Assembly: GCA_014860745.1 (NCBI GenBank)
Contig: JACZJC010000054.1
Location: 1-52,905 of the forward strand
DNA from: Anaerolineales bacterium
GTDB taxonomy: Bacteria; Chloroflexota; Anaerolineae; Anaerolineales; Villigracilaceae
Direction of reading: 5' to 3'
Length of the DNA: 52,905 bases
Shown: positions 1 to 52,905 of the stretch, in pieces
Layout: each line of letters begins with the position of its first letter
Numbering within the stretch: position 1 is the first letter of the stretch
The notes under the pieces: generated by a model
What the model was told of the DNA's origin: nothing
Database searches by the model: none
What the model saw: only the letters and a program-made list of their open reading frames with translations
Program-made: the position numbers and the translations under genes

Positions 1-906
1 GTTCCAGTTTTGATATTTGGGATTCTTTGCGCGCACCACGTCGTCGAAAAGATTTCTCAACTTTGTAGTGACCGGTCCCATGGCTCCCATGCCGACCGGC
101 CGATGATCGATCTTCGTCACAGCCACCACCTGTGCGGCGGTGCCGGTCATGAACATTTCCTCCGCAATAAACACTTCTGTGCGGTCGATGGAACGTTCCA
201 CTACGGGAATCCCAAGATCGTTCCGCGCGAGTTCGATGATCGAGCGGCGAGTGATGCCTTCGAGAATGTTATCCGTTACCGGCGGAGTCACGAGCGTCCC
301 GTCGCGCACCATGAAGATATTCATGGCCGAACCTTCGGAGACGTGACCGTTCTGGTCCAGCACAATCGCTTCATCGAAACCGGCGCGGTTCGCATCCGTT
401 TTGATTAGTGCCGAGTTTGCATAAGCTCCCGCCACCTTTCCGCGCGCTGGGATCGAGTTATCGTCGATGCGCCGCCACGAGGAGAAGGTCACATGCGCGT
501 TCGTATCGTTCTTGACATATTTCTCGAACGCCATCACGAACATGCAGAATTCATCCTTCAATTCATGCAGGCGCACGCCGATGCCCAGATCCGATTTGTA
601 AATAGTGGGGCGCAGGTACACATCCTGCTGCCAGTGATCCATCCGCAAGACATCCAGCGTGAGCTGGGTCAAACTTTCCTCGTCGTATTGAATGTTCATT
701 GCCATCATTTTGCCCGAGTTCAGTAAACGGTGAAAATGATCGTAGGGACGAAAAACGAAGAGACGTTTCTTCTCTTCGTTCCAGTAGGCCCGCATTCCAC
801 CGAAGACGGCGGTTCCATATAAAAAACCATGTGTGGCGATGCTGATCTTTGCCTCGTCCAGGGGGACGATTTTTCCCTCAAAGAAAGCGTGCTTCGTGAG
901 ATCCAC
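1..906 (-). CDS. ilvE: Branched-chain amino acid aminotransferase, 3' end cut by window edge
   Basis: A continuous minus-strand frame of 302 codons runs off the left edge. It encodes a class IV PLP-dependent aminotransferase that makes or degrades Val, Leu and Ile by transamination in the cytosol. Visible family features are the early GTAVFGGMRAY block, the segment ARGKVAGAYANS carrying the probable PLP lysine, the block EGSAMNIFMV, and TGTAAQVVAV near the C-terminus. I chose the GTG at 906 because GGAGG lies five bases upstream; a second GTG at 912 overlaps that ribosome site. The family is usually about 305-310 residues, so only a few residues are missing. A D-amino-acid or aminodeoxychorismate lyase relative is possible but less likely. 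Confidence 0.9.
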   Translation of the reverse strand, partial: MDLTKHAFFEGKIVPLDEAKISIATHGFLYGTAVFGGMRAYWNEEKKRLFVFRPYDHFHRLLNSGKMMAMNIQYDEESLTQLTLDVLRMDHWQQDVYLRPTIYKSDLGIGVRLHELKDEFCMFVMAFEKYVKNDTNAHVTFSSWRRIDDNSIPARGKVAGAYANSALIKTDANRAGFDEAIVLDQNGHVSEGSAMNIFMVRDGTLVTPPVTDNILEGITRRSIIELARNDLGIPVVERSIDRTEVFIAEEMFMTGTAAQVVAVTKIDHRPVGMGAMGPVTTKLRNLFDDVVRAKNPKYQNWN

Positions 907-949
907 TGACACCTCCAAAAATTAAATTGGTTTGAATTGACCTTTTGGA

Positions 950-977
950 ATTATAACTTATACAACACCGTTGTCAT
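950..977 (-). promoter_or_regulatory. Probable sigma-70-type promoter of ilvE
   Basis: On the minus strand, ATGACA (977-972) and TATAAT (955-950) are separated by 16 bases, about 45 bases upstream of the ilvE start. The -10 box is a perfect consensus match. Inferred from sequence only. Confidence 0.45.
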
Positions 978-1039
978 TTGGACGCTTCGCCTCTTTTCCC
1001 GCCCGCGCCTGTTCCCACTACCCGGGCATATCCCTCCGC

Positions 1040-1068
1040 TTGACAAAAAGCTGGTTTGGTTCTAAAAT
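1040..1068 (+). promoter_or_regulatory. Strong sigma-70-type promoter of the ArsR/DUF2087 operon
   Basis: TTGACA (1040-1045) and TAAAAT (1063-1068) are separated by exactly 17 bases. Transcription would begin near 1075, about 35 bases before the first start codon. Confidence 0.65.
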
Positions 1069-1096
1069 CTAATTAGACAACCATCGAATTAGATTT
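1065..1096 (+). promoter_or_regulatory. Inverted-repeat operator overlapping the -10 box
   Basis: Perfect 10-bp arms AAATCTAATT (1065-1074) and AATTAGATTT (1087-1096) flank a 12-base spacer. The left arm overlaps the -10 box and the probable start site, the classic position for repression. The downstream genes are ArsR-type proteins, which commonly bind such repeats in their own promoters, so autorepression is the simplest reading. Confidence 0.6.
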
Positions 1097-1109
1097 ACGG
1101 AAGTGAAAA

Positions 1110-1658
1110 ATGAACGAAATGCTTGATTTTGTAAAAGCCATGTCCGACCCGAATCGCCTGCGGATTATTGGCTTGCTCTCGCAGAAATCCGCCACGCGAG
1201 TGGAGGTTGCCGAGCAGTTGAAACTCTCCCCAAAGGACTCCCTGACTCACCTGGGATTTCTTGAGTTTATTGGGGTTGTCACCCAAACGGATGGTGTTTT
1301 TACCTTGAACAACGACAAGCTTGCCGTGCTTGCCAAAGAGAAATTAGCCGAGGCGCGCCCAATGTACGTCCCTGCGGAGGGGTTGGATGAAAAATCCCAA
1401 AAAATATTGAAAGCCCACCTCAACGCTGATGGCAGCATAAAACAAATCCCCTCTTCGCCAAAGTTGCAGGTGATCTTAAATTACCTTATCGAATTCTTTG
1501 AATTCAATAAAAACTATACCGAGAAGGAAGTCAACACCATCCTGCGGCGCTTCAACGAAGATACGGCCGGTCTGCGTCGTGACCTTGTGGATGCTGGTAT
1601 GTTGGCCCGGGAAAGCAATGGCTCGCGTTATTGGAGAGTAAAAGAAGGTAATAAATGA
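1110..1658 (+). CDS. ArsR-type winged-helix regulator with C-terminal DUF2087 domain (first of a tandem pair)
   Basis: A 182-residue protein. Residues 1-70 resemble an ArsR winged helix (MSDPNRLRIIGLL), though the recognition region (KLSPKDSLTHLGFL) departs from the usual S-x-V-S-x-H-L pattern. The C-terminal ~85 residues match DUF2087: a K-x-L-x-x-IPSSPKL stretch followed by YTEKEVNTILRRFNEDTAGLRRDL. DUF2087 is a small DNA/metal-regulator-associated domain of unknown role. The next gene starts inside this one's stop codon (ATGA), so the two are translationally coupled. No cysteine pair typical of metal-sensing ArsR proteins is visible. Ligand and targets are unknown. Confidence 0.8.
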   Translation: MNEMLDFVKAMSDPNRLRIIGLLSQKSATRVEVAEQLKLSPKDSLTHLGFLEFIGVVTQTDGVFTLNNDKLAVLAKEKLAEARPMYVPAEGLDEKSQKILKAHLNADGSIKQIPSSPKLQVILNYLIEFFEFNKNYTEKEVNTILRRFNEDTAGLRRDLVDAGMLARESNGSRYWRVKEGNK

Positions 1659-2212
1659 GCGAAGAGCTTGTTGTTTTCTTCAAGGCTCTCTCAGATGCGA
1701 ACCGTCTGAAGATTATCGGCCTGCTCGCCCGTCAGCCTTACAGCGTGGAGGAACTGGCTGCGTTGTTGAATCTCAAACCATCCACAGTTTCGCATCATCT
1801 TTCGAAGCTTTCACAAATCGGTTTGGTCAGCGCCAAAGCGGAGAGTTATTACAACGTCTATCAACTGGATGAAAAAGTGCTTGAGGCGAAATCCCGCAAT
1901 ATTTTTTCGCAGGAGAATCTTGCCGCTTCTGTTGTGGGTGTGGATGCTGACGCCTATGATAACAAGGTGATCAAAGATTACACCCGCAAGGATGGCAGCC
2001 TGAAAACCATCCCTGCCCAGCGTAAAAAACTGGAAGCCATTTTACGTTATGTGGTGAAAGCTTTTGAAGTCAATAAACGATATAGCGAGAAAAAAGTTAA
2101 CGAGATATTGAGCCGTTATCACGAAGATACTGCATCTTTGCGGCGTGAACTGGTTGGATTCGGTTTGATGAAACGCGAAGGCGGCGGCGGAGAATATTGG
2201 AGAGAATCATGA
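1655..2212 (+). CDS. ArsR-type winged-helix regulator with C-terminal DUF2087 domain (second of pair)
   Basis: A 185-residue paralogue of the preceding gene. Here the ArsR recognition helix is canonical (NLKPSTVSHHLSKLSQIGLV), and the DUF2087 tail repeats the pattern YSEKKVNEILSRYHEDTASLRRELV. The intact helix suggests this copy is the main DNA-binding partner and the diverged first copy a heterodimer partner or sensor; that is inference. It overlaps the upstream gene by four bases and the downstream acetyltransferase by four bases, so all three genes should be one transcript under the promoter at 1040. Confidence 0.85.
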   Translation: MSEELVVFFKALSDANRLKIIGLLARQPYSVEELAALLNLKPSTVSHHLSKLSQIGLVSAKAESYYNVYQLDEKVLEAKSRNIFSQENLAASVVGVDADAYDNKVIKDYTRKDGSLKTIPAQRKKLEAILRYVVKAFEVNKRYSEKKVNEILSRYHEDTASLRRELVGFGLMKREGGGGEYWRES

Positions 2213-2976
2213 TCGTAGAGTACCCGCTTACAAAAGTAAATCGCATTAACCTGGCAAAAGCATTCAGGAATGCGCCGCGCGTCGATATATCCATTGAGTG
2301 TGTTCTTGAGGCTTACATGGGAAAAGCCTTTGTGGACAATGCGGAAACCCCTTCCGCTTTCAAAATATTGGTCGGACCCTTCTTTTATCTTGCCGGAGAT
2401 GCCTTTGGCGAAGGCGGGCAGGTCATGCTTAAGGATATCAAGCCTTATAACCTGTTTATGTCATCTTCCCCTGGTTGGGTCGAAGAGTGCAGGAAGTTGT
2501 ACGGTGAGCGCCTCGTTGCCTTTGAGCGATACAGATTTTCGTCAGAGAGACTGTCTCTTGAAAACGTTCAGCAGTTTTGTCGGAAATCCGTCCATGATAT
2601 TAAACAAATGGACATTGCCTTGCTGGAAAGGGTACAAGGGCAAGACCACTTTATTGACATCTCGGATTTCGACTCCCCTTCCGATTTCATGGAGCGCGGT
2701 ATTGGGTATTATGCCGAGAAAAATGGCGAGGTTATTGGAGCTGCATATTCTTCGCTGGTTTGCAATCAGGGAATTGAAATCAGTCTCTTTGTTTTGGATG
2801 ATCACCGGCAGCAGGGTATTGCAACCGCTCTTTCTGCAAATTTGGTCAGATGGTGTCTGGAAAATAATATGGACGCCCACTGGGATGCGGCCAACCTCGA
2901 GTCTTGCAGACTGGCTGAAAAGTTGGGATATGTTTCATTGGGAAAGTATCAGGCATTTTATCTGAAACCTGAATGA
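2209..2976 (+). CDS. GNAT-family N-acetyltransferase
   Basis: A 255-residue protein. The C-terminal ~120 residues carry a GNAT fold signature: the acetyl-CoA-binding motif A (HRQQGIATALSANLV) followed by the Asn-rich motif B region (DAANLESCRLAEKLGY). The N-terminal ~110 residues look like the accessory half found in GNAT_acetyltran-type proteins. The start chosen is the ATG at 2209, which overlaps the upstream TGA. The substrate cannot be told from sequence. Coupling to two ArsR-type regulators suggests inducible modification of a small molecule or the regulators' signal; this is inference. Confidence 0.75.
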   Translation: MIVEYPLTKVNRINLAKAFRNAPRVDISIECVLEAYMGKAFVDNAETPSAFKILVGPFFYLAGDAFGEGGQVMLKDIKPYNLFMSSSPGWVEECRKLYGERLVAFERYRFSSERLSLENVQQFCRKSVHDIKQMDIALLERVQGQDHFIDISDFDSPSDFMERGIGYYAEKNGEVIGAAYSSLVCNQGIEISLFVLDDHRQQGIATALSANLVRWCLENNMDAHWDAANLESCRLAEKLGYVSLGKYQAFYLKPE

Positions 2977-2990
2977 GCTTTGATTTATAA

Positions 2991-3024
2991 AAACCTTCCA
3001 GGGTTACGGTCTGGAAGGTTTTTT
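2991..3024. terminator. Bidirectional rho-independent terminator
   Basis: Perfect 11-bp stem (AAACCTTCCAG, 2991-3001, with CTGGAAGGTTT, 3011-3021), followed by T-runs on both strands. It ends the convergent GNAT and DUF711 transcripts. The DUF711 stop codon lies in the loop, so one arm encodes that protein's last residues. Confidence 0.8.
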
Positions 3025-4221
3025 GTGCAGGGAGAAACTCGCACTGTCGTTCAATGGCAGGTTCAGCCGCTCGGAATCCAATCTCATCACTTTGCTGTTG
3101 GCAAAGAAGGCAAAATCAAATTCAGTGGGGTCTCCTGCCCGTTTGCCGGGAACAGGCATCAGCCGCGCGGTGAGCGGTTTATCCAATCGCAATGCCAGGG
3201 CGCACAGGTCAAGCAGAAGCGGGGAAATTTGATCCGCAGTGGTATCTCCGGGCAGAGGGATCGTATCCAACCCCGTGCCGCAAACGGCAGAATAAAGCAA
3301 AGCATCTTTGATGGTGAGCGTGCCTTCAGCGGCTCGTTTTGCAAGGATGGTATCTTCGAGCACCGGTTGCATGAAACCATTGAAACCGATGTGCGGAAAA
3401 TCTGCGCGCTCAATGGCTTCGGTCAAAATCGCGGCGGATGCAAGAGAACCATGCAGCCCAATTTTTTGCACACCCATTTTTTCAACTGCGCCGCCAAGTG
3501 AATGCGCATCATCGGGAAAGGGCGCAAGCGAAAAATCAATGCCGTTGAAACGGGTATTTGATAAGTCGGTATTCGCTATTTGAGCGATGGCTTGACCGTG
3601 TTTTGTGATCTCGGCGATAAGAGCGCTTCGTCCTTTGTCCAAAGTTGCTCCCCCCGCAAAAGCATTTACCGCCACATCAGCAGACTCCACCGCAATTGCA
3701 AACGCTGGCTTGTCGTCATCATGATAGGCAGCTGGGAAGAACGGCGCCCCGGCACGGACATTCGCCAGCGCGGCAAATTTCAAGTTTGCAAATCCATTCG
3801 GGTCGAGCGGAGCGCATTTAACGATGATCTCTGCGCAGGCTTTGACTTGTGCCATGTGAATGGTGTTTTCATTTGCCATCACGCCGCTGAAGAAAATATC
3901 CTCGCTCGCGGCAATTGCTTCTGGAATGATCTGATAGCTGTGTGGAAATTCCGGTAATGCTGGTCCCAGGGCTGCATAAAAAATTCCCGCATCTTTCATA
4001 GACTTCGCAAACTGATTTGCATAGTTGGGTAATTCGTCAATACGGCTGCTGCCAAGCAATTTTGGAAATGGGATCGTCGCTACTCGTACCGTCTGCACTT
4101 CATAACCAGCCGCTTCGTATACAGACTTGGCATTCGCAAGAAATTCACCAGCCTTTTGCAAGACGGTTTCATCAAGTGGATATTTTGGGTTAAGGAAATA
4201 GGTGATAGAACGGATTTTCAT
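3004..4221 (-). CDS. DUF711/UPF0210-like protein
   Basis: A 405-residue cytosolic protein without signal peptide or membrane segments. The opening MKIRSITYFLNP, the segment AGAPFFPAAYHDD, the glycine-rich GVQKIGLHGSLASAA region and the CGTGLDTIPLPGD motif agree with the DUF711 family, whose structure is related to pyruvate formate-lyase-like barrels but whose reaction is unknown. It starts inside the stop of the upstream gene, so it is the last gene of a coupled minus-strand set running from 5569 to 3004. I assign the family from remembered motif similarity; a profile search would settle it. Confidence 0.6.
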   Translation of the reverse strand: MKIRSITYFLNPKYPLDETVLQKAGEFLANAKSVYEAAGYEVQTVRVATIPFPKLLGSSRIDELPNYANQFAKSMKDAGIFYAALGPALPEFPHSYQIIPEAIAASEDIFFSGVMANENTIHMAQVKACAEIIVKCAPLDPNGFANLKFAALANVRAGAPFFPAAYHDDDKPAFAIAVESADVAVNAFAGGATLDKGRSALIAEITKHGQAIAQIANTDLSNTRFNGIDFSLAPFPDDAHSLGGAVEKMGVQKIGLHGSLASAAILTEAIERADFPHIGFNGFMQPVLEDTILAKRAAEGTLTIKDALLYSAVCGTGLDTIPLPGDTTADQISPLLLDLCALALRLDKPLTARLMPVPGKRAGDPTEFDFAFFANSKVMRLDSERLNLPLNDSASFSLHKKPSRP

Positions 4222-4799
4222 GGTTGTTTATTGGCATACTCTCTGCCATAACCCCAAAGGAATTTATCAAGGTCTTTGAGACCAAACTTGGTGAGGCTAT
4301 AGTGTTTTCTAAAAGATTCAATAATTTCTTTGTAACGCGGATAATATCGAAGATCAGCCTGCTTGAAGTCTTCAAACTGATGCTGCACATGATATGCCCA
4401 AAGCAATTGGTCAACATAGCTGTCATAAATCGGATACATTTCTGGTCGATGCCAGTGACAATATTTGCTGGCAAAAGAATAATTGGTTCGTGTTTTCCCG
4501 CCAACTTCTACACGCGCAATTTTCTCAACAACCTCGAGAGAGCCACCCCGAAGATCGACATCTATGTTTTGACGCACGATACTCTGTGCTGTTCTTACAA
4601 TTGCATAAATATTTGTACTATATAAAGAATTAAGGACTGTGGCTTTTATAAGAACGTTGCGTAAAACATCATTAGAAGGATACTTCTCAAGTAATTCAGA
4701 CAATACATCTTCAACCAACACAAGGTTATTGTCATTGTCAAATTTGTCTATATATTTTCGAACCATGTCAGCAGTTGGAATTGCAACTTCTTTACTCAT
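4218..4799 (-). CDS. Unrecognised 193-residue protein, AT-rich, inserted in a coupled operon
   Basis: I do not recognise this gene with confidence. The protein is soluble, charged and mostly helical-looking, with a conserved-looking centre, FASKYCHWHRPEMYPIYDSY (about residues 108-127). Segments of this kind (a SxASKxxHxxxPxxxPIYD pattern) occur in HhH-type DNA glycosylase-fold proteins, which is a weak hint only. Its base composition is clearly more AT-rich than both neighbours, yet it overlaps each by four bases (ATGA at both ends), so it is embedded in the operon. This suggests acquisition of a small accessory gene into a housekeeping unit. Confidence 0.7.
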   Translation of the reverse strand: MSKEVAIPTADMVRKYIDKFDNDNNLVLVEDVLSELLEKYPSNDVLRNVLIKATVLNSLYSTNIYAIVRTAQSIVRQNIDVDLRGGSLEVVEKIARVEVGGKTRTNYSFASKYCHWHRPEMYPIYDSYVDQLLWAYHVQHQFEDFKQADLRYYPRYKEIIESFRKHYSLTKFGLKDLDKFLWGYGREYANKQP

Positions 4800-5569
4800 A
4801 CTGTTCTCTGTCTCACCACTTCAAACATCAACACCGATCCAGCCACACCTGCATTCAAAGACTCCATCACCCCAGACATGGGAACGCTGATTTTTCCATT
4901 TGCTAACCCCCGCGCGGACTCACTCGCGCCTTCCGCTTCACTTCCGATGACTAAAGCTACGGGCTGATGCAAATCGGTTTCCCAGCACGATTGACCGTCC
5001 ATGTCTGCAATCAAAACCTGCAAGTTCGTGGATTTCACGATTCGCTCGATTTCTTCCCAATTTGTGGAATGGATTGGCAACTTGAAATGCGCGCCCATCC
5101 CAGAGCGGAGCACCTTTGGGGCAAAGGCATCCGTTGTCTCAGGCGGGACCAGGACGGCTTGTACGCCCGTCGCTGCGGCAGAGCGTAGCAAAGTGCCTAA
5201 ATTGCCCGGGTCACGGATTTGGTCAGGAATTAGGATGAAATTGGGGGAATTGGTAATTGGTAGTTGGGAGAATTGGAGAACTGCGAGAATTCCCTGCGGA
5301 GATTCTGTATCGCTCAGGGATTTCATCAAACTCTGCGAGATTTCTTCCACTTCGATGCCGCGTGGTTTTAGGCGTTCAACCAGAAACTTTCCCCGCTCGT
5401 TCAATGAATCGTCATAGAGCACAGTCTCAAATCTCCAGTCTCTATTTGCCGCTTCTTCGACGAGCCGTACGCCTTCCACGACAAATGCGCCCGCCTCGCG
5501 GCGGTCTCTTGCGCGGCTAAGTAATGCGCGGACAAGTTTTATCTTTGGGTTATGGTTGGATGTGATCAT
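4796..5569 (-). CDS. SpoU/TrmH-family RNA 2'-O-methyltransferase
   Basis: A 257-residue protein. It has an N-terminal substrate-binding extension with the usual opening ITSNHNPKIKLVRALLSRA, then a knotted SPOUT domain carrying all three SpoU motifs: IPDQIRDPGNLGTLLRSA (motif 1), ALVIGSEAEGAS (motif 2) and ISVPMSGVMESLNAGVAGSV (motif 3). It transfers a methyl group from S-adenosylmethionine to a ribose 2'-OH of rRNA or tRNA. The exact site (23S like RlmB, or tRNA like TrmH) cannot be fixed from sequence. It is first of three coupled minus-strand genes. Confidence 0.9.
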   Translation of the reverse strand: MITSNHNPKIKLVRALLSRARDRREAGAFVVEGVRLVEEAANRDWRFETVLYDDSLNERGKFLVERLKPRGIEVEEISQSLMKSLSDTESPQGILAVLQFSQLPITNSPNFILIPDQIRDPGNLGTLLRSAAATGVQAVLVPPETTDAFAPKVLRSGMGAHFKLPIHSTNWEEIERIVKSTNLQVLIADMDGQSCWETDLHQPVALVIGSEAEGASESARGLANGKISVPMSGVMESLNAGVAGSVLMFEVVRQRTV

Positions 5570-5605
5570 TTGAAAGGCTTGTACTGAGCTCGTCGAAGTG
5601 ATGAA

Positions 5606-6190
5606 TTATGAACTGGTCGAACCCCAAATATCGAGAAACACCTTGACGGTTGCATCGTCGAATAAAACCAGACGGACAGTTTGAATGGTTGAGTCTTTGG
5701 CTTCTGAAAAATACGTTTTAATTGCAGAAAAAATAATTTTCGCCGCGCGGTCTTTGGGGAAACCGAAGATGCCTGTTGAAATCGCTGGCATGGAAATGGA
5801 CGAGCATTTCAATTCGTCTGCAACACGCAATGAGCCTGTTACAGCGTCCGATAATTTTTTATCCTCGTCGCCACGTGTGCCCGCATCGTGGGTATCTCCC
5901 CAGACCGGACCAACAGCGTGGATGATGTATTTTGCAGGCAGCAACCCGCCCAAGGTCCACGCAGGATGCGAGTGGGTGACGGGGCCATGCTTGCGAATCC
6001 ATTCATCGCTTTCTTCCTGCACAGTCGGTCCGCCGCGCTTGGATATTGCCCAAGCCACGCCGCCGCCATGTTGAAGATGTTCATTCGCCGCATTGACGAT
6101 GGCATCCACTTTATCAACGGTAATATCGCCCTGCACGATTTGCAGGGTCTGGCCTGTGGCTAAATTTCTTTCAACCAAAACGGAATTCAT
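5606..6190 (-). CDS. Macro-domain protein (ADP-ribose / O-acetyl-ADP-ribose hydrolase-like)
   Basis: A 194-residue single macro domain. Diagnostic motifs are VDAIVNAANEHLQHGGGVA (ADP-ribose loop 1 with catalytic Asn residues) and AISTGIFGFPKDRAA (loop 2). Such enzymes remove ADP-ribose from proteins or deacetylate O-acetyl-ADP-ribose in the cytosol. It lies 36 bases upstream of the methyltransferase on the same strand and may share its transcript. Confidence 0.9.
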   Translation of the reverse strand: MNSVLVERNLATGQTLQIVQGDITVDKVDAIVNAANEHLQHGGGVAWAISKRGGPTVQEESDEWIRKHGPVTHSHPAWTLGGLLPAKYIIHAVGPVWGDTHDAGTRGDEDKKLSDAVTGSLRVADELKCSSISMPAISTGIFGFPKDRAAKIIFSAIKTYFSEAKDSTIQTVRLVLFDDATVKVFLDIWGSTSS

Positions 6191-6210
6191 TTTTCTATTT
6201 TACCCCCGTT

Positions 6211-6247
6211 AAAAAATTTGGTCGGGAATTTTCATCCCGACCAAATT
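6211..6247 (-). terminator. Rho-independent terminator of infC-rpmI-rplT
   Basis: A perfect 13-bp stem (AATTTGGTCGGGA, 6215-6227, with TCCCGACCAAATT, 6235-6247). On the minus strand it is followed by a run of six T, just past the rplT stop codon. Confidence 0.8.
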
Positions 6248-6251
6248 CGAT

Positions 6252-6593
6252 TTACTTTGTTTTTGCCACAACTGCGGCAAACGCCTGCGGGTTGCGGACT
6301 GCGATATCGGCCAGCATCTTGCGGTTCAGCTCGATATTCGCCTTCTTGAGCGCAGACACCAGCTTGCTGTATGTCGTGCCGTTCAAGCGGGCCGCGGCGT
6401 TGATGCGGGCGATCCACAACTTGCGCAGATCGCGTTTGCGCACGCGGCGATCACGAGTGGCGTACCACAAGCTCTTCAGCATCGCCTCGTTCGCTCGTCT
6501 GAACAGAAGATGCTTCGAGCCGCGCTGGCCCTTGGTCATCTTCAAAACTTTTTTGTGACGTAGATGGCTGTGAGGCCCTCTTTTTACGCGCAT
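6252..6593 (-). CDS. rplT: Large ribosomal subunit protein bL20
   Basis: A 113-residue, strongly basic protein. It opens [19 protein letters not shown], continues [20 protein letters not shown] and has the conserved [18 protein letters not shown]. bL20 binds 23S rRNA early in 50S assembly and in several bacteria represses its own operon. Last gene of infC-rpmI-rplT, with a terminator directly behind. Length is close to the usual 115-120. Confidence 0.97.
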
Positions 6594-6698
6594 GTTACTT
6601 TACCTCCTGCAAACTCGCGGGCGTCGGTGATTTTTACACCAGTTGCGAACACCCGAAAGCCGCAAATAAAAATTGACTACAACGTTGGGTCGAAAGAC

Positions 6699-6929
6699 CT
6701 ATTTCATGTTTGGGGCAAGGCGCTTGATGCGTTTGATGTACTTGCGTCCCAAAACGGGGACCATCTCGCTCAATAATGCCTTGGTGCGGTCAGACGTACG
6801 GCGGCGCAAATGGCTTTTGCCACCTTTGGTTCGCACGAGTACGCCGGAGCCGGTCAGGCGGAATCTTTTGGAAGTCGCCTTGTGGGTCTTCAGCTTGTAT
6901 TTCTTTCCAGGTTTTGCTTTGCGAGGCAT
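6699..6929 (-). CDS. rpmI: Large ribosomal subunit protein bL35
   Basis: A 76-residue basic protein beginning MPRKAKPGKKYKLKTHKATS, with the typical C-terminal RKYIKRIKRLAP block. The ATG at 6929 is preferred over an upstream in-frame TTG at 6953, because the conserved bL35 N-terminus begins there and an AAGGAG sequence precedes it. Middle gene of the operon. Confidence 0.95.
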   Translation of the reverse strand: MPRKAKPGKKYKLKTHKATSKRFRLTGSGVLVRTKGGKSHLRRRTSDRTKALLSEMVPVLGRKYIKRIKRLAPNMK

Positions 6930-6959
6930 TGCTGGGGTTCTCCTTTCAGACAAAATTAA

Positions 6960-6983
6960 CCGCGGGACATTTCACTCCCGCGG
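6960..6983 (-). promoter_or_regulatory. Hairpin between infC and rpmI (possible attenuator or bL20 operator)
   Basis: Perfect 8-bp GC-rich stem (CCGCGGGA / TCCCGCGG) with an 8-base loop in the infC-rpmI intergenic RNA, followed on the minus strand by TTAATTTT. In other bacteria bL20 controls this operon through RNA structures near rpmI or infC. The assignment here is inference. Confidence 0.4.
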
Positions 6984-7033
6984 ACGGTCAACATCTTTAG
7001 GGACTTATACCCTTTACGGGCATTACACAACTC

Positions 7034-7606
7034 TCAGGCTTCCGCTTCGTTCTTAACCTCAGCCTGATCGGTTTTCTCTTTCTTTTTTGCCGCACCCTTG
7101 GCAGGGACAAGAACCACGAGCATGGTGCGCCCTTCCATTTGCGGCGGGACTTCGATCGTTGCAATATCGGATAAGTCCTGGGCGATCTCTTTCAAATCTT
7201 CTAACGCAATTTCGGGATAATCCATTTCGCGTCCGCGGAATTTCACAGTCACCCGCACCTTGTGTCCCTGTCCCAGCCAGCGGCGGGCATCGTCCACTTT
7301 GAAACCACGGTGCGCTTCGTTCGTTTTCGGGCGCAGGCGGATTTCCTTGATCTCGATCTTGGTCTGGGCTTTCTTCGCCTCGCGTTCCTTCTTTGTTTTT
7401 TCGTAGATGAATTTTCCAAAATCCATCACACGGCAAACAGGCGGGGTGGCCCCTGGTGAAACTTCCACCAGATCCATTTCAGCATCGCGGGCAATTTGCA
7501 GGGCCTGACGGATTGGCACTACACCGACGTTTCCGCCGTCCGGGCCGATCAGACGAACCTCCGTCACACGGATGCCTTCGTTTACTCGAAATTCGTTCGC
7601 GCTTAT
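7034..7606 (-). CDS. infC: Translation initiation factor IF-3, apparently initiated at ATA
   Basis: A 190-residue protein with both IF-3 domains: the N-terminal RVNEGIRVTEVRLIGPDGG block and the C-terminal half (RWLGQGHKVRVTVKFRGREM). IF-3 keeps 30S subunits free and proofreads start codons. A GTG at 7567 would cut the conserved RVNEGIR segment. The frame continues upstream to ATA at 7606, six bases after AGAGGAG, with an in-frame TAA 15 bases before the ATA and no ATG, GTG or TTG between. IF-3 genes are known to use rare start codons (AUU in E. coli) for self-regulation, so the ATA start is plausible. First gene of infC-rpmI-rplT. Confidence 0.9.
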   Translation of the reverse strand: MSANEFRVNEGIRVTEVRLIGPDGGNVGVVPIRQALQIARDAEMDLVEVSPGATPPVCRVMDFGKFIYEKTKKEREAKKAQTKIEIKEIRLRPKTNEAHRGFKVDDARRWLGQGHKVRVTVKFRGREMDYPEIALEDLKEIAQDLSDIATIEVPPQMEGRTMLVVLVPAKGAAKKKEKTDQAEVKNEAEA

Positions 7607-7634
7607 GAGTTTCTCCTCTTGTTATAGATACAAC

Positions 7635-7657
7635 AAACCCAGCTTTTGGCTGGTTTT
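7635..7657 (-). promoter_or_regulatory. Leader hairpin upstream of infC (possible attenuator)
   Basis: In the untranslated leader, an imperfect 9-bp stem (core CCAGC / GCTGG) is followed on the minus strand by GTTTGTTG. It could attenuate the ribosomal operon. The T-run is weak, so this is tentative. Confidence 0.35.
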
Positions 7658-7668
7658 TTCGCGGGCGA

Positions 7669-7698
7669 ATAATACCACGAAGGCGGGCGAATCGTCAA
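7669..7698 (-). promoter_or_regulatory. Probable promoter of infC-rpmI-rplT
   Basis: On the minus strand TTGACG (7698-7693) and TATTAT (7674-7669) are 18 bases apart. This predicts a leader of about 55 bases before the infC start. Confidence 0.5.
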
Positions 7699-7713
7699 CG
7701 AAAACCCTGAAAT

Positions 7714-10194
7714 TTACCTTGCCGAATCGACCATCGGCAGGAAAACGGTACGGTAGAAGGCATCGTGTTCGTCCGGGTGGCTGAACATGATGATGATCAA
7801 GGATGAGCCGCCATTTTCCGCAGCTGCCACATCCACGGGACGCCCATTGGAAGTGGCGAAATATAATTTCCAGGTCAGTCCATTCGCCTGCCGGCTTTCC
7901 GCTTCCACCGGGGCGCCGTCCAAACCGCGATAACCGTACGCGCTGGATGAAAAATAATCCTTCAATTCCTGGACGGTTACAAAAGCTCGGAGAGCAGCCA
8001 CTTGTGTAATATCGAAGGGGGAGGAATAACGAACGAAAAAACCTTCATCGTAATACCAGTCTTCCGGCACCAGAACTGACATTCCAAAAGTGTTTTCCCT
8101 TTTCAATTCGACAGAGGGATCGCCAGAGTAAGGGACAAGGAACTCCACTTCCTGCATTTCATTCAAGCAAGACCGCTCCGGCTCAATGATCGGATTTTCA
8201 AGAAAGTCCAAAGCGACCTGCATGGCGCAGCCGCTCAAGTCGCCAAATGTCGGCACATGTCCCATATTGGGGAATTCGAAGTAGAAGCTGTTCGAGAGAT
8301 TTTCCGCCGCCTGTTTTCCATAGAATGGAGGTGTGGCCGGGTCGAACGCCCCAGCGATGACCAGGCTGGGAATATCGCTGACGACCGCATCCTTCTCACC
8401 CAGGTCTGGGCCGACCGCTCCCCAGAATTTACAAGCGTTGAACATCTCGCCAAAATTCCCATAAAACGGGCGCCAGATGAAAGTCTCCACATCCACCTGT
8501 GTGGAAGTGGCACGGAGTTCGTCCTCGGTAGTGGCAAGGACATGCTCGCGGCACATCATGGAAACGTACAACCCGGGGTTGATCCCGTCGAACGCATACG
8601 GCAGAGCATATTGCGCGGCGATTAACGTGGAGAGATCCTGTTCTTTGACTCTGTAAATCGTCTGTGGCGCTGTGTTGATGAAATAGGAAACTTTCTCCAA
8701 ACCCAATATCACGGATAACAGATAATAGCCATCCACCGTCTCCATGACCGTGCCCATCGGGTAGGCGGATGTGGATAACGTAATGGGACGGGCGTCCAGT
8801 TTCTCCACAAGATCCCAAAAAACATTTTCGAGGTCTGGATAGGCGCGGCTGCATTCCGGGTTTGCAGCGCAGGAGGAAAATAATTTCGACAAGGCAGAAT
8901 CAACCGAGGCTGGATATTCATGTAAAACATTTGTTTCCACGGGAACTACCGAATCTAAAATGGCCGCCCGCACGATTTCAGGGTGGTTTCGCATGGTTAC
9001 AAGTGCGAGCCGCGTTCCATAGGAAGCGCCGAACAGGTTTACTTTTTCGTATCCGAGGACTTTGACAATATCCCGCAGATCTGCCGCCGACTCGACTGTT
9101 GAATAGGAATTCAACTCGATGCCATTTGCGAGCAGGAGTCCATTGCAGGAAAGCAGGGCGTTTTTGTAAACATACTCCCGCGATTCAGGGTCGAGCATTC
9201 CATAAATATCCTGACGGTAGGCCTTATCGAGTTCATCGCATTTCAAGGGAGGGTCGGAAAGACCCGTGCCGCGCTGGTCGAAGGTGACAAAATCACGCTC
9301 GGAAATGAAAGGTTCCACCAGGTATTGATATGCATCCGCGCTCATTTTCACCGCTTCGCCGCCGGGCCCGCCTTGAAGAAATACCACTGGGTCGGGTGCG
9401 GGGTTGCTCCTTGTGCTGTGATAAACGACCACGGCCAAATCTATGGTTTGTGATGGATCGCCCGCCCGGTTTTCAGGAACACTCACAAAGCCGCAAGTCA
9501 CTTTTATCCTGGCGGGAGTCTCAAATTGACAGGGCGCTTCTTCGAAAAGAGGTGTGTAAACAACGGTCGGTTGCGGGGTGGGCAGCTGGGTTGGCAGCGT
9601 GAATGTGCTGGTCGCTGTTATCAGGGATGGCATGGTTGCTGTGGAGATTGAATTTTTCGGCGGAGGTGAAAGAGGTTTTCCAAACGAGCCGTTGAGTATG
9701 ACGATGGCTGCCACGGAGGCGCAGATTAGAACAAACAGGCTTGCCACTGCGGATGCGATAAGGATCTTCCTGTCCCTTTTCTTTTTTGCCGCGAGTGCCT
9801 GCCGTGCCGCATTTTTTTGCGCATCGATTGCGCGGCTATCATCGGTATGTTGTTTTTCTTCGTAGGGGATAAAAGGTGGAGCGGAACGAAACGATTCTTC
9901 AGGTTCACTATCCGCCTGGGGCGGGGTCCATGCCGGGGGAGGAGGAGCAGGCTTGGGCGGGGAAAGAAGCGCAAGTTGTTTCTTCGCGTCAATGTTGTTG
10001 GGGTTAATGGCGAGGACGCGGCGAAAACAATATTCGCGTTGTTCCGAATTGGAAAGGCAGATGCCCAGCAGGTACCATCCCCGCTCCGATTGCGGATATT
10101 CCTTGATGAGTTGCGCGAAAATGGAAGCAGCCTGTTCCCGGTCGCCGGACTGAATGGATGAAATCCCCGCCTGAAGGAGTTCTTGTTCTGACAC
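7714..10194 (-). CDS. Membrane-anchored TPR plus alpha/beta-hydrolase (peptidase S33/TAP-like)
   Basis: An 826-residue protein. Residues 1-75 form about two TPR-like helical repeats. A Pro-rich linker follows, then one membrane segment near residues 143-170 (SAVASLFVLICASVAAIVIL). A Ser/Thr/Pro linker leads into an S33-type alpha/beta hydrolase. That domain has the oxyanion strand VVFLQGGPGG, TFDQRGTGLSD, the nucleophile elbow GASYG, a late IAGAFDPATPP (Asp) and NMGHVPTF (His), so the triad looks complete. The TAP-like C-terminal segment follows, then a ~150-residue extension. Likely topology is cytoplasmic TPR and extracellular hydrolase releasing amino acids or short peptides. The TPR fusion is unusual for S33 enzymes. 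Confidence 0.85.
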   Translation of the reverse strand: MSEQELLQAGISSIQSGDREQAASIFAQLIKEYPQSERGWYLLGICLSNSEQREYCFRRVLAINPNNIDAKKQLALLSPPKPAPPPPAWTPPQADSEPEESFRSAPPFIPYEEKQHTDDSRAIDAQKNAARQALAAKKKRDRKILIASAVASLFVLICASVAAIVILNGSFGKPLSPPPKNSISTATMPSLITATSTFTLPTQLPTPQPTVVYTPLFEEAPCQFETPARIKVTCGFVSVPENRAGDPSQTIDLAVVVYHSTRSNPAPDPVVFLQGGPGGEAVKMSADAYQYLVEPFISERDFVTFDQRGTGLSDPPLKCDELDKAYRQDIYGMLDPESREYVYKNALLSCNGLLLANGIELNSYSTVESAADLRDIVKVLGYEKVNLFGASYGTRLALVTMRNHPEIVRAAILDSVVPVETNVLHEYPASVDSALSKLFSSCAANPECSRAYPDLENVFWDLVEKLDARPITLSTSAYPMGTVMETVDGYYLLSVILGLEKVSYFINTAPQTIYRVKEQDLSTLIAAQYALPYAFDGINPGLYVSMMCREHVLATTEDELRATSTQVDVETFIWRPFYGNFGEMFNACKFWGAVGPDLGEKDAVVSDIPSLVIAGAFDPATPPFYGKQAAENLSNSFYFEFPNMGHVPTFGDLSGCAMQVALDFLENPIIEPERSCLNEMQEVEFLVPYSGDPSVELKRENTFGMSVLVPEDWYYDEGFFVRYSSPFDITQVAALRAFVTVQELKDYFSSSAYGYRGLDGAPVEAESRQANGLTWKLYFATSNGRPVDVAAAENGGSSLIIIMFSHPDEHDAFYRTVFLPMVDSAR

Positions 10195-10213
10195 GAATCT
10201 GTCCTTAATAAAA

Positions 10214-10239
10214 ATAGAGCCGATGACTCTCGGCTCTAT
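10214..10239 (-). terminator. Rho-independent terminator of trxA
   Basis: A 9-bp stem (ATAGAGCCG / CGGCTCTAT) is followed on the minus strand by TTTTTATT, 19 bases past the trxA stop codon. Confidence 0.8.
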
Positions 10240-10257
10240 TATACAACGGACTTGAAA

Positions 10258-10581
10258 TTACACGTGCGGCGTGACTTTGGCTGCCAGTTTTTCCTTCGGT
10301 TGGAAGCCGGTCATGCGTTCCTTGATCTGGCCGCTTTTGAAGAGCATCAAGGTGGGGATGCCCATCACGCCATACTGCATCATGATGTTCGGGTTCTGGT
10401 CTGCATCGAGTTTGACCACCTTGACCTTGCCTTCCCATTCGCCGGCAAGCTGCTTTACGATGGGATCGATCATTTTGCAGGGCTGGCACCAGGCGGCTGT
10501 GAAATCCACAAGAACGGGCAGTTCTGCGCTGATAACTTCCTCTTGAAAATCTTTTTCGGTTACGTATTTTACTTCTGTCAT
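10258..10581 (-). CDS. trxA: Thioredoxin with a WCQPC active site
   Basis: A 107-residue single thioredoxin domain of normal length. It has the expected VLVDFTAAW strand, active-site helix, cis-proline loop (GIPTLMLFKSG) and C-terminal helix, and no signal peptide, so it is a cytosolic dithiol reductant. The redox motif is C-Q-P-C rather than the usual C-G-P-C; the dipeptide between the cysteines tunes redox potential. A GGAGG site precedes the ATG, and a terminator follows, so it is monocistronic. Confidence 0.92.
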   Translation of the reverse strand: MTEVKYVTEKDFQEEVISAELPVLVDFTAAWCQPCKMIDPIVKQLAGEWEGKVKVVKLDADQNPNIMMQYGVMGIPTLMLFKSGQIKERMTGFQPKEKLAAKVTPHV

Positions 10582-10627
10582 TTATGCCTCCACGAACATG
10601 GATGCGGCGTTATCTGTCTTTATTACG

Positions 10628-10656
10628 TTGACGGGTGTATTCTGCCATGATAGAAT
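10628..10656 (+). promoter_or_regulatory. Promoter of tRNA-Lys
   Basis: TTGACG (10628-10633) and TAGAAT (10651-10656) are separated by exactly 17 bases, ending 18 bases before the tRNA. Confidence 0.65.
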
Positions 10657-10674
10657 GCAATCCGCTTTAGGTAT

Positions 10675-10746
10675 GGGCGCGTAGCTCAATGGCAGAGCAG
10701 CGGCCTTTTAAGCCGTTTGTTGAGGGTTCGATCCCCTCCGCGCTCA
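10675..10746 (+). tRNA. tRNA-Lys (anticodon TTT)
   Basis: A full cloverleaf can be drawn. The acceptor stem is GGGCGCG with CGCGCTC (one G-U pair); the D stem is GCTC/GAGC; the anticodon stem GCGGC/GCCGT has loop CTTTTAA; the T stem GAGGG/CCCTC has loop TTCGATC. The discriminator is A, and the CCA end is not encoded. It has its own promoter and terminator. Confidence 0.95.
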
Positions 10747-10752
10747 CAAAAG

Positions 10753-10776
10753 TCCTCCGTGTTGGAGGATTTTTTT
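10753..10776 (+). terminator. Terminator of tRNA-Lys
   Basis: Stem TCCTCC / GGAGGA followed by seven T, directly after the tRNA. Confidence 0.8.
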
Positions 10777-10817
10777 GTTGCTTCTATTCGCACATTTATC
10801 TTGTCATCCTTTCGGGA

Positions 10818-11828
10818 TTATTTATCGCCCTCTTCCTCTTCTTCCAACTCGTCGATCTCATCTAAATCTTCGAGATCATCCTCGTCCAATGACAGGAGAT
10901 CGAATTTATCGAGTTCTTCGTTGAAATCTAGGTTTTCGAGGGCATCTTCAAGGAATTCAACAAGGTCTTCGTCTTCGGTTTGCTCGATCAAGTTGACGAT
11001 ATAGATACGTGCATCCTCACCGCCGATCTGTGAAAGGGACCAGATGGCCGCAGAGACGACATCGTCATCCTCTTCTTCGTCTTCGAGCATTTGGAGCAGG
11101 ATTGGGCCTGCTTCCTGGATGGCAAGTTCGCCGGCGGCCTCGGCGGCAGCAAAACGGATGCGCGGGTCGTCTTCCAGCAGTTTGCTGACGACATCGTCGT
11201 TCCATTGATTATCGTGGGAGCGTCCCATGGCGCGCAGGGCGCTGGCCACCCAGCCGGCTTCTTCGCGGTGGAAGGCAGTTTCGATGATGTTGACCATTTC
11301 ATCACGCGAAGAATAGCCGAGCGCCTCAAGCGCGCGTTTTCGCAGGGCGGGGTTGTCTTCGCTGCGGATGACCGCGATCAACGCGTCTTCGACCTGGGAT
11401 TTTTTGTCCTCGTCGAGTTCTTCCAATTCGCCAAGCAGCACGAATTCACCGAGCAGGTTCGCCGCTTCCATGCGTGGCGCGAGGTCTGCGTCGTTGAGGA
11501 ACACTTCCACCAATTGGCTGACAAGCTTCGGGTCGTTCGATTCGGCGAGCAGCGCAATGGCGCGCGCGCGGACTTCTCCATCTGAGTCGTACAATAGGGC
11601 CTTGCCGATCTCCTCGTAGGAAACGAGGGTGTCTGAGTTGAGGTGAGATACAAGCTCGTCGAGCAGGAGCAGTTTTCGGTTGGGTTTGACGCTGGGCCAC
11701 ACATCCATAAAAAGCTGCAGGGATTTTGGATCCAGGTCGGAGTAGTGCGAAAGGTGATGGTGCGGAATATCCTTTTTTGAGTCCAGCAAATGATCGAGGA
11801 CTGATTGAAAGGAGATTGTTTCGGCCAT
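10818..11828 (-). CDS. HEAT-repeat protein with acidic C-terminus
   Basis: A 336-residue cytosolic protein built of tandem HEAT/PBS-lyase-like helical repeats (for example SEDNPALRKRALEALGYSSR and EDDPRIRFAAAEAAGELAI), ending in a strongly Asp/Glu-rich tail. Such solenoids are protein-binding scaffolds. The ATG at 11828 is chosen because it follows the upstream stop by two bases and begins a sensible N-terminus (MAETISFQSV). The two-base gap to the site-2 protease gene implies a shared transcript, perhaps an adaptor for that protease; this is inference. Confidence 0.85.
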   Translation of the reverse strand: MAETISFQSVLDHLLDSKKDIPHHHLSHYSDLDPKSLQLFMDVWPSVKPNRKLLLLDELVSHLNSDTLVSYEEIGKALLYDSDGEVRARAIALLAESNDPKLVSQLVEVFLNDADLAPRMEAANLLGEFVLLGELEELDEDKKSQVEDALIAVIRSEDNPALRKRALEALGYSSRDEMVNIIETAFHREEAGWVASALRAMGRSHDNQWNDDVVSKLLEDDPRIRFAAAEAAGELAIQEAGPILLQMLEDEEEDDDVVSAAIWSLSQIGGEDARIYIVNLIEQTEDEDLVEFLEDALENLDFNEELDKFDLLSLDEDDLEDLDEIDELEEEEEGDK

Positions 11829-11830
11829 AG

Positions 11831-12949
11831 TTAAGGAATGGGGATTTGAGCAGGGTTGACGAAATCCATCACATTGACGAACAGCATCAAGGTGATGAGC
11901 AGAAGCATGGCAATGCCGTTCACGGCATTCTCCCATTGCGCGGGGATGCGTTTGTGGAAGAGGATTTCAGGAAGGGTGAAAAGGATGCGGCCGCCATCAA
12001 GCGCGGGGATGGGAAAGAGATTAAGCACACCGAGCGATATGCTGAGAACACCGATCAGGTTCAAGGTCCAGTTCGTGGGGCGTGTGTTGGTGGCTGCGCC
12101 TGATGTTTGGGCGGCGGCAACTTCCTGGCGGCTGGTGACATCCTCCTCCACGGCCACATCGAACATATCAAAGATACCCTTGAAGCCGATGAAGCGTGCA
12201 TCTTCAGGAGCGATCACACCCTGAATCAGCGCAACGGGGAGATAGACGATGGTGGCGGCTTGCAAACCTGTGATCGCAAACCCGCCGCCGACACTTTCCA
12301 CAAAGGTTGCAGGGCGGGTTGGATACCCAAGCCCAACCCCCAGCGCGCCTTCGCTTTTCATTCTGCTGGAAAGCGGCGTGGCGATGACGGTGACCTCTTC
12401 CCCGTTCCGGTCGATCAATAGCTCCACGGGTTTGTCGAGGTTGGCCTGAATAATATCAATGGCTGCCTGCACTTCGATAACTTTTTCACCATTAATCGCA
12501 AGCAAAATATCTCCCGATTGAATATCCGCTGCCTGCGCCGGCGAATTCTCGGAAACCGAATCGATCTTGATCGAACCCGGCACGGGGATTCCTTCGGAGG
12601 CGATCAGAAAAGAAAAAACGATCACAGCCGTAATGAGATTCATCAGCGGGCCGGCAAACAACACCACTAAACGCTTCCATGGGTTTGCGGATGCCAACCC
12701 ACCGGGCACCGTCGGGTCATTCTCTCCTTTGGGGCGAATGAATCCGCCCAGCGGCAGGGCATGGAGTGTAAATTCAGTTCCCTGCCATGTGAAAAGCGTG
12801 GCAAGTTTATACGAAGGCAGGCCAAAACCGAACTCCTCCACCTCCACCTTTGCCCAGCGCGCCGCAATAAAATGCCCTAATTCGTGCACAAAGATCATCC
12901 CGCCCAATACGAGGATGAAAATAATCAACGTTACAAAACCAGATACCAT
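11831..12949 (-). CDS. M50 family site-2 metalloprotease (RseP-like)
   Basis: A 372-residue polytopic membrane protease. The first transmembrane helix carries the zinc-binding HELGH motif (FVHELGHFIAARWAKVEVEE). A PDZ domain follows (about residues 130-210, with AAIDIIQANLDKPVELLIDR). The second catalytic motif, NLFPIPALDGGRILF, supplies the Asp ligand. Such enzymes cut membrane-spanning anti-sigma factors or remnant signal peptides. Only one PDZ domain is seen, versus two in E. coli RseP, as is common outside proteobacteria. It is coupled to the HEAT protein. An ECF sigma factor occurs 27 kb away, but no anti-sigma gene is visible. Confidence 0.93.
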   Translation of the reverse strand: MVSGFVTLIIFILVLGGMIFVHELGHFIAARWAKVEVEEFGFGLPSYKLATLFTWQGTEFTLHALPLGGFIRPKGENDPTVPGGLASANPWKRLVVLFAGPLMNLITAVIVFSFLIASEGIPVPGSIKIDSVSENSPAQAADIQSGDILLAINGEKVIEVQAAIDIIQANLDKPVELLIDRNGEEVTVIATPLSSRMKSEGALGVGLGYPTRPATFVESVGGGFAITGLQAATIVYLPVALIQGVIAPEDARFIGFKGIFDMFDVAVEEDVTSRQEVAAAQTSGAATNTRPTNWTLNLIGVLSISLGVLNLFPIPALDGGRILFTLPEILFHKRIPAQWENAVNGIAMLLLITLMLFVNVMDFVNPAQIPIP

Positions 12950-13135
12950 TTTTAATTCCTTAGTCTAAGTTGAACGACGACGGAGATTATATCTTCAAAT
13001 GGATGTGACATCGTTAAAGATTTATTAGATAAAACACCCCGCTTCATTCCTAAACGAGGCTTGATTCCGTTTCCCCTACGGGGACGATGTCGAAAGGCAT
13101 TTTCTCCCCGCCGGAAAGCGCCCCGCACCCAAAAC

Positions 13136-14110
13136 TCAAACCAACTTTGCCTCCCCGCCTACTCCTGCCACAAGCACATTGCCGACACCGGGAAGTTCCC
13201 TTAATCGTTTCTCCACTTCTTTGGCGGTCTCCCCCAAACACAACACATGGACATTCGGCCCTGCATCCACTGTGTAACCGACCGGCAGCCCGCCCGCGCG
13301 CCACTGGCGCACCTGGTGGAAGATTTCCACAGTGGTTGATTGCCAGTACATCAGCGGTGGAATGGAAGTCATCATCACGGAATGCATCATGTCCGAGTCG
13401 TGTTCGATGATGTTTGCAAAAGCCTCAAAATCCTTTTTGAGAATTGCATCGCGGCACGCGTCCAGTCGGCGGGGCGCATCTGCCACCCGTGCTTTTTGCA
13501 AAGGGCTTGTCCCTGCAATGGCGTGGCCTTCGGTCGAGCCCGTTTTTTTGTGAGATGAACTCACAATGGCAACGCAATCCACCAAATCCCAATGGTCAGC
13601 AGGTGCGATAGAGAAGGCGTAGGAGTCTGCTTCATTTTGTCCCATTTGCCATTCGACGAACCCAGCCGGTATGGAGCGGGAGGCGGAACCCGATCCGCGC
13701 CTCGCAAGGACGGAAAGTTCCTGCTCGCTGAGCTCCAATCCTGCCGCCTTCGATGAAGCCAATGCCAATGCCGCAAACGCCGCCGCAGACGAGGCAATCC
13801 CTGCCCCGGCAGGAAAATTATTCTCGCTCATCACTTCGGCATTCATCTTGATTCCCGCCTTTTCGCGAACCAGGTCCAGGATGTACGAAACGCGCTCCAA
13901 CCCCCTACCGACGATCTCACGCCCGTTGATGATGAGTTCGTCGAATGGCAGCGACGGCTGAAAACTGACCGTCGTCCGTGTGAAGAGTCCATCCAGGTTC
14001 ATCGAGATGGAACCGTTGTCTGGAAGGCGGAGAGCATTGTTACGGTTTCCCCAGTACTTGATGAAAGCAATATTAGGATTCGCTTGGGCAGTGGCAGAAG
14101 AGGGTTTCAT
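13136..14110 (-). CDS. mvaD: Diphosphomevalonate (or phosphomevalonate) decarboxylase
   Basis: A 324-residue GHMP-fold enzyme. Motifs seen are the N-terminal ANPNIAFIKYWGNRN, LPDNGSISMNLD, the phosphate loop NFPAGAGIASSAAAFAALA, GSGSASRSIPAGFVEW, and a C-terminal TVDAGPNVHVL carrying the catalytic-type Asp. It makes isopentenyl (di)phosphate in the mevalonate route. The ATG at 14110 is chosen over ATG 14197 because it begins the conserved N-terminus (MKPSSATAQ). In some Chloroflexota, members of this family decarboxylate phosphomevalonate instead, with isopentenyl phosphate kinase; sequence alone does not decide here. Fragments of this gene's 5' end recur elsewhere in the window. Confidence 0.9.
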   Translation of the reverse strand: MKPSSATAQANPNIAFIKYWGNRNNALRLPDNGSISMNLDGLFTRTTVSFQPSLPFDELIINGREIVGRGLERVSYILDLVREKAGIKMNAEVMSENNFPAGAGIASSAAAFAALALASSKAAGLELSEQELSVLARRGSGSASRSIPAGFVEWQMGQNEADSYAFSIAPADHWDLVDCVAIVSSSHKKTGSTEGHAIAGTSPLQKARVADAPRRLDACRDAILKKDFEAFANIIEHDSDMMHSVMMTSIPPLMYWQSTTVEIFHQVRQWRAGGLPVGYTVDAGPNVHVLCLGETAKEVEKRLRELPGVGNVLVAGVGGEAKLV

Positions 14111-14245
14111 GGCAATTTCTCGTTGGAAATAAGCGGTTTTCAGGGTGATTTTACGCAAAATAACGGGTGTCGCTTGCACTAACATGACAGGCTTCATGTT
14201 TTGGGGAATAAATCAAGTTTACCATGTTGAAATTCCGTAAAAAAA
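14111..14245 (-). promoter_or_regulatory. Upstream region of mvaD, duplicated at 34780-34910
   Basis: The ~130 bases before the mvaD start align closely with 34780-34910, sharing stretches such as GGCTTCATGTTTT and TACCATGTTGAAAT. The region must contain the mvaD promoter, but no box is clear enough to place. Confidence 0.6.
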
Positions 14246-14321
14246 CACTAGCAGCAGAAATGGGTATGCTTTCATCCCTATAATGCTCAGGAATTCGATT
14301 TTGATAAACCTGCAAAAATAC

Positions 14322-16847
14322 TTAAGCAGAGAAACGTGCAAGCACGGTTTCCATCGGTTCGGCTTTAATATCTCCAAAATCGAGCCTAAGGTTGATTTTG
14401 GATTTCAACTCCTCCGCGCGTTGCTTGGCGGAGTCTGTGCTGGCGGAATGACCCATCGCAGGCAGCATCAATTCCGCCGCCTTTTCAATCTCATCCCGAT
14501 GAATGAAACAACCCGCCAGTTCCAGCGCGGCATCAATGGCTTGCGGCAACACTTGCACTTCCAAAGAGATTTTGATGGCTTGCTTCAACAATCGTTCCGC
14601 TTCGATCCAATCTTCGGAAGCGATGGCAACCTTCCCCAAATGAATCAGCGTCGCGGCAATATCCCAGCGCAAGCCCAGAGTATTGAATATCGTGAGGCTT
14701 TTTTCAAGTCTTTCTTTGGCGGAAAGCAAATCCCCTTTTTGAAATGCCAAAACTCCCATCTGACCATAGATGGTTCCCATGCTCCAGCGGTCGTGGATCT
14801 GAGAACTGAGCGCGAGGCTTTCCTGCAAATAACTGTCTGCGTCATCCAACTTGCCAAGTTGAATGGCAATCGGGGTGAGATTGTTAAGCGCAAATGCAAT
14901 CCCAGACATGTTTCCCAGTTCCCGCCATATTAATAATCCCGCTTGCATCTGCTCGTAGGCATACTCAAAGTTGCCTTCCTGTGCGGCGTTAAATCCCTGG
15001 TTGAGATGCCCAAGCGCAATTGACCAAAGATCATTGACGCGCATGGCAATCTGCACCCCTTCATCAAGCAGTGCGCTCGCAAGCGAAAAATCTCCCATCA
15101 TCGAAACTGTCTTGCCGTAAACAATCAATGCCTGCGACAGGAATTTTGTTTCTTCCACGCTTCGCAGAATTTCAATGCTTTCCTCAATCATGGCGCGGGC
15201 TTCAACATGCTTACCTGACCGCCCTAGAAAACTGGCGCAGGCCAATAGGGCTTTGCCCATGTATTTTTTCTTTTCATAGGTATGGGCTTCCCCCCGAAGA
15301 GCTTGGAGCAGCGCGCTCGTCTGCTCAATCCCATCCTGAAACCAGCCGTGGACGGCATACACCGTCCAATACATATCCAACGCCTGATCCATCAGGGCGT
15401 ACATCTTTTGCTTAAGCGCGTGCTCCCACGCAATGCGAAGATTTCCAAATTCATCGAACAATTCGCGCAAGCGTTTCGACTCATTTCCGCCAAAAAGCGC
15501 GGTTTCACTTTGACGCAGGAGGGTCAAATAGTATTCGCTGTGCCTATCGCGTAAAACGGCTTCGTCTTTCAGATAATCCTTTGCATACTGACGGATGACT
15601 TCGTGCAGATCAAAGCGCCTATTGGATGAACGCCGCAGCAGTGATTTGGATACCAGACTCGATAACACGCCTCTCTTCGCGCCGACAACTGATTCAGCTG
15701 CCTCGCGGCTGAATCCACCCTGAAAGATGGTCAGGCGGCTCAATGCAACTTGTTCAGGTTTGGCAAGCCGCTTCCACGAGTGTTCAAAAACAGCGCGCAG
15801 ACTGCGATGCCGTTCAGGCACATCCCGCAATGTGGATGAGAGAAAATCGAACCCGCGCTCGATCTCGTCTGCAATTTCCCCACAAGAAAGCACATTGACC
15901 CACGCCGCGGCGAGTTCGATGGCAAGTGGCATTCCATCCACCCGCTGGCAGATGCGGATGGCGGCTTCCCGTTCCTTGTCGATCAACTTCAGGTCAGGGC
16001 AGATGCGCCGCGCATGAGACTCGAAGAGTTGCAAGGCTCCATATATTGCCATTCCTTCATCCGCATTGGGCGGGACGGAAAGCCCGCTGAGTTCAAGCGT
16101 CCATTCGCCTTGCAGGTTGAGCCGCTCGCGCGACGTGACAAGGAATTTCAGTTTGGGCGCATGTTGCAAAAATTCTGAAAGCAAAGGAGCGCCGTCTATG
16201 ATGTGCTCAAAATTATCGAGAACCAGCAGGGTGTTTTTCTCGCGCAAATATTCCAGCAGACGAGGTTTGAGTTCGTCGGCACCCCCAGTGGGAATGTTCA
16301 GGACAGACGCAATGGCAGGCAGGATCGAATCGCTTGTGTTGATTGCGGCGAGTTGAATGAAGTAGACGTGTCCGTCAAAAAGCGCGCGCTGGGCATGAGA
16401 GACTTCCATTGCAAGGCGGGTCTTGCCGATGCCGCCCACACCAAGAATGGTGATGAGGCGGTAGTGCGGCTCTGTCAACATGCGCGTGAGGGTCTCGATC
16501 TCATCTCTGCGCCCAATGAAAGGCGAAGGGGAGACGGGAATATTTGACAGCGGGGAAAATGATTCAGAAAGGGCAGACCAGTTTTCGGGTCGGGCTGAGG
16601 CGTTTTTTAGTCCCAGGGAACTGCCTTCGCCGCGCGCGATCTTGAGGAACAGAGTCTGCTCTTCGGGTGGAATTTCCAAATGAGTTGCAAGCAGTTCTGC
16701 GACCTGACGCGACGGACGGCGTTCATCGTTTTCGATTTTGCGAATGGCGGAAACCGAACAGCCGACAAGATTTGCCAACGCTTCTTGCGTGAGGTCGAGC
16801 CTTTTGCGGCGGGTTTTGAGCCATGTTCCGAAAGTGTCTGCGTTCAT
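14322..16847 (-). CDS. XRE-HTH / NB-ATPase / TPR regulator (STAND type), copy 1
   Basis: An 841-residue signal-transduction ATPase. Residues 1-65 are an XRE-type helix-turn-helix (LDLTQEALANLVGCSVSAIR). An NB-ARC-like NTPase domain follows, with Walker A GVGGIGKTR, Walker B LLVLDNFEH and sensor LVTSRERL. A winged-helix segment contains DLHEVIRQYA. The last ~400 residues are TPR-like helical repeats. Family members are thought to switch by ATP-driven oligomerisation on ligand binding. I chose ATG 16847: the HTH begins just after it and a TACAAT box ends only eight bases upstream, so the transcript may be leaderless. It is divergent from the cupin/CPBP genes, which it may control. Confidence 0.85.
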   Translation of the reverse strand: MNADTFGTWLKTRRKRLDLTQEALANLVGCSVSAIRKIENDERRPSRQVAELLATHLEIPPEEQTLFLKIARGEGSSLGLKNASARPENWSALSESFSPLSNIPVSPSPFIGRRDEIETLTRMLTEPHYRLITILGVGGIGKTRLAMEVSHAQRALFDGHVYFIQLAAINTSDSILPAIASVLNIPTGGADELKPRLLEYLREKNTLLVLDNFEHIIDGAPLLSEFLQHAPKLKFLVTSRERLNLQGEWTLELSGLSVPPNADEGMAIYGALQLFESHARRICPDLKLIDKEREAAIRICQRVDGMPLAIELAAAWVNVLSCGEIADEIERGFDFLSSTLRDVPERHRSLRAVFEHSWKRLAKPEQVALSRLTIFQGGFSREAAESVVGAKRGVLSSLVSKSLLRRSSNRRFDLHEVIRQYAKDYLKDEAVLRDRHSEYYLTLLRQSETALFGGNESKRLRELFDEFGNLRIAWEHALKQKMYALMDQALDMYWTVYAVHGWFQDGIEQTSALLQALRGEAHTYEKKKYMGKALLACASFLGRSGKHVEARAMIEESIEILRSVEETKFLSQALIVYGKTVSMMGDFSLASALLDEGVQIAMRVNDLWSIALGHLNQGFNAAQEGNFEYAYEQMQAGLLIWRELGNMSGIAFALNNLTPIAIQLGKLDDADSYLQESLALSSQIHDRWSMGTIYGQMGVLAFQKGDLLSAKERLEKSLTIFNTLGLRWDIAATLIHLGKVAIASEDWIEAERLLKQAIKISLEVQVLPQAIDAALELAGCFIHRDEIEKAAELMLPAMGHSASTDSAKQRAEELKSKINLRLDFGDIKAEPMETVLARFSA

Positions 16848-16855
16848 CGCGCGGG

Positions 16856-16887
16856 ATTGTATCAGGCTTGTGTCACTTTTTGTGTCG
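16856..16887 (-). promoter_or_regulatory. Promoter -10 box and operator-like palindrome of regulator copy 1
   Basis: On the minus strand TACAAT (16861-16856) precedes the start codon by eight bases. Just upstream, TGTCAC-TTTTT-GTGTCG (16871-16887, plus strand) is a near-perfect inverted repeat in the -35 region. The same element, perfect, precedes regulator copy 2 at 23060. It lies in the divergent region shared with the cupin gene. Confidence 0.5.
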
Positions 16888-16948
16888 GTGAGCGCCACCC
16901 AAAGATGGGATGCGAAGCGTATGATGCCGCCACCAAAAGGAGCCGACG

Positions 16949-17428
16949 ATGAATGATGTTACTCAACTACAAGCACGTTTATTGAAACCAGGCGCAGGTC
17001 CAACTCTTTCGTTTTTAGGTGTGAATTTGGCGTTCAAAGTTTCGAGCGCGGACACGAACGGCGCATGGGCATTGCTGGAATATGTTGCGCCGCCGAAGTT
17101 TGCGGGTCCGCCGCTGCATTGGCACAAGGTGACGAATGAAGTCTTTTATGTTTTGGAAGGCACGGTGACTTTTCGCAGGGAGCAAGAGTTGTTCAAAGGC
17201 GAACCCGGCGCGATGGTGTATATCCCGACGGGTGTGCTGCACACGTTTTCCAACAATGAGGATAAGCCCGCGCGTTTTCTGACCTTCCTTTCGCCTGGCG
17301 GCTTTGAGGAATATTTCAAAGAGTTGGCGGCAATGGCGCAATCGGAACCAAGCTGGCCCCCGCAGGATATGAGCAAGCTGCTGGCGTTGTACGAGAAGTA
17401 CGACAATTATTTTCCAGACGAATCTTAG
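16949..17428 (+). CDS. Small cupin-domain protein
   Basis: A 159-residue single-domain cupin. Cupin motif 1 is seen in PPLHWHKVTNEVFYVLEGTV, with two His and a Glu as metal ligands, and motif 2 in GAMVYIPTGVLHTFSNNEDK (His). It resembles quercetin-dioxygenase-like cupins; the substrate is unknown. A good AGGAG site precedes the ATG. It is transcribed divergently from the regulator, with a shared 100-base region holding the palindrome, and leads toward the CPBP gene 68 bases downstream. Confidence 0.85.
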   Translation: MNDVTQLQARLLKPGAGPTLSFLGVNLAFKVSSADTNGAWALLEYVAPPKFAGPPLHWHKVTNEVFYVLEGTVTFRREQELFKGEPGAMVYIPTGVLHTFSNNEDKPARFLTFLSPGGFEEYFKELAAMAQSEPSWPPQDMSKLLALYEKYDNYFPDES

Positions 17429-17496
17429 TTACGAACGTGTGACGCTGGATTTGAATATTGTGTTCGTTAAAAAATAATGTTTTGAAAGGAATAAAA

Positions 17497-18381
17497 ATGA
17501 CTACTTCTGTTTTAGTATCCGATAAACCCAGCTCAAATTCGTTGGTACATAAATATCCACTGGTGATTTTCTTTCTGCTTGTGTTTGGATTGACCTGGCC
17601 ATTCATGATCGTGGATGTGCTTGGTTCGCATGATGTTCTGCCGTTTCGTTTGCCGATCCCGTTGATGATCGTGATGGGATACATGCCAACTCTGGCAGCA
17701 GTGATCGTCACTGGTATGACGAAGGGAAAGGAAGGCATCCGTGCCTTATTCAGAAAATTGTTGATCGCGAAGGTTGGACTGCGTTGGTATGTACTGGCGA
17801 TCTTTGGGTATGCCGCTGTTTGCGCAGGTGCAATAGGACTGTCTAATTTGTTTAGCGAAGCATCCATCCCTTTTCTATCAGAGAATTTCCCGAAATTTTC
17901 CAACCCCGTGGAAATGGTGTTGTCTGTTGCGGTGATGTTCCTTGCGATCAGTCTGGTCAACGGAGAGGAACTTGCCTGGCGCGGATTCGCTTTGCCGAGA
18001 TTGCAGTCGAAATTCAATGCGTTGACATCCAGCATCATCCTCGGCGTGGTGTGGGGATTGTTCCACCTGCCCCTGTTCTTCACATTGACAGGTTCATCGC
18101 AGGCAGGCGCATCATTCCTTGATTTTTTGCTCTCAACGGTTAGCCTGACGGTCATCTTCACGTGGATGTACAACCACACGCGCGGCAGTGTTCTGCTGGC
18201 ATATCTCTTGCACGGTGCAACCAATACATGGACTCGGATCTTTGCAATTGACCATAATGAGAATCCGCTTGTAGGTGGAGCCGTGACCGGTCTGACCGTT
18301 TTGGTCGCAGTGATCGTAATTCTGTTCATGGGCGCGGAGAATCTTTCGCGCAACGGAACAAGAATTCAGGAAGAATCTTAG
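17497..18381 (+). CDS. CPBP-family intramembrane metalloprotease, copy 1
   Basis: A 294-residue protein with about eight hydrophobic segments. The Abi/CPBP signature is present: EELAWRGFALPRLQ (motif 1, double Glu and Arg) and GLFHLPLFF (motif 2, His), plus a later LAYLLHGATNTW. CPBP proteins are glutamate-type membrane proteases related to Rce1, some conferring bacteriocin self-immunity. The ATG at 17497 follows AAAGGA. It is closely similar to the gene at 37612 (same MTTSV start and the FFLLV-GLTWP segment), so the two are recent paralogues. Confidence 0.9.
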   Translation: MTTSVLVSDKPSSNSLVHKYPLVIFFLLVFGLTWPFMIVDVLGSHDVLPFRLPIPLMIVMGYMPTLAAVIVTGMTKGKEGIRALFRKLLIAKVGLRWYVLAIFGYAAVCAGAIGLSNLFSEASIPFLSENFPKFSNPVEMVLSVAVMFLAISLVNGEELAWRGFALPRLQSKFNALTSSIILGVVWGLFHLPLFFTLTGSSQAGASFLDFLLSTVSLTVIFTWMYNHTRGSVLLAYLLHGATNTWTRIFAIDHNENPLVGGAVTGLTVLVAVIVILFMGAENLSRNGTRIQEES

Positions 18382-18433
18382 AACTGAATGAATAGAGTTG
18401 GGCGAATAACAATTCGACCATCATGGAGAAAAC

Positions 18434-19672
18434 ATGAAACAGAAAGAATTCAACATCATGCTCGAAAAATATGCCGATGTGATCGTAAAGGTCGGCTTAA
18501 ATCTGCGAGCAGGACAAAACCTTACCATCCGCGCGATCATCGAGGATGCGCCACTCGTCAGAAAAGTGACCGAGAGCGCATACAAGGCAGGCGCTCATTT
18601 TGTGGATGTTCTATGGACGGATGAACAACTGACTCGCATACAAATGCAGCACGCATCTTCCGAATCTTTGGAGCATGTTCCCGCATGGATGCTGCCTCGC
18701 TTTGAAGAATACCTCAAACGCGGAGACGCCGACCTTGCCCTTACCTCCTTCGACCCGGACTTGATGAAAGATATGGACCCTGAACGAGTCGCAAAATACC
18801 GCAATGCGCGGCTTAAGGTTTTTGAACAACTTAGCCAATACGAAAATTTCGCAAATTGGTGTGTAGCTGCCACCGCGTCACCTGCGTGGAGCAAAAAAGT
18901 ATTCCCAGACCTATCAGTTACCGATGCGCAGTCTGCGCTTTGGAATGCCATCTTCAAAGTATGCCGCGCCGACCAGCCCGACCCTGTGCAGGCATGGAAA
19001 ATGCATACCCAGGCATTGAACAAATACAAAGATTATTTGAACTCTAAAAAATACTCCGCTTTGCACTACACCGCTCCTGGCACAGACTTGACGGTTGGGT
19101 TGCCTGAAAGCCAGATATGGCAGGGCACAGAAGCAACCTTTGAGAATGGGATCGTCAGCGTTCCAAACATTCCCACCGAGGAGGTTTTTACCCTTCCGCA
19201 CAGGGAAAAGGTCAATGGCACGGTCAAGTCCACCCGTCTGCTCAGTGTGAGAGGAACCCTGATCGATGAATTCAGAATCACATTCAAGGATGGACGCGCG
19301 GTGGATTTCTCCGCTCAAAAGGGAGAGGATGACCTGCGCAAGTTGATCGAAACTGACGAGAACGCCTGTCGACTTGGTGAAGTGGCGCTTGTTCCAAACA
19401 GCTCGCCAATCAGCCAAAGCGGTCTTCTGTTCTACAACACGCTCTTTGACGAAAATGCCTCCTGTCACTTCGCGCTTGGAAGGGCTTATCGTGACAGCAT
19501 GAAAGGCGGCGTGAATATGACTGATGAGAAATTCGCTTCACATGGCGGCAACACAAGCATGATTCATATTGATTTCATGATTGGTTCAGAAAAGTTGGAT
19601 GTGGACGGCATCACAGCAAATGGCATCCCTGAGCCGCTCATGCGCAATGGAGAATGGGTTATGCAAGTGTAA
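18434..19672 (+). CDS. Aminopeptidase, M29 family (AmpS/PepS type)
   Basis: A 412-residue cytosolic metallo-aminopeptidase of the usual M29 length. Matching features are the N-terminal KYADVIVKVGLNLRAGQNL, NIPTEEVFTLPHREKVNGTV with metal-binding Glu, CRLGEVALVPNSSPIS, and the HGGNTSMIHIDFMIGS block near the C-terminus holding metal and catalytic residues. It removes N-terminal residues from peptides using two metal ions. GGAG precedes the ATG at proper spacing. A weak hairpin terminator follows. Confidence 0.93.
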   Translation: MKQKEFNIMLEKYADVIVKVGLNLRAGQNLTIRAIIEDAPLVRKVTESAYKAGAHFVDVLWTDEQLTRIQMQHASSESLEHVPAWMLPRFEEYLKRGDADLALTSFDPDLMKDMDPERVAKYRNARLKVFEQLSQYENFANWCVAATASPAWSKKVFPDLSVTDAQSALWNAIFKVCRADQPDPVQAWKMHTQALNKYKDYLNSKKYSALHYTAPGTDLTVGLPESQIWQGTEATFENGIVSVPNIPTEEVFTLPHREKVNGTVKSTRLLSVRGTLIDEFRITFKDGRAVDFSAQKGEDDLRKLIETDENACRLGEVALVPNSSPISQSGLLFYNTLFDENASCHFALGRAYRDSMKGGVNMTDEKFASHGGNTSMIHIDFMIGSEKLDVDGITANGIPEPLMRNGEWVMQV

Positions 19673-19685
19673 AACGCCATATAAA

Positions 19686-19713
19686 AAAGATGGATCTTGC
19701 AAGCTCCATCTTT
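19686..19713 (+). terminator. Probable terminator of the aminopeptidase gene
   Basis: Perfect 9-bp stem AAAGATGGA / TCCATCTTT. The downstream T-tract is short and interrupted (TTTCAGATTTT), so termination may be partial. Confidence 0.55.
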
Positions 19714-19753
19714 CAGATTTTATCCAACCATAATTTGTAAAGGAATATTTATC

Positions 19754-21292
19754 ATGTCTCAAAATCGCATCAAACTCTTTAATCTTTTTCTATTGCTCAT
19801 GCTGATGATGTCGGCATGTGGCACAAGCAACCCAATGGAACTTATCCCCGATGTGGAAATCCCAGGCGTCTCTGATCCACAAGACCAGCCTGTGGAAGTG
19901 GATACTCCGCCCGTGGCTGACCAGCCGTTATTCGATGATGTCATCTACAACGTCGTCGAACAATGTCAGGGCGCTGGGTTGAATCAAGCCTGTCACAATG
20001 GCGAGATCAGCGACCTGTCCGCCGGGCAGACCTTCCGCGCCGAATCCGCTTCGCTCGATTCATACGACGTCTGGGTTGTCCGTCTGCAAGCCCCCGGCGT
20101 GGACAGCGACTTCGATAGCTTGCTGATTCTGGCGGCGGGCAATGCCGAAGTGCGCTTCGATGAAATTTTCATCGGGCGCGATGAGACCAACCAGAACCTG
20201 CCGCGTTTGGTCTTTTCCACCACCGACGGCGCGGATTTTTCCAGCGGGCTGATCATCATCAACGAAAGTGAAGAAGACCTGCTTTCATTGGATGCCAACG
20301 GCGCGGGGCTGACTCTCGGCTCGACGGCGGTTGTCACGTCCCAGCCGAATGGTGAGATGAAAGTCAGTATGGTGACAGGATCTGTCGCTGTCAGTGCAAA
20401 TGAAGAAACGATTGACGCGTCTGCTGGTGAGAAAGTTACAGTACCGATGACGGCAGAATCCAAACCATCCGGCACTCTGGCTGTCGGAAAACTGGAAGAC
20501 GATCTTTTGACGCCGCTTGTGCCACCGAGGAAACCGGAGGACACCACTGAATACTTCGCCAACTATTATGTTAAGAAATTCGAGAATGCATACAACCGTT
20601 GTTTGGATGGAGATGCGCGTCAGGTCTATCGAGCGCAGTACTTCACTCGGAAGATTTTCGATGAACAGAGCGTTGTCTCGGCGGCAGTTCGAAGAATATT
20701 GGGTGAGCCGAGACTACAGGAAATTCGCGAGAAGTTCAAGAACTGCGCCACTTTCGAGTTGATCCTCACCGGCAGCCAGCAGGGCTCGTCATCCCTAAGT
20801 TGGACGAGCAAGGTCAGCGGTGATGTCATGCAGCTACAGTTCGATCACCTGGGAAAACTTGTCACGCCAATGGAAGGCGAACTTACCGTGACGGAATTCT
20901 CGCCCGATATGCCCCTGCCGCCCGGTTGTACCACTATCACCGAAACGGCGAACAGCATTTTGCGTGTGCAGGAATACTCCACGCTGAAGATCTACTACAA
21001 CACCATGCGCATCCGTCTTTATTTCTGGCCCAACCCAGTTACGGAAAAACTCATCATGAACTGCCCCAGCGCGCTACCAGTAGAACTCCCACTGGATTGG
21101 AATACATACTATTGGTATCTACATCCCGACCTACTCCGCAAAGAGAACCAGAGTTATCTGATTCAAAACTGGGAATACACCGGTGGACAAATCTATGCCG
21201 AAGCTTTTTATCTTGGGCGCAGTGGAACCATCAAAGACGGCACCGTCACTTCGGATACGGCTTTCACCCTGATGCACACGCCACAGAAATAG
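19754..21292 (+). CDS. Lipoprotein with FecR-like segment
   Basis: A 512-residue predicted lipoprotein. The signal peptide ends in a lipobox (LMMSAC; Cys about residue 23), followed by a Pro/Asp/Val-rich linker. Around residues 180-240 the pattern LTLGSTAVVTSQPNGEMKV, then VTGSVAVSANEETIDASAGE, resembles the FecR beta-repeat domain. The C-terminal ~250 residues are unrecognised. It would sit on the outer face of the membrane. The ATG at 19754, after AAAGGA, is chosen over an upstream in-frame start because the signal peptide begins there. The CPBP gene follows after 30 bases. Confidence 0.75.
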   Translation: MSQNRIKLFNLFLLLMLMMSACGTSNPMELIPDVEIPGVSDPQDQPVEVDTPPVADQPLFDDVIYNVVEQCQGAGLNQACHNGEISDLSAGQTFRAESASLDSYDVWVVRLQAPGVDSDFDSLLILAAGNAEVRFDEIFIGRDETNQNLPRLVFSTTDGADFSSGLIIINESEEDLLSLDANGAGLTLGSTAVVTSQPNGEMKVSMVTGSVAVSANEETIDASAGEKVTVPMTAESKPSGTLAVGKLEDDLLTPLVPPRKPEDTTEYFANYYVKKFENAYNRCLDGDARQVYRAQYFTRKIFDEQSVVSAAVRRILGEPRLQEIREKFKNCATFELILTGSQQGSSSLSWTSKVSGDVMQLQFDHLGKLVTPMEGELTVTEFSPDMPLPPGCTTITETANSILRVQEYSTLKIYYNTMRIRLYFWPNPVTEKLIMNCPSALPVELPLDWNTYYWYLHPDLLRKENQSYLIQNWEYTGGQIYAEAFYLGRSGTIKDGTVTSDTAFTLMHTPQK

Positions 21293-21322
21293 TGATATTG
21301 AAAAAAATACTGGAGATTAATT

Positions 21323-22249
21323 ATGAAGACAATTGCAAATATTTTCTGGAATACCGATCAAAATCGTTTACGGGCTGGCTGGCGTTTTCTGATTTATTTT
21401 ATTCTTTTCTTTATGCTCACCATAGGAAAGGATGTTTTGGTCAGTTCCTTTAACGCGGCTCCTTTACCGAAAGCCATTGCCTATTTGATCTACCTTGCGA
21501 GCGGATTGATCCTAACCTGGGGGATGGCACGCTTCATTGATCATCGGTTGTTTACCGATTTCGGCTTCCATTTCGACCGTAAATGGTGGTTGGATCTGGG
21601 TTTCGGCTTGATACTCGGCGCATTCCTCATGACCGGGATATTTCTTTCGATGAAATTGGCTGGCTGGATATTGATCACCGGCTATGCCAGCACCGCTTCC
21701 GGCTTGCCCATTAACCTTGCCTTTCTTCTTCAGATACTTATGTTTACTGTGATATCCATCAATGAAGAATTGGCTTTTCGTGCTTATCAATTGAAAAATC
21801 TCGCTGAGGGGTTTGCAGGCAAGCATATAAGTTCGCGTCCTGCGATTCTATTCGCCTTTTTATTTTCGTCTGCCCTTTTTGGGATCAGCCACATGGCGAA
21901 TGGACACGCTACCGTCTTTAGTGTCATCACCACGATATTTGCCGGGCTCTCACTCTGCCTGCCCTACATGCTTACCGGAGAATTGGGTATCTCCATCGGT
22001 CTGCATCTCACCTGGAATCTATTTCAAGCGAATGTATATGGGTTTGCTGTGAGCGGCTCGACTCCCGCTACACATCTTCTCTCAATCGAAGTAGTTGGTC
22101 CCAGTGCCTGGACGGGCGGGGTGTATGGACCGGAGGTGGGGCTGATCGGGCTTGTGTGGGCGCTTATTGGCTGCGGATTAACTTTATTGTGGGTCAGATG
22201 GCTCCGAAATAAAACAGGATTGCACATTCCGCTGGCAGGAAGGTTATAA
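21323..22249 (+). CDS. CPBP-family intramembrane metalloprotease, copy 2 (divergent type)
   Basis: A 308-residue polytopic protein opening MKTIANIFWNTDQNRLRAGW, a start typical of a distinct CPBP subgroup. Motif 1 is INEELAFRAYQLKNL (EExxFR), motif 2 is FGISHMANGHAT (His), and a third His/Asn pair lies in GLHLTWNLFQANVYG. It is downstream of the FecR-like lipoprotein and could process a membrane partner. It is much less similar to the other CPBP proteins here than they are to each other. Confidence 0.88.
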   Translation: MKTIANIFWNTDQNRLRAGWRFLIYFILFFMLTIGKDVLVSSFNAAPLPKAIAYLIYLASGLILTWGMARFIDHRLFTDFGFHFDRKWWLDLGFGLILGAFLMTGIFLSMKLAGWILITGYASTASGLPINLAFLLQILMFTVISINEELAFRAYQLKNLAEGFAGKHISSRPAILFAFLFSSALFGISHMANGHATVFSVITTIFAGLSLCLPYMLTGELGISIGLHLTWNLFQANVYGFAVSGSTPATHLLSIEVVGPSAWTGGVYGPEVGLIGLVWALIGCGLTLLWVRWLRNKTGLHIPLAGRL

Positions 22250-22277
22250 AGGTTGAGCCACTATAAAAATTTAGTGA

Positions 22278-22305
22278 GACGCCCCTGCCGAAGCAGGGGC
22301 GTCTT
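22278..22305 (+). terminator. Strong terminator after CPBP copy 2
   Basis: Perfect 11-bp stem GACGCCCCTGC / GCAGGGGCGTC with a CGAA tetraloop, followed by TTCATTTT. Confidence 0.7.
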
Positions 22306-22322
22306 CATTTTCAGCTTTTGCG

Positions 22323-22439
22323 ACTTTGGGACCATCATATTTAGGTAACACCAGTCTTGCCGACACCAGATATTGTGTTCCCTTGAGATTACATCGCCAA
22401 TGCGATATTGGGATGACTTTGAGCGGTGGCGGTGGTCAT
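22323..22439 (-). repeat. mvaD-start hybrid element, copy A
   Basis: On the minus strand an ATG at 22439 opens MTTATAQSHPNIAL, almost the start of mvaD in this family. After the Leu codon the match to mvaD ends. The DNA continues, one base out of frame, into a segment encoding LKGTQYLVSARLVLPKY, which recurs in copies at 34690 and 44850. The region between 22249 and 22625 otherwise holds a terminator, a 14-bp-stem hairpin (22523-22555), and nothing I can call a gene. Confidence 0.6.
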
Positions 22440-22522
22440 AGCGTGATGATACCATTATCTCGGCGGGATCAACCCTTACAGGGTGCTTCGCGAAGACCCA
22501 CGCCGAGCATGTTGTTTTTTCA

Positions 22523-22555
22523 AACCCTGCACTGGCAATGGGCCAGTGCAGGGTT
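22523..22555. repeat. Perfect 14-bp inverted repeat
   Basis: AACCCTGCACTGGC and GCCAGTGCAGGGTT with a 5-base loop, 70 bases past the stop of the small repeat protein. There is no T-run on the expected side, so it is not a standard terminator. Confidence 0.5.
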
Positions 22556-22624
22556 GTCGACGTGTGCTCGAGAGGAGAAGAAAGGAGCGAGCTGGCACGT
22601 CCCGATGAGTAAAACGGTGGGCAG

Positions 22625-22951
22625 CTAGCGACATAAGGCTCCAATATCATTCTTCGCCTGTAATGCTGATCCCCAGGCGATGTAAGACCGGGTCGCGGAG
22701 TCAAGGCTAATGCCGTAGGCAGCATCCACACTGCAAGCCGCAGCTTTCGCTTGCGCAATATAAGAGCGGGTAGCCGAATCCACCGGGCTGGCTTCTGCTT
22801 TGGCTGCCTTAGCCCACGCGGTGTAAGAATAGGTGGCAGAGTCTACATTGGCCCCGAGGGATGCGGCAGCGTTAGCTTCCCGGACGACCAGAACAACTAC
22901 AGCTAATAGGGAAATGGCGATGAGCAGGCGAATGAAACGATTGGTATACAT
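22625..22951 (-). CDS. Small secreted protein with three internal DSATxSYxAxAKA repeats
   Basis: A 108-residue protein with a clear N-terminal signal peptide (FIRLLIAISLLAVVVLVV, cleavage after ANA-like residues). The mature part consists of three imperfect repeats: DSATYSYTAWAKA, DSATRSYIAQAKA and DSATRSYIAWGSA, spaced about 21-26 residues, with a few Cys between. A good AAGGAG site precedes the ATG. I do not recognise a family. It is divergently transcribed from regulator copy 2 and shares its operator-containing region, so it is a candidate regulated product or secreted signal. Confidence 0.65.
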   Translation of the reverse strand: MYTNRFIRLLIAISLLAVVVLVVREANAAASLGANVDSATYSYTAWAKAAKAEASPVDSATRSYIAQAKAAACSVDAAYGISLDSATRSYIAWGSALQAKNDIGALCR

Positions 22952-23059
22952 TTTGATCTCCTTTTTGGTTCAACAAGTTATAATGTTTTCAGAAACCCGA
23001 GTTGGTCTCTACTATGCCTATACTGTAGCAAATCGCCATTCCGATTTGGTGGCATAAAA

Positions 23060-23076
23060 TGTCACAAAAAGTGACA
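23060..23076. promoter_or_regulatory. Perfect operator-like palindrome between regulator copy 2 and the small secreted protein
   Basis: TGTCAC-AAAAA-GTGACA, a perfect 6-bp inverted repeat with a 5-base spacer, 38 bases before the regulator start. A near-identical site precedes regulator copy 1 (16871-16887). It probably binds the XRE domain of these proteins. Confidence 0.6.
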
Positions 23077-23114
23077 CTTATTCGTAATCTGAAGCGAACC
23101 TGTTTATTTGGAAG

Positions 23115-25475
23115 ATGATGCAAGAACAACATTCTTTTGGCTACTGGCTCAGGCTCAAGAGAAAGGCGCTCGATCTCACTCGCGAAGCGCTGGCTGACCG
23201 CGTCGGGTGTTCCGTATCAACCATTCGTAAACTTGAAGATGAGGAACGGTATCCCTCTGCACAGATTGCTGAGCTGCTGGCTGAAATCTTCAAGATCCCC
23301 ACAAATGAACGACCAGCCTTTTTACGGTTTGCGCGTGGCGACTGGAGATCTGCTCCCAGCCTGGGGGACGAAGAAGCCCCCTGGCGCGTCTCAACACCAG
23401 AAATTCCCCAACATCCCCGTTCGAATTTACCGGCAACCTTCACTTCCCTGATTGGGCGGGATAAGGATATTGCGGCTGTCCAAGACTATTTGACCAATCC
23501 AGATATCCGCCTGGTCACCTTGATCGGTGCGCCGGGAATCGGGAAGACGCGCCTGAGCATCGCGTCAGCGAGCAAGTCACTGGCCGAGTTCTCCGATGGG
23601 GTTTTCTTTGTCGCGCTGGCTCCGCTGGATCAGCCATCTTTGATACCTTCCACCATTGCACAGGCGCTTGGGTATGTTGAAAAAAGTGACTTGCCTGCCG
23701 AGAAACGTCTCATGGAGGGTATCGGGAACAAACGAATGCTGTTTGTGTTGGATAACTGCGAGCACCTGATCGAAGATGTAGTTCGGCTCGCCTCTTCCCT
23801 CCTTTCAGCCTGCTCCCGCTTAAAAATCCTCATCACCAGCCGCGAAGCGCTACGAATCCCTGGTGAATGGCTTTATTCGGTACCTGCACTGGATATGCCA
23901 AAAGAGAACTCCATCGTTGAAGTAGAAACCATTTCGGAATTTCCAGCTCTGGTGTTGTTTGCCGAGCGTGCCCGCGCAGCTCGTTCAGATTTCGCACTGA
24001 ACGCCGAAAACATCCGGGCCGTCGCATCCGTCTGCGCACAGCTCGATGGATTGCCATTAGCCATCGAACTGATTGCGGCGCGCGTCAAGACGTTATCAAT
24101 AGAGCAAATTGCTGCACGGCTCAATGACCGTTTCGCATTGCTAACAAGCGGTAGTCGAATCGCGCCCTCACGACAACAAACATTGCGCGCGACTCTGGAT
24201 TGGAGCTATGAGCTGCTGACAGAAACGGAAAGAGAACTTTTTCGACAACTTTCGGTCTTTGTTGGTGGATTTACATTGGATGCGCTCGAATCGGTGGCGC
24301 TTCTGGATTCAAATCAATCGATTCTCGATGCGCTTTCACGCCTCGTGGACAAATCACTGCTACTCGTCGAACAGCAAGATCAACCGCGTTACCGGTTTCT
24401 TGAGCCAATCCGTCAGTATGCCAGAGATAAACTGAATGAGACCAAAGGATCGAACTTGATTCAAGATCGTCATCTGAATTACTACCTGCGCGTTGCGGAG
24501 GAGGCAGAACCGCACTTATTCGGCGTCTGGCAACAGGACTGGAAGAATCGATTGGAGTTGGACCATGACAACTTGCGGGTCGCGCTGGCATGGTCGCTGG
24601 AAAGCGATCAGATCGAAGCGGGGCTGAAATTGGCAGGAGCGCTGGCATGGTTCTGGCACAGTAAGGGTCATTTAAGCGAAGGCAACCTATGGCTGGAGAA
24701 ACTCCTTGCCTCTGGCAACGGCACCCAGGGAAAGGAGCGAGCGAAAGCGCAGCGTGCATCCTCCATCCTCTCAACAGGTTCAGGCGATTATATTCGAGCC
24801 AGAGCCTATGCAGAATCAAGCATTAAGTTATATCAAGAAATTGGAGACAACCAAGGGGCAGGCTTAGTGCTTGCTGACCTGGGCGCGAGCCTTCACTGGG
24901 ACGGCAAGGAAGAAGAGGCAATACAGTCGTTGGAAGAGGGTTTGCGCCTGCTTCGGGCAACTGGCGAGCGCTGGGGGATCGCCTACGCACTCCTCTGGTT
25001 GGGCGATACGTGGTTCAGGAAGGGAGATATTGAGCGCGCTGCCATAAGCTGGGAAGAGAGTCTGCGCCTCACGCAGGAGTTGGGGGACCACTATCTGATC
25101 GCCTGGTCGCTTGGTGGTTTGGCAGATGTGACGCGTCTGCGCGGTGATTACCAGAGTGCAACAGGAATGTTTAAAAAGTCCTTGTCCCTCTATCAGCGTT
25201 CAGGAAATAAGGTCGGCCCACCGTTCTCGCTGGAAGCGCTGGCATTGGTTGCCGTTGCGCTAGGGGATGCGAAGCGAGCGGCGCGTCTTTGGGGTGCCGC
25301 ATCCGCCTGGCGCGAAGCGATCAACGAGCCGCTCCCCCCGACCTACCAGAGGGACTATGCTGCCTCTATTACCCAGGCGCGTGCTCAACTTGGGGAAGAA
25401 GTTTATGTCTCCGCATGGTCGGAGGGCCACGCGATGTCACCCGAACAGGCTATCGCCCTGGCGTTAGAGGAATAA
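23115..25475 (+). CDS. XRE-HTH / NB-ATPase / TPR regulator (STAND type), copy 2
   Basis: A 786-residue protein with the same architecture as copy 1. The XRE domain covers residues 5-70 (LDLTREALADRVGCSVSTIR). The NTPase has Walker A GAPGIGKTR, Walker B LFVLDNCEH and sensor LITSREALRI. There is a winged-helix linker (RFLEPIRQYARDKL) and C-terminal TPR-like repeats. The start may be ATG 23115 or the adjacent ATG 23118; GGAAG lies upstream. Divergent to the small secreted repeat protein. Effector unknown; the helical repeats presumably bind it. Confidence 0.87.
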   Translation: MMQEQHSFGYWLRLKRKALDLTREALADRVGCSVSTIRKLEDEERYPSAQIAELLAEIFKIPTNERPAFLRFARGDWRSAPSLGDEEAPWRVSTPEIPQHPRSNLPATFTSLIGRDKDIAAVQDYLTNPDIRLVTLIGAPGIGKTRLSIASASKSLAEFSDGVFFVALAPLDQPSLIPSTIAQALGYVEKSDLPAEKRLMEGIGNKRMLFVLDNCEHLIEDVVRLASSLLSACSRLKILITSREALRIPGEWLYSVPALDMPKENSIVEVETISEFPALVLFAERARAARSDFALNAENIRAVASVCAQLDGLPLAIELIAARVKTLSIEQIAARLNDRFALLTSGSRIAPSRQQTLRATLDWSYELLTETERELFRQLSVFVGGFTLDALESVALLDSNQSILDALSRLVDKSLLLVEQQDQPRYRFLEPIRQYARDKLNETKGSNLIQDRHLNYYLRVAEEAEPHLFGVWQQDWKNRLELDHDNLRVALAWSLESDQIEAGLKLAGALAWFWHSKGHLSEGNLWLEKLLASGNGTQGKERAKAQRASSILSTGSGDYIRARAYAESSIKLYQEIGDNQGAGLVLADLGASLHWDGKEEEAIQSLEEGLRLLRATGERWGIAYALLWLGDTWFRKGDIERAAISWEESLRLTQELGDHYLIAWSLGGLADVTRLRGDYQSATGMFKKSLSLYQRSGNKVGPPFSLEALALVAVALGDAKRAARLWGAASAWREAINEPLPPTYQRDYAASITQARAQLGEEVYVSAWSEGHAMSPEQAIALALEE

Positions 25476-25714
25476 ATGCCTCCTGATCAATATAAATTTC
25501 AAATGGCAACCCAAGATTTCCAATCGGCACGGCAGACGCTTAGGTGAAAAACAGGGCAAGCTGTAGAGCCTGCCCGTGCTGGGTCTCATGCAATTTGTAT
25601 ATTTCTGGTTGGCTGGAAAAAAGCACATCAGCTAGGGACAAGTTTGCCTCAAAACAAACCTTATGGAGAAGGCGAAAAAGAAACTGATGAAGTATTCATC
25701 AAGTTTTCTAGTTT

Positions 25715-25813
25715 TGGGGGTCCCAATGGGATTCGAACCCGCGATCCTAGCCTTGACAGGGTTGCGGAACCTGAATATTTCTTGTGCGTCTACCGGCGAA
25801 TCTCTTCGCCCAC
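25715..25813 (-). pseudogene. tRNA-Leu-like remnant
   Basis: The minus strand shows a T arm (GGGTTCGAATCCC), an encoded CCA end, a D-arm block GCCGGTAGACGCAC and a TTCAGG anticodon-region block as in tRNA-Leu(CAG). The acceptor stem, anticodon stem and part of the T stem do not pair, so it is probably decayed. Read as protein on the opposite strand it gives GGPNGIRTRD, a familiar artefact of tRNA genes. The rest of 25476-25900 holds nothing I can call. Confidence 0.4.
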
Positions 25814-25938
25814 CGTGTCTACCACGCCAGATCATTTGATCTTGTGTCATTCTTATTGCAGGTTTTGAAACAGGTTTAGTCGAATTTCAACTTTCACTTC
25901 ACAGTTTTACCCTAAATTATTGTGACGACGTGCAATTC

Positions 25939-25962
25939 GTGTTATATTTCACAATATAACAC
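25939..25962. promoter_or_regulatory. Perfect 24-bp palindromic operator upstream of the hydrogenase operon
   Basis: Arms GTGTTATATT (25939-25948) and AATATAACAC (25953-25962) are perfectly complementary, with spacer TCAC. It lies 12 bases upstream of the first ribosome site of the operon, so a bound protein would sit on or just after the promoter. The arm resembles TTATAT-type sites bound by dimeric winged-helix regulators (for example ModE-like), but the regulator is unknown. Confidence 0.6.
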
Positions 25963-25986
25963 TTTAACTTACTGGAGGTGAGATGT

Positions 25987-26028
25987 ATGGCGCTGTATAT
26001 GCCTTACAAAGTTAAAGTTGGAGATTAA
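25987..26028 (+). CDS. Possible 13-residue leader peptide of the hydrogenase operon
   Basis: GGAGGTGA (25974-25981) is the best ribosome site in the region. An ATG at suitable distance opens a 13-codon frame, MALYMPYKVKVGD, that ends five bases before the start of the first hydrogenase gene, whose own ribosome site (GGAG) lies inside this frame. This looks like a translated leader. It may be chance, since there is no comparison available. Confidence 0.35.
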   Translation: MALYMPYKVKVGD

Positions 26029-26032
26029 ACAA

Positions 26033-26527
26033 ATGGAAAGCATAGAGTATTTTCTTCTTCTCACGGGGGCTATCTTTTGCGCGTATCGTGCCACTGTATC
26101 CAAACGGATTCTATCGTCAACTTTATATCTGGCTTGCATCAGCGCATTGACTTCAGTGGTCATCTTCATGCTGGGAGCAACCCAGGTGGCGGTAATGGAG
26201 CTCTCAGTTGGCGCTGGACTGGTCACTGTTTTGATGGTGTATGCGTTGAGCGTGGTGGGCGAAGACGCGCTTGACCCAACCTCTGTGATCCCAAAACCAC
26301 TGGCATTGGGACTCGTTGGCACGGTGACGATCCTATTGGGCTGGATGGTCTATCCAGCAATTCAAGTCACTATTGTGTCAGGTGATGTGGACCTCGCGAG
26401 TGTTCTCTGGCAAAGCCGTGTGCTGGATGTTTGGATACAGATCGTTTTGATCTTCTCCGGTGTAATGGGCGTCTTGGGATTGTTATCTGAACGAACGCCT
26501 GGGCATAGCGAAGAGGTGCACGCATGA
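26033..26527 (+). CDS. Hydrogenase membrane subunit, NuoJ / MbhD-MrpB-like
   Basis: A 164-residue protein with five hydrophobic helices. The segment VAVMELSVGAGLVTVLMVYA matches the VGAG-containing helix shared by NuoJ and the DUF4040/MrpA-C-terminal family, including MbhD. It would help form the ion-translocating channel of the membrane arm. ATG 26033 is chosen; a TTG at 26018 is in frame. It overlaps the next gene by four bases. First of ten genes of the operon. Confidence 0.75.
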   Translation: MESIEYFLLLTGAIFCAYRATVSKRILSSTLYLACISALTSVVIFMLGATQVAVMELSVGAGLVTVLMVYALSVVGEDALDPTSVIPKPLALGLVGTVTILLGWMVYPAIQVTIVSGDVDLASVLWQSRVLDVWIQIVLIFSGVMGVLGLLSERTPGHSEEVHA

Positions 26528-26835
26528 ACTTCTCCCCTCTCAATATTATTCTGATCGGAATAGCGGGATTGCTCGGCGTCGGTTTTTACGGACTCTTGAT
26601 CACGCGCAACTTGATCAAAGTTGTAATGATGCTGCAGATCCTTATCAAAGCAGTTGTACTGGCTTTGGTGTTTGCTGGAAAAATAAGTGGCAATTTAGGC
26701 TTGGGACAATCCACAGCCGCGACCGTCATCGTAGCCGACACCATTGTTGCAGTAGTTGGCTTGGCGCTGGCAGTGCAAGTGCGCCGCCGCTTTGGCACAT
26801 TGGATGTTCCGCAGATTTCCACGCTAAAAGGTTGA
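26524..26835 (+). CDS. Hydrogenase membrane subunit, NuoK / MrpC-like
   Basis: A 103-residue three-helix membrane protein of NuoK size. Helices begin NIILIGIAGLLGVGFYGLL, and the second carries a lysine (LIKVVMMLQILIKAVV). The third ends near VAVVGLALAVQVRRRFG, like MrpC/NuoK. It is part of the ion channel between the antiporter-like subunits and the hydrogenase module. Confidence 0.8.
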   Translation: MNFSPLNIILIGIAGLLGVGFYGLLITRNLIKVVMMLQILIKAVVLALVFAGKISGNLGLGQSTAATVIVADTIVAVVGLALAVQVRRRFGTLDVPQISTLKG

Positions 26836-26836
26836 T

Positions 26837-28588
26837 ATGGCTGGCAACTTAATTCTTCTCATCATCGGAATTCCATGGTTGGGTGCGCTCGTTGTTTGGG
26901 TCATTGGTGACCAGCGCGCAAAAGCTCAACATATATTGGCAGTGATTTTTAGTTTGTTGTCAGGTATCGCTTCATTGATCCTTCTGGCTTTCGTTGATTC
27001 ACAACCTGCTGTCAATTTCACACTCGGATCCGCCTTCGGCAACTTAACTTTTGTCCCTGATGGATTAGCCGTGACATTGACTGTCATTGCAACTGTCATA
27101 GGTTCATTGGCAGTTTTGTTTTCAGTTGACTACATGCGCGGCGAAGCGCAGCTCGGACGCTATTACTTCATGGTCTTATTCTTCATTGGTGCAATGGCTG
27201 GATTGGTCTTGAGCGGTAATTTGCTGTTCACTTTTTTCTTTTGGGAAATCACTGCGTTTTGTTCTTATGGATTGATCTCTTTCTACAGCGATGATCCGAA
27301 AGCTGTGGCGGGCGGTATCAAAGCGCTCATCATTACACAAGTCGGCGGTGTGGGTTTGTTAGCTGGTACTTTGATCGCCTATGCAAATCTCGACAGTTTT
27401 CAAATTTCAGATGTGCTTGCAAATGCAAGTGTAATTCCAGCCGCCGCTTTATCTTTCATGGCGTTTAGTTTCATAATTGCCGCCGCTGCGAAGTCAGCGC
27501 AATTCCCATTTCACACATGGCTGCCAGATGCAATGGAAGCGCCGACCCCGATCAGCGCCCTTATTCATGCCGCAACGATGGTCAATGCAGGCATTTATTT
27601 ATTGGCGCGTTTTTACCCTGCATTCGCATCTGTCCCTGGATGGAGAACCGCTGTCATTATAGTTGGCGTCATTTCGGCGTTGATCACTGCCTTCATGGCA
27701 TTGACCGCCACCGATCTAAAACGCGCGCTGGCTTATTCAACGGTCAGTCAACTGGGTTACATGGTTTATGCCATTGGGGCGGGCGGTGTGCTTGCGAGTC
27801 AATTCCATTTGTTGAGCCATGCGGTTTTCAAAGCCTTGCTCTTTCTCACGGCAGGTTCGGTCATTCACGCCGTTGGCACACGTGACATGCGCCGCATGGG
27901 TGCGCTCAGCGCAAAAATGCCATTCGCTCGAAACGTCTTTATCATCGGCGCACTCGCGTTGATGGGACTTCCCATCCTCAACGGCTTCTGGAGCAAGGAA
28001 CTCATTCTTGAAGTCGGGCTTGAACATTCACCGCGTTGGGCGTACATCCTCATGCTCATTGGCGCAGGTCTCACCGCCTTCTACACCTTCCGCATGACAT
28101 GGATGGTCTTCTTCGGCACACAGCGCGAAGAATTGCATGTTCATGAAACAGGTACAGCAATGAAAGTTTCACTCGCCTTGTTATCCATCGGCACATTTAC
28201 CACATGGTCATTTTTTGGAGGATTAAACAAGCTGTTTTCTGCATCCCTACCATTTCATGCAATGGAAGAAGAATCCACCCTGGAGATGGTCAAAGCGATC
28301 AGCTTCGCACCCGCCACCTGGATCGCTTTACTGGTAATTGCTCTTGGTTTGATATTGTTCTTCACTTTAGGTCGAAAGGTTGCGCTGACTGAAAGTCCAC
28401 GCTGGCTCAACTCACTCACCGAATCATCTTTTGGTTTTGAATCAGTGAATCATTTTGTCGTGAACACAGTCAGCAAATTTTCTGAAAGTTTACGGGTCAC
28501 ACAAACAGGTCAACTGAACTGGAATATTCTCGGCATTATCGGCGCATTATTTATTGTGCTGGCAGTGCTGTTATGGGGCGGTGCATAA
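26837..28588 (+). CDS. Hydrogenase membrane subunit, NuoL/MrpA-type antiporter-like
   Basis: A 583-residue protein with about 14-16 transmembrane helices. The proton-translocating antiporter signature is seen in FPFHTWLPDAMEAPTP and in the discontinuous-helix Lys region KALIITQVGG. A buried Glu sits in FFFWEITAFCSY, the counterpart of the essential NuoL/M Glu. It pumps H+ or Na+ across the membrane using energy from hydrogenase turnover. The next gene starts directly at its stop codon. Confidence 0.88.
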   Translation: MAGNLILLIIGIPWLGALVVWVIGDQRAKAQHILAVIFSLLSGIASLILLAFVDSQPAVNFTLGSAFGNLTFVPDGLAVTLTVIATVIGSLAVLFSVDYMRGEAQLGRYYFMVLFFIGAMAGLVLSGNLLFTFFFWEITAFCSYGLISFYSDDPKAVAGGIKALIITQVGGVGLLAGTLIAYANLDSFQISDVLANASVIPAAALSFMAFSFIIAAAAKSAQFPFHTWLPDAMEAPTPISALIHAATMVNAGIYLLARFYPAFASVPGWRTAVIIVGVISALITAFMALTATDLKRALAYSTVSQLGYMVYAIGAGGVLASQFHLLSHAVFKALLFLTAGSVIHAVGTRDMRRMGALSAKMPFARNVFIIGALALMGLPILNGFWSKELILEVGLEHSPRWAYILMLIGAGLTAFYTFRMTWMVFFGTQREELHVHETGTAMKVSLALLSIGTFTTWSFFGGLNKLFSASLPFHAMEEESTLEMVKAISFAPATWIALLVIALGLILFFTLGRKVALTESPRWLNSLTESSFGFESVNHFVVNTVSKFSESLRVTQTGQLNWNILGIIGALFIVLAVLLWGGA

Positions 28589-30109
28589 ATGACACTATTG
28601 ACTTTCATTGGGATGATCGTAATTCCGCTGGTCGCTTCGCCACTTGTTTATTTATCAGGCCGCCTCGGCACGCATGAGACAACCTTACATCGACGCTCCT
28701 TCCTCGTGCGCGAATTGGCTCTGCTCGCCATTCTGCTCGCGTGGATTCCATTTGTTCTGTCCGTACAAACCTTCCTAACAGGTGGCACACAGGAATTCAT
28801 CATCGAAACCATGTGGCTGCGTGTGGATGGCATCAGCTTATTGGCTGCCGCTATGATTCTCACACTCGGCACATTAGTCATCTTGTTCTCTGGTCCATAC
28901 ATGGCTGGCGAAGTTGGCGAAGAAAAATATTACGCCATGCTGTTGACCATGATCGGTTTGATGATCGGCCTTGCCTGCGCAGGTGACTTGTTCAATTTGT
29001 GGGTCTGGTTCGAAGGCATGGCGATCTCATCTTATTTGCTGGTTGCCTTTTACCGTGAACAAGCCGCTTCCTTGGAAGCAGGTATGAAATATCTCGTGCA
29101 AAGTGCTATCGGTTCCGTGATGGTGTTGATGGGCATCGCTCTGGTTCTGGCAAATGCTGGGACGTTGGATCTGCCTGGGATTCGTGAAGCAGTCAGCGGG
29201 TCAGATGTGAACCGTTTGGCTTTTCTTGGAGCGGGCGCGTTATTCGTTATCGGCTTCGGAGTCAAAGTTGCAATTGTCCCACTGCATACCTGGCTGCCCG
29301 ACGCACATTCACAGGCGCCAAGCGGAATCAGTGCCATGCTTTCGGGTGTGGTGATCGAAGTCGGTTTAATAGCGATGCTGCGCGCGCTTTCGGTGTTGCC
29401 AGGTTTCTCGCTTTCGTGGGGAATTCTGTTCATGGCTTTTGGCGCACTGAATATGCTGTACGGAAACTTGCTGGCGTTGCGGCAGACCGTGGTCAAGCGC
29501 ATGTTGGCATATTCCAGTCTGAGTCATATTGGTTATATTCTTTTGGGGCTTGGCATAGCGCTTTATTCCAGCATGGAACTTGGCGCACAAGGCGCGTTCT
29601 TCCATCTCTTCAATCACATGCTCATGAAGGGACTCGCATTTCTGTCTGTCGGCGCGCTGATCTTTGGACTGTTCCTGCAAAATGATTTGCACGCTTCATT
29701 GAAAATAACCGACCTTGCTGGAACCGCGCAAAAGTATCCATGGGTTGCGCTTGCATTGAGCATCGCCGTTTTAGGACTCGGCGGACTGCCGCCGTTGGCT
29801 GGCTTCATGTCCAAGTGGCAGATTTTTGTAGCTGGTTTTCAAACTCAAAATATTTGGATCATTGCGTTGATGGTTTTTATGGCGCTCAACAGCGTGCTCT
29901 CGCTTGCATATTATGCGCCGCTGGTGAATATGATGTATCGCAAATCACCATCCTTGCAAGTGCTGGCTGGTAAACAACTATCGCTTGCGATTGTATTACC
30001 GCTGGTGGTCATGATGTTCGCAGTGATTATCCTGGGCTTTGCTCCTCAGCTAATGGATTGGGTAACCATCCCCGCCGCAAAAACTTTAATTGCAATGTTT
30101 GGAAAATAA
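28589..30109 (+). CDS. Hydrogenase membrane subunit, NuoN/MrpD-type antiporter-like
   Basis: A 506-residue protein with about 14 transmembrane helices. Features: a buried Glu in LFNLWVWFEGMAISSY, the motif VPLHTWLPDAHSQAPSG, and a Lys in the KRMLAYSSLSHIGYILLG helix. It is a second antiporter-like pump unit, corresponding by position to MbhH in archaeal membrane-bound hydrogenases. It follows the previous gene with no gap and is three bases from the next. Confidence 0.88.
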   Translation: MTLLTFIGMIVIPLVASPLVYLSGRLGTHETTLHRRSFLVRELALLAILLAWIPFVLSVQTFLTGGTQEFIIETMWLRVDGISLLAAAMILTLGTLVILFSGPYMAGEVGEEKYYAMLLTMIGLMIGLACAGDLFNLWVWFEGMAISSYLLVAFYREQAASLEAGMKYLVQSAIGSVMVLMGIALVLANAGTLDLPGIREAVSGSDVNRLAFLGAGALFVIGFGVKVAIVPLHTWLPDAHSQAPSGISAMLSGVVIEVGLIAMLRALSVLPGFSLSWGILFMAFGALNMLYGNLLALRQTVVKRMLAYSSLSHIGYILLGLGIALYSSMELGAQGAFFHLFNHMLMKGLAFLSVGALIFGLFLQNDLHASLKITDLAGTAQKYPWVALALSIAVLGLGGLPPLAGFMSKWQIFVAGFQTQNIWIIALMVFMALNSVLSLAYYAPLVNMMYRKSPSLQVLAGKQLSLAIVLPLVVMMFAVIILGFAPQLMDWVTIPAAKTLIAMFGK

Positions 30110-30112
30110 CCC

Positions 30113-30427
30113 ATGACAAACTTACTCCTTACACCCTTGATTGCATTCCTTGTCTACGGTCTGGTTGTTTCGGTCGTCTCTGCCTTGGGACGAATGTTCG
30201 CAGCCAAAGGACACGAGTCTGAATTTAAATCAGAGCCCTATGCCAGCGGAGAAGATTACGACCCGATTCCCGCCGCGCCGGGCTATCGTCAATTTTTTGT
30301 CATTGCATTATTTTTTGCGGTACTGCATCTCGGTGTAATTATGGTCGGCAGCAGTGACCTGTCTTCGGTCACAGTAGTTTATTTGCTCGGGCTGATGTTG
30401 GCGCTGGTCGCTTTGATCCTCGGATAG
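30113..30427 (+). CDS. Hydrogenase membrane subunit, NuoA-like
   Basis: A 104-residue protein with three helices and a conserved loop, SEPYASGEDYDPIP, matching the E-x-Y-x-x-G-E loop of NuoA / MbhI-like subunits that contacts the NuoB/D/H junction. It lies just before the NuoB-like gene, as in Complex I and archaeal Mbh operons. Confidence 0.8.
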   Translation: MTNLLLTPLIAFLVYGLVVSVVSALGRMFAAKGHESEFKSEPYASGEDYDPIPAAPGYRQFFVIALFFAVLHLGVIMVGSSDLSSVTVVYLLGLMLALVALILG

Positions 30428-30440
30428 AAATGGTGAAACC

Positions 30441-30947
30441 ATGAAAAATAATGCTCAACTTTGGACAAAGGTTATTAATCAAGTTCGTACATGGGCGCGC
30501 ATGAATTCCATCTGGGCGGTGCATTTCAACAGCGGCTCATGCAACGGTTGTGACATTGAAATTCTCGCCACGCTTACGCCGCGCTACGATGTGGAACGCT
30601 TCGGCATCAAACTTCAGGGCAGTCCCCGTCACGCTGATGTGCTGATCGTGACTGGGCCAGTTACCCGTCAGGCCCGCGAACGTTTGATCCGCACCTATGA
30701 GCAAATGCCCGAGCCTAAATTTGTCATCTCGGTGGGTTCGTGCAGTATTTCGGGCGGCGTATTCGAAGGCTGTTACAACTGCGTCGGCTCGGTCGATGCA
30801 GTCATTCCAGTGGATGTGTTTATCCCCGGCTGTCCGCCGCGCCCCGAAGCCATCATTGACGGCATCGTTCAATTGCTCACGGAATTAAAAGGCGGCAAAG
30901 CTCGCACACCACAGAAACAAAATATTGCCGAGGAGATTTCCACATGA
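30441..30947 (+). CDS. [NiFe] hydrogenase small subunit, NuoB-like (group 4)
   Basis: A 168-residue protein carrying one proximal [4Fe-4S] cluster. The cysteines are in SGSCNGCDIEI (about residues 31-36), VGSCSISGG (about 100) and IPGCPPRPEAI (about 134). No Tat signal and no additional cluster domain are present, as expected for group 4 enzymes. It passes electrons from the NuoI-like ferredoxin subunit to the active site. It overlaps the large-subunit gene by four bases. Confidence 0.92.
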   Translation: MKNNAQLWTKVINQVRTWARMNSIWAVHFNSGSCNGCDIEILATLTPRYDVERFGIKLQGSPRHADVLIVTGPVTRQARERLIRTYEQMPEPKFVISVGSCSISGGVFEGCYNCVGSVDAVIPVDVFIPGCPPRPEAIIDGIVQLLTELKGGKARTPQKQNIAEEIST

Positions 30948-32614
30948 ACATCGAACAACTTTTAGCGCAGGCCGAGCAACTTCTCGCTCCGTGGAACAAG
31001 GAAACTATTCATCCCGAATCAAATCGTCTGGATGTCGTTATCATTGCTGATGATCTGCGCGCGGCGGTCAATGCGCTGCACGATGCACACTGGGGATATC
31101 TATCCGCGATCACCGGTCTTGACCTTGGGCCTGCTTCTGCTCAAATGGAAGCGCTTTATCACTTTTGCAGCGGCCTCGCCATCACATCCCTACGTGTTCG
31201 TTTGCCGCACGATAACGCCAGCCTGCCAAGCATCGCGGATATTCTTCCGCCCGCATCATTTTTTGAACGCGAGATGCAGGAAATGCTGGGCTTCAAATTT
31301 AGCGGATTAAACATCAGCGAACGACTCTTTCTCCCCGATGACTGGCCTGAGGATGTGTATCCAATGCGGGCAAATTTCACTCTCGATCAAGCCGCGCCGG
31401 TAGCTGGCCGCCATGCTGACGAATTACCCGAGCAGGGAGTTGTCGGCGGCAATACTTTTGTCATCCCAATTGGTCCGCAGCATCCCGCGCTCAAAGAACC
31501 CGGTCACTTTGAATTCACTGTGGACGGTGAAATTGTCACAGCCGCGCGTATGCGGCTCGGTTACGCTCATCGCGGAATTGAGAAAGCCGCCGAGAGTCGC
31601 AACTGGATTCAAAACTTATATCTCTTCGAACGCGTTTGTGGAATCTGTTCACACACACACGCGCTCGCGTACAGCCTCGGTGTGGAAAAACTCGCACAGG
31701 TCGAAGCCCCGCCGCGCGCGCAGGCCATCCGCGAACTGGTGGCGGGTCTTGAGCGCGTACATAGTCATTTACTTTGGCTGGGAGTTGCCGCTCACGAAGC
31801 TGGCTTCGATACTTTGTTCATGTACTCATGGCGTGACCGTGAAACTGTGATGAACCTGCTTGAACAGATTACGGGCAACCGCGTCAACTATTCTGCCAAC
31901 TTGCTGGGTGGAGTCAAATGTGACATCGGGCCCGAACAAGCGAAAGCCATCAAAGAAGGATTAAATTATCTCGAGACACGCATCCGCCATTATCTCGAAG
32001 TCGTGACTACCGATGTGATGTTCCTTAATCGTACACGCGGCATTGGTACGATCTCATACGATGAAGCTGTCAAATTTGGTTTGTTGGGTCCAACTGCGCG
32101 CGCCTCCGGGCTAGTGCGGGATGTGCGCGTCGAAGCTCCTTATGGAGCCTACACTCATTTCCCCGTCAGCGCAGTGACAGAAACCAATGGCGACCTTGAA
32201 GCTCGTTGTGAAGTTCGGTTGAAGGAATTGCTGGTTTCTTGTTTCACCATGCGCACCATCGTGGACAATCTCCCCGAAGGCCCGTTGACAGTCCGTATGC
32301 CGCGCAAAATTCCCGCCGGGGAAACAGTTTCCCGCATCGAAGCGCCGCGCGGAGAATTATTTTATTTCATCAAAAGTAACGGCGGAGAAACTCCGGCACG
32401 TGTTCATATCCGCACACCCAGTTTGTGCAATTGGGTCTCTGTGCTGGAAAAAGCAGTCGGCCGTCAACTGGCGGACATACCCATGTTGATCGCCGGCATG
32501 GATCCATGCTTCTCATGCAATGATCGCGTTGTCACCTTGAAGCGCCCCGGCAGCAATGAGAACTGGTCATGGAAGCAACTGCGCGAATATGGAATTGAGT
32601 ATTACAAACGATGA
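30944..32614 (+). CDS. [NiFe] hydrogenase large subunit with fused NuoC domain (NuoCD/HycE-like)
   Basis: A 556-residue catalytic subunit. Residues 1-150 are a NuoC-like domain (LFLPDDWPEDVYPMRANF); the rest is a NuoD-like large subunit (IPIGPQHPALKEPGHFEF). Both nickel-binding CxxC pairs are present: ERVCGICSHTH (about residue 230) and DPCFSCNDR (about residue 520). True Complex I NuoD lacks these pairs, so this is a real [NiFe] hydrogenase. No long C-terminal extension follows the second pair, though the maturation protease encoded downstream implies some processing or a remnant function. C-D fusion is as in HycE/HyfG. Confidence 0.93.
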   Translation: MNIEQLLAQAEQLLAPWNKETIHPESNRLDVVIIADDLRAAVNALHDAHWGYLSAITGLDLGPASAQMEALYHFCSGLAITSLRVRLPHDNASLPSIADILPPASFFEREMQEMLGFKFSGLNISERLFLPDDWPEDVYPMRANFTLDQAAPVAGRHADELPEQGVVGGNTFVIPIGPQHPALKEPGHFEFTVDGEIVTAARMRLGYAHRGIEKAAESRNWIQNLYLFERVCGICSHTHALAYSLGVEKLAQVEAPPRAQAIRELVAGLERVHSHLLWLGVAAHEAGFDTLFMYSWRDRETVMNLLEQITGNRVNYSANLLGGVKCDIGPEQAKAIKEGLNYLETRIRHYLEVVTTDVMFLNRTRGIGTISYDEAVKFGLLGPTARASGLVRDVRVEAPYGAYTHFPVSAVTETNGDLEARCEVRLKELLVSCFTMRTIVDNLPEGPLTVRMPRKIPAGETVSRIEAPRGELFYFIKSNGGETPARVHIRTPSLCNWVSVLEKAVGRQLADIPMLIAGMDPCFSCNDRVVTLKRPGSNENWSWKQLREYGIEYYKR

Positions 32615-33534
32615 ACACATTCACCTCTCTCATCACGCTCTTGATCTTTCCCGCCGGGCTGTCGCTTGTTTTGGTTGGCATGTTCTACGAATGGGTCGAC
32701 CGTAAGCTGGTTGCCCGTTTTCAGAATCGCGTTGGTCCGCGCTGGTTCCAGCCGTTTGCAGATGCACTCAAACTTTTTGCCAAGGAACAGATCAGGCCTG
32801 CCATAGTAAATCCATATTTGTTTTTTGGTTTGCCAGTCGCCGCGCTTGCAGGCGCACTGACCGCTGCGCTGTATGTGCCATTAATGGGATTAAGCCCCGC
32901 TTCCAGCTTCCCCGGTGATTTGATCGTGACCATTTATCTGCTCAGCCTGCCGACGATGTGTGTCGGCCTGGCTGGCTGGAACACAAGCGGACGCTTCTCA
33001 TTGATCGGTGCCACACGCACGTTGACACAATTATTCGCCTATGAAGCGCCTTTTCTACTGGCAATGCTGGGTCCCGCTCTGGTTGCAGGGAGTTGGCAGA
33101 TCAATACTATTAATAGATTTACCCAGGACCATTGGTTGATCTTAACCCAGCCTGTTGGCTTCATCGTTGCGTTGATCGGCCTGATGGGAAAGCTCGAACT
33201 GCCGCCCTTTGACGCTCCCGAAGCGGAAACTGAGATCGTCGCCGGTGCGCTCACCGAATACAGCGGACGCGGCCTGGCCATGTTCAAAATAAGCAGGTCT
33301 GTGGAGTTGATCATCGGGCTGTCATTGGTTTCTTCCTTTTATCTCGGCGGATTGAACGGCATCCCATCATTTTTATTCAAGTCACTTGCCTTGCTTTTGG
33401 TAATGTCCGTGCTACAGGTTTTACTGACCCGTCTGCGCATTGACCAGACCGTCGGGCTTTGGTGGCGATTCGGCGCAATTTTGGTTTTGGCACAGCTTCT
33501 GGTTATGATCTTATGGAAAGGATTAGCGTTATGA
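32611..33534 (+). CDS. Hydrogenase membrane subunit, NuoH / HycD-like
   Basis: A 307-residue polytopic protein with about eight helices. Conserved motifs are DRKLVARFQNRVGPRWFQPF (amphipathic loop) and the acidic ELPPFDAPEAETEIVAG, the quinone- or Mbh-channel loop of NuoH-type subunits. It anchors the catalytic module to the membrane arm and couples redox change to ion transfer. Overlaps at both ends show strict coupling. Confidence 0.92.
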   Translation: MNTFTSLITLLIFPAGLSLVLVGMFYEWVDRKLVARFQNRVGPRWFQPFADALKLFAKEQIRPAIVNPYLFFGLPVAALAGALTAALYVPLMGLSPASSFPGDLIVTIYLLSLPTMCVGLAGWNTSGRFSLIGATRTLTQLFAYEAPFLLAMLGPALVAGSWQINTINRFTQDHWLILTQPVGFIVALIGLMGKLELPPFDAPEAETEIVAGALTEYSGRGLAMFKISRSVELIIGLSLVSSFYLGGLNGIPSFLFKSLALLLVMSVLQVLLTRLRIDQTVGLWWRFGAILVLAQLLVMILWKGLAL

Positions 33535-33953
33535 AAATTGGAACCATGCTCAAGGATGTGATTGAGTCTTTTTTCAAAAAGAATGCCACTCAACTGTATC
33601 CAATCGAAAGAACCCCCACTCCTGAAAGATTTCGCGGCAATTTGCAATATAACCCCGCTGCTTGTACAGGCTGTTGTTTATGCGTCAAAGACTGCCCATC
33701 CAAGGCCATCGAACTCGTCACCCTAGACCGCGCCGCCAAACGCTTTGTCCTGAAATATCACATGGACCGCTGTGTTTATTGCGGGCAATGCGCCATCAAC
33801 TGCAGGTTCAAATGCATGGGCATGTCCAATACAGATTGGGAACACGCTTCACTAAATAAAGAGGAGTTCACAATTTATTATGGAAAAGATGAAGATATCG
33901 AACAACTCCTGGCCAACCTCGCTAAACCAGCTGCTGAATCAATTGTCAAGTGA
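33531..33953 (+). CDS. Hydrogenase 2x[4Fe-4S] ferredoxin subunit, NuoI-like
   Basis: A 140-residue protein with two ferredoxin motifs: CTGCCLCVKDCPSKAIEL and CVYCGQCAINCRFKCMGM (the second lacks the usual Pro after the fourth Cys). It is the probable entry point for electrons from reduced ferredoxin; no NADH module (NuoEFG) is encoded. The ATG at 33531 overlaps the upstream stop. Its 3' end overlaps the protease frame by up to 74 bases. Confidence 0.9.
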   Translation: MKIGTMLKDVIESFFKKNATQLYPIERTPTPERFRGNLQYNPAACTGCCLCVKDCPSKAIELVTLDRAAKRFVLKYHMDRCVYCGQCAINCRFKCMGMSNTDWEHASLNKEEFTIYYGKDEDIEQLLANLAKPAAESIVK

Positions 33954-34431
33954 AATTGGGGAAGCTCCGCGGGTCGCCATTGTTGGAATCGGAAACTCGC
34001 TGCGTAATGATGATGCCGCTGGAATTCTTGTGGCGCGCGAGTTGCAGCACCGTGAGTGTGCGGCGGATGCGTCCCATTTGCTTATCATTCAAGCAGGTCA
34101 TGCTCCCGAAAATGTGACTGGCGAATTGCGCAGTTTTGCGCCTGAATTGATTCTGTTAATTGACGCGGCAGAAATGCGGAATATCCCCGGCGCGATCTGC
34201 TGGGTTCCGATCCAAGCCATTGATGGGATGAGCGCATCTACACACAGCCTGCCGCTCTCCATGCTGGCACGCTACCTGACGCTGGAACTTAACTGCATGG
34301 TGGCATTAATCGGCATTCAACCCAAGTCCAATGATTTTGGCGAAATCGTCGGTGCAGAGGTCTTGCAGGCAATTGATGAAATCGTGGACGAAATTTGCAA
34401 TACATGTTTTGCGCTTAAATCTGCGGGCTGA
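33880..34431 (+). CDS. Hydrogenase maturation protease (HycI/HyaD family)
   Basis: An up to 183-residue protein. The family core starts at RVAIVGIGNSLRNDDAAGI (G-x-G-N-x-L-x-x-D-D, with the Asp that binds nickel), then LILLIDAAEMRNIPGA (second Asp region) and ASTHSLPLSMLARYL (His). It trims the large-subunit precursor after Ni insertion. The start is uncertain: ATG 33880 lies 74 bases inside the ferredoxin gene, while TTG 33943 would give a more usual N-terminus with little overlap. Last gene of the operon. Confidence 0.85.
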   Translation: MEKMKISNNSWPTSLNQLLNQLSSEIGEAPRVAIVGIGNSLRNDDAAGILVARELQHRECAADASHLLIIQAGHAPENVTGELRSFAPELILLIDAAEMRNIPGAICWVPIQAIDGMSASTHSLPLSMLARYLTLELNCMVALIGIQPKSNDFGEIVGAEVLQAIDEIVDEICNTCFALKSAG

Positions 34432-34462
34432 AATTTTGCATATATTTTTTATACTCGAAGAT

Positions 34463-34779
34463 TTATTTGGGCGAAATGCCCATACTGCAACTGACCGCAT
34501 CCGGGCTGAGACTGACGATTGCCAAACCTATGGTTGAATTGTATGGGGGAGTATTAACATCGAAAGTTGCACTAGACAGGGACGTCAATTCATCATCACT
34601 ATTCCAACATCTAATGAAATAACTCCTGCTGTAATTGGGAATACCTGTATCGTTGCTTGGTTCATTCACCCAATCTGGAAATAATAAGCCTTGCTGACAC
34701 CAAGTATTGTGTTCTTTTGAGATTACATCGCCAAGGCTAGGTCAGGGTGGCCGGTGGCGGCGGCAGAAGAGGGTTTCAT
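34463..34779 (-). repeat. mvaD-start hybrid element, copy B, with attached open frame
   Basis: On the minus strand ATG 34779 opens MKPSSA, identical to the real mvaD start, then a degraded ATGHPDLAL. At the same point as in copies A and C the DNA changes to the LKRTQYLVSARL segment in the +1 frame. In the third frame the DNA stays open to 34463 (GTG at 34669, ending CSMGISPK), a low-confidence 68-codon frame. It is flanked upstream by a degraded copy of the mvaD promoter region (34780-34910). Confidence 0.55.
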
Positions 34780-34910
34780 GGGAAATTCTCGTTGAAAACA
34801 GGTGTTTTTTAGTGTGATTTAATTTGAAATAATATGTTTCACTTGCGCAAACATGGCGGGCTTCATGTTTTTGGGAAACAAGTTAAGCGTACCATGTTGA
34901 AATCTCCCCT
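34780..34910 (-). repeat. Degenerate duplicate of the mvaD upstream region
   Basis: About 130 bases align with 14111-14245 with many substitutions. Shared landmarks are TCTCGTTG, GGCTTCATGTTTT and TACCATGTTGAAAT. This shows that copy B arose from a duplication of mvaD with its promoter. Confidence 0.65.
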
Positions 34911-34943
34911 ATTGCATGAGTGACCGGGATATTTTTTTGTATT

Positions 34944-35200
34944 CCCTGTCCCTGCGGTTGTGGCCAAATATCAGAATCGCATTTCCACCCCGCTCAACCG
35001 CATCGACATCCACATTATCGAAGTCCCCAGAGTTGATTACGAAAAACTAAGCGGGGACAGAAGCGACCTGCCTGCAAACGCGTGCAAGATGCAAGAGATG
35101 TTCAACACAACCGATTTACCAATTCCTAATCTGCCAATGTGTTATGCAACGCAGACATGCGCATCGGCGAGGTAAGGCAGTTTGCTAATCTCCAGTTTGT
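34944..35200 (+). pseudogene. comM: Fragment of a ComM/YifB Mg-chelatase-like ATPase gene
   Basis: Three recognisable pieces in different frames: CPCG (34947-34958), VAKYQNRIST plus DIHIIEVPRVDYEKLSGDR (34960 on), and CNADMRIGEVRQF (35145 on). These are consecutive blocks of the C-terminal half of ComM-type AAA ATPases. Frame changes and deletions between them show a decayed remnant. The rest of 34432-35444 holds hybrid repeat copy B and an inverted repeat. Confidence 0.7.
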
Positions 35201-35320
35201 GCGGTTTTAGTCCAATGCAATATGGGTAATCGCTGCCATCATTACAGTACCGGCCGTGTAAACAACGAGATTGGAAAGTCTGTGTTGAAAGGTGTTCCCC
35301 CCATAAGCCCAGCAAGTAGT

Positions 35321-35357
35321 GCGGATGAATTGGTCACAATCCTACCAATTCATCCGC
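35321..35357. repeat. Perfect 14-bp inverted repeat
   Basis: GCGGATGAATTGGT and ACCAATTCATCCGC with a 9-base loop. It lies about 90 bases beyond the copper ATPase stop codon. There is no flanking T-run, so it could be an RNA stabiliser or a remnant of a mobile element. Confidence 0.5.
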
Positions 35358-35444
35358 CATTGAGCAGTGAAAACAAAAAACGTTGCTGATTTGATACACG
35401 TGAATCGAAGGCCGATTTAAAACCAGTTCATTCGCCCTTTTTTC

Positions 35445-37490
35445 CTAAAGGGATGATCTTCTCAACAGTTGCGCATTGACCGCAACTACAATGGTGCTGA
35501 CGGACATGAGCACAGCCCCGAAGGCGGGCGAGAGCAGGATACCCCAGCTGGCAAGGACTCCTGCCGCCAGTGGAATGGCGACGATGTTGTAGCCAGCCGC
35601 CCACCACAGATTTTGGATCATCTTGCGATAACTGGCGCGGCTGAGTTTGAAGATCTTGACAACATCCAGCGGATTGCTGTTGACGAGGATCAAGCCTGCG
35701 GATTCGATGGCAACGTCTGTGCCGCCGCCAATGGCGATGCCGACATCGGCGCGAGTGAGAGCGGGCGCGTCGTTCACGCCGTCGCCGACCATTGCCACAC
35801 GTTTGCCGAGCTTTTGCAACTCTGTAACTTTTTGGTCTTTATGCTCTGGCAGGACTTCGGAAAAGACACGTTTGATGCCAAGCTGCTTTGCGACTGCACT
35901 GGCAGTGGCGTGACTGTCACCTGTGAGCATGGCGACTTGAATTCCCATTTTTGTTAATTCATCAACTGCCTGTTTGCTTTCGGGACGGATCACATCTGCA
36001 ACGGCGATCGCGGCGATGATGTTTTCTTTTGTGGTCAGATACACAACGGATTGCGCATTGCTGTTGGCGGAGTCTGTGAATGCTTTTATGTTGGATGCAG
36101 GAGACAAAGCAAGCATTTCCAGCAGACGCGGTCCGCCGATGTAGTAGGTCTGTCCATCGTAGGTGGCTTGGACGCCGCGTCCTTTCAAGGCGGAGAAATT
36201 GCTGACGGGTGGAATGACCAGTTTCCGGTCACGTGCGAAGCGGCGGATGGATTGAGCGATCAAATGCTCGGAGTCAGATTCAAGCGCAGAGGCGAGAGCC
36301 AAAGCTCGAGATGAGTCCCAGCCATCCGCGGTGACCATATCCACTACGCCGAATTGACCTTGTGTGAGCGTGCCCGTTTTATCGAAGATCACGATGTCAA
36401 TTTCACGCGCGGCTTCGAGCGCAAGACGGTCGCGGACGAGAATGCCGTTCTGCGCGCCCATTGCGGTGGTGATGGCAACGACAAGTGGAACCGCGAGACC
36501 GAGCGCGTGCGGACAGGCGATGACGAGGACGGTGACAACGCGATTGAGAACTTCGATGTTGAAAGCATCGGCGAGAGTCCACGCAATGGCAGTGAGCAGC
36601 GCGGAGGCGAGCGCAATGTAAAAGAGCCAGCCCGCGGCTTTATCGGCAAGCACCTGCGTTTTGGATTTGGATTGCTGCGCCTGCTCGACGAGACGCATGA
36701 TGCCAGCCAGCGCAGTTTCGTTTCCTGTGGCAGTGACTTTCATGCGCAGGCTACCGTCGCCATTGATCGTGCCAGCGGTGACTTTCGCGCCATCCATTTT
36801 ATGCACGGGAATCGATTCACCTGTGATCATGGATTCGTTGACATCGGAATGACCATCGACCACTTCACCATCGGCGGGGATGCTTGCGCCAGGACGGACG
36901 AGAAGCAGATCGCCATGTTTGAGCGCAGAGACGGAAACTTTTTCGGTCATGTCGCCGTGATGGATGCGCTCGGCGGTGTCGGGCATGAGTTTGGCGAGTT
37001 CATTGAGCGCACCAGATGCCTGACGCACGGAACGCATCTCCAGCCAGTGACCGAGTAGCATGATATCGATGAGCGTGACGAGTTCCCAGAAGAAACCTTC
37101 ACCCAGATTGATGAACTGTGCCGCGACGCTGTAAATGAGCGCGACGGAGATCGCCAGCGAGATGAGCGTCATCATGCCAGGCTTGCGTTCTTTTAATTCG
37201 GGGACTGCCATTTGCAGGAAGGGAATTCCGCCATAGGCAAAGATGACCAAAGACAAAATAAATGGGATCCATTCGTCGAATGGGAACATGGGCGGCATAA
37301 ACCCGAGCCACATTTGGATCATTCCGCTGTAAGCGACCACGGGAATGCTCAATAGCAGACTCCACCAAAAGCGGACGCGGAACATGCCCTCATTTCCGCT
37401 GTGGTCTGTGCCGTGACCAGCGCGAGCGGAGTGGTCTTCGTGAGACATTTCTGCTTTCGCTGGCATGTTATGTTGATCGGTTGTGTTCAT
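35445..37490 (-). CDS. copB: P-type heavy-metal ATPase, CopB (P1B-3, CPH motif) type
   Basis: A 681-residue membrane pump. The N-terminus is His-rich ([16 protein letters not shown]) with no CxxC metal domain. Transmembrane helices follow, and the metal-site motif is [14 protein letters not shown], i.e. CPH rather than CPC, which marks the CopB-type (Cu+/Cu2+/Ag+) group. Also present: the phosphorylation site [10 protein letters not shown], the TGES-type loop ([16 protein letters not shown]), ATP-binding [10 protein letters not shown], and [10 protein letters not shown]. It exports copper or silver, consuming ATP. No copper sensor gene is adjacent. Confidence 0.93.
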
Positions 37491-37563
37491 GTTTACCTTT
37501 AAATTAATCTTTCTTATGTTATCTAGATACGTTGCCTGTGAGAACGCTTACATCGCCTTTCAC

Positions 37564-37598
37564 AAGGTGACTGTCACTTCGCAAGTGACAGTCACCTT
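37564..37598. repeat. Perfect 16-bp hairpin between CPBP copy 3 and copB
   Basis: AAGGTGACTGTCACTT and AAGTGACAGTCACCTT with loop CGC. It contains TGTCAC-N7-GTGACA, close to the TGTCAC-N5-GTGACA sites before the XRE regulators. It may end the copB upstream region or CPBP transcript, or serve as an operator. There is no clear T-run. Confidence 0.5.
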
Positions 37599-37611
37599 TA
37601 CGCCAACATCC

Positions 37612-38487
37612 TTACTCCTGGATTCTCGGATTCGTCCGCGAAAGATTTTCCGCGCCCGAGATTGCGACTGCGATGACGGCAAGGATTACAAACAAGCCAG
37701 TCAACATCCAGCTCTGCGTTTGATTAGCGCCGTCAATCGAGAAAATTTGCGTCCAGGTATTCATTGAGGCGTGCAGGAGGTATGCCAGCAGGACGCTTCC
37801 ACGCGTGTTGTTGAACATCCACGTGAACAGGACGGTCATGCCTGCAAGTCCAATTGCATAGCTGATGAAAGACGACTCTGCCTGCGATGAACCCAGCTTG
37901 AAGAATAGCGGCAAATGGAACAATATCCATGGAATGCTGAGGATCAAACTGGACGTCAGAGCGTTGTATTTCGACTGCAATCTCGGCAGGGCAAAACCGC
38001 GCCAAGCAAGTTCTTCAGTGTTGAATATTATTGAAAAAATGAAGAGGAGCGCGACATTGATTAGCAATCCAATCGGTCCAGAAAAGGGCGGCATCTTCGT
38101 CGAGAGAATTGGGAGGGCGGGCAAAACTCCAAACTGGTTGCCGAGCAGGATTGCGGCAAGCAATACTGCCGCCAGTCCAAAGATCGCAAAGGCGTACCAT
38201 CTGAATCCGACGCGGGCAATCAAAAGTTTTCCGAGCAAAGCACGGATGCCTGCCCTGCCTGCGGTCAGCCCAGCGACTATCACCGCCGCTAAGCCTGGCA
38301 TGAAGGCTTGCAGGATCAGTATAGCCATAGGCGGCTGGAACGGCAGCAGGCTACGCGAGGCGAGGACTTCCACGATCATCAAAGGCCAGGTTAATCCGTA
38401 CACCAGCAGGAAGAAGATTGGAAGGGGATATTTCTCAACCAGCGACTTGGAGTCCATTTTATTGGTTGCGATAACTGAAGTAGTCAT
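37612..38487 (-). CDS. CPBP-family intramembrane metalloprotease, copy 3
   Basis: A 291-residue polytopic protein, closest in the window to copy 1. Motif 1 is TEELAWRGFALPRLQSK, motif 2 is ILFHLPLFFKLG, and a third is LAYLLHASMNTW. ATG 38487 after AAAAGGAAA is chosen; its start MTTSV matches copy 1. Possible roles are membrane protein processing or bacteriocin immunity. It lies upstream of copB on the same strand with 120 bases between. Confidence 0.88.
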   Translation of the reverse strand: MTTSVIATNKMDSKSLVEKYPLPIFFLLVYGLTWPLMIVEVLASRSLLPFQPPMAILILQAFMPGLAAVIVAGLTAGRAGIRALLGKLLIARVGFRWYAFAIFGLAAVLLAAILLGNQFGVLPALPILSTKMPPFSGPIGLLINVALLFIFSIIFNTEELAWRGFALPRLQSKYNALTSSLILSIPWILFHLPLFFKLGSSQAESSFISYAIGLAGMTVLFTWMFNNTRGSVLLAYLLHASMNTWTQIFSIDGANQTQSWMLTGLFVILAVIAVAISGAENLSRTNPRIQE

Positions 38488-38679
38488 TTTGATTTTCCTT
38501 TTCGAAATTTTTGAATATGATTTTTTGAACTTACGTTGTTGGTAAGAATGGTTGAGGTTGAACATCTCTGTTTTGTCAGATAAATTACTTCTCCTTTCTA
38601 TCGAACCAATCTGCCTTTGAGCTCATGTTTACTTTTCGTACGTTGAACACATTATCAATTAGAACGCTTACATTACTAT

Positions 38680-39552
38680 CTACGCTTGCATCATTTCTAC
38701 TGAGTACTCAGCAGGTTGATATCCCAGCCGACCCCGTGTGACCGCGATCAATGCAAGTGCAATGATCCAGATCAGAATGACAGTGAATTGAAATGGACGC
38801 AGGCTGTTATCCGAAAGCAGGTTTGCCCAAGTATTTTGCGAAGCATGCAGCAGCGTGACGATGAGAAGACTGCCCTTCGTCATATTGAAAACGTAAATGT
38901 AGACAATCACCGCAGCCATGGAAAAAGCGGAAAACCAGTACACGCCAACAGTTTGGAAGAAGGGATTTTCGTTGGTCCAGAACAGCGGCAAATGAAGCAG
39001 CACTTCTGGAATAGTGATGAGTAAGGCGGTGATCAAAACGCCATAACGACTTTGCAGTCGTGGCAGAGCAAAGCCACGCCAAGCGACCTCTTCTGTATTG
39101 GACAAAAACCCAAGCAGAACAAACACGAGAAAGATCAATGCAGTCTGCCAGAGAGGTTTTTCTGCTGCTGGGATGGTGGGCATCACACCACCAAAGAGCA
39201 CATGCAGACCAATGCCGCCAAGAATGATGGCAGCCAACAGGAAGGCGCCGATAAGATACCAACGCAAACCGACTCTCCAGATCAAAAATCGCTGCAATAG
39301 TTCACGTACACCTGCACGTCCTGCGATCACTACTGAGACGATAATTGCGCCGATTGCAGGAGCCCAACCTATCAGGATCTCAAAAAATTCAGGGATCGAG
39401 GCAGACAAGATTCCCTGCGAATAAAGCGCCTGCGGAACCATGACCGACCATGCCACCACGAACATGATGATGTACATGGAGATCAGTGGGTTGTGTTTGA
39501 TAAATCCTTTTATACCGTTCTCATTTAAATTTGTGTTGATAAATGTAGACAT
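38680..39552 (-). CDS. CPBP-family intramembrane metalloprotease, copy 4
   Basis: A 290-residue polytopic protein. Motif 1 is TEEVAWRGFALPRLQSRY and motif 2 VLLHLPLFWTNEN, with the third LLIVTLLHASQNTW. It starts 18 bases after the ECF sigma factor stop codon on the same strand, so the two are likely cotranscribed. This makes it a candidate protease in the sigma factor's signalling route, as membrane proteases often release ECF factors; inference only. Confidence 0.88.
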   Translation of the reverse strand: MSTFINTNLNENGIKGFIKHNPLISMYIIMFVVAWSVMVPQALYSQGILSASIPEFFEILIGWAPAIGAIIVSVVIAGRAGVRELLQRFLIWRVGLRWYLIGAFLLAAIILGGIGLHVLFGGVMPTIPAAEKPLWQTALIFLVFVLLGFLSNTEEVAWRGFALPRLQSRYGVLITALLITIPEVLLHLPLFWTNENPFFQTVGVYWFSAFSMAAVIVYIYVFNMTKGSLLIVTLLHASQNTWANLLSDNSLRPFQFTVILIWIIALALIAVTRGRLGYQPAEYSVEMMQA

Positions 39553-39570
39553 AATATTCTCCTATTACTA

Positions 39571-40203
39571 CTAAACAGCCAGGCAGAGACTTGCATCAGC
39601 TATAGTTCTTCCAAACTCTGCCCTGCTTTTCAAATTTTTCTTCAAGTACAAGCGTGCCCTTGCCAGGCGGCTTTTCACCGTACCAATGGGGATGTTCAAC
39701 GCTTGAGCAGCTTCTTCGTAATTAAATTCCTGCAAGTCAACCAAAGTGATGATCTCGCGATAAATATCCGTCAGTTCGTCCAGTGCCTCATACACCAGTT
39801 TGACCTCTTCCCTCCACTCGACCGCCTCCTCAACTTTTGCGGTTGGGTCTGCCAGCCATCTGGGTGATTCCGCCTCTTCGCCTTCATCGTCCTCCGGGAA
39901 GAGCGGCTGCACCGGGCGCCTGCCGGACTGACGCAGCATGTCGTAAACGGTATTGGTCACGATCCGCATCAACCAGGCGCGGAACGAACCGCCGCGGAAT
40001 CCACGGATATTCTGGAACGCCTTCACGAAGCCATCCTGAACCGCTTCCTCCGCCAGCCATGGGTCGTTCAACATGGCATATGCATGGTGATAGGCAAGGT
40101 CCTGATTGGATAGCACCAGTTGATTGAAGGCATCGAGGTCGCCATTTGACGCCCGTTCGATCCATAATTCGTCCGTTCCTGAGAGTTGTTTTTTGAGTTC
40201 CAT
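39571..40203 (-). CDS. ECF-type RNA polymerase sigma factor
   Basis: A 210-residue sigma-70 relative. Region 2 is seen in DLAYHHAYAMLNDPWLAEEA with AFQNIRGFRGGSFRAWLMRI, then the tryptophan-rich core and a linker of acidic residues. Region 4 holds the helix-turn-helix FNYEEAAQALNIPIGTVKSR. No region 1.1 or 3. It redirects RNA polymerase to a small stress or envelope regulon. I chose ATG 40203 (MELKKQL) rather than the upstream in-frame ATG. No anti-sigma gene is adjacent; the neighbours on both sides are CPBP proteases. Confidence 0.92.
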   Translation of the reverse strand: MELKKQLSGTDELWIERASNGDLDAFNQLVLSNQDLAYHHAYAMLNDPWLAEEAVQDGFVKAFQNIRGFRGGSFRAWLMRIVTNTVYDMLRQSGRRPVQPLFPEDDEGEEAESPRWLADPTAKVEEAVEWREEVKLVYEALDELTDIYREIITLVDLQEFNYEEAAQALNIPIGTVKSRLARARLYLKKNLKSRAEFGRTIADASLCLAV

Positions 40204-40344
40204 CTCGTTTATCCTGATTAAACCTATAAGAACGTTTTTCATCCTGCCCCTACTTTATTTCTTTTCCAAAAGACTTGGTATCAAAATTTCACACACTTCA
40301 CTTGACAAAAATTTACACAATCGGTCTTAAAGCAGCACCCCACG

Positions 40345-40382
40345 TCATTGCTCCTTCGAGAGACAATTCACGAAGGAGCAAT
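40345..40382. repeat. Perfect 13-bp inverted repeat upstream of the sigma factor gene
   Basis: CATTGCTCCTTCG and CGAAGGAGCAATG with a 12-base loop, between CPBP copy 5 and the sigma gene. Its outer bases (TCATTGC) resemble the ends of the repeat elements at 48621 and 49850. Confidence 0.5.
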
Positions 40383-40395
40383 GCGAGAGCCGCGG

Positions 40396-41295
40396 TTAGA
40401 CTACATCTTCCCGCTCGGGGCGATACCCAAGTGTGCCGCGTGTCAGAACAAGGAGGATGAGCGCGACGATGGAAAAAGCGATAAAGTTTATCCAGCCGGA
40501 GTCCAGCACTTTTAGCAAGCCAGTGAGTTCCACATCCTTCGGGATGAGTTCACTCGTCAACTGGGTAGCCGCATTGCCAGAGGCATGCAGCACAATGGCG
40601 ATCCAGACATTGCCGCGCGAGCCGTTATACACCCAGGTATAGAGGAAGGTGGTAGCGATGGCAGTCAAAACAAATTCCGTGAAACCTTCCAAAGTAAACG
40701 GATCGAACATGGGCGTAAGCAAGGCGGGTAGATGCCAGATCCCATGCAGCGTTCCGAGGATCAAGGTCGCAATGACAGGTCCATATTGTTTTTGCAAACG
40801 GGGAAGCGCAAAACCGCGCCAGCCGGGTTCCTCTCCAATGGAGGGGATCAACAAGCCGATCAACACGCCCGGCAGGAATACAGAAAGCAGCAGAGATGGG
40901 TTCGCCATAAGGTTGGCAAATGGTGCGCCGTTGTAGATGAAGCTATAAGCGCCGATCCAGATCACAAGCGGGACGATAAAAATAACCGTATACCACTGCA
41001 CGCCTGCCCGAAACTGGAACATACGGCGGCGCAGATTGCGCATGCCTTCCTTCCCTTCAAGCACATTCGTCACCCAGAAAGCAGCCACGGTTGGTCCCAG
41101 AAGCGAGCTAAGAATAAAAGACAACGAACTTAATACATCGGGGACATTGGCAAGCTCAAGCGCATCGATCACCATCGGTGAAATGAAGAACCACATCACC
41201 GCATATGCCAGGATAAAGTAGGAAATCAGCGGGTGGTTCCTGATAAAAGCCGAAAAGCCTTTTTCGTTCGATAAAGTGCCGGTAATTGTAGACAA
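40396..41295 (-). CDS. CPBP-family intramembrane metalloprotease, copy 5
   Basis: A 299-residue polytopic protein. Motif 1 is GEEPGWRGFALPRLQKQY (EExxWR form with Pro) and motif 2 GIWHLPALLTP. A late VLHASGNAATQ supplies the third conserved site. It is upstream of the ECF sigma gene on the same strand and divergent from regulator copy 3. Its start MSTITGTLSNEKGFSAFI resembles that of copy 4 (MSTFINTNLNENGIKGFI), so these two form a second paralogue pair. Confidence 0.88.
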   Translation of the reverse strand: MSTITGTLSNEKGFSAFIRNHPLISYFILAYAVMWFFISPMVIDALELANVPDVLSSLSFILSSLLGPTVAAFWVTNVLEGKEGMRNLRRRMFQFRAGVQWYTVIFIVPLVIWIGAYSFIYNGAPFANLMANPSLLLSVFLPGVLIGLLIPSIGEEPGWRGFALPRLQKQYGPVIATLILGTLHGIWHLPALLTPMFDPFTLEGFTEFVLTAIATTFLYTWVYNGSRGNVWIAIVLHASGNAATQLTSELIPKDVELTGLLKVLDSGWINFIAFSIVALILLVLTRGTLGYRPEREDVV

Positions 41296-41461
41296 GATAT
41301 TTTCTCCTAATTAAAAATTTTGATATATGCAACATTTATTCTGTTCGTTTGATATTGATATCTACATCTGGCTCCTTTCAATGGCGCACTGAATTTTTTC
41401 CATGCTTGTGTTATACAGAAAAACAAGCCTTGCCTGGTATGAAAAACATCCACAAAATATC

Positions 41462-41477
41462 GTACAAAAACTAGTAC
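41462..41477. promoter_or_regulatory. Inverted repeat upstream of regulator copy 3
   Basis: GTAC-N8-GTAC, extended to TCGTAC/GTACAA, about 50 bases before the regulator start in the region shared with CPBP copy 5. The position is like the TGTCAC palindromes of the other two regulators, but the sequence differs. Confidence 0.35.
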
Positions 41478-41525
41478 AATGTAAAAGTTTCCTTGGGCTC
41501 GTTTTTATTGTTTGTGGAGGATTAA

Positions 41526-44090
41526 ATGGACTACTCGTTCGGCACATGGGTTAAACGCAGAAGAAAGGCTCTCGACCTTACCCAACAGGAGCTTGCCCGC
41601 CAGATTGGTTGTTCTCCCTCTCTTATTTTTAAAATCGAATCCGATGAACGCCGCCCCTCCCGCCAAATGGCAGAACTGCTCGCCAGGCAATTGGATATCC
41701 CCACTGAACAACAATCTGTTTTTCTAAAAACTGCCAGACAGGAAAAAAGTATCGCCAGTCTGGATTCGATCCCGCCTCTCTCCGGTATCGAACCTGATTC
41801 TGCCCCCAAACAGAATCCTGGCAACTTGCCTGTTTCTCCCACTCCGCTCATTGGACGTGAACACGAACTCAACGTCATCACCAAACAACTGCGCGAATCC
41901 GCCTGCCGCCTGCTCACGTTGACAGGTCCCGGCGGCATCGGAAAAACCCGCCTCTCCATCGAAGTGGGACGCGAACTCGAATCTGAATTTGCAGATGGCG
42001 TCTATCTCATCTCCCTCGGCAGCATTGGCATCACTGAAACCATCATCCCCACCATCGCAGACGTGCTTGGGCTGGGTTTCTCTGGTCCCGCTGACTCCAT
42101 GGTGCAGCTCACCAACTTCCTGCGCACAAAAGAGATACTTCTCGTTATCGACAACATGGAACACCTTCTGGAAGGCGGAAGTCTTTTAGGTGAGATCCTT
42201 CAACAGACCCAGCATGTCAAAATACTAGTCACCTCGCGCGAGCCATTGCGCCTGCAATGGGAATGGCTCTTCGAAGTGCAAGGACTACCCCTTCCCGAAG
42301 AGACTGATGCCGATCTGGAAAACAACAGCGCCATCCAGTTGTTCATCCAGCGCGCCCGCCAGACATCCCGAACTTTTTCATTAGAGTCTGAAGATGTCGC
42401 GGCGATCCTCCGCATTTGCAAAATGGTCGGCGGACTGCCGCTCGCCATCGAGCTCGCCGCCTCCTGGGTGCGGATGCTCTCCTGCCGTGAGATCGCGCAG
42501 GAACTTGAAAAAAGCCTTGATTTTCTCGAAACGAAAAAAATCGATGTCCCCCAACGTCACCGCTCGATCAAAACCGTCTTCGACCACTCATGGATTTTGC
42601 TGACTGATGAAGAACGGGATCTATTAAAGAAGCTGTCTGTATTTCAAGGCGGGTTCACACGCGAAGCCGCCATCTCTGCAACGGGCACATCCCTTTCCTT
42701 GTTATCGTCGTTAGTGGATAAGTCCCTGCTGCGCCACAGTAAAAATCCAGATCGCTACGATGTGCACGAATTAATTCGTCAATACACCTTCGCCCAACTT
42801 CAATTCGATGCGGCAGAGGAAGAACTTGCGTCGCTCAAGTACGCTGTTTACTACTCCGATTGGATCGCTTCACTGGAAGTTCCCTTCAAGAGTCCGAAAC
42901 AGCCGCAAACATCACAGATGATCCGTGCCGAGACGTGTAACTGGCATTGCAGTTGGCATTGGGCTGTGAACAATCAGCGGTTTGACCTTTTGAAGAAAAT
43001 GACCCCCTGCCTGAACTGGTATTTTGAAGTTCATGGCTATTACGATGAAGCCATCTCAGCCTTCAAATCCGCCGTGGATGAGTTCCGTTCAAAAGGCGCG
43101 CCAGCCAGCCTCAAAAGCGCCGAAGAGAAAAGCGCTTTTGCCTTTCTTCTGGACTCATTGGGTTGGTTTGAAGCCCGCAAAGGGAATATCAAACTGGCGA
43201 TACCGCTCCTTGCCGAGAGTTTGGAGATCGCCCGCGAGACAAACGACACAGAAGTTCTCTATTATATTTATGGGAATTGGGGGTATGTCTCCCTGATGAC
43301 AGGCGAAGTATCAGAAGCAAAAAGGTTGACCATGGAAAGCCTCAACTATGGCAAGGCGCTTTCACCCTGGCATACAGCCATTCCCATCAGTGTGCTTGGC
43401 ATCGTGTCATATCAACAGGGAAATGTGGAGGAAGCCTATCATCAGTTGACCGAGAGCCTGAAGATCTGGCGCACCGTCGGCGACCCGCGCGGATTGGTAT
43501 TCTGCATGTTGTATTTGGGAATGGCCGCCATTGCGCTGAACGATATTCCAGATGCCCGTGCTATTTTGCAGGAGAGCAACGACATCGCAGAAGCCAACAT
43601 GGACCGCTGGGCACACGCTTTCGGGTTGGATATGCTTGGGATCGCGGCGCAGACTCAAGGTCAGTATGAAGAGGCGTTGGATTACTTCAAACAAAGCCTT
43701 GCGTTTTATAAAGAGATCGGCGACCAATTTAACAGTACACAGATCACCGTTCGTCTTGGGCAAACTTATGCGGCGCTTCGATTGAACGAAGAAGCGAAAT
43801 GCCTGTTTCTCGAAGCCAACGCCAGCGCTCAAACAGCAAAATGGACACCCATCATTTTGAATGCATTGGTCTCATTTGTAGAAATGCAGAACGATCTTTC
43901 GGCTGAAACAAAACTGGCAGTGGCATTGTCGGTCTTGTCGCATTCTGCCATTACCCCGAATATCCGCATACGCTGTGAAAAGTTGCGCGATGAGATAAAG
44001 GCGGAGATCACAGTGCAGGCGATAGAATTCGCAGAGCATCTTGCAAAGGAAAAGAGCCCAGAAACCTTTGCCCAGGAACTTTTGAAATAA
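41526..44090 (+). CDS. XRE-HTH / NB-ATPase / TPR regulator (STAND type), copy 3
   Basis: An 854-residue protein with the same layout as copies 1 and 2 and about the length of copy 1. The XRE domain is LDLTQQELARQIGCSPSLIF. The NTPase has Walker A GPGGIGKTR, Walker B LLVIDNMEH and sensor LVTSREPLRL. A DVHELIRQYTFAQL linker follows, then TPR-like repeats with many Ala/Leu/Tyr pairs. TGTGGAGG precedes the ATG. It is divergent from CPBP copy 5. A strong terminator follows. Confidence 0.88.
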   Translation: MDYSFGTWVKRRRKALDLTQQELARQIGCSPSLIFKIESDERRPSRQMAELLARQLDIPTEQQSVFLKTARQEKSIASLDSIPPLSGIEPDSAPKQNPGNLPVSPTPLIGREHELNVITKQLRESACRLLTLTGPGGIGKTRLSIEVGRELESEFADGVYLISLGSIGITETIIPTIADVLGLGFSGPADSMVQLTNFLRTKEILLVIDNMEHLLEGGSLLGEILQQTQHVKILVTSREPLRLQWEWLFEVQGLPLPEETDADLENNSAIQLFIQRARQTSRTFSLESEDVAAILRICKMVGGLPLAIELAASWVRMLSCREIAQELEKSLDFLETKKIDVPQRHRSIKTVFDHSWILLTDEERDLLKKLSVFQGGFTREAAISATGTSLSLLSSLVDKSLLRHSKNPDRYDVHELIRQYTFAQLQFDAAEEELASLKYAVYYSDWIASLEVPFKSPKQPQTSQMIRAETCNWHCSWHWAVNNQRFDLLKKMTPCLNWYFEVHGYYDEAISAFKSAVDEFRSKGAPASLKSAEEKSAFAFLLDSLGWFEARKGNIKLAIPLLAESLEIARETNDTEVLYYIYGNWGYVSLMTGEVSEAKRLTMESLNYGKALSPWHTAIPISVLGIVSYQQGNVEEAYHQLTESLKIWRTVGDPRGLVFCMLYLGMAAIALNDIPDARAILQESNDIAEANMDRWAHAFGLDMLGIAAQTQGQYEEALDYFKQSLAFYKEIGDQFNSTQITVRLGQTYAALRLNEEAKCLFLEANASAQTAKWTPIILNALVSFVEMQNDLSAETKLAVALSVLSHSAITPNIRIRCEKLRDEIKAEITVQAIEFAEHLAKEKSPETFAQELLK

Positions 44091-44130
44091 AATCAACGCC
44101 CATCTCTCAAAAGAGATGGGCGTTGATTTT
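44090..44130 (+). terminator. Strong terminator of regulator copy 3
   Basis: Perfect 18-bp stem (AAATCAACGCCCATCTCT with its complement) and a CAAA loop, ending in TTTT. It begins at the last base of the stop codon. Confidence 0.85.
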
Positions 44131-44315
44131 AATCAGTCCGATACACGATCATGCAACAATTCCTTGCTTTGTTGAGTATACGGGAGGATTTATTACTATT
44201 TCCACTCATTGAATATTACCTGAAACGTTTTCTATTACCCCTGTCAACAGATTAAAGTCTATGGATTACTCGCTGAGTATGGCAGGAAAATAAGAGAAGG
44301 AAGTTGGAACAATAG

Positions 44316-44630
44316 TCGAGCTACATAAAAAATATTATCCCTATCGCCCTGCAAAAAGAAAAACACTTTTTAGTTCCCCAAGCCGCGGAGGCTTGTAATA
44401 AAACTTCAAGACAAATCAGAGCATGGATTCGGAGAGGCGAACTAGATCTGTTGAAAATACTATCCTTTTGCCGTATTTATTGTGTTCAGGTCTTGAAGAA
44501 AACCTTCATAAAAAACGTGTCTCACTTTTATCTCTGCCCGTCAGAATTCATAAAAAATGATCAATGTGACCTGACAATAATGCTTAATGGTGAGAGATAT
44601 TACTGTCGGATTATTAAGAATGTAAATTGA
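44316..44630 (+). pseudogene. Start-less open frame with HTH-like segment
   Basis: A 104-codon frame open from 44316 to the TGA at 44628-44630 without a usable ATG, GTG or TTG before its best part. It contains FLVPQAAEACNKTSRQIRAW followed by IRRGELDLLK, a pattern like excisionase/MerR-type helix-turn-helix proteins. The region is AT-rich and probably a decayed or 5'-truncated gene of a mobile element. Just upstream an ATGGATTACTCG recalls the start of regulator copy 3, followed quickly by a stop. Confidence 0.35.
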
Positions 44631-44646
44631 GCAGTATTTTCAGCTA

Positions 44647-44817
44647 TTATCTTCCAATTGCTTCATTGATAATCTCTAGATTAACCATACTGTACAAGGT
44701 TTGCATTTCATATCGAGCATTTTCGCTAATTTCTGGACCAAACTCGAAGTGAAATGCGATGGCTTTTTTGGGCATAACATACTGATGGTAAATGAGTCCT
44801 AGTACAGCAAAGAACAA
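44647..44817 (-). CDS. Possible 56-codon small ORF
   Basis: TTG 44817 opens LFFAVLGLIYHQYVMPKKAI and the frame ends EIINEAIGR at 44647; an internal ATG at 44775 would give 42 codons. It has a hydrophobic beginning and a charged remainder. No convincing ribosome site is seen. It may be a remnant, as the rest of 44131-44830 is AT-rich, decayed-looking DNA. Confidence 0.25.
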   Translation of the reverse strand: MFFAVLGLIYHQYVMPKKAIAFHFEFGPEISENARYEMQTLYSMVNLEIINEAIGR

Positions 44818-44840
44818 TGGTTAATTTAATTTATTGATGT

Positions 44841-44960
44841 GAACCTTTGCGACCGCCATATTTAGGCAATACCAACCTTGCTTTGACCATATATTGTGTT
44901 CCCTTGAGACACCATCGCCAAAGCAATGTTTGGGTGGGCTTGTGCGACGGCAGTTGTCAT
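44841..44960 (-). repeat. mvaD-start hybrid element, copy C
   Basis: Minus-strand ATG 44960 opens MTTAVAQAHPNIAL, then after the Leu codon the sequence runs on, in the +1 frame, as LKGTQYMVKARLVLPKYGG. Compared with copy A, eight of ten differing codons in the first part are synonymous, and most changes in the second part are synonymous in the +1 frame, so both halves look derived from coding DNA. Confidence 0.6.
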
Positions 44961-44992
44961 GTGCAAAGTTTATCACGAAGAGCATTCTCCAA

Positions 44993-45028
44993 AAAAACAG
45001 GGCAGGTTGAACACCCTGCCCTGTTTTT
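44993..45028. terminator. Bidirectional terminator beyond the pentapeptide-repeat gene
   Basis: Perfect 9-bp stem CAGGGCAGG / CCTGCCCTG flanked by AAAAA and TTTTT, so it works on either strand. It lies six bases past the stop codon of the minus-strand gene. Confidence 0.75.
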
Positions 45029-45033
45029 GAGTC

Positions 45034-45474
45034 TCAATCGGTGAGTATCACCCCTGCTGCCTCAAGGTCGAATCCATTTGGCCATTGAGTGAATTTATTA
45101 TATTTCGCCCCGTTCAGATTTATTCCGCTCAGGTTCGCCCCGGTCAAGTTGGCATGGCTCAAGATCGCGTTGGATAGATTGGCTCCGCTTAGGTCGGCTC
45201 CGCGAAGATTGCTGCCGCTCAGGTCAGCTTCCATTAACGCGGCGCCATGAAAATTAGCATCGCTCAAGTCGGCATCTTCCAGATTGGCTTTGCTCAAGTT
45301 GGCATAGCGCAGTTTTGCTTTATCAAGGAAAGCTTGATTCAGGTTTGCTTCGCTTAAATCTGCCTTGCTCAAATCAAGCCCGCTTAAGCTGGCTTTACTC
45401 AAGTCGTATCCTGCCAGATGCAATGGTTTCGGTTCGCTTAGTAGTGCGTTGAGTTCTTCCTTTGTAAATTGCAT
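45034..45474 (-). CDS. Pentapeptide-repeat protein
   Basis: A 146-residue protein made almost wholly of A(D/N)LxX repeats: about twenty consecutive pentapeptides such as ADLSEANLNQAF and ANLSNAILSHANL. These fold as a right-handed square beta helix. Some members mimic DNA and bind gyrase, but most have no known role. It is 26 bases downstream of the acyl-AMP ligase on the same strand, possibly in one transcript. Confidence 0.9.
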   Translation of the reverse strand: MQFTKEELNALLSEPKPLHLAGYDLSKASLSGLDLSKADLSEANLNQAFLDKAKLRYANLSKANLEDADLSDANFHGAALMEADLSGSNLRGADLSGANLSNAILSHANLTGANLSGINLNGAKYNKFTQWPNGFDLEAAGVILTD

Positions 45475-45499
45475 TGATTTGCCTTTCAGAATTTAACCA

Positions 45500-47182
45500 C
45501 TAGTTTATTTCAAGTTCTTTCAAAAACTTTTCTTTATTTGCAGAGCGTGCAGTCTTGCCGCTCGATGTTTTGATGATCCATTTATCGTCAACAACTTTGA
45601 CGTGACGTAAAGCAATGGCGGAGCTCTTCGTCACATGCTTGCGGATGGCGTCCGCGATCGCCTCTTGTTCTGACGGGGAAGTTGATTCTGCTTCGGCGAT
45701 AATCACAACCTCTTCGGTGCCTTCTTCTTCGTCGTACATGCCGAAGGCGACGGTGCGTCCTTTGTGGACGCCGAGCACTTCGCATGCGAGCGACTCTAAA
45801 TCTTGCGGGTACACGTTCTTGCCACCAACGATGATGAGGTCTTTCTTTCTTCCTGAAACATACAATTCGCCATTGGCAATGTAACCGTAGTCACCTGTCA
45901 GATACCAACCGTTCTTAATGGCGGCTTCAGTTGCGTCAGGGCGGTTGAAGTATTCGGTCAGCATGCAGTCACTTTGCACGGCGATCTCGCCAACACTTCG
46001 ATTTGGCAGGTCGTTGAAGGATTCGTCCACCACGCGGATTTTTGTATTCGGTAGGGGATGCCCGGACGAAGTCATCTTCATCGAAGGCTGACCAGCTATC
46101 GGCGGAGTCGCGAGGCGCTGGGTCATGAATGTTTCGCGGTCGATCTCATCCACGGCGGGCGTTCCATCCAGCGGACTTTGAGTCACGGCGAAGACATTCT
46201 CCGCCATGGCATAACATGTTTGCAGCGCAGACTTCTTCAAACCGTATGCGGAAAATTTTTCAAAAAAGAGATCATGGCTTTCAACATGCACTGGCTCGGA
46301 GCAATTGATGATGGCACGCCATGATGAAAGATTCACGCCTTCGAGATTGCGCTCGCGAATTTTATGGGCACAAAAGTTGTAGGCGAAGTTGGGTAACCAA
46401 GTGAGCGTGCCTTTGTATTGTGAGATGGCTTGATGCAGTTTGTACGGCGCGCGCACCCAATCAAATGGCGACATGTTGACGAGCGGAATGCGCAGGAGCA
46501 CGGGCAGGAGGAAGCAGGCGATGAAACCCATGTCGTGATAGAGCGGCAGCCACGAAACAATGACATCCTTTTCAGGATCGATGTGGATCGTTTTACCGTA
46601 CGATTCAAGTTGGTTGAGAACAGCGCGATGAGAAAGCGCAACACCTTTTTGCAAGCCGGTCGTGCCAGATGAATGTTGAAGGACGACGATATCTTCAGGT
46701 GATGACTTGAAGCCTTGCAGAGATTCAAAGTTTGGTTCGGCTTCCGCTTCGACCGTGCTGGTGAGAATTACATGGCGAACGGAATTACCTTCAACAAGCG
46801 CGCTGCGGACTTCTGCTTCGAACTCGGGGTAAGTGACGATGGTGGTCGGCTTGGTGATGGAGATGAGCGAAGCGAGGTCGGCGCGGTATTTTTCGGGCGC
46901 AAGTTTCTCGGTAAGGAAGGGCATGATGGACGGAATTGCACCGTGCAGGATGGCTCCCCAAAATGAATAGATGAGGTCTTCGCCATGCTGCAAGATGAGG
47001 ATGACCACCTCGCCGGGTTTGATTCCTTCACGGGCGTAGGTTAATGCAAAACGATTCGCGCCGTGGATCAGGTCGCGATAGGTGATCGGTTTATCAGGCT
47101 GTCCCGCATGTTGCAGGATGATGCTGGTCTTGTCAGGGATTTCTTGGTAGGAGCGTTGGAGGAGGTTGGGAAGTGTGGTCAT
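45500..47182 (-). CDS. Fatty-acyl-AMP ligase (FAAL-like adenylating enzyme)
   Basis: A 560-residue ANL-superfamily enzyme. Core motifs are the P-loop LQHSSGTTGLQKGVALSH, WLPLYHDMGFI (typical of FAALs and related ligases), NWYLTGDYGYI-type Asp (YLTGDYGYIANGELYVSGR) and the late Lys in TSSGKTARSANK. It would activate a fatty or other carboxylic acid as acyl-AMP and load it on the carrier protein encoded upstream. The ATG at 47182 is chosen for the conserved N-terminus MTTLPNLLQRSY. It lies 76 bases after the ACP stop on the same strand and is the DltA counterpart of the proposed acylation locus. Confidence 0.88.
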   Translation of the reverse strand: MTTLPNLLQRSYQEIPDKTSIILQHAGQPDKPITYRDLIHGANRFALTYAREGIKPGEVVILILQHGEDLIYSFWGAILHGAIPSIMPFLTEKLAPEKYRADLASLISITKPTTIVTYPEFEAEVRSALVEGNSVRHVILTSTVEAEAEPNFESLQGFKSSPEDIVVLQHSSGTTGLQKGVALSHRAVLNQLESYGKTIHIDPEKDVIVSWLPLYHDMGFIACFLLPVLLRIPLVNMSPFDWVRAPYKLHQAISQYKGTLTWLPNFAYNFCAHKIRERNLEGVNLSSWRAIINCSEPVHVESHDLFFEKFSAYGLKKSALQTCYAMAENVFAVTQSPLDGTPAVDEIDRETFMTQRLATPPIAGQPSMKMTSSGHPLPNTKIRVVDESFNDLPNRSVGEIAVQSDCMLTEYFNRPDATEAAIKNGWYLTGDYGYIANGELYVSGRKKDLIIVGGKNVYPQDLESLACEVLGVHKGRTVAFGMYDEEEGTEEVVIIAEAESTSPSEQEAIADAIRKHVTKSSAIALRHVKVVDDKWIIKTSSGKTARSANKEKFLKELEIN

Positions 47183-47186
47183 GAGT

Positions 47187-47255
47187 GGACGATGGACGAT
47201 AGACCACAGACGATGGACAAGCAATTCATGGTCAATCATCCGTGGTTTGTGGTTG
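47187..47255. repeat. GACGATGGACCATAGAC-type imperfect inverted repeat, copy 1
   Basis: Runs of the words ATGGACGATAG, ACCACAGACGATGGAC and, in reverse, ATCCGTGGTTTGTGGT. A related copy is at 51474-51541. The two bound the acylation genes. Confidence 0.45.
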
Positions 47256-47258
47256 TTT

Positions 47259-47504
47259 TTACTTTCGCGATTGAATCAGGCTTGCCAATTGATTGAGATT
47301 ATCAAACGTCTCGGCATTCAATTCAGTATCTTCGATGCGGACGCTGAAGGTGTCTTCGATGAAGAGCGCGAGGTCCATCAAGCTGAACGAGTCAATCAAT
47401 CCGCTTGAGATGAGGGCTTCGTCCGCAGTGATGATCTTGCTTGGCTGTTTAAGAATTTTCTCAGCAATGAATTTTGCGATGGGGTAGATGATTTCAGGTG
47501 TCAT
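47259..47504 (-). CDS. Acyl carrier protein
   Basis: An 81-residue acidic four-helix carrier. The phosphopantetheine site is in SGLIDSFSLMDLALFIED (Ser of D-S-F instead of the usual D-S-L). The C-terminal helix is FDNLNQLASLIQ. It carries the acyl group made by the ligase to the MBOAT at the membrane, as DltC does in the Dlt system. Confidence 0.9.
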   Translation of the reverse strand: MTPEIIYPIAKFIAEKILKQPSKIITADEALISSGLIDSFSLMDLALFIEDTFSVRIEDTELNAETFDNLNQLASLIQSRK

Positions 47505-47536
47505 AAGTTAAATCCTTTTTATTTTTATATAACCCC

Positions 47537-47657
47537 GTTGGTTGAGTAGGGCGGGTGTTCGTCCCGCCCATATCGAAACCAACAGTTAATGAAAAGTACT
47601 CTATTTATTGGTGGTTTCGATACGCCCTCGGCTATCGCCTCGGGCTACTCAACCACC
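47537..47657. repeat. Inverted pair of a ~45-bp GGTTGAGTAG...ATCGAAACC element
   Basis: One copy runs 47537-47581 (TTGGTTGAGTAG ... ATATCGAAACCAA), the other, reversed, 47610-47657 (GGTGGTTTCGATAC ... GGCTACTCAACCACC). Each has an internal hairpin (GGCGGG..CCCGCC or CCCTCGGC..GCCTCGGG). This is a small palindromic repeat family, between the ACP and lipoprotein genes. Confidence 0.6.
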
Positions 47658-47665
47658 GGATTGCA

Positions 47666-48601
47666 TTACTGCTCTTGCAAGCCCATTCTTACCGCATCCA
47701 ACGCCTGCAAGGCAGTCAGGTTCCGCCAGGGCCAGCCGCTGAGCATGTTCTTGGGTTTATCAAAGAAATTGCGCGAGAACGAGAGATGGAAACCGTCGTT
47801 CAATTCAGTGGAATGTCCGTGGTTGGGCAGGGGTTGCAGTGCCGCCCAGAGATTCCATAACGGGATGTCGTATTCTACGGCAATTTCCGCAATTTCGGCG
47901 TTAATGCTGTGGTCACCTTCGAGATTGTCGCCCTTGGTAGCAAGGATCGGAACCACGCCCTGCTCAATCGAATACTCAATGATCTGGCGCATGTATTTGC
48001 CGTAATCATCGGCGGGGCGGTCATTGAAGTTGGTTTCCAAACTGATGATGGCAATACTTGGGTTGTGAAGTCTAAATTCACAAGCAATCGGATTTTCATT
48101 CTTTTCGCATTGCTTCGGATCAGCCCGCAAAGGAGTCAGAATCGCGGCGACGTTATATCCATCACGCATGGCTAAACTCGTGCGCGAGAACGAGCCTTCG
48201 TAATAATCGATTGTATCTTGCAGGTAAGCATATTCACCGAGGTTGTACGCACCGTCATTATCAAAGTCTACTAAATAGAAACCCGTGTTAGTTTGGCAAT
48301 CGCCCACTTTGGAGAAATGATTTGGGTCGCGTCCGAGTTCTTGCCCGCGTTTGTAGATTTCTCTGGCAGTGTCGGTCACTTCGGGGACGATGGGCAGGGA
48401 CATCCATTCATCCGCCGCCAGCGTTGGGCGCGGTGTGGTAACCACAACCTTGGTGGCTGTGACGCTCTCTTCTATTGCAGTTTCAGTGATCTTAACTTCA
48501 GGCACAGTTGTTGCTTCTGCTTCAGTTTGTGATGCTTCAGATGTGCTTGTGCAGGCGGTTAGCAAAACAAGCAGTAATAACAAGGTGGAACGGAACTTCA
48601 T
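47666..48601 (-). CDS. Lipoprotein of SGNH-hydrolase type with GDC in place of GDS
   Basis: A 311-residue predicted lipoprotein (lipobox LLTAC, Cys about residue 17, then a Thr/Glu-rich linker). The fold resembles SGNH hydrolases: block I FSKVGDCQTN has Cys where the nucleophile Ser is usual; ISLETNFNDRP holds the Asn region; DGFHLSFSR holds the Asp-His pair. It lies between two members of the putative acylation locus and could transfer or remove an acyl group outside the membrane, or merely bind. The Cys substitution makes function uncertain. Confidence 0.7.
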   Translation of the reverse strand: MKFRSTLLLLLVLLTACTSTSEASQTEAEATTVPEVKITETAIEESVTATKVVVTTPRPTLAADEWMSLPIVPEVTDTAREIYKRGQELGRDPNHFSKVGDCQTNTGFYLVDFDNDGAYNLGEYAYLQDTIDYYEGSFSRTSLAMRDGYNVAAILTPLRADPKQCEKNENPIACEFRLHNPSIAIISLETNFNDRPADDYGKYMRQIIEYSIEQGVVPILATKGDNLEGDHSINAEIAEIAVEYDIPLWNLWAALQPLPNHGHSTELNDGFHLSFSRNFFDKPKNMLSGWPWRNLTALQALDAVRMGLQEQ

Positions 48602-48620
48602 TTAAACTCCTGTTGATATT

Positions 48621-48735
48621 ATGTCATTGCGAGGAGGGCGCTTTCCCTGACGACATCGTACCCGTAAGGGTAAGCAATCCCCTGCAATCAGGAGGTTGCT
48701 TCGGGCAAAGAGCAAGGGAGCCCTCGCAACGACAT
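48621..48735. repeat. MITE-like palindromic repeat, copy 1
   Basis: Ends ATGTCATTGCGAG and CTCGCAACGACAT form imperfect terminal inverted repeats (12 of 13). The interior shares GGAGGTTGCTTCGGGC with the copy at 49850. No coding capacity. Confidence 0.7.
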
Positions 48736-48736
48736 A

Positions 48737-49840
48737 TTATTTGCAATTTTCCAAAATATAAGGCGCGAGGTTTTTCGCCAGCAAATTCTCTTCCGCAGGC
48801 GTGAGATGAATTGCGCTGTTGGTGAATTCATCCGCAGGGACGATGTTCCACAAGTCCACATACGTCCAGCCGTTTGCCTGGCTCAACATCGTCATAATCT
48901 CGCGGTAATCGTCATACGCCCAGCGGGGGTAGAAAAAATTATAGCGGATATCGCTGTTCGCGCCCGAACTTATTAACATCGGCTCATTTACGAGCAGCAT
49001 GGGCGTTTCGCCCACCACGTTGAAACCCGCCTCCAACGCATTGATAGCAAGTTGGTCTTCGGTCAGCGGCGCGATCAGGTCGTGATAACTATCGTCCGCT
49101 TCGAAATCGGTTTGGGCTTTTTCGTAATCGGACGGATAGACCTGGTCTATCCCAGTGGCGGACCACATCACGCCATAAATTTGCAAGCGGAAGAAGTCCG
49201 CCCATGAGCGACGATCACCGACAAACGTTTTCTCCCATAAGGATTTTTTCTTGAAATTGGGATCGTCCGCCTCGACTCTTAACTGGTAGTTGGTCGCCAG
49301 TTCCCGAGCCTTTTCTTCATTGTTAGCCACCAGCGGCGTGGACGTTTGCTTTTCCAGCGGGAACGCATCCAGCGTGGTCATCCAGATGACGAGGTCGGGG
49401 TCATATTGCATCGCATACGATAGAAGCATGACATCTTTAGTCAGTGAGATGGTCGGGTACCCCAAGTTATACGCGCGGACATTTTTTCCGCAGGCGTTGA
49501 GGTTATCTTGGTTGAGTTGTCCTGCCAAGGTTTCTTCTGGTTTGAGCAACGTACCCCACACCGACGAGTCACCGACAATGATGACGCGGAATTCATCGTC
49601 GGCTTTGGGTGTGCCAGCGATGACATGTGAGGCGAACATTGCGTCGAGGTCAAAAAGGCTGAGGTTGTACGATTGCTTGGGATTCTCGCCGAAGGGCAAT
49701 CGCTCCCGCCCTGGGTAGAAGACGTTGTATAGCGAGAATTGTCCAACACTCGGCTGCCATGCGGCGATGACAAGGTTGAAGAGCAGGAATAAGAGCAGTC
49801 CTTTGATGAGGATGTTGAGGGGTTTGATGGGTTGGTTCAT
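48737..49840 (-). CDS. Membrane-anchored SGNH-type protein (DltD/AlgX-like role)
   Basis: A 367-residue protein with one N-terminal membrane anchor (GLLLFLLFNLVIAAW) and an extracytoplasmic SGNH domain. Block I is VIIVGDSSVWGTLLKPEETL with the catalytic Ser, and the C-terminal NSAIHLTPAEENLLA holds the His. Such proteins encoded next to MBOATs transfer acyl groups to cell-surface polymers (DltD, AlgX/AlgJ, PatB). It is 95 bases downstream of the MBOAT and is flanked on both sides by MITE-like repeats. Confidence 0.82.
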   Translation of the reverse strand: MNQPIKPLNILIKGLLLFLLFNLVIAAWQPSVGQFSLYNVFYPGRERLPFGENPKQSYNLSLFDLDAMFASHVIAGTPKADDEFRVIIVGDSSVWGTLLKPEETLAGQLNQDNLNACGKNVRAYNLGYPTISLTKDVMLLSYAMQYDPDLVIWMTTLDAFPLEKQTSTPLVANNEEKARELATNYQLRVEADDPNFKKKSLWEKTFVGDRRSWADFFRLQIYGVMWSATGIDQVYPSDYEKAQTDFEADDSYHDLIAPLTEDQLAINALEAGFNVVGETPMLLVNEPMLISSGANSDIRYNFFYPRWAYDDYREIMTMLSQANGWTYVDLWNIVPADEFTNSAIHLTPAEENLLAKNLAPYILENCK

Positions 49841-49849
49841 GTAATTACC

Positions 49850-49935
49850 ATGTCATTGCGAGTCTTCGAGAAGCAATCCTCAACTGAGTAGGAGGTTGCT
49901 TCGGGCGAAGAACCAGAGCGCCCTCGCAACGACAT
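49850..49935. repeat. MITE-like palindromic repeat, copy 2
   Basis: Same terminal repeats as copy 1 (ATGTCATTGCGAG ... CTCGCAACGACAT), 86 bases. Its inner end coincides with the stop region of the MBOAT gene. Confidence 0.7.
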
Positions 49936-51368
49936 TAATGGGCTCCAAACAATTTCAAAATTACCTGCCACGAGGTGACGGGCGACGAGAGCGCGAAGAA
50001 GATCCATCCAATGGCGACAAAATGGAAGGTGAGTAAGATTCCGCTGATGTTGAGGATGGCTTGTCGTGTTGGTGTGGTCGCCCAAGCGGCGGCTTTGACT
50101 TTGGTGGCGTCATTCCAGCGGTTGTGGATGAAGAGTCCCAGCCCGTGCCACAAGCCCCAGAGGGTGAAGTTCCAAGTCACTCCATGCCAGAAGCCGATCA
50201 GCAGCATGGTGGTGACTTGGGTCAGCAGGATCATCGTCGGGATGGACATCGGTTTCTGCCAAGACCTGAGCCAGCGGGTGATGGGATTAAAGAAATACGC
50301 GCGGAACCACTGGGTGAGAGTCATGTGCCAGTTGTTCCAGAATTGAGTCAGGTTGGGTTTGAGGTAGGGCGAGGCGAAGTTCTCTGGCAGTTTGATTCCG
50401 AGCAATTGGGCGATGCCAAGGGCAATGTTGGTGTAGCCGCTGAAGTCGAAGTAGATCTGGAAGGTGTAGGCGTAGACGATGACCCACATCCAAAACGTGG
50501 AGGTGACTTGAGTTGCGTTGGTGTCGTTCAGAGCGATGAGAGCAAGAGCATCAGCGATGACGAATTTTTTGAACAAGCCAAGCAGCAGACGTTGACCAGC
50601 GGGATAAAAGGTTTCAAAGTATAGACCTGCAAAGGGAGCGCGGAGATCTTTAATGAAACGTTCAAGGCGGTCAATGGGACCGGCGGTAAAGGCAGGGAAG
50701 AAGATGACGTAGGTGATGAATTCTCCCACGTCTACGGAGGGGAAGCGACCCGATTGTTTATCGCGGATGGTGTGGATGAGTCGGAAGGCGACGTAGGAAA
50801 AGCCCAACCAGCGGAAGTCGTTAATGGAGACGTTGGTCAGTGATTGACCTGAGAGTGTGCGAAGGAAGGAACTGAGCCAGAGAGATAGGGCGGGAATCTT
50901 GATGAGGAGAAAAAGCCCGATGGTTAGAACCAAGCCCACCGTTAAGAAAGAAGCGCTGAAACGCGTCAGACGAGATAAGGCTAACAGCGTCAGTCCTGTT
51001 ATCAAAAAGATGAGGAGAGTCGTTTTGAGTTGGGGCGGGCGCGAGGCGGTGAGGAGTTGGAAGTCTGCGGAGAGGAAGCGGGTGAGGTTGAGGAGTAGGA
51101 CGACGCCAGCGACGATGAGAAGGATGATGATGTTTTTGCGTTGCTTGCGAGTCTCATCGTCGGCGGTGATGTACCAGGTGAGGACGACGAGCACGAGTGT
51201 GGCGAGGGGAGCCCAGAAGTCGGCGCCGCGGATGGGGAGGGCGGGTTGCAGCCAGAAGATGACGACGACACTGGCGATGAGTAGAAACCACGTCCGCCCG
51301 CGGTGGCGCAGGAGTGACCCCCAGAGGAGTGAGGCGGCGGCGAGAATCAGGATGTTTTCAAGCGCCAT
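49935..51368 (-). CDS. MBOAT-family membrane O-acyltransferase (DltB/AlgI-like)
   Basis: A 477-residue protein with about 11-12 transmembrane helices. The family core is complete: YFDFSGYTNIALGIAQLLG, NFASPYLKPNLTQFWNNWHM, then FWHGVTWNFTLWGLWHGLG, whose His is the catalytic residue. MBOATs of this type move an acyl group across the membrane for attachment to surface glycans or teichoic-type polymers. The ATG at 51368 abuts the stop codon of the microprotein gene (0 bases between), implying tight coupling. Confidence 0.92.
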   Translation of the reverse strand: MALENILILAAASLLWGSLLRHRGRTWFLLIASVVVIFWLQPALPIRGADFWAPLATLVLVVLTWYITADDETRKQRKNIIILLIVAGVVLLLNLTRFLSADFQLLTASRPPQLKTTLLIFLITGLTLLALSRLTRFSASFLTVGLVLTIGLFLLIKIPALSLWLSSFLRTLSGQSLTNVSINDFRWLGFSYVAFRLIHTIRDKQSGRFPSVDVGEFITYVIFFPAFTAGPIDRLERFIKDLRAPFAGLYFETFYPAGQRLLLGLFKKFVIADALALIALNDTNATQVTSTFWMWVIVYAYTFQIYFDFSGYTNIALGIAQLLGIKLPENFASPYLKPNLTQFWNNWHMTLTQWFRAYFFNPITRWLRSWQKPMSIPTMILLTQVTTMLLIGFWHGVTWNFTLWGLWHGLGLFIHNRWNDATKVKAAAWATTPTRQAILNISGILLTFHFVAIGWIFFALSSPVTSWQVILKLFGAH

Positions 51369-51473
51369 TTAGAAGCCTTGATAGATCCACGTCGGGCTCG
51401 AGTCTGCGGTGAAGATGACGAGTGCGATGAGGATGAGGCAGAGGAGGAGGGCGAGAAGGTTTTCGCGTTTCAT
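51369..51473 (-). CDS. DltX-like 34-residue membrane microprotein
   Basis: ATG 51473 opens a 34-codon frame that ends directly at the MBOAT start. The product is a charged MKREN start, one transmembrane helix (LLALLLCLILIALVIF), then TADSSPTWIYQGF at the C-terminus. In Dlt operons DltX is likewise a short one-helix protein ending in a conserved F-I-Y-x-x-F motif whose Tyr takes part in acyl relay; W-I-Y-Q-G-F has the same pattern. Too short for default gene callers. Function is inferred from motif, topology and position. Confidence 0.7.
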   Translation of the reverse strand: MKRENLLALLLCLILIALVIFTADSSPTWIYQGF

Positions 51474-51541
51474 GGACGATAGTCGGCAGACGATGGACCA
51501 TAGACGATCTTTTCCATCGTCCGTGGTCCGTCGTTTATGGT
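51474..51541. repeat. GACGATGGACCATAGAC-type imperfect inverted repeat, copy 2
   Basis: GACGATGGACCATAGACGAT and, after CTTTTCC, its near complement ATCGTCCGTGGTCCGTC form a hairpin directly upstream of the microprotein gene. Related to 47187-47255. Confidence 0.5.
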
Positions 51542-51545
51542 CGGT

Positions 51546-51932
51546 TTACTGGACTCCGCAGACCAGCCAGTTGCCGTCTTGTTCGACGACTTCGTAGGTG
51601 CGGTCGGCGAGATCGAGGGATTGAGGTTCGCCGTTGTAGCTCATGTTGAGCATGCCGGTGCAGTCGACGAGGGTTTTATCGCCGTCGGTACCGGATTCGG
51701 CGCAGGACATTCCGTCTACGGTGACTTCGACGAGGGCGAAGGAGTCGAGTTCGATCAGGGCATCATCTTCCCAGTCGGCGCAGGAGTTGGAGATGAGGGC
51801 GGCTTGGTCTTTGGTCGCAAGGGCGTTGATGTAGCCTTCGACGGCGGGAGCCGCGCCGCCACTTGCGGACGCTCCGCAGGCGGAAAGAAGAATGCTCAGG
51901 GCGAGCATGAGAATGGTGAGTTTCGTATGCAC
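51546..51932 (-). CDS. Small lipoprotein of unknown function
   Basis: A 128-residue predicted lipoprotein: signal peptide LTILMLALSILLSAC, Cys at about residue 18, a Gly/Ala-rich linker, then a small domain with AVEGYINALATKDQAAL near its start and paired Cys later. The pattern resembles NTF2-like small lipoproteins. GTG 51932 is chosen because GGAGG precedes it by five bases; an in-frame ATG at 51944 overlaps that site. Confidence 0.75.
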   Translation of the reverse strand: MHTKLTILMLALSILLSACGASASGGAAPAVEGYINALATKDQAALISNSCADWEDDALIELDSFALVEVTVDGMSCAESGTDGDKTLVDCTGMLNMSYNGEPQSLDLADRTYEVVEQDGNWLVCGVQ

Positions 51933-52000
51933 AGGTTCCTCCATGAATTGGTCAAACGATTGCGGATTATAGCATGGAGGGATTTGAGGAATGGATGCCC

Positions 52001-52767
52001 TCATTGAGGGTTTTGGGATTGTTTAGAAATTTGAGTATTGATTGCTGCCCGAATTTTGCTTTGTATATCTTTCTTGATATCAGGCAGTGTTTCAAGTATC
52101 CCTTCAAGAAATTTTTCTTTCAGATTATCTTCTCTAATTTCTACATATTTTTGGGCTTGTTCTTTTGATAAAGGAATATCAACATCAATTTCGACACTAA
52201 TGGCTTGGTGTGTTGCTTGAATACGTATTGGAGCAGTTTCAGGTAGCTTTTGGAGTTGAAATTTAATATCCATCCCTGAAGCATCCATAGGCTCAATAAC
52301 CTTGTTTTCATAATTGAACTTTTCCATGCGAAAATCAAACTGATAGTCTTCACCCTCCCTTACTTGCATACTTGATTGGCGCATATTGGCTTCATCACGA
52401 GAAATTGGGATATCCACAATAAGAGGTTCGAGTGGGTCATCTTTTATAATATCTAATTCATCAAGAACGTCGCGCCACATAACCAGTACATTGTATAGTA
52501 TGTTTATCAACCTAATCTCTGTTCCATTGTCTAGTTTTACATAAACTTCAAGCTGGGGAGAAAAATATTTTCCTAGTTCATCCTCAAACATAATAATTCG
52601 CAAGTTTTCATACATTTGAGATGCCTTAGTAATCTGAGGGTTATTGCGCGAAATTTCGCGATGCTTTGATGCATTGGTTATGTCGCCAATTAATCCATAA
52701 TCTGGGCATCGGTTCCGTAATGAGTTTTTACTTGGTTGGATATTAACAGGAATGTGTTCTCGTAAAT
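52001..52767 (-). pseudogene. Unrecognised gene, 5' end probably removed by an IS insertion
   Basis: The frame stays open for about 255 codons but its upstream end runs into the inverted repeat of an IS at about 52768, where only a TTG within the IS could start it. The product is soluble and charged, containing GDITNASKHREISRN and a long C-terminal helical stretch; I do not recognise the family. AT-rich compared with neighbours. The true N-terminus has probably been lost. Confidence 0.6.
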
Positions 52768-52905
52768 AGACCTCTTGCAAAAGTCAAATTGAGTTGAGTT
52801 CGAGGTTGTAAATAGCAGCGATCAGGTTGAAGCGCAAAGCAAACCTCTTTCTACGATTACGATACCTCTCGCTCAAAATACGAAACACTTTCAACTTACG
52901 GAATA
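52768..52905 (-). mobile_element. End of an IS5-family insertion sequence
   Basis: The IS begins at a probable terminal repeat (GACCTCTTGCAAAAGTC, about 52769-52785) and runs off the right edge. It interrupts the gene at 52001-52767. Confidence 0.6.
52784..52905 (-). CDS. IS5-family transposase, C-terminal end (partial)
   Basis: Forty codons at the window edge on the minus strand, ending in TGA at 52784. RILSERYRNRRKRFALRFN followed by LIAAIYNLEL is the conserved C-terminal region of IS5-type DDE transposases (C1 region with the Glu upstream, outside this window). Cut by the window edge, so intactness is unknown. Confidence 0.75.
   Translation of the reverse strand, partial: FRKLKVFRILSERYRNRRKRFALRFNLIAAIYNLELNSI

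Follow-up and report, generated by a model that had tools for sequence, protein, structure and literature searches.

A probable Dlt-type acylation locus with a fatty-acyl-AMP ligase in Anaerolineae: a candidate route for fatty acyl groups to the cell envelope

Introduction

Two kinds of membrane acylation system are established as tyrosine relays, the Dlt system and PatAB, as set out in those parts of PMC12148441 that deal with them. In Dlt, the acyl-shuttle motif FXYXXF is carried by the microprotein DltX (same source, same parts). In PatA/PatB-type systems, by the account given there, the motif is fused to the membrane-bound O-acyltransferase (MBOAT), and PatA draws on acetyl-CoA with no carrier. 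According to the passages of that paper on non-Dlt MBOAT/SGNH pathways, these have neither a comparable carrier protein nor a microprotein of the DltX kind.

The locus described here lies in a window of 52,905 nucleotides, the whole stretch of DNA analysed, from an Anaerolineales bacterium (contig JACZJC010000054.1). A carrier protein and a microprotein like DltX are both part of it; the ligase is a different one, and the host class stands far from the Bacillota.

Results

All the genes named in the initial annotation are open frames on the minus strand (ORF calls on the window), confirming that the microprotein, the MBOAT, the DltD-like protein, the SGNH lipoprotein, the acyl carrier protein (ACP) and the ligase lie on one strand:

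51546..52004, minus: lipoprotein, 152 aa (ORF), first gene of the type A operon
51369..51473, minus: membrane microprotein, 34 aa, C-terminal WIYQGF (translation), putative DltX-like acyl shuttle
49935..51368, minus: DltB-like MBOAT, 477 aa (PF03062), no C-terminal shuttle motif of its own
48737..49840, minus: DltD-like membrane-anchored SGNH protein, putative acyltransferase (invariant residues, fold match)
47666..48601, minus: SGNH-fold lipoprotein, Cys102 at the nucleophile position (invariant GDC, fold match)
47259..47504, minus: acyl carrier protein, 81 aa, Ser39 (PF00550)
45500..47239, minus: fatty-acyl-AMP ligase, FAAL (FAAL insertion, pocket residues, solved relatives, tree)
45034..45474, minus: pentapeptide-repeat protein, downstream (PF00805, E 7e-32)
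44993..45028, minus: hairpin, possible terminator after the pentapeptide gene (inverted repeat)

The ATG of the MBOAT follows immediately on the stop of the microprotein, and the likely start of the ligase, judged by alignment, is Met20 (about 47182). The arms of the hairpin are 17 nt long, 94% complementary and separated by 2 nt. The pentapeptide-repeat protein was considered as a member of the system and set aside: tblastn gave 0 matches at E 1e-4 in the 58 stretches searched, and the protein probably stands outside it. The conserved lipoprotein gene at 51546-52004, directly upstream, is an addition to the initial annotation. Homologues occur in 25 of 40 related stretches, 5' of the microprotein or the MBOAT, with Cys 43, 75, 101, 115 and 149 invariant in 23/23 rows, and a Pfam search with the protein returned no match.

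The MBOAT matches PF03062 (E 1.6e-18), and its only NCBIfam match is LTA_dltB (TIGR04091), at 227 bits against a cut-off of 375. DltB is the nearest solved structure (E 1.7e-45), and His348 and His395, invariant in 13/13 rows, align with DltB positions 289 and 336. The protein ends in LKLFGAH and has no fused C-terminal shuttle motif of the PatA/AlgI type. Since 23 of the 24 rows of other MBOATs in the alignment end in a YxxF of their own (FxYxxF in 20), the split shuttle is a trait of this MBOAT's family.

The microprotein tail, WIYQGF, equals the DltX motif save in its first residue, and no Pfam or NCBIfam DltX model matches the protein. A profile that omits the tail, applied with copies of one genome counted once, places the microprotein immediately 5' of the MBOAT at 110 of 116 distinct loci; one of these (L035 and L094, a single genome) is cut by a run of N and was counted as found, without a tail. 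The 109 complete tails comprise WIYQGF (104), WIYLGF (2), FLYEGF, WIYQGY and FIYQGF (one each): the Tyr is present in all 109, the last residue is Phe in 108, and the first is Trp in 107 and Phe in 2. Compared with FXYXXF, the separate microprotein therefore keeps the Tyr and the last Phe, with Trp replacing the first. At six of the 116 loci the microprotein is missing from the position before the MBOAT; in five (L137, L140, L147, L153, L160) it is encoded elsewhere in the same genome, and for L252 the genome, G274, carries it on another contig. In 5/5 genomes without it at the MBOAT locus, the microprotein sits with ACP and FAAL genes at a second locus, which in two of the five shows no MBOAT. 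Across a phylum sample of 301 genomes, microprotein and MBOAT occur in the identical 27.

The family assignments of the initial annotation held by Pfam for the MBOAT, the ACP and the ligase. For the two SGNH proteins they were weak by sequence (PF13472 at E 0.02 and 0.04, below cut-off) and were borne out by AlphaFold models and fold searches. The model of the DltD-like protein (pLDDT 92) matches solved DltD at Z 13.8-14.2 over 272-283 residues, with an rmsd of 4.8-5.2 Å; other SGNH entries tie with DltD in Z at a shorter aligned length. Gly90, Asp91, Ser92 and His345 are invariant in 47/47 rows, and in 42/42 of a second set. The protein thus pairs a predicted DltD-like fold with the Ser and the His; the canonical Asp of DxxH is absent.

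The SGNH lipoprotein (47666-48601; model pLDDT 88) likewise matches the fold, with SGNH entries up to Z 16.0. Its nucleophile position holds a Cys, not the Ser implied by the name SGNH in the initial annotation: the catalytic Ser of block I is absent and Cys102 stands there instead, in a GDC invariant in 27/27 rows and in 44/44 of a second set. We propose that this protein with its invariant Cys is a second acyl-handling protein of the outer face, confined to the type A operon.

The ACP matches PF00550 (E 1.8e-6) and its Ser39 is invariant in 31/31 rows; the dltC model gives it 17.2 bits, short of the cut-off of 52.35. The ligase matches PF00501 (E 8.9e-47). Its best NCBIfam models are PRK07768, a long-chain-fatty-acid-CoA ligase (354.9 bits, under cut-off), and just behind it a FAAL model (348.3 bits); the DltA model TIGR01734 gives 32.5 bits at best, against a cut-off of 559.85. 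The best solved relatives are 3kxw and 3pbk, the latter the E. coli FAAL as identified in the section of PMC8460268 on that enzyme. Against 11 residues of two DltA sequences, the ligase has 33 in the segment of the FAAL insertion, which aligns with 3pbk without gaps except for one residue. The same section names W224, M231 and F279 of EcFAAL as the bulky residues that close the CoA pocket; by alignment they correspond to W230, M237 and F285 of the ligase, where P232 is also among the FAAL markers. Across 34 rows, two of them distant ligases, the Trp of this CoA-excluding set is conserved in 33, the Met in 32 and the Phe in all 34. The amino-binding Asp of DltA was tried as a discriminator and rejected, because the Asp of the FAAL HDMG motif aligns on it. 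In the tree, the ligase falls in a group of its own, apart from the two DltA sequences and not among the FAALs of polyketide-synthase-sized frames, so that the grouping with an unrelated pathway which would have counted against the initial annotation was not seen. The insertion, the residues of the pocket and the nearest solved structures class the ligase, from its sequence, as a FAAL and not a D-alanine ligase, in agreement with that annotation.

The same relay might nevertheless carry a cargo other than a fatty acid, the specificity of the FAAL-family ligase having shifted to an acid that is short or polar (C2-C5, a hydroxy or an amino acid), so that the locus would be a counterpart of D-alanylation with a replaced ligase. 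The closeness of the MBOAT to DltB, by structure and as its sole NCBIfam match, is consistent with this, as is the presence of a microprotein, an ACP and a DltD-like protein, all parts of small-cargo systems; a FAAL review includes one enzyme whose hypothetical substrate is C4. Such drift appears unlikely, however, given the retained insertion and CoA-excluding residues, the separation from the two DltA sequences and the low score on the DltA model.

The gene cluster is conserved across many Anaerolineae, and its clustering exceeds chance. Among 40 stretches around MBOAT relatives of the same family, the DltD-like gene is the most frequent (38), followed by the ACP (30), the FAAL (29), the upstream lipoprotein (25, as given above) and the SGNH lipoprotein (22). 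The 80 named loci among 231 related stretches give a similar picture and, among the matches listed, all 80 belong to Chloroflexota groups. Of the 301 genomes of the phylum, 25 have both FAAL and MBOAT, 2 the MBOAT only, 1 the FAAL only and 273 neither; within the class (n = 41) the counts are 25/2/1/13 (Fisher p 8e-8, uncorrected for kinship). A hand count of 150 genomes of the family at E<=1e-100 gave 91 with both, 3 with the MBOAT only, 26 with the FAAL only and 30 with neither.

Homologous loci without the ligase, named in the initial annotation as a finding that would tell against it, do occur in part: among the 80 named loci, 23 have no local ligase over a downstream sequence of 8 kb or more. 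The ligase is mostly elsewhere in the genome, however. Nineteen of these 23 genomes were searched (at least five of them also in the family sample), with a ligase elsewhere in 16 and none in 3, and the remaining four have theirs at a second locus. Genomes with the MBOAT and no FAAL are 3/94 of the family and, in the search of the 19, G450 (whose contig equals that of G017 in length), G456 and G457. The one-contig genome G305 lacks the FAAL and retains the microprotein, the DltD-like gene and the ACP; an in-frame TGA lies within its match to the MBOAT.

The FAAL is also found in 26 of the 56 family genomes without this DltB-like MBOAT (at least three of the 26, L220, L235 and L236, are assembly cut-offs), so the FAAL/ACP pair has other uses or partners. 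Another MBOAT is carried by 21 of the 26, and several FAAL-ACP pairs without the DltB-like MBOAT sit amid housekeeping genes. It could be argued from these genomes, and from the loci with no local FAAL, that FAAL and ACP serve a general fatty-acid salvage or lipid pathway which merely shares the operon, while the MBOAT, the microprotein and the DltD-like protein use another donor, for example acyl-CoA, as PatA does. Against this stand the presence of the FAAL in 91 of 94 MBOAT genomes of the family, the completion of most split operons elsewhere in the genome, and L075, L077 and L237, where the same FAAL/ACP neighbours different MBOATs, to which a shuttle motif is fused (in L223 it lies beside another MBOAT, with no motif end seen). 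We regard this separation of the two halves as quite improbable.

A further reading is true D-alanylation of teichoic acid, in which a FAAL-clade ligase that activates D-alanine would stand in for DltA. It would account for the counterparts of DltB, DltX, DltC and DltD and for the 12 of 20 relatives whose matches to PF04464 narrowly exceed the cut-off of that family. These matches score low, however, at 19-30 bits per stretch against a cut-off of 22.1, and PF04464 has no match in the own genome, whose best DltA-model score (303 bits against 559.85) falls on other ligases; the ligase of the locus has the FAAL insertion absent from the two DltA sequences. All of this makes the reading hardly credible. 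The statement in the initial annotation that Chloroflexota lack ordinary teichoic acids was set against the same PF04464 results.

A true Dlt system elsewhere in the own genome was also considered and, as far as C62 goes, rejected. The 303-bit ligases lie in C24, within an open frame of 3244 aa, and in C62, which is not a Dlt operon: the neighbours there are an acyl-CoA dehydrogenase, an ACP and a GNAT/FemAB-like gene.

Discussion

The reading preferred here is a Dlt-type transmembrane acylation pathway with a fatty acyl cargo, to which we assign a probability of about 0.64. Support for the D-alanylation-like logic proposed in the initial annotation comes from the MBOAT with its likeness to DltB, the DltX-type microprotein, the ACP, the DltD-like fold and the fact that the parts co-occur also where they are unlinked; that the chain would be a fatty one has a single basis, the membership of the ligase in the FAAL family. 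From the parts, motifs, predicted folds and co-inheritance observed above we infer the chemical steps, and with them the chain length and the acceptor. The FAAL would activate a fatty acid to acyl-AMP and pass it to the phosphopantetheine of the ACP. The DltB-like MBOAT would then take the acyl group from acyl-ACP on the cytoplasmic side and transfer it to the Tyr of the WIYQGF tail on the outside. The acyl-Tyr tail would hand it to the DltD-like protein, where Ser92 would receive it and go on to esterify an envelope polymer or glycolipid at a hydroxyl.

A wider formulation, to which we give even odds, is that a fatty acyl group, and not D-alanine or acetyl, crosses the membrane on the microprotein Tyr and is fixed to the Anaerolineae envelope, and that the Cys-nucleophile SGNH lipoprotein acts as a further acyl-handling enzyme on the outside; apart from D-alanylation, this would be the first MBOAT-SGNH system to be fed by a carrier protein and to have a split shuttle. 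If so, the Tyr relay would be modular on its donor side (acyl-CoA, D-Ala-carrier or fatty acyl-carrier), and bacteria would have a transmembrane route by which lipid chains reach surface polymers. The surface polymers of Anaerolineae are poorly known, and the locus offers a testable handle on their envelope.

Outside the 2023 D-alanine relay paper, the literature search found nothing joining FAAL and MBOAT. Among the matches listed for Chloroflexota D-alanylation or dltB and for the Anaerolineae envelope or teichoic acid, the locus does not appear in titles or abstract openings.

The locus shares with Dlt of Bacillota (DltX, DltA, DltB, DltC, DltD) a ligase, a carrier protein, an MBOAT, a membrane-anchored SGNH protein with a DltD-like fold, and a separate membrane microprotein ending in aromatic-X-Tyr-X-X-Phe. 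It differs in having a FAAL instead of a D-alanine ligase, an MBOAT that is extended at its N-terminus and falls short of the DltB cut-off, Trp at the start of the motif, another gene order, two additional lipoproteins and a host in the class Anaerolineae. With PatA/PatB and other MBOAT-SGNH O-acetylation systems it has in common the MBOAT-SGNH pair and the Tyr shuttle motif, but here a separate microprotein bears the motif, and the set also includes an ACP and a ligase. Stand-alone FAALs with a cognate ACP in polyketide and lipopeptide clusters show the same FAAL architecture and adjoining ACP, whereas this operon shows no PKS or NRPS gene, its ligase forms its own tree group, and the partners of the FAAL are an MBOAT and SGNH proteins.

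Layout of the operon

The window carries a real, conserved system. Its overall reading as a fatty-acyl relay of the Dlt type (the teichoic-acid D-alanylation system) can be given a probability of about 0.64. The window is the entire contig C79 of a 4.32 Mb genome assembled in 82 contigs. The MBOAT is 84–93% identical to those of its nearest named relatives (loci L091–L102), which come from Chloroflexi, Anaerolineae and Anaerolineales genomes and one Candidatus Villigracilaceae.

Features of the operon and of its downstream flank
51546-52004, minus strand: lipoprotein, 152 aa, first gene of the operon
51369-51473, minus strand: microprotein, 34 aa
49935-51368, minus strand: MBOAT, 477 aa; its ATG abuts the microprotein stop without a gap
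48737-49840, minus strand: DltD-like protein, 367 aa
47666-48601, minus strand: SGNH-fold lipoprotein
47259-47504, minus strand: acyl carrier protein (ACP)
45500-47239, minus strand: ligase, a fatty-acyl-AMP ligase (FAAL); likely start Met20
45034-45474: pentapeptide-repeat gene downstream of the ligase
44993-45028: hairpin downstream of the pentapeptide-repeat gene

Upstream lies a 259-aa minus-strand ORF (52001-52780) without a Pfam match over cut-off. Two kinds of intergenic repeat are found within the operon: a 46-nt pair with 89% identity, after the DltD-like gene (48690-48735) and after the MBOAT gene (49890-49935), and a GACGATGGACGATAG-type repeat that occurs before the microprotein (51471-51542) and again near the start of the FAAL (47188-47221).

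The ligase

Among solved structures the ligase is nearest to 3kxw (E 7e-72), a Legionella FAAL whose deposited name is saframycin Mx1 synthetase B, and to 3pbk (E 1e-62), a fatty acyl-adenylate ligase. In NCBIfam, PRK07768, named long-chain-fatty-acid-CoA ligase, scores best (354.9 bits), with PRK09192, a fatty acyl-AMP ligase model, next at 348.3 bits; both stay under cut-off. The model of the D-alanine ligase DltA scores 32.5 bits. The FAAL-specific insertion is present, with 33 residues against 11 in two DltA sequences. In an alignment by eye, Trp230, Pro232, Met237 and Phe285 (kept in 33, 34, 32 and 34 of 34 rows) correspond to W224, P226, M231 and F279 of EcFAAL, whose roles are described in passages of PMC8460268. 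The insertion, the pocket residues and the low DltA score bear out the initial annotation, in which the ligase looked like a FAAL rather than a D-alanine ligase.

In a 49-row tree a long branch (100/100) sets the two DltA sequences apart from all other rows. The window FAAL belongs to three groups, each nested in the next, of 26, 27 and 28 rows (98/96, 94/91, 97/92), which contain family-type FAALs, linked and unlinked. FAALs within ∼3,200-aa frames, including that of the same genome, fall outside these groups. Long branches occur in several outer rows, and two further ligases of the same genome (L262, L263) fall nearer by way of such branches, which leaves the outer order unsure. Passages of a FAAL review give chain lengths from C4 (a hypothesis) to C18, so the cargo chain may be short or long.

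Elsewhere in this genome, a stretch of contig C62 (L270, 1797-8873) holds in a row genes for an amidohydrolase, an AMP-ligase, an acyl-CoA dehydrogenase, an ACP, two unknown proteins and a GNAT/FemAB-like protein, likely a small biosynthetic cluster.

Carrier, acyltransferase and SGNH proteins

Ser39 of the ACP is invariant (31 of 31 rows). MBOAT residues 184-459 align with DltB, and H348 and H395, invariant in 13 of 13 rows, fall on DltB 289 and 336, named as key residues in passages of PMC11035591. In the DltD-like protein a helix is predicted at residues 7-28, and S92 and H345 are invariant (47 of 47 rows). Its model (pLDDT 92) has DltD 6pfx as best Foldseek match (E 7e-5). A second fold search puts CgnD (8a2n) at the top (Z 15.0, 217 residues aligned), followed by DltD entries with Z 13.8–14.2 over 272–283 residues, the other rows shown covering 164–221; rows within Z 1 count as tied, so that aligned length, not Z, favours DltD. 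The Asp of the canonical DxxH motif is not in place in the window's protein, which reads NSAIH; SGNH enzymes with Ser-His dyads are known (passages of PMC9487903).

The model of the SGNH lipoprotein (pLDDT 88) matches the SGNH core with Z up to 16.0 over 168 residues. At its block I position stands Cys102, without exception in two alignments of 44 and 27 rows; C165 and C174 are invariant, and D269 and H272 occur in at least 90% of the 44 rows. The protein, frequently present in several copies, may act as an acylthioester enzyme or bind without catalysis. Among the passages listed from the SGNH review PMC9487903 (12 of 21), none describes a Cys-nucleophile SGNH enzyme, which is no proof of novelty.

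A detached shuttle motif

The microprotein, MKRENLLALLLCLILIALVIFTADSSPTWIYQGF, begins with a short positive segment, contains a single hydrophobic stretch and finishes with an aromatic C-terminus, which by the positive-inside rule should face outside. Its tail, WIYQGF, is the FXYXXF shuttle motif of DltX (passages of PMC12148441) with Trp as first residue; the true DltX of Enterococcus casseliflavus ends AFIYNEF. Pfam, NCBIfam and solved structures yielded no DltX match, so the likeness is one of motif and layout, not of family model.

A profile stripped of its last seven columns, so that the tail was not presupposed, was run on the 500 nt upstream of each DltB-like MBOAT (≥300 bits, at least 150 nt available upstream). 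It matched at 110 of 116 distinct loci, one match being broken off in a run of N. In all 109 complete tails the Tyr is kept: WIYQGF 104 times, WIYLGF twice, and FLYEGF, WIYQGY and FIYQGF once each. In five of the six loci lacking a match the microprotein is encoded elsewhere in the genome; for the sixth, L252, a different contig of genome G274 carries it. Other MBOATs (∼31–39% identical) end in YxxF at their own C-terminus in 23 of 24 rows (all except L089) and in FxYxxF in 20, which makes the detached shuttle a trait of the window's MBOAT family.

Co-occurrence and split operons

A DltB-like MBOAT (>400 bits) occurs in 27 of 301 Chloroflexota genomes. The microprotein profile, some rows of which derive from these 27 genomes, finds one place in each of them and none in the other 274. 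A FAAL orthologue occurs in 26 (>490 bits, plus G274 as two contig-end pieces): 25 genomes have both, G017 and G305 only the MBOAT and G048 only the FAAL. All carriers are Anaerolineae, and among the 41 members of that class (25 both, 2 MBOAT only, 1 FAAL only, 13 neither) the association gives a Fisher p of 8e-8, uncorrected for kinship. Among 150 Villigracilaceae genomes (E≤1e-100), 94 have the MBOAT, 117 the FAAL, 91 both and 30 neither; three have only the MBOAT (G017, G029, G094) and 26 only the FAAL, 21 of which hold another MBOAT (E≤1e-20). The G305 locus (L253) retains microprotein, DltD-like gene and ACP; the FAAL is absent from this one-contig genome and the MBOAT match has an in-frame TGA, as if the system were decaying or altered.

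The gene set that the initial annotation proposed recurs in relatives, joined by an upstream lipoprotein that it did not name: 40 stretches around the MBOAT include a DltD-like gene in 38, an ACP in 30, a FAAL in 29, an upstream lipoprotein in 25 and an SGNH lipoprotein in 22. Two layouts can be told apart. In type A, to which the window's operon belongs, the upstream lipoprotein is present (25 of 40, 22 with the SGNH lipoprotein); in type B it is absent (15 of 40, none with the SGNH lipoprotein). The same annotation had counted ligase-less homologous loci against its reading, and these do occur: of 80 named loci, 37 have ACP and FAAL within the fetched stretch, 23 lack a FAAL over at least 8 kb downstream and 20 have shorter stretches. 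The ligase is nevertheless encoded elsewhere in 16 of 19 genomes searched from the 23 (best E 7e-262 to 7e-135), at least five of the 16 overlapping the Villigracilaceae sample; no FAAL was found in the other three (G450, G456, G457).

The remaining four of the 23 loci (L137, L140, L153, L160) and L147 represent five genomes whose MBOAT has no adjoining microprotein. All five encode the microprotein at a second locus beside ACP and FAAL (the FAAL of second locus L280 is clipped by the contig end). Three second loci carry their own MBOAT; in L279 and L280 the fetched stretch shows microprotein, DltD-like gene, ACP and FAAL and no MBOAT, which would then come from the first locus. Nothing speaks more strongly for joint action of the parts than this supply of missing genes from a second locus.

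Four DltD-like genes surround one MBOAT in L063 (7936-16232) and three in L055 (7360-12504), an arrangement that would suit a single acyl relay feeding several acceptors. A lipoprotein, a microprotein and an MBOAT of the window's family, all annotated as hypothetical, are also present on a plasmid recorded at 212 kb for Leptolinea sp. HRD-7 (L267, AP024711.1, 8377-10356), a possible experimental host.

Other contexts of the FAAL

FAALs of the same clade, with an ACP, lie beside fused-motif MBOATs in L075, L077 and L237; in L223 the neighbours are another MBOAT and an AlgX-like gene (named from the related L229 protein). In L081 (8751-14228), a more distant FAAL (30% identity) and an ACP lie between two MBOATs whose fused motifs read FIYFQF and FIYQEF; this FAAL may have been recruited independently. 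Linkage of FAAL and ACP with envelope acyltransferases thus recurs. Several stretches have same-clade FAAL and ACP adjoining SRP-GTPase, peptide-release-factor and S1-domain genes; FAAL/ACP pairs without an MBOAT neighbour are common and weigh most against reading everything strictly as one pathway.

Comparison with Dlt and related systems

The acyl group would pass from acyl-ACP through the MBOAT to the microprotein Tyr and on to the DltD-like Ser, a route that is probable; given this relay, the cargo is with still better odds a fatty acid. Judged by its position, the acceptor is likely an envelope polymer or glycolipid. Confidence in the whole is slightly lowered because the best named model of the ligase bears a CoA-ligase name and because some relatives show signs of teichoic-type genes: PF04464 has no match in this genome and over-cut-off, weak matches in 12 of 20 relatives, which may have a glycerophosphate polymer. 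Among the papers listed in searches of open-licence literature, none joins FAAL and MBOAT or describes this locus.

The system is a variant of the Dlt/MBOAT-SGNH kind that very likely works like Dlt. Non-Dlt MBOAT/SGNH pathways, according to a JBC 2025 paper (PMC12148441), have no such carrier and microprotein. Whereas the ligase of Dlt is DltA, that of the window scores 32.5 bits on the DltA model, under its cut-off, and the system is therefore not a member of Dlt proper. The DltX tail of E. casseliflavus is AFIYNEF, in contrast with WIYQGF and its leading Trp, and the motif that most of the ∼31–39% identical MBOATs carry fused at the C-terminus is borne by a separate microprotein in the window's MBOAT family.
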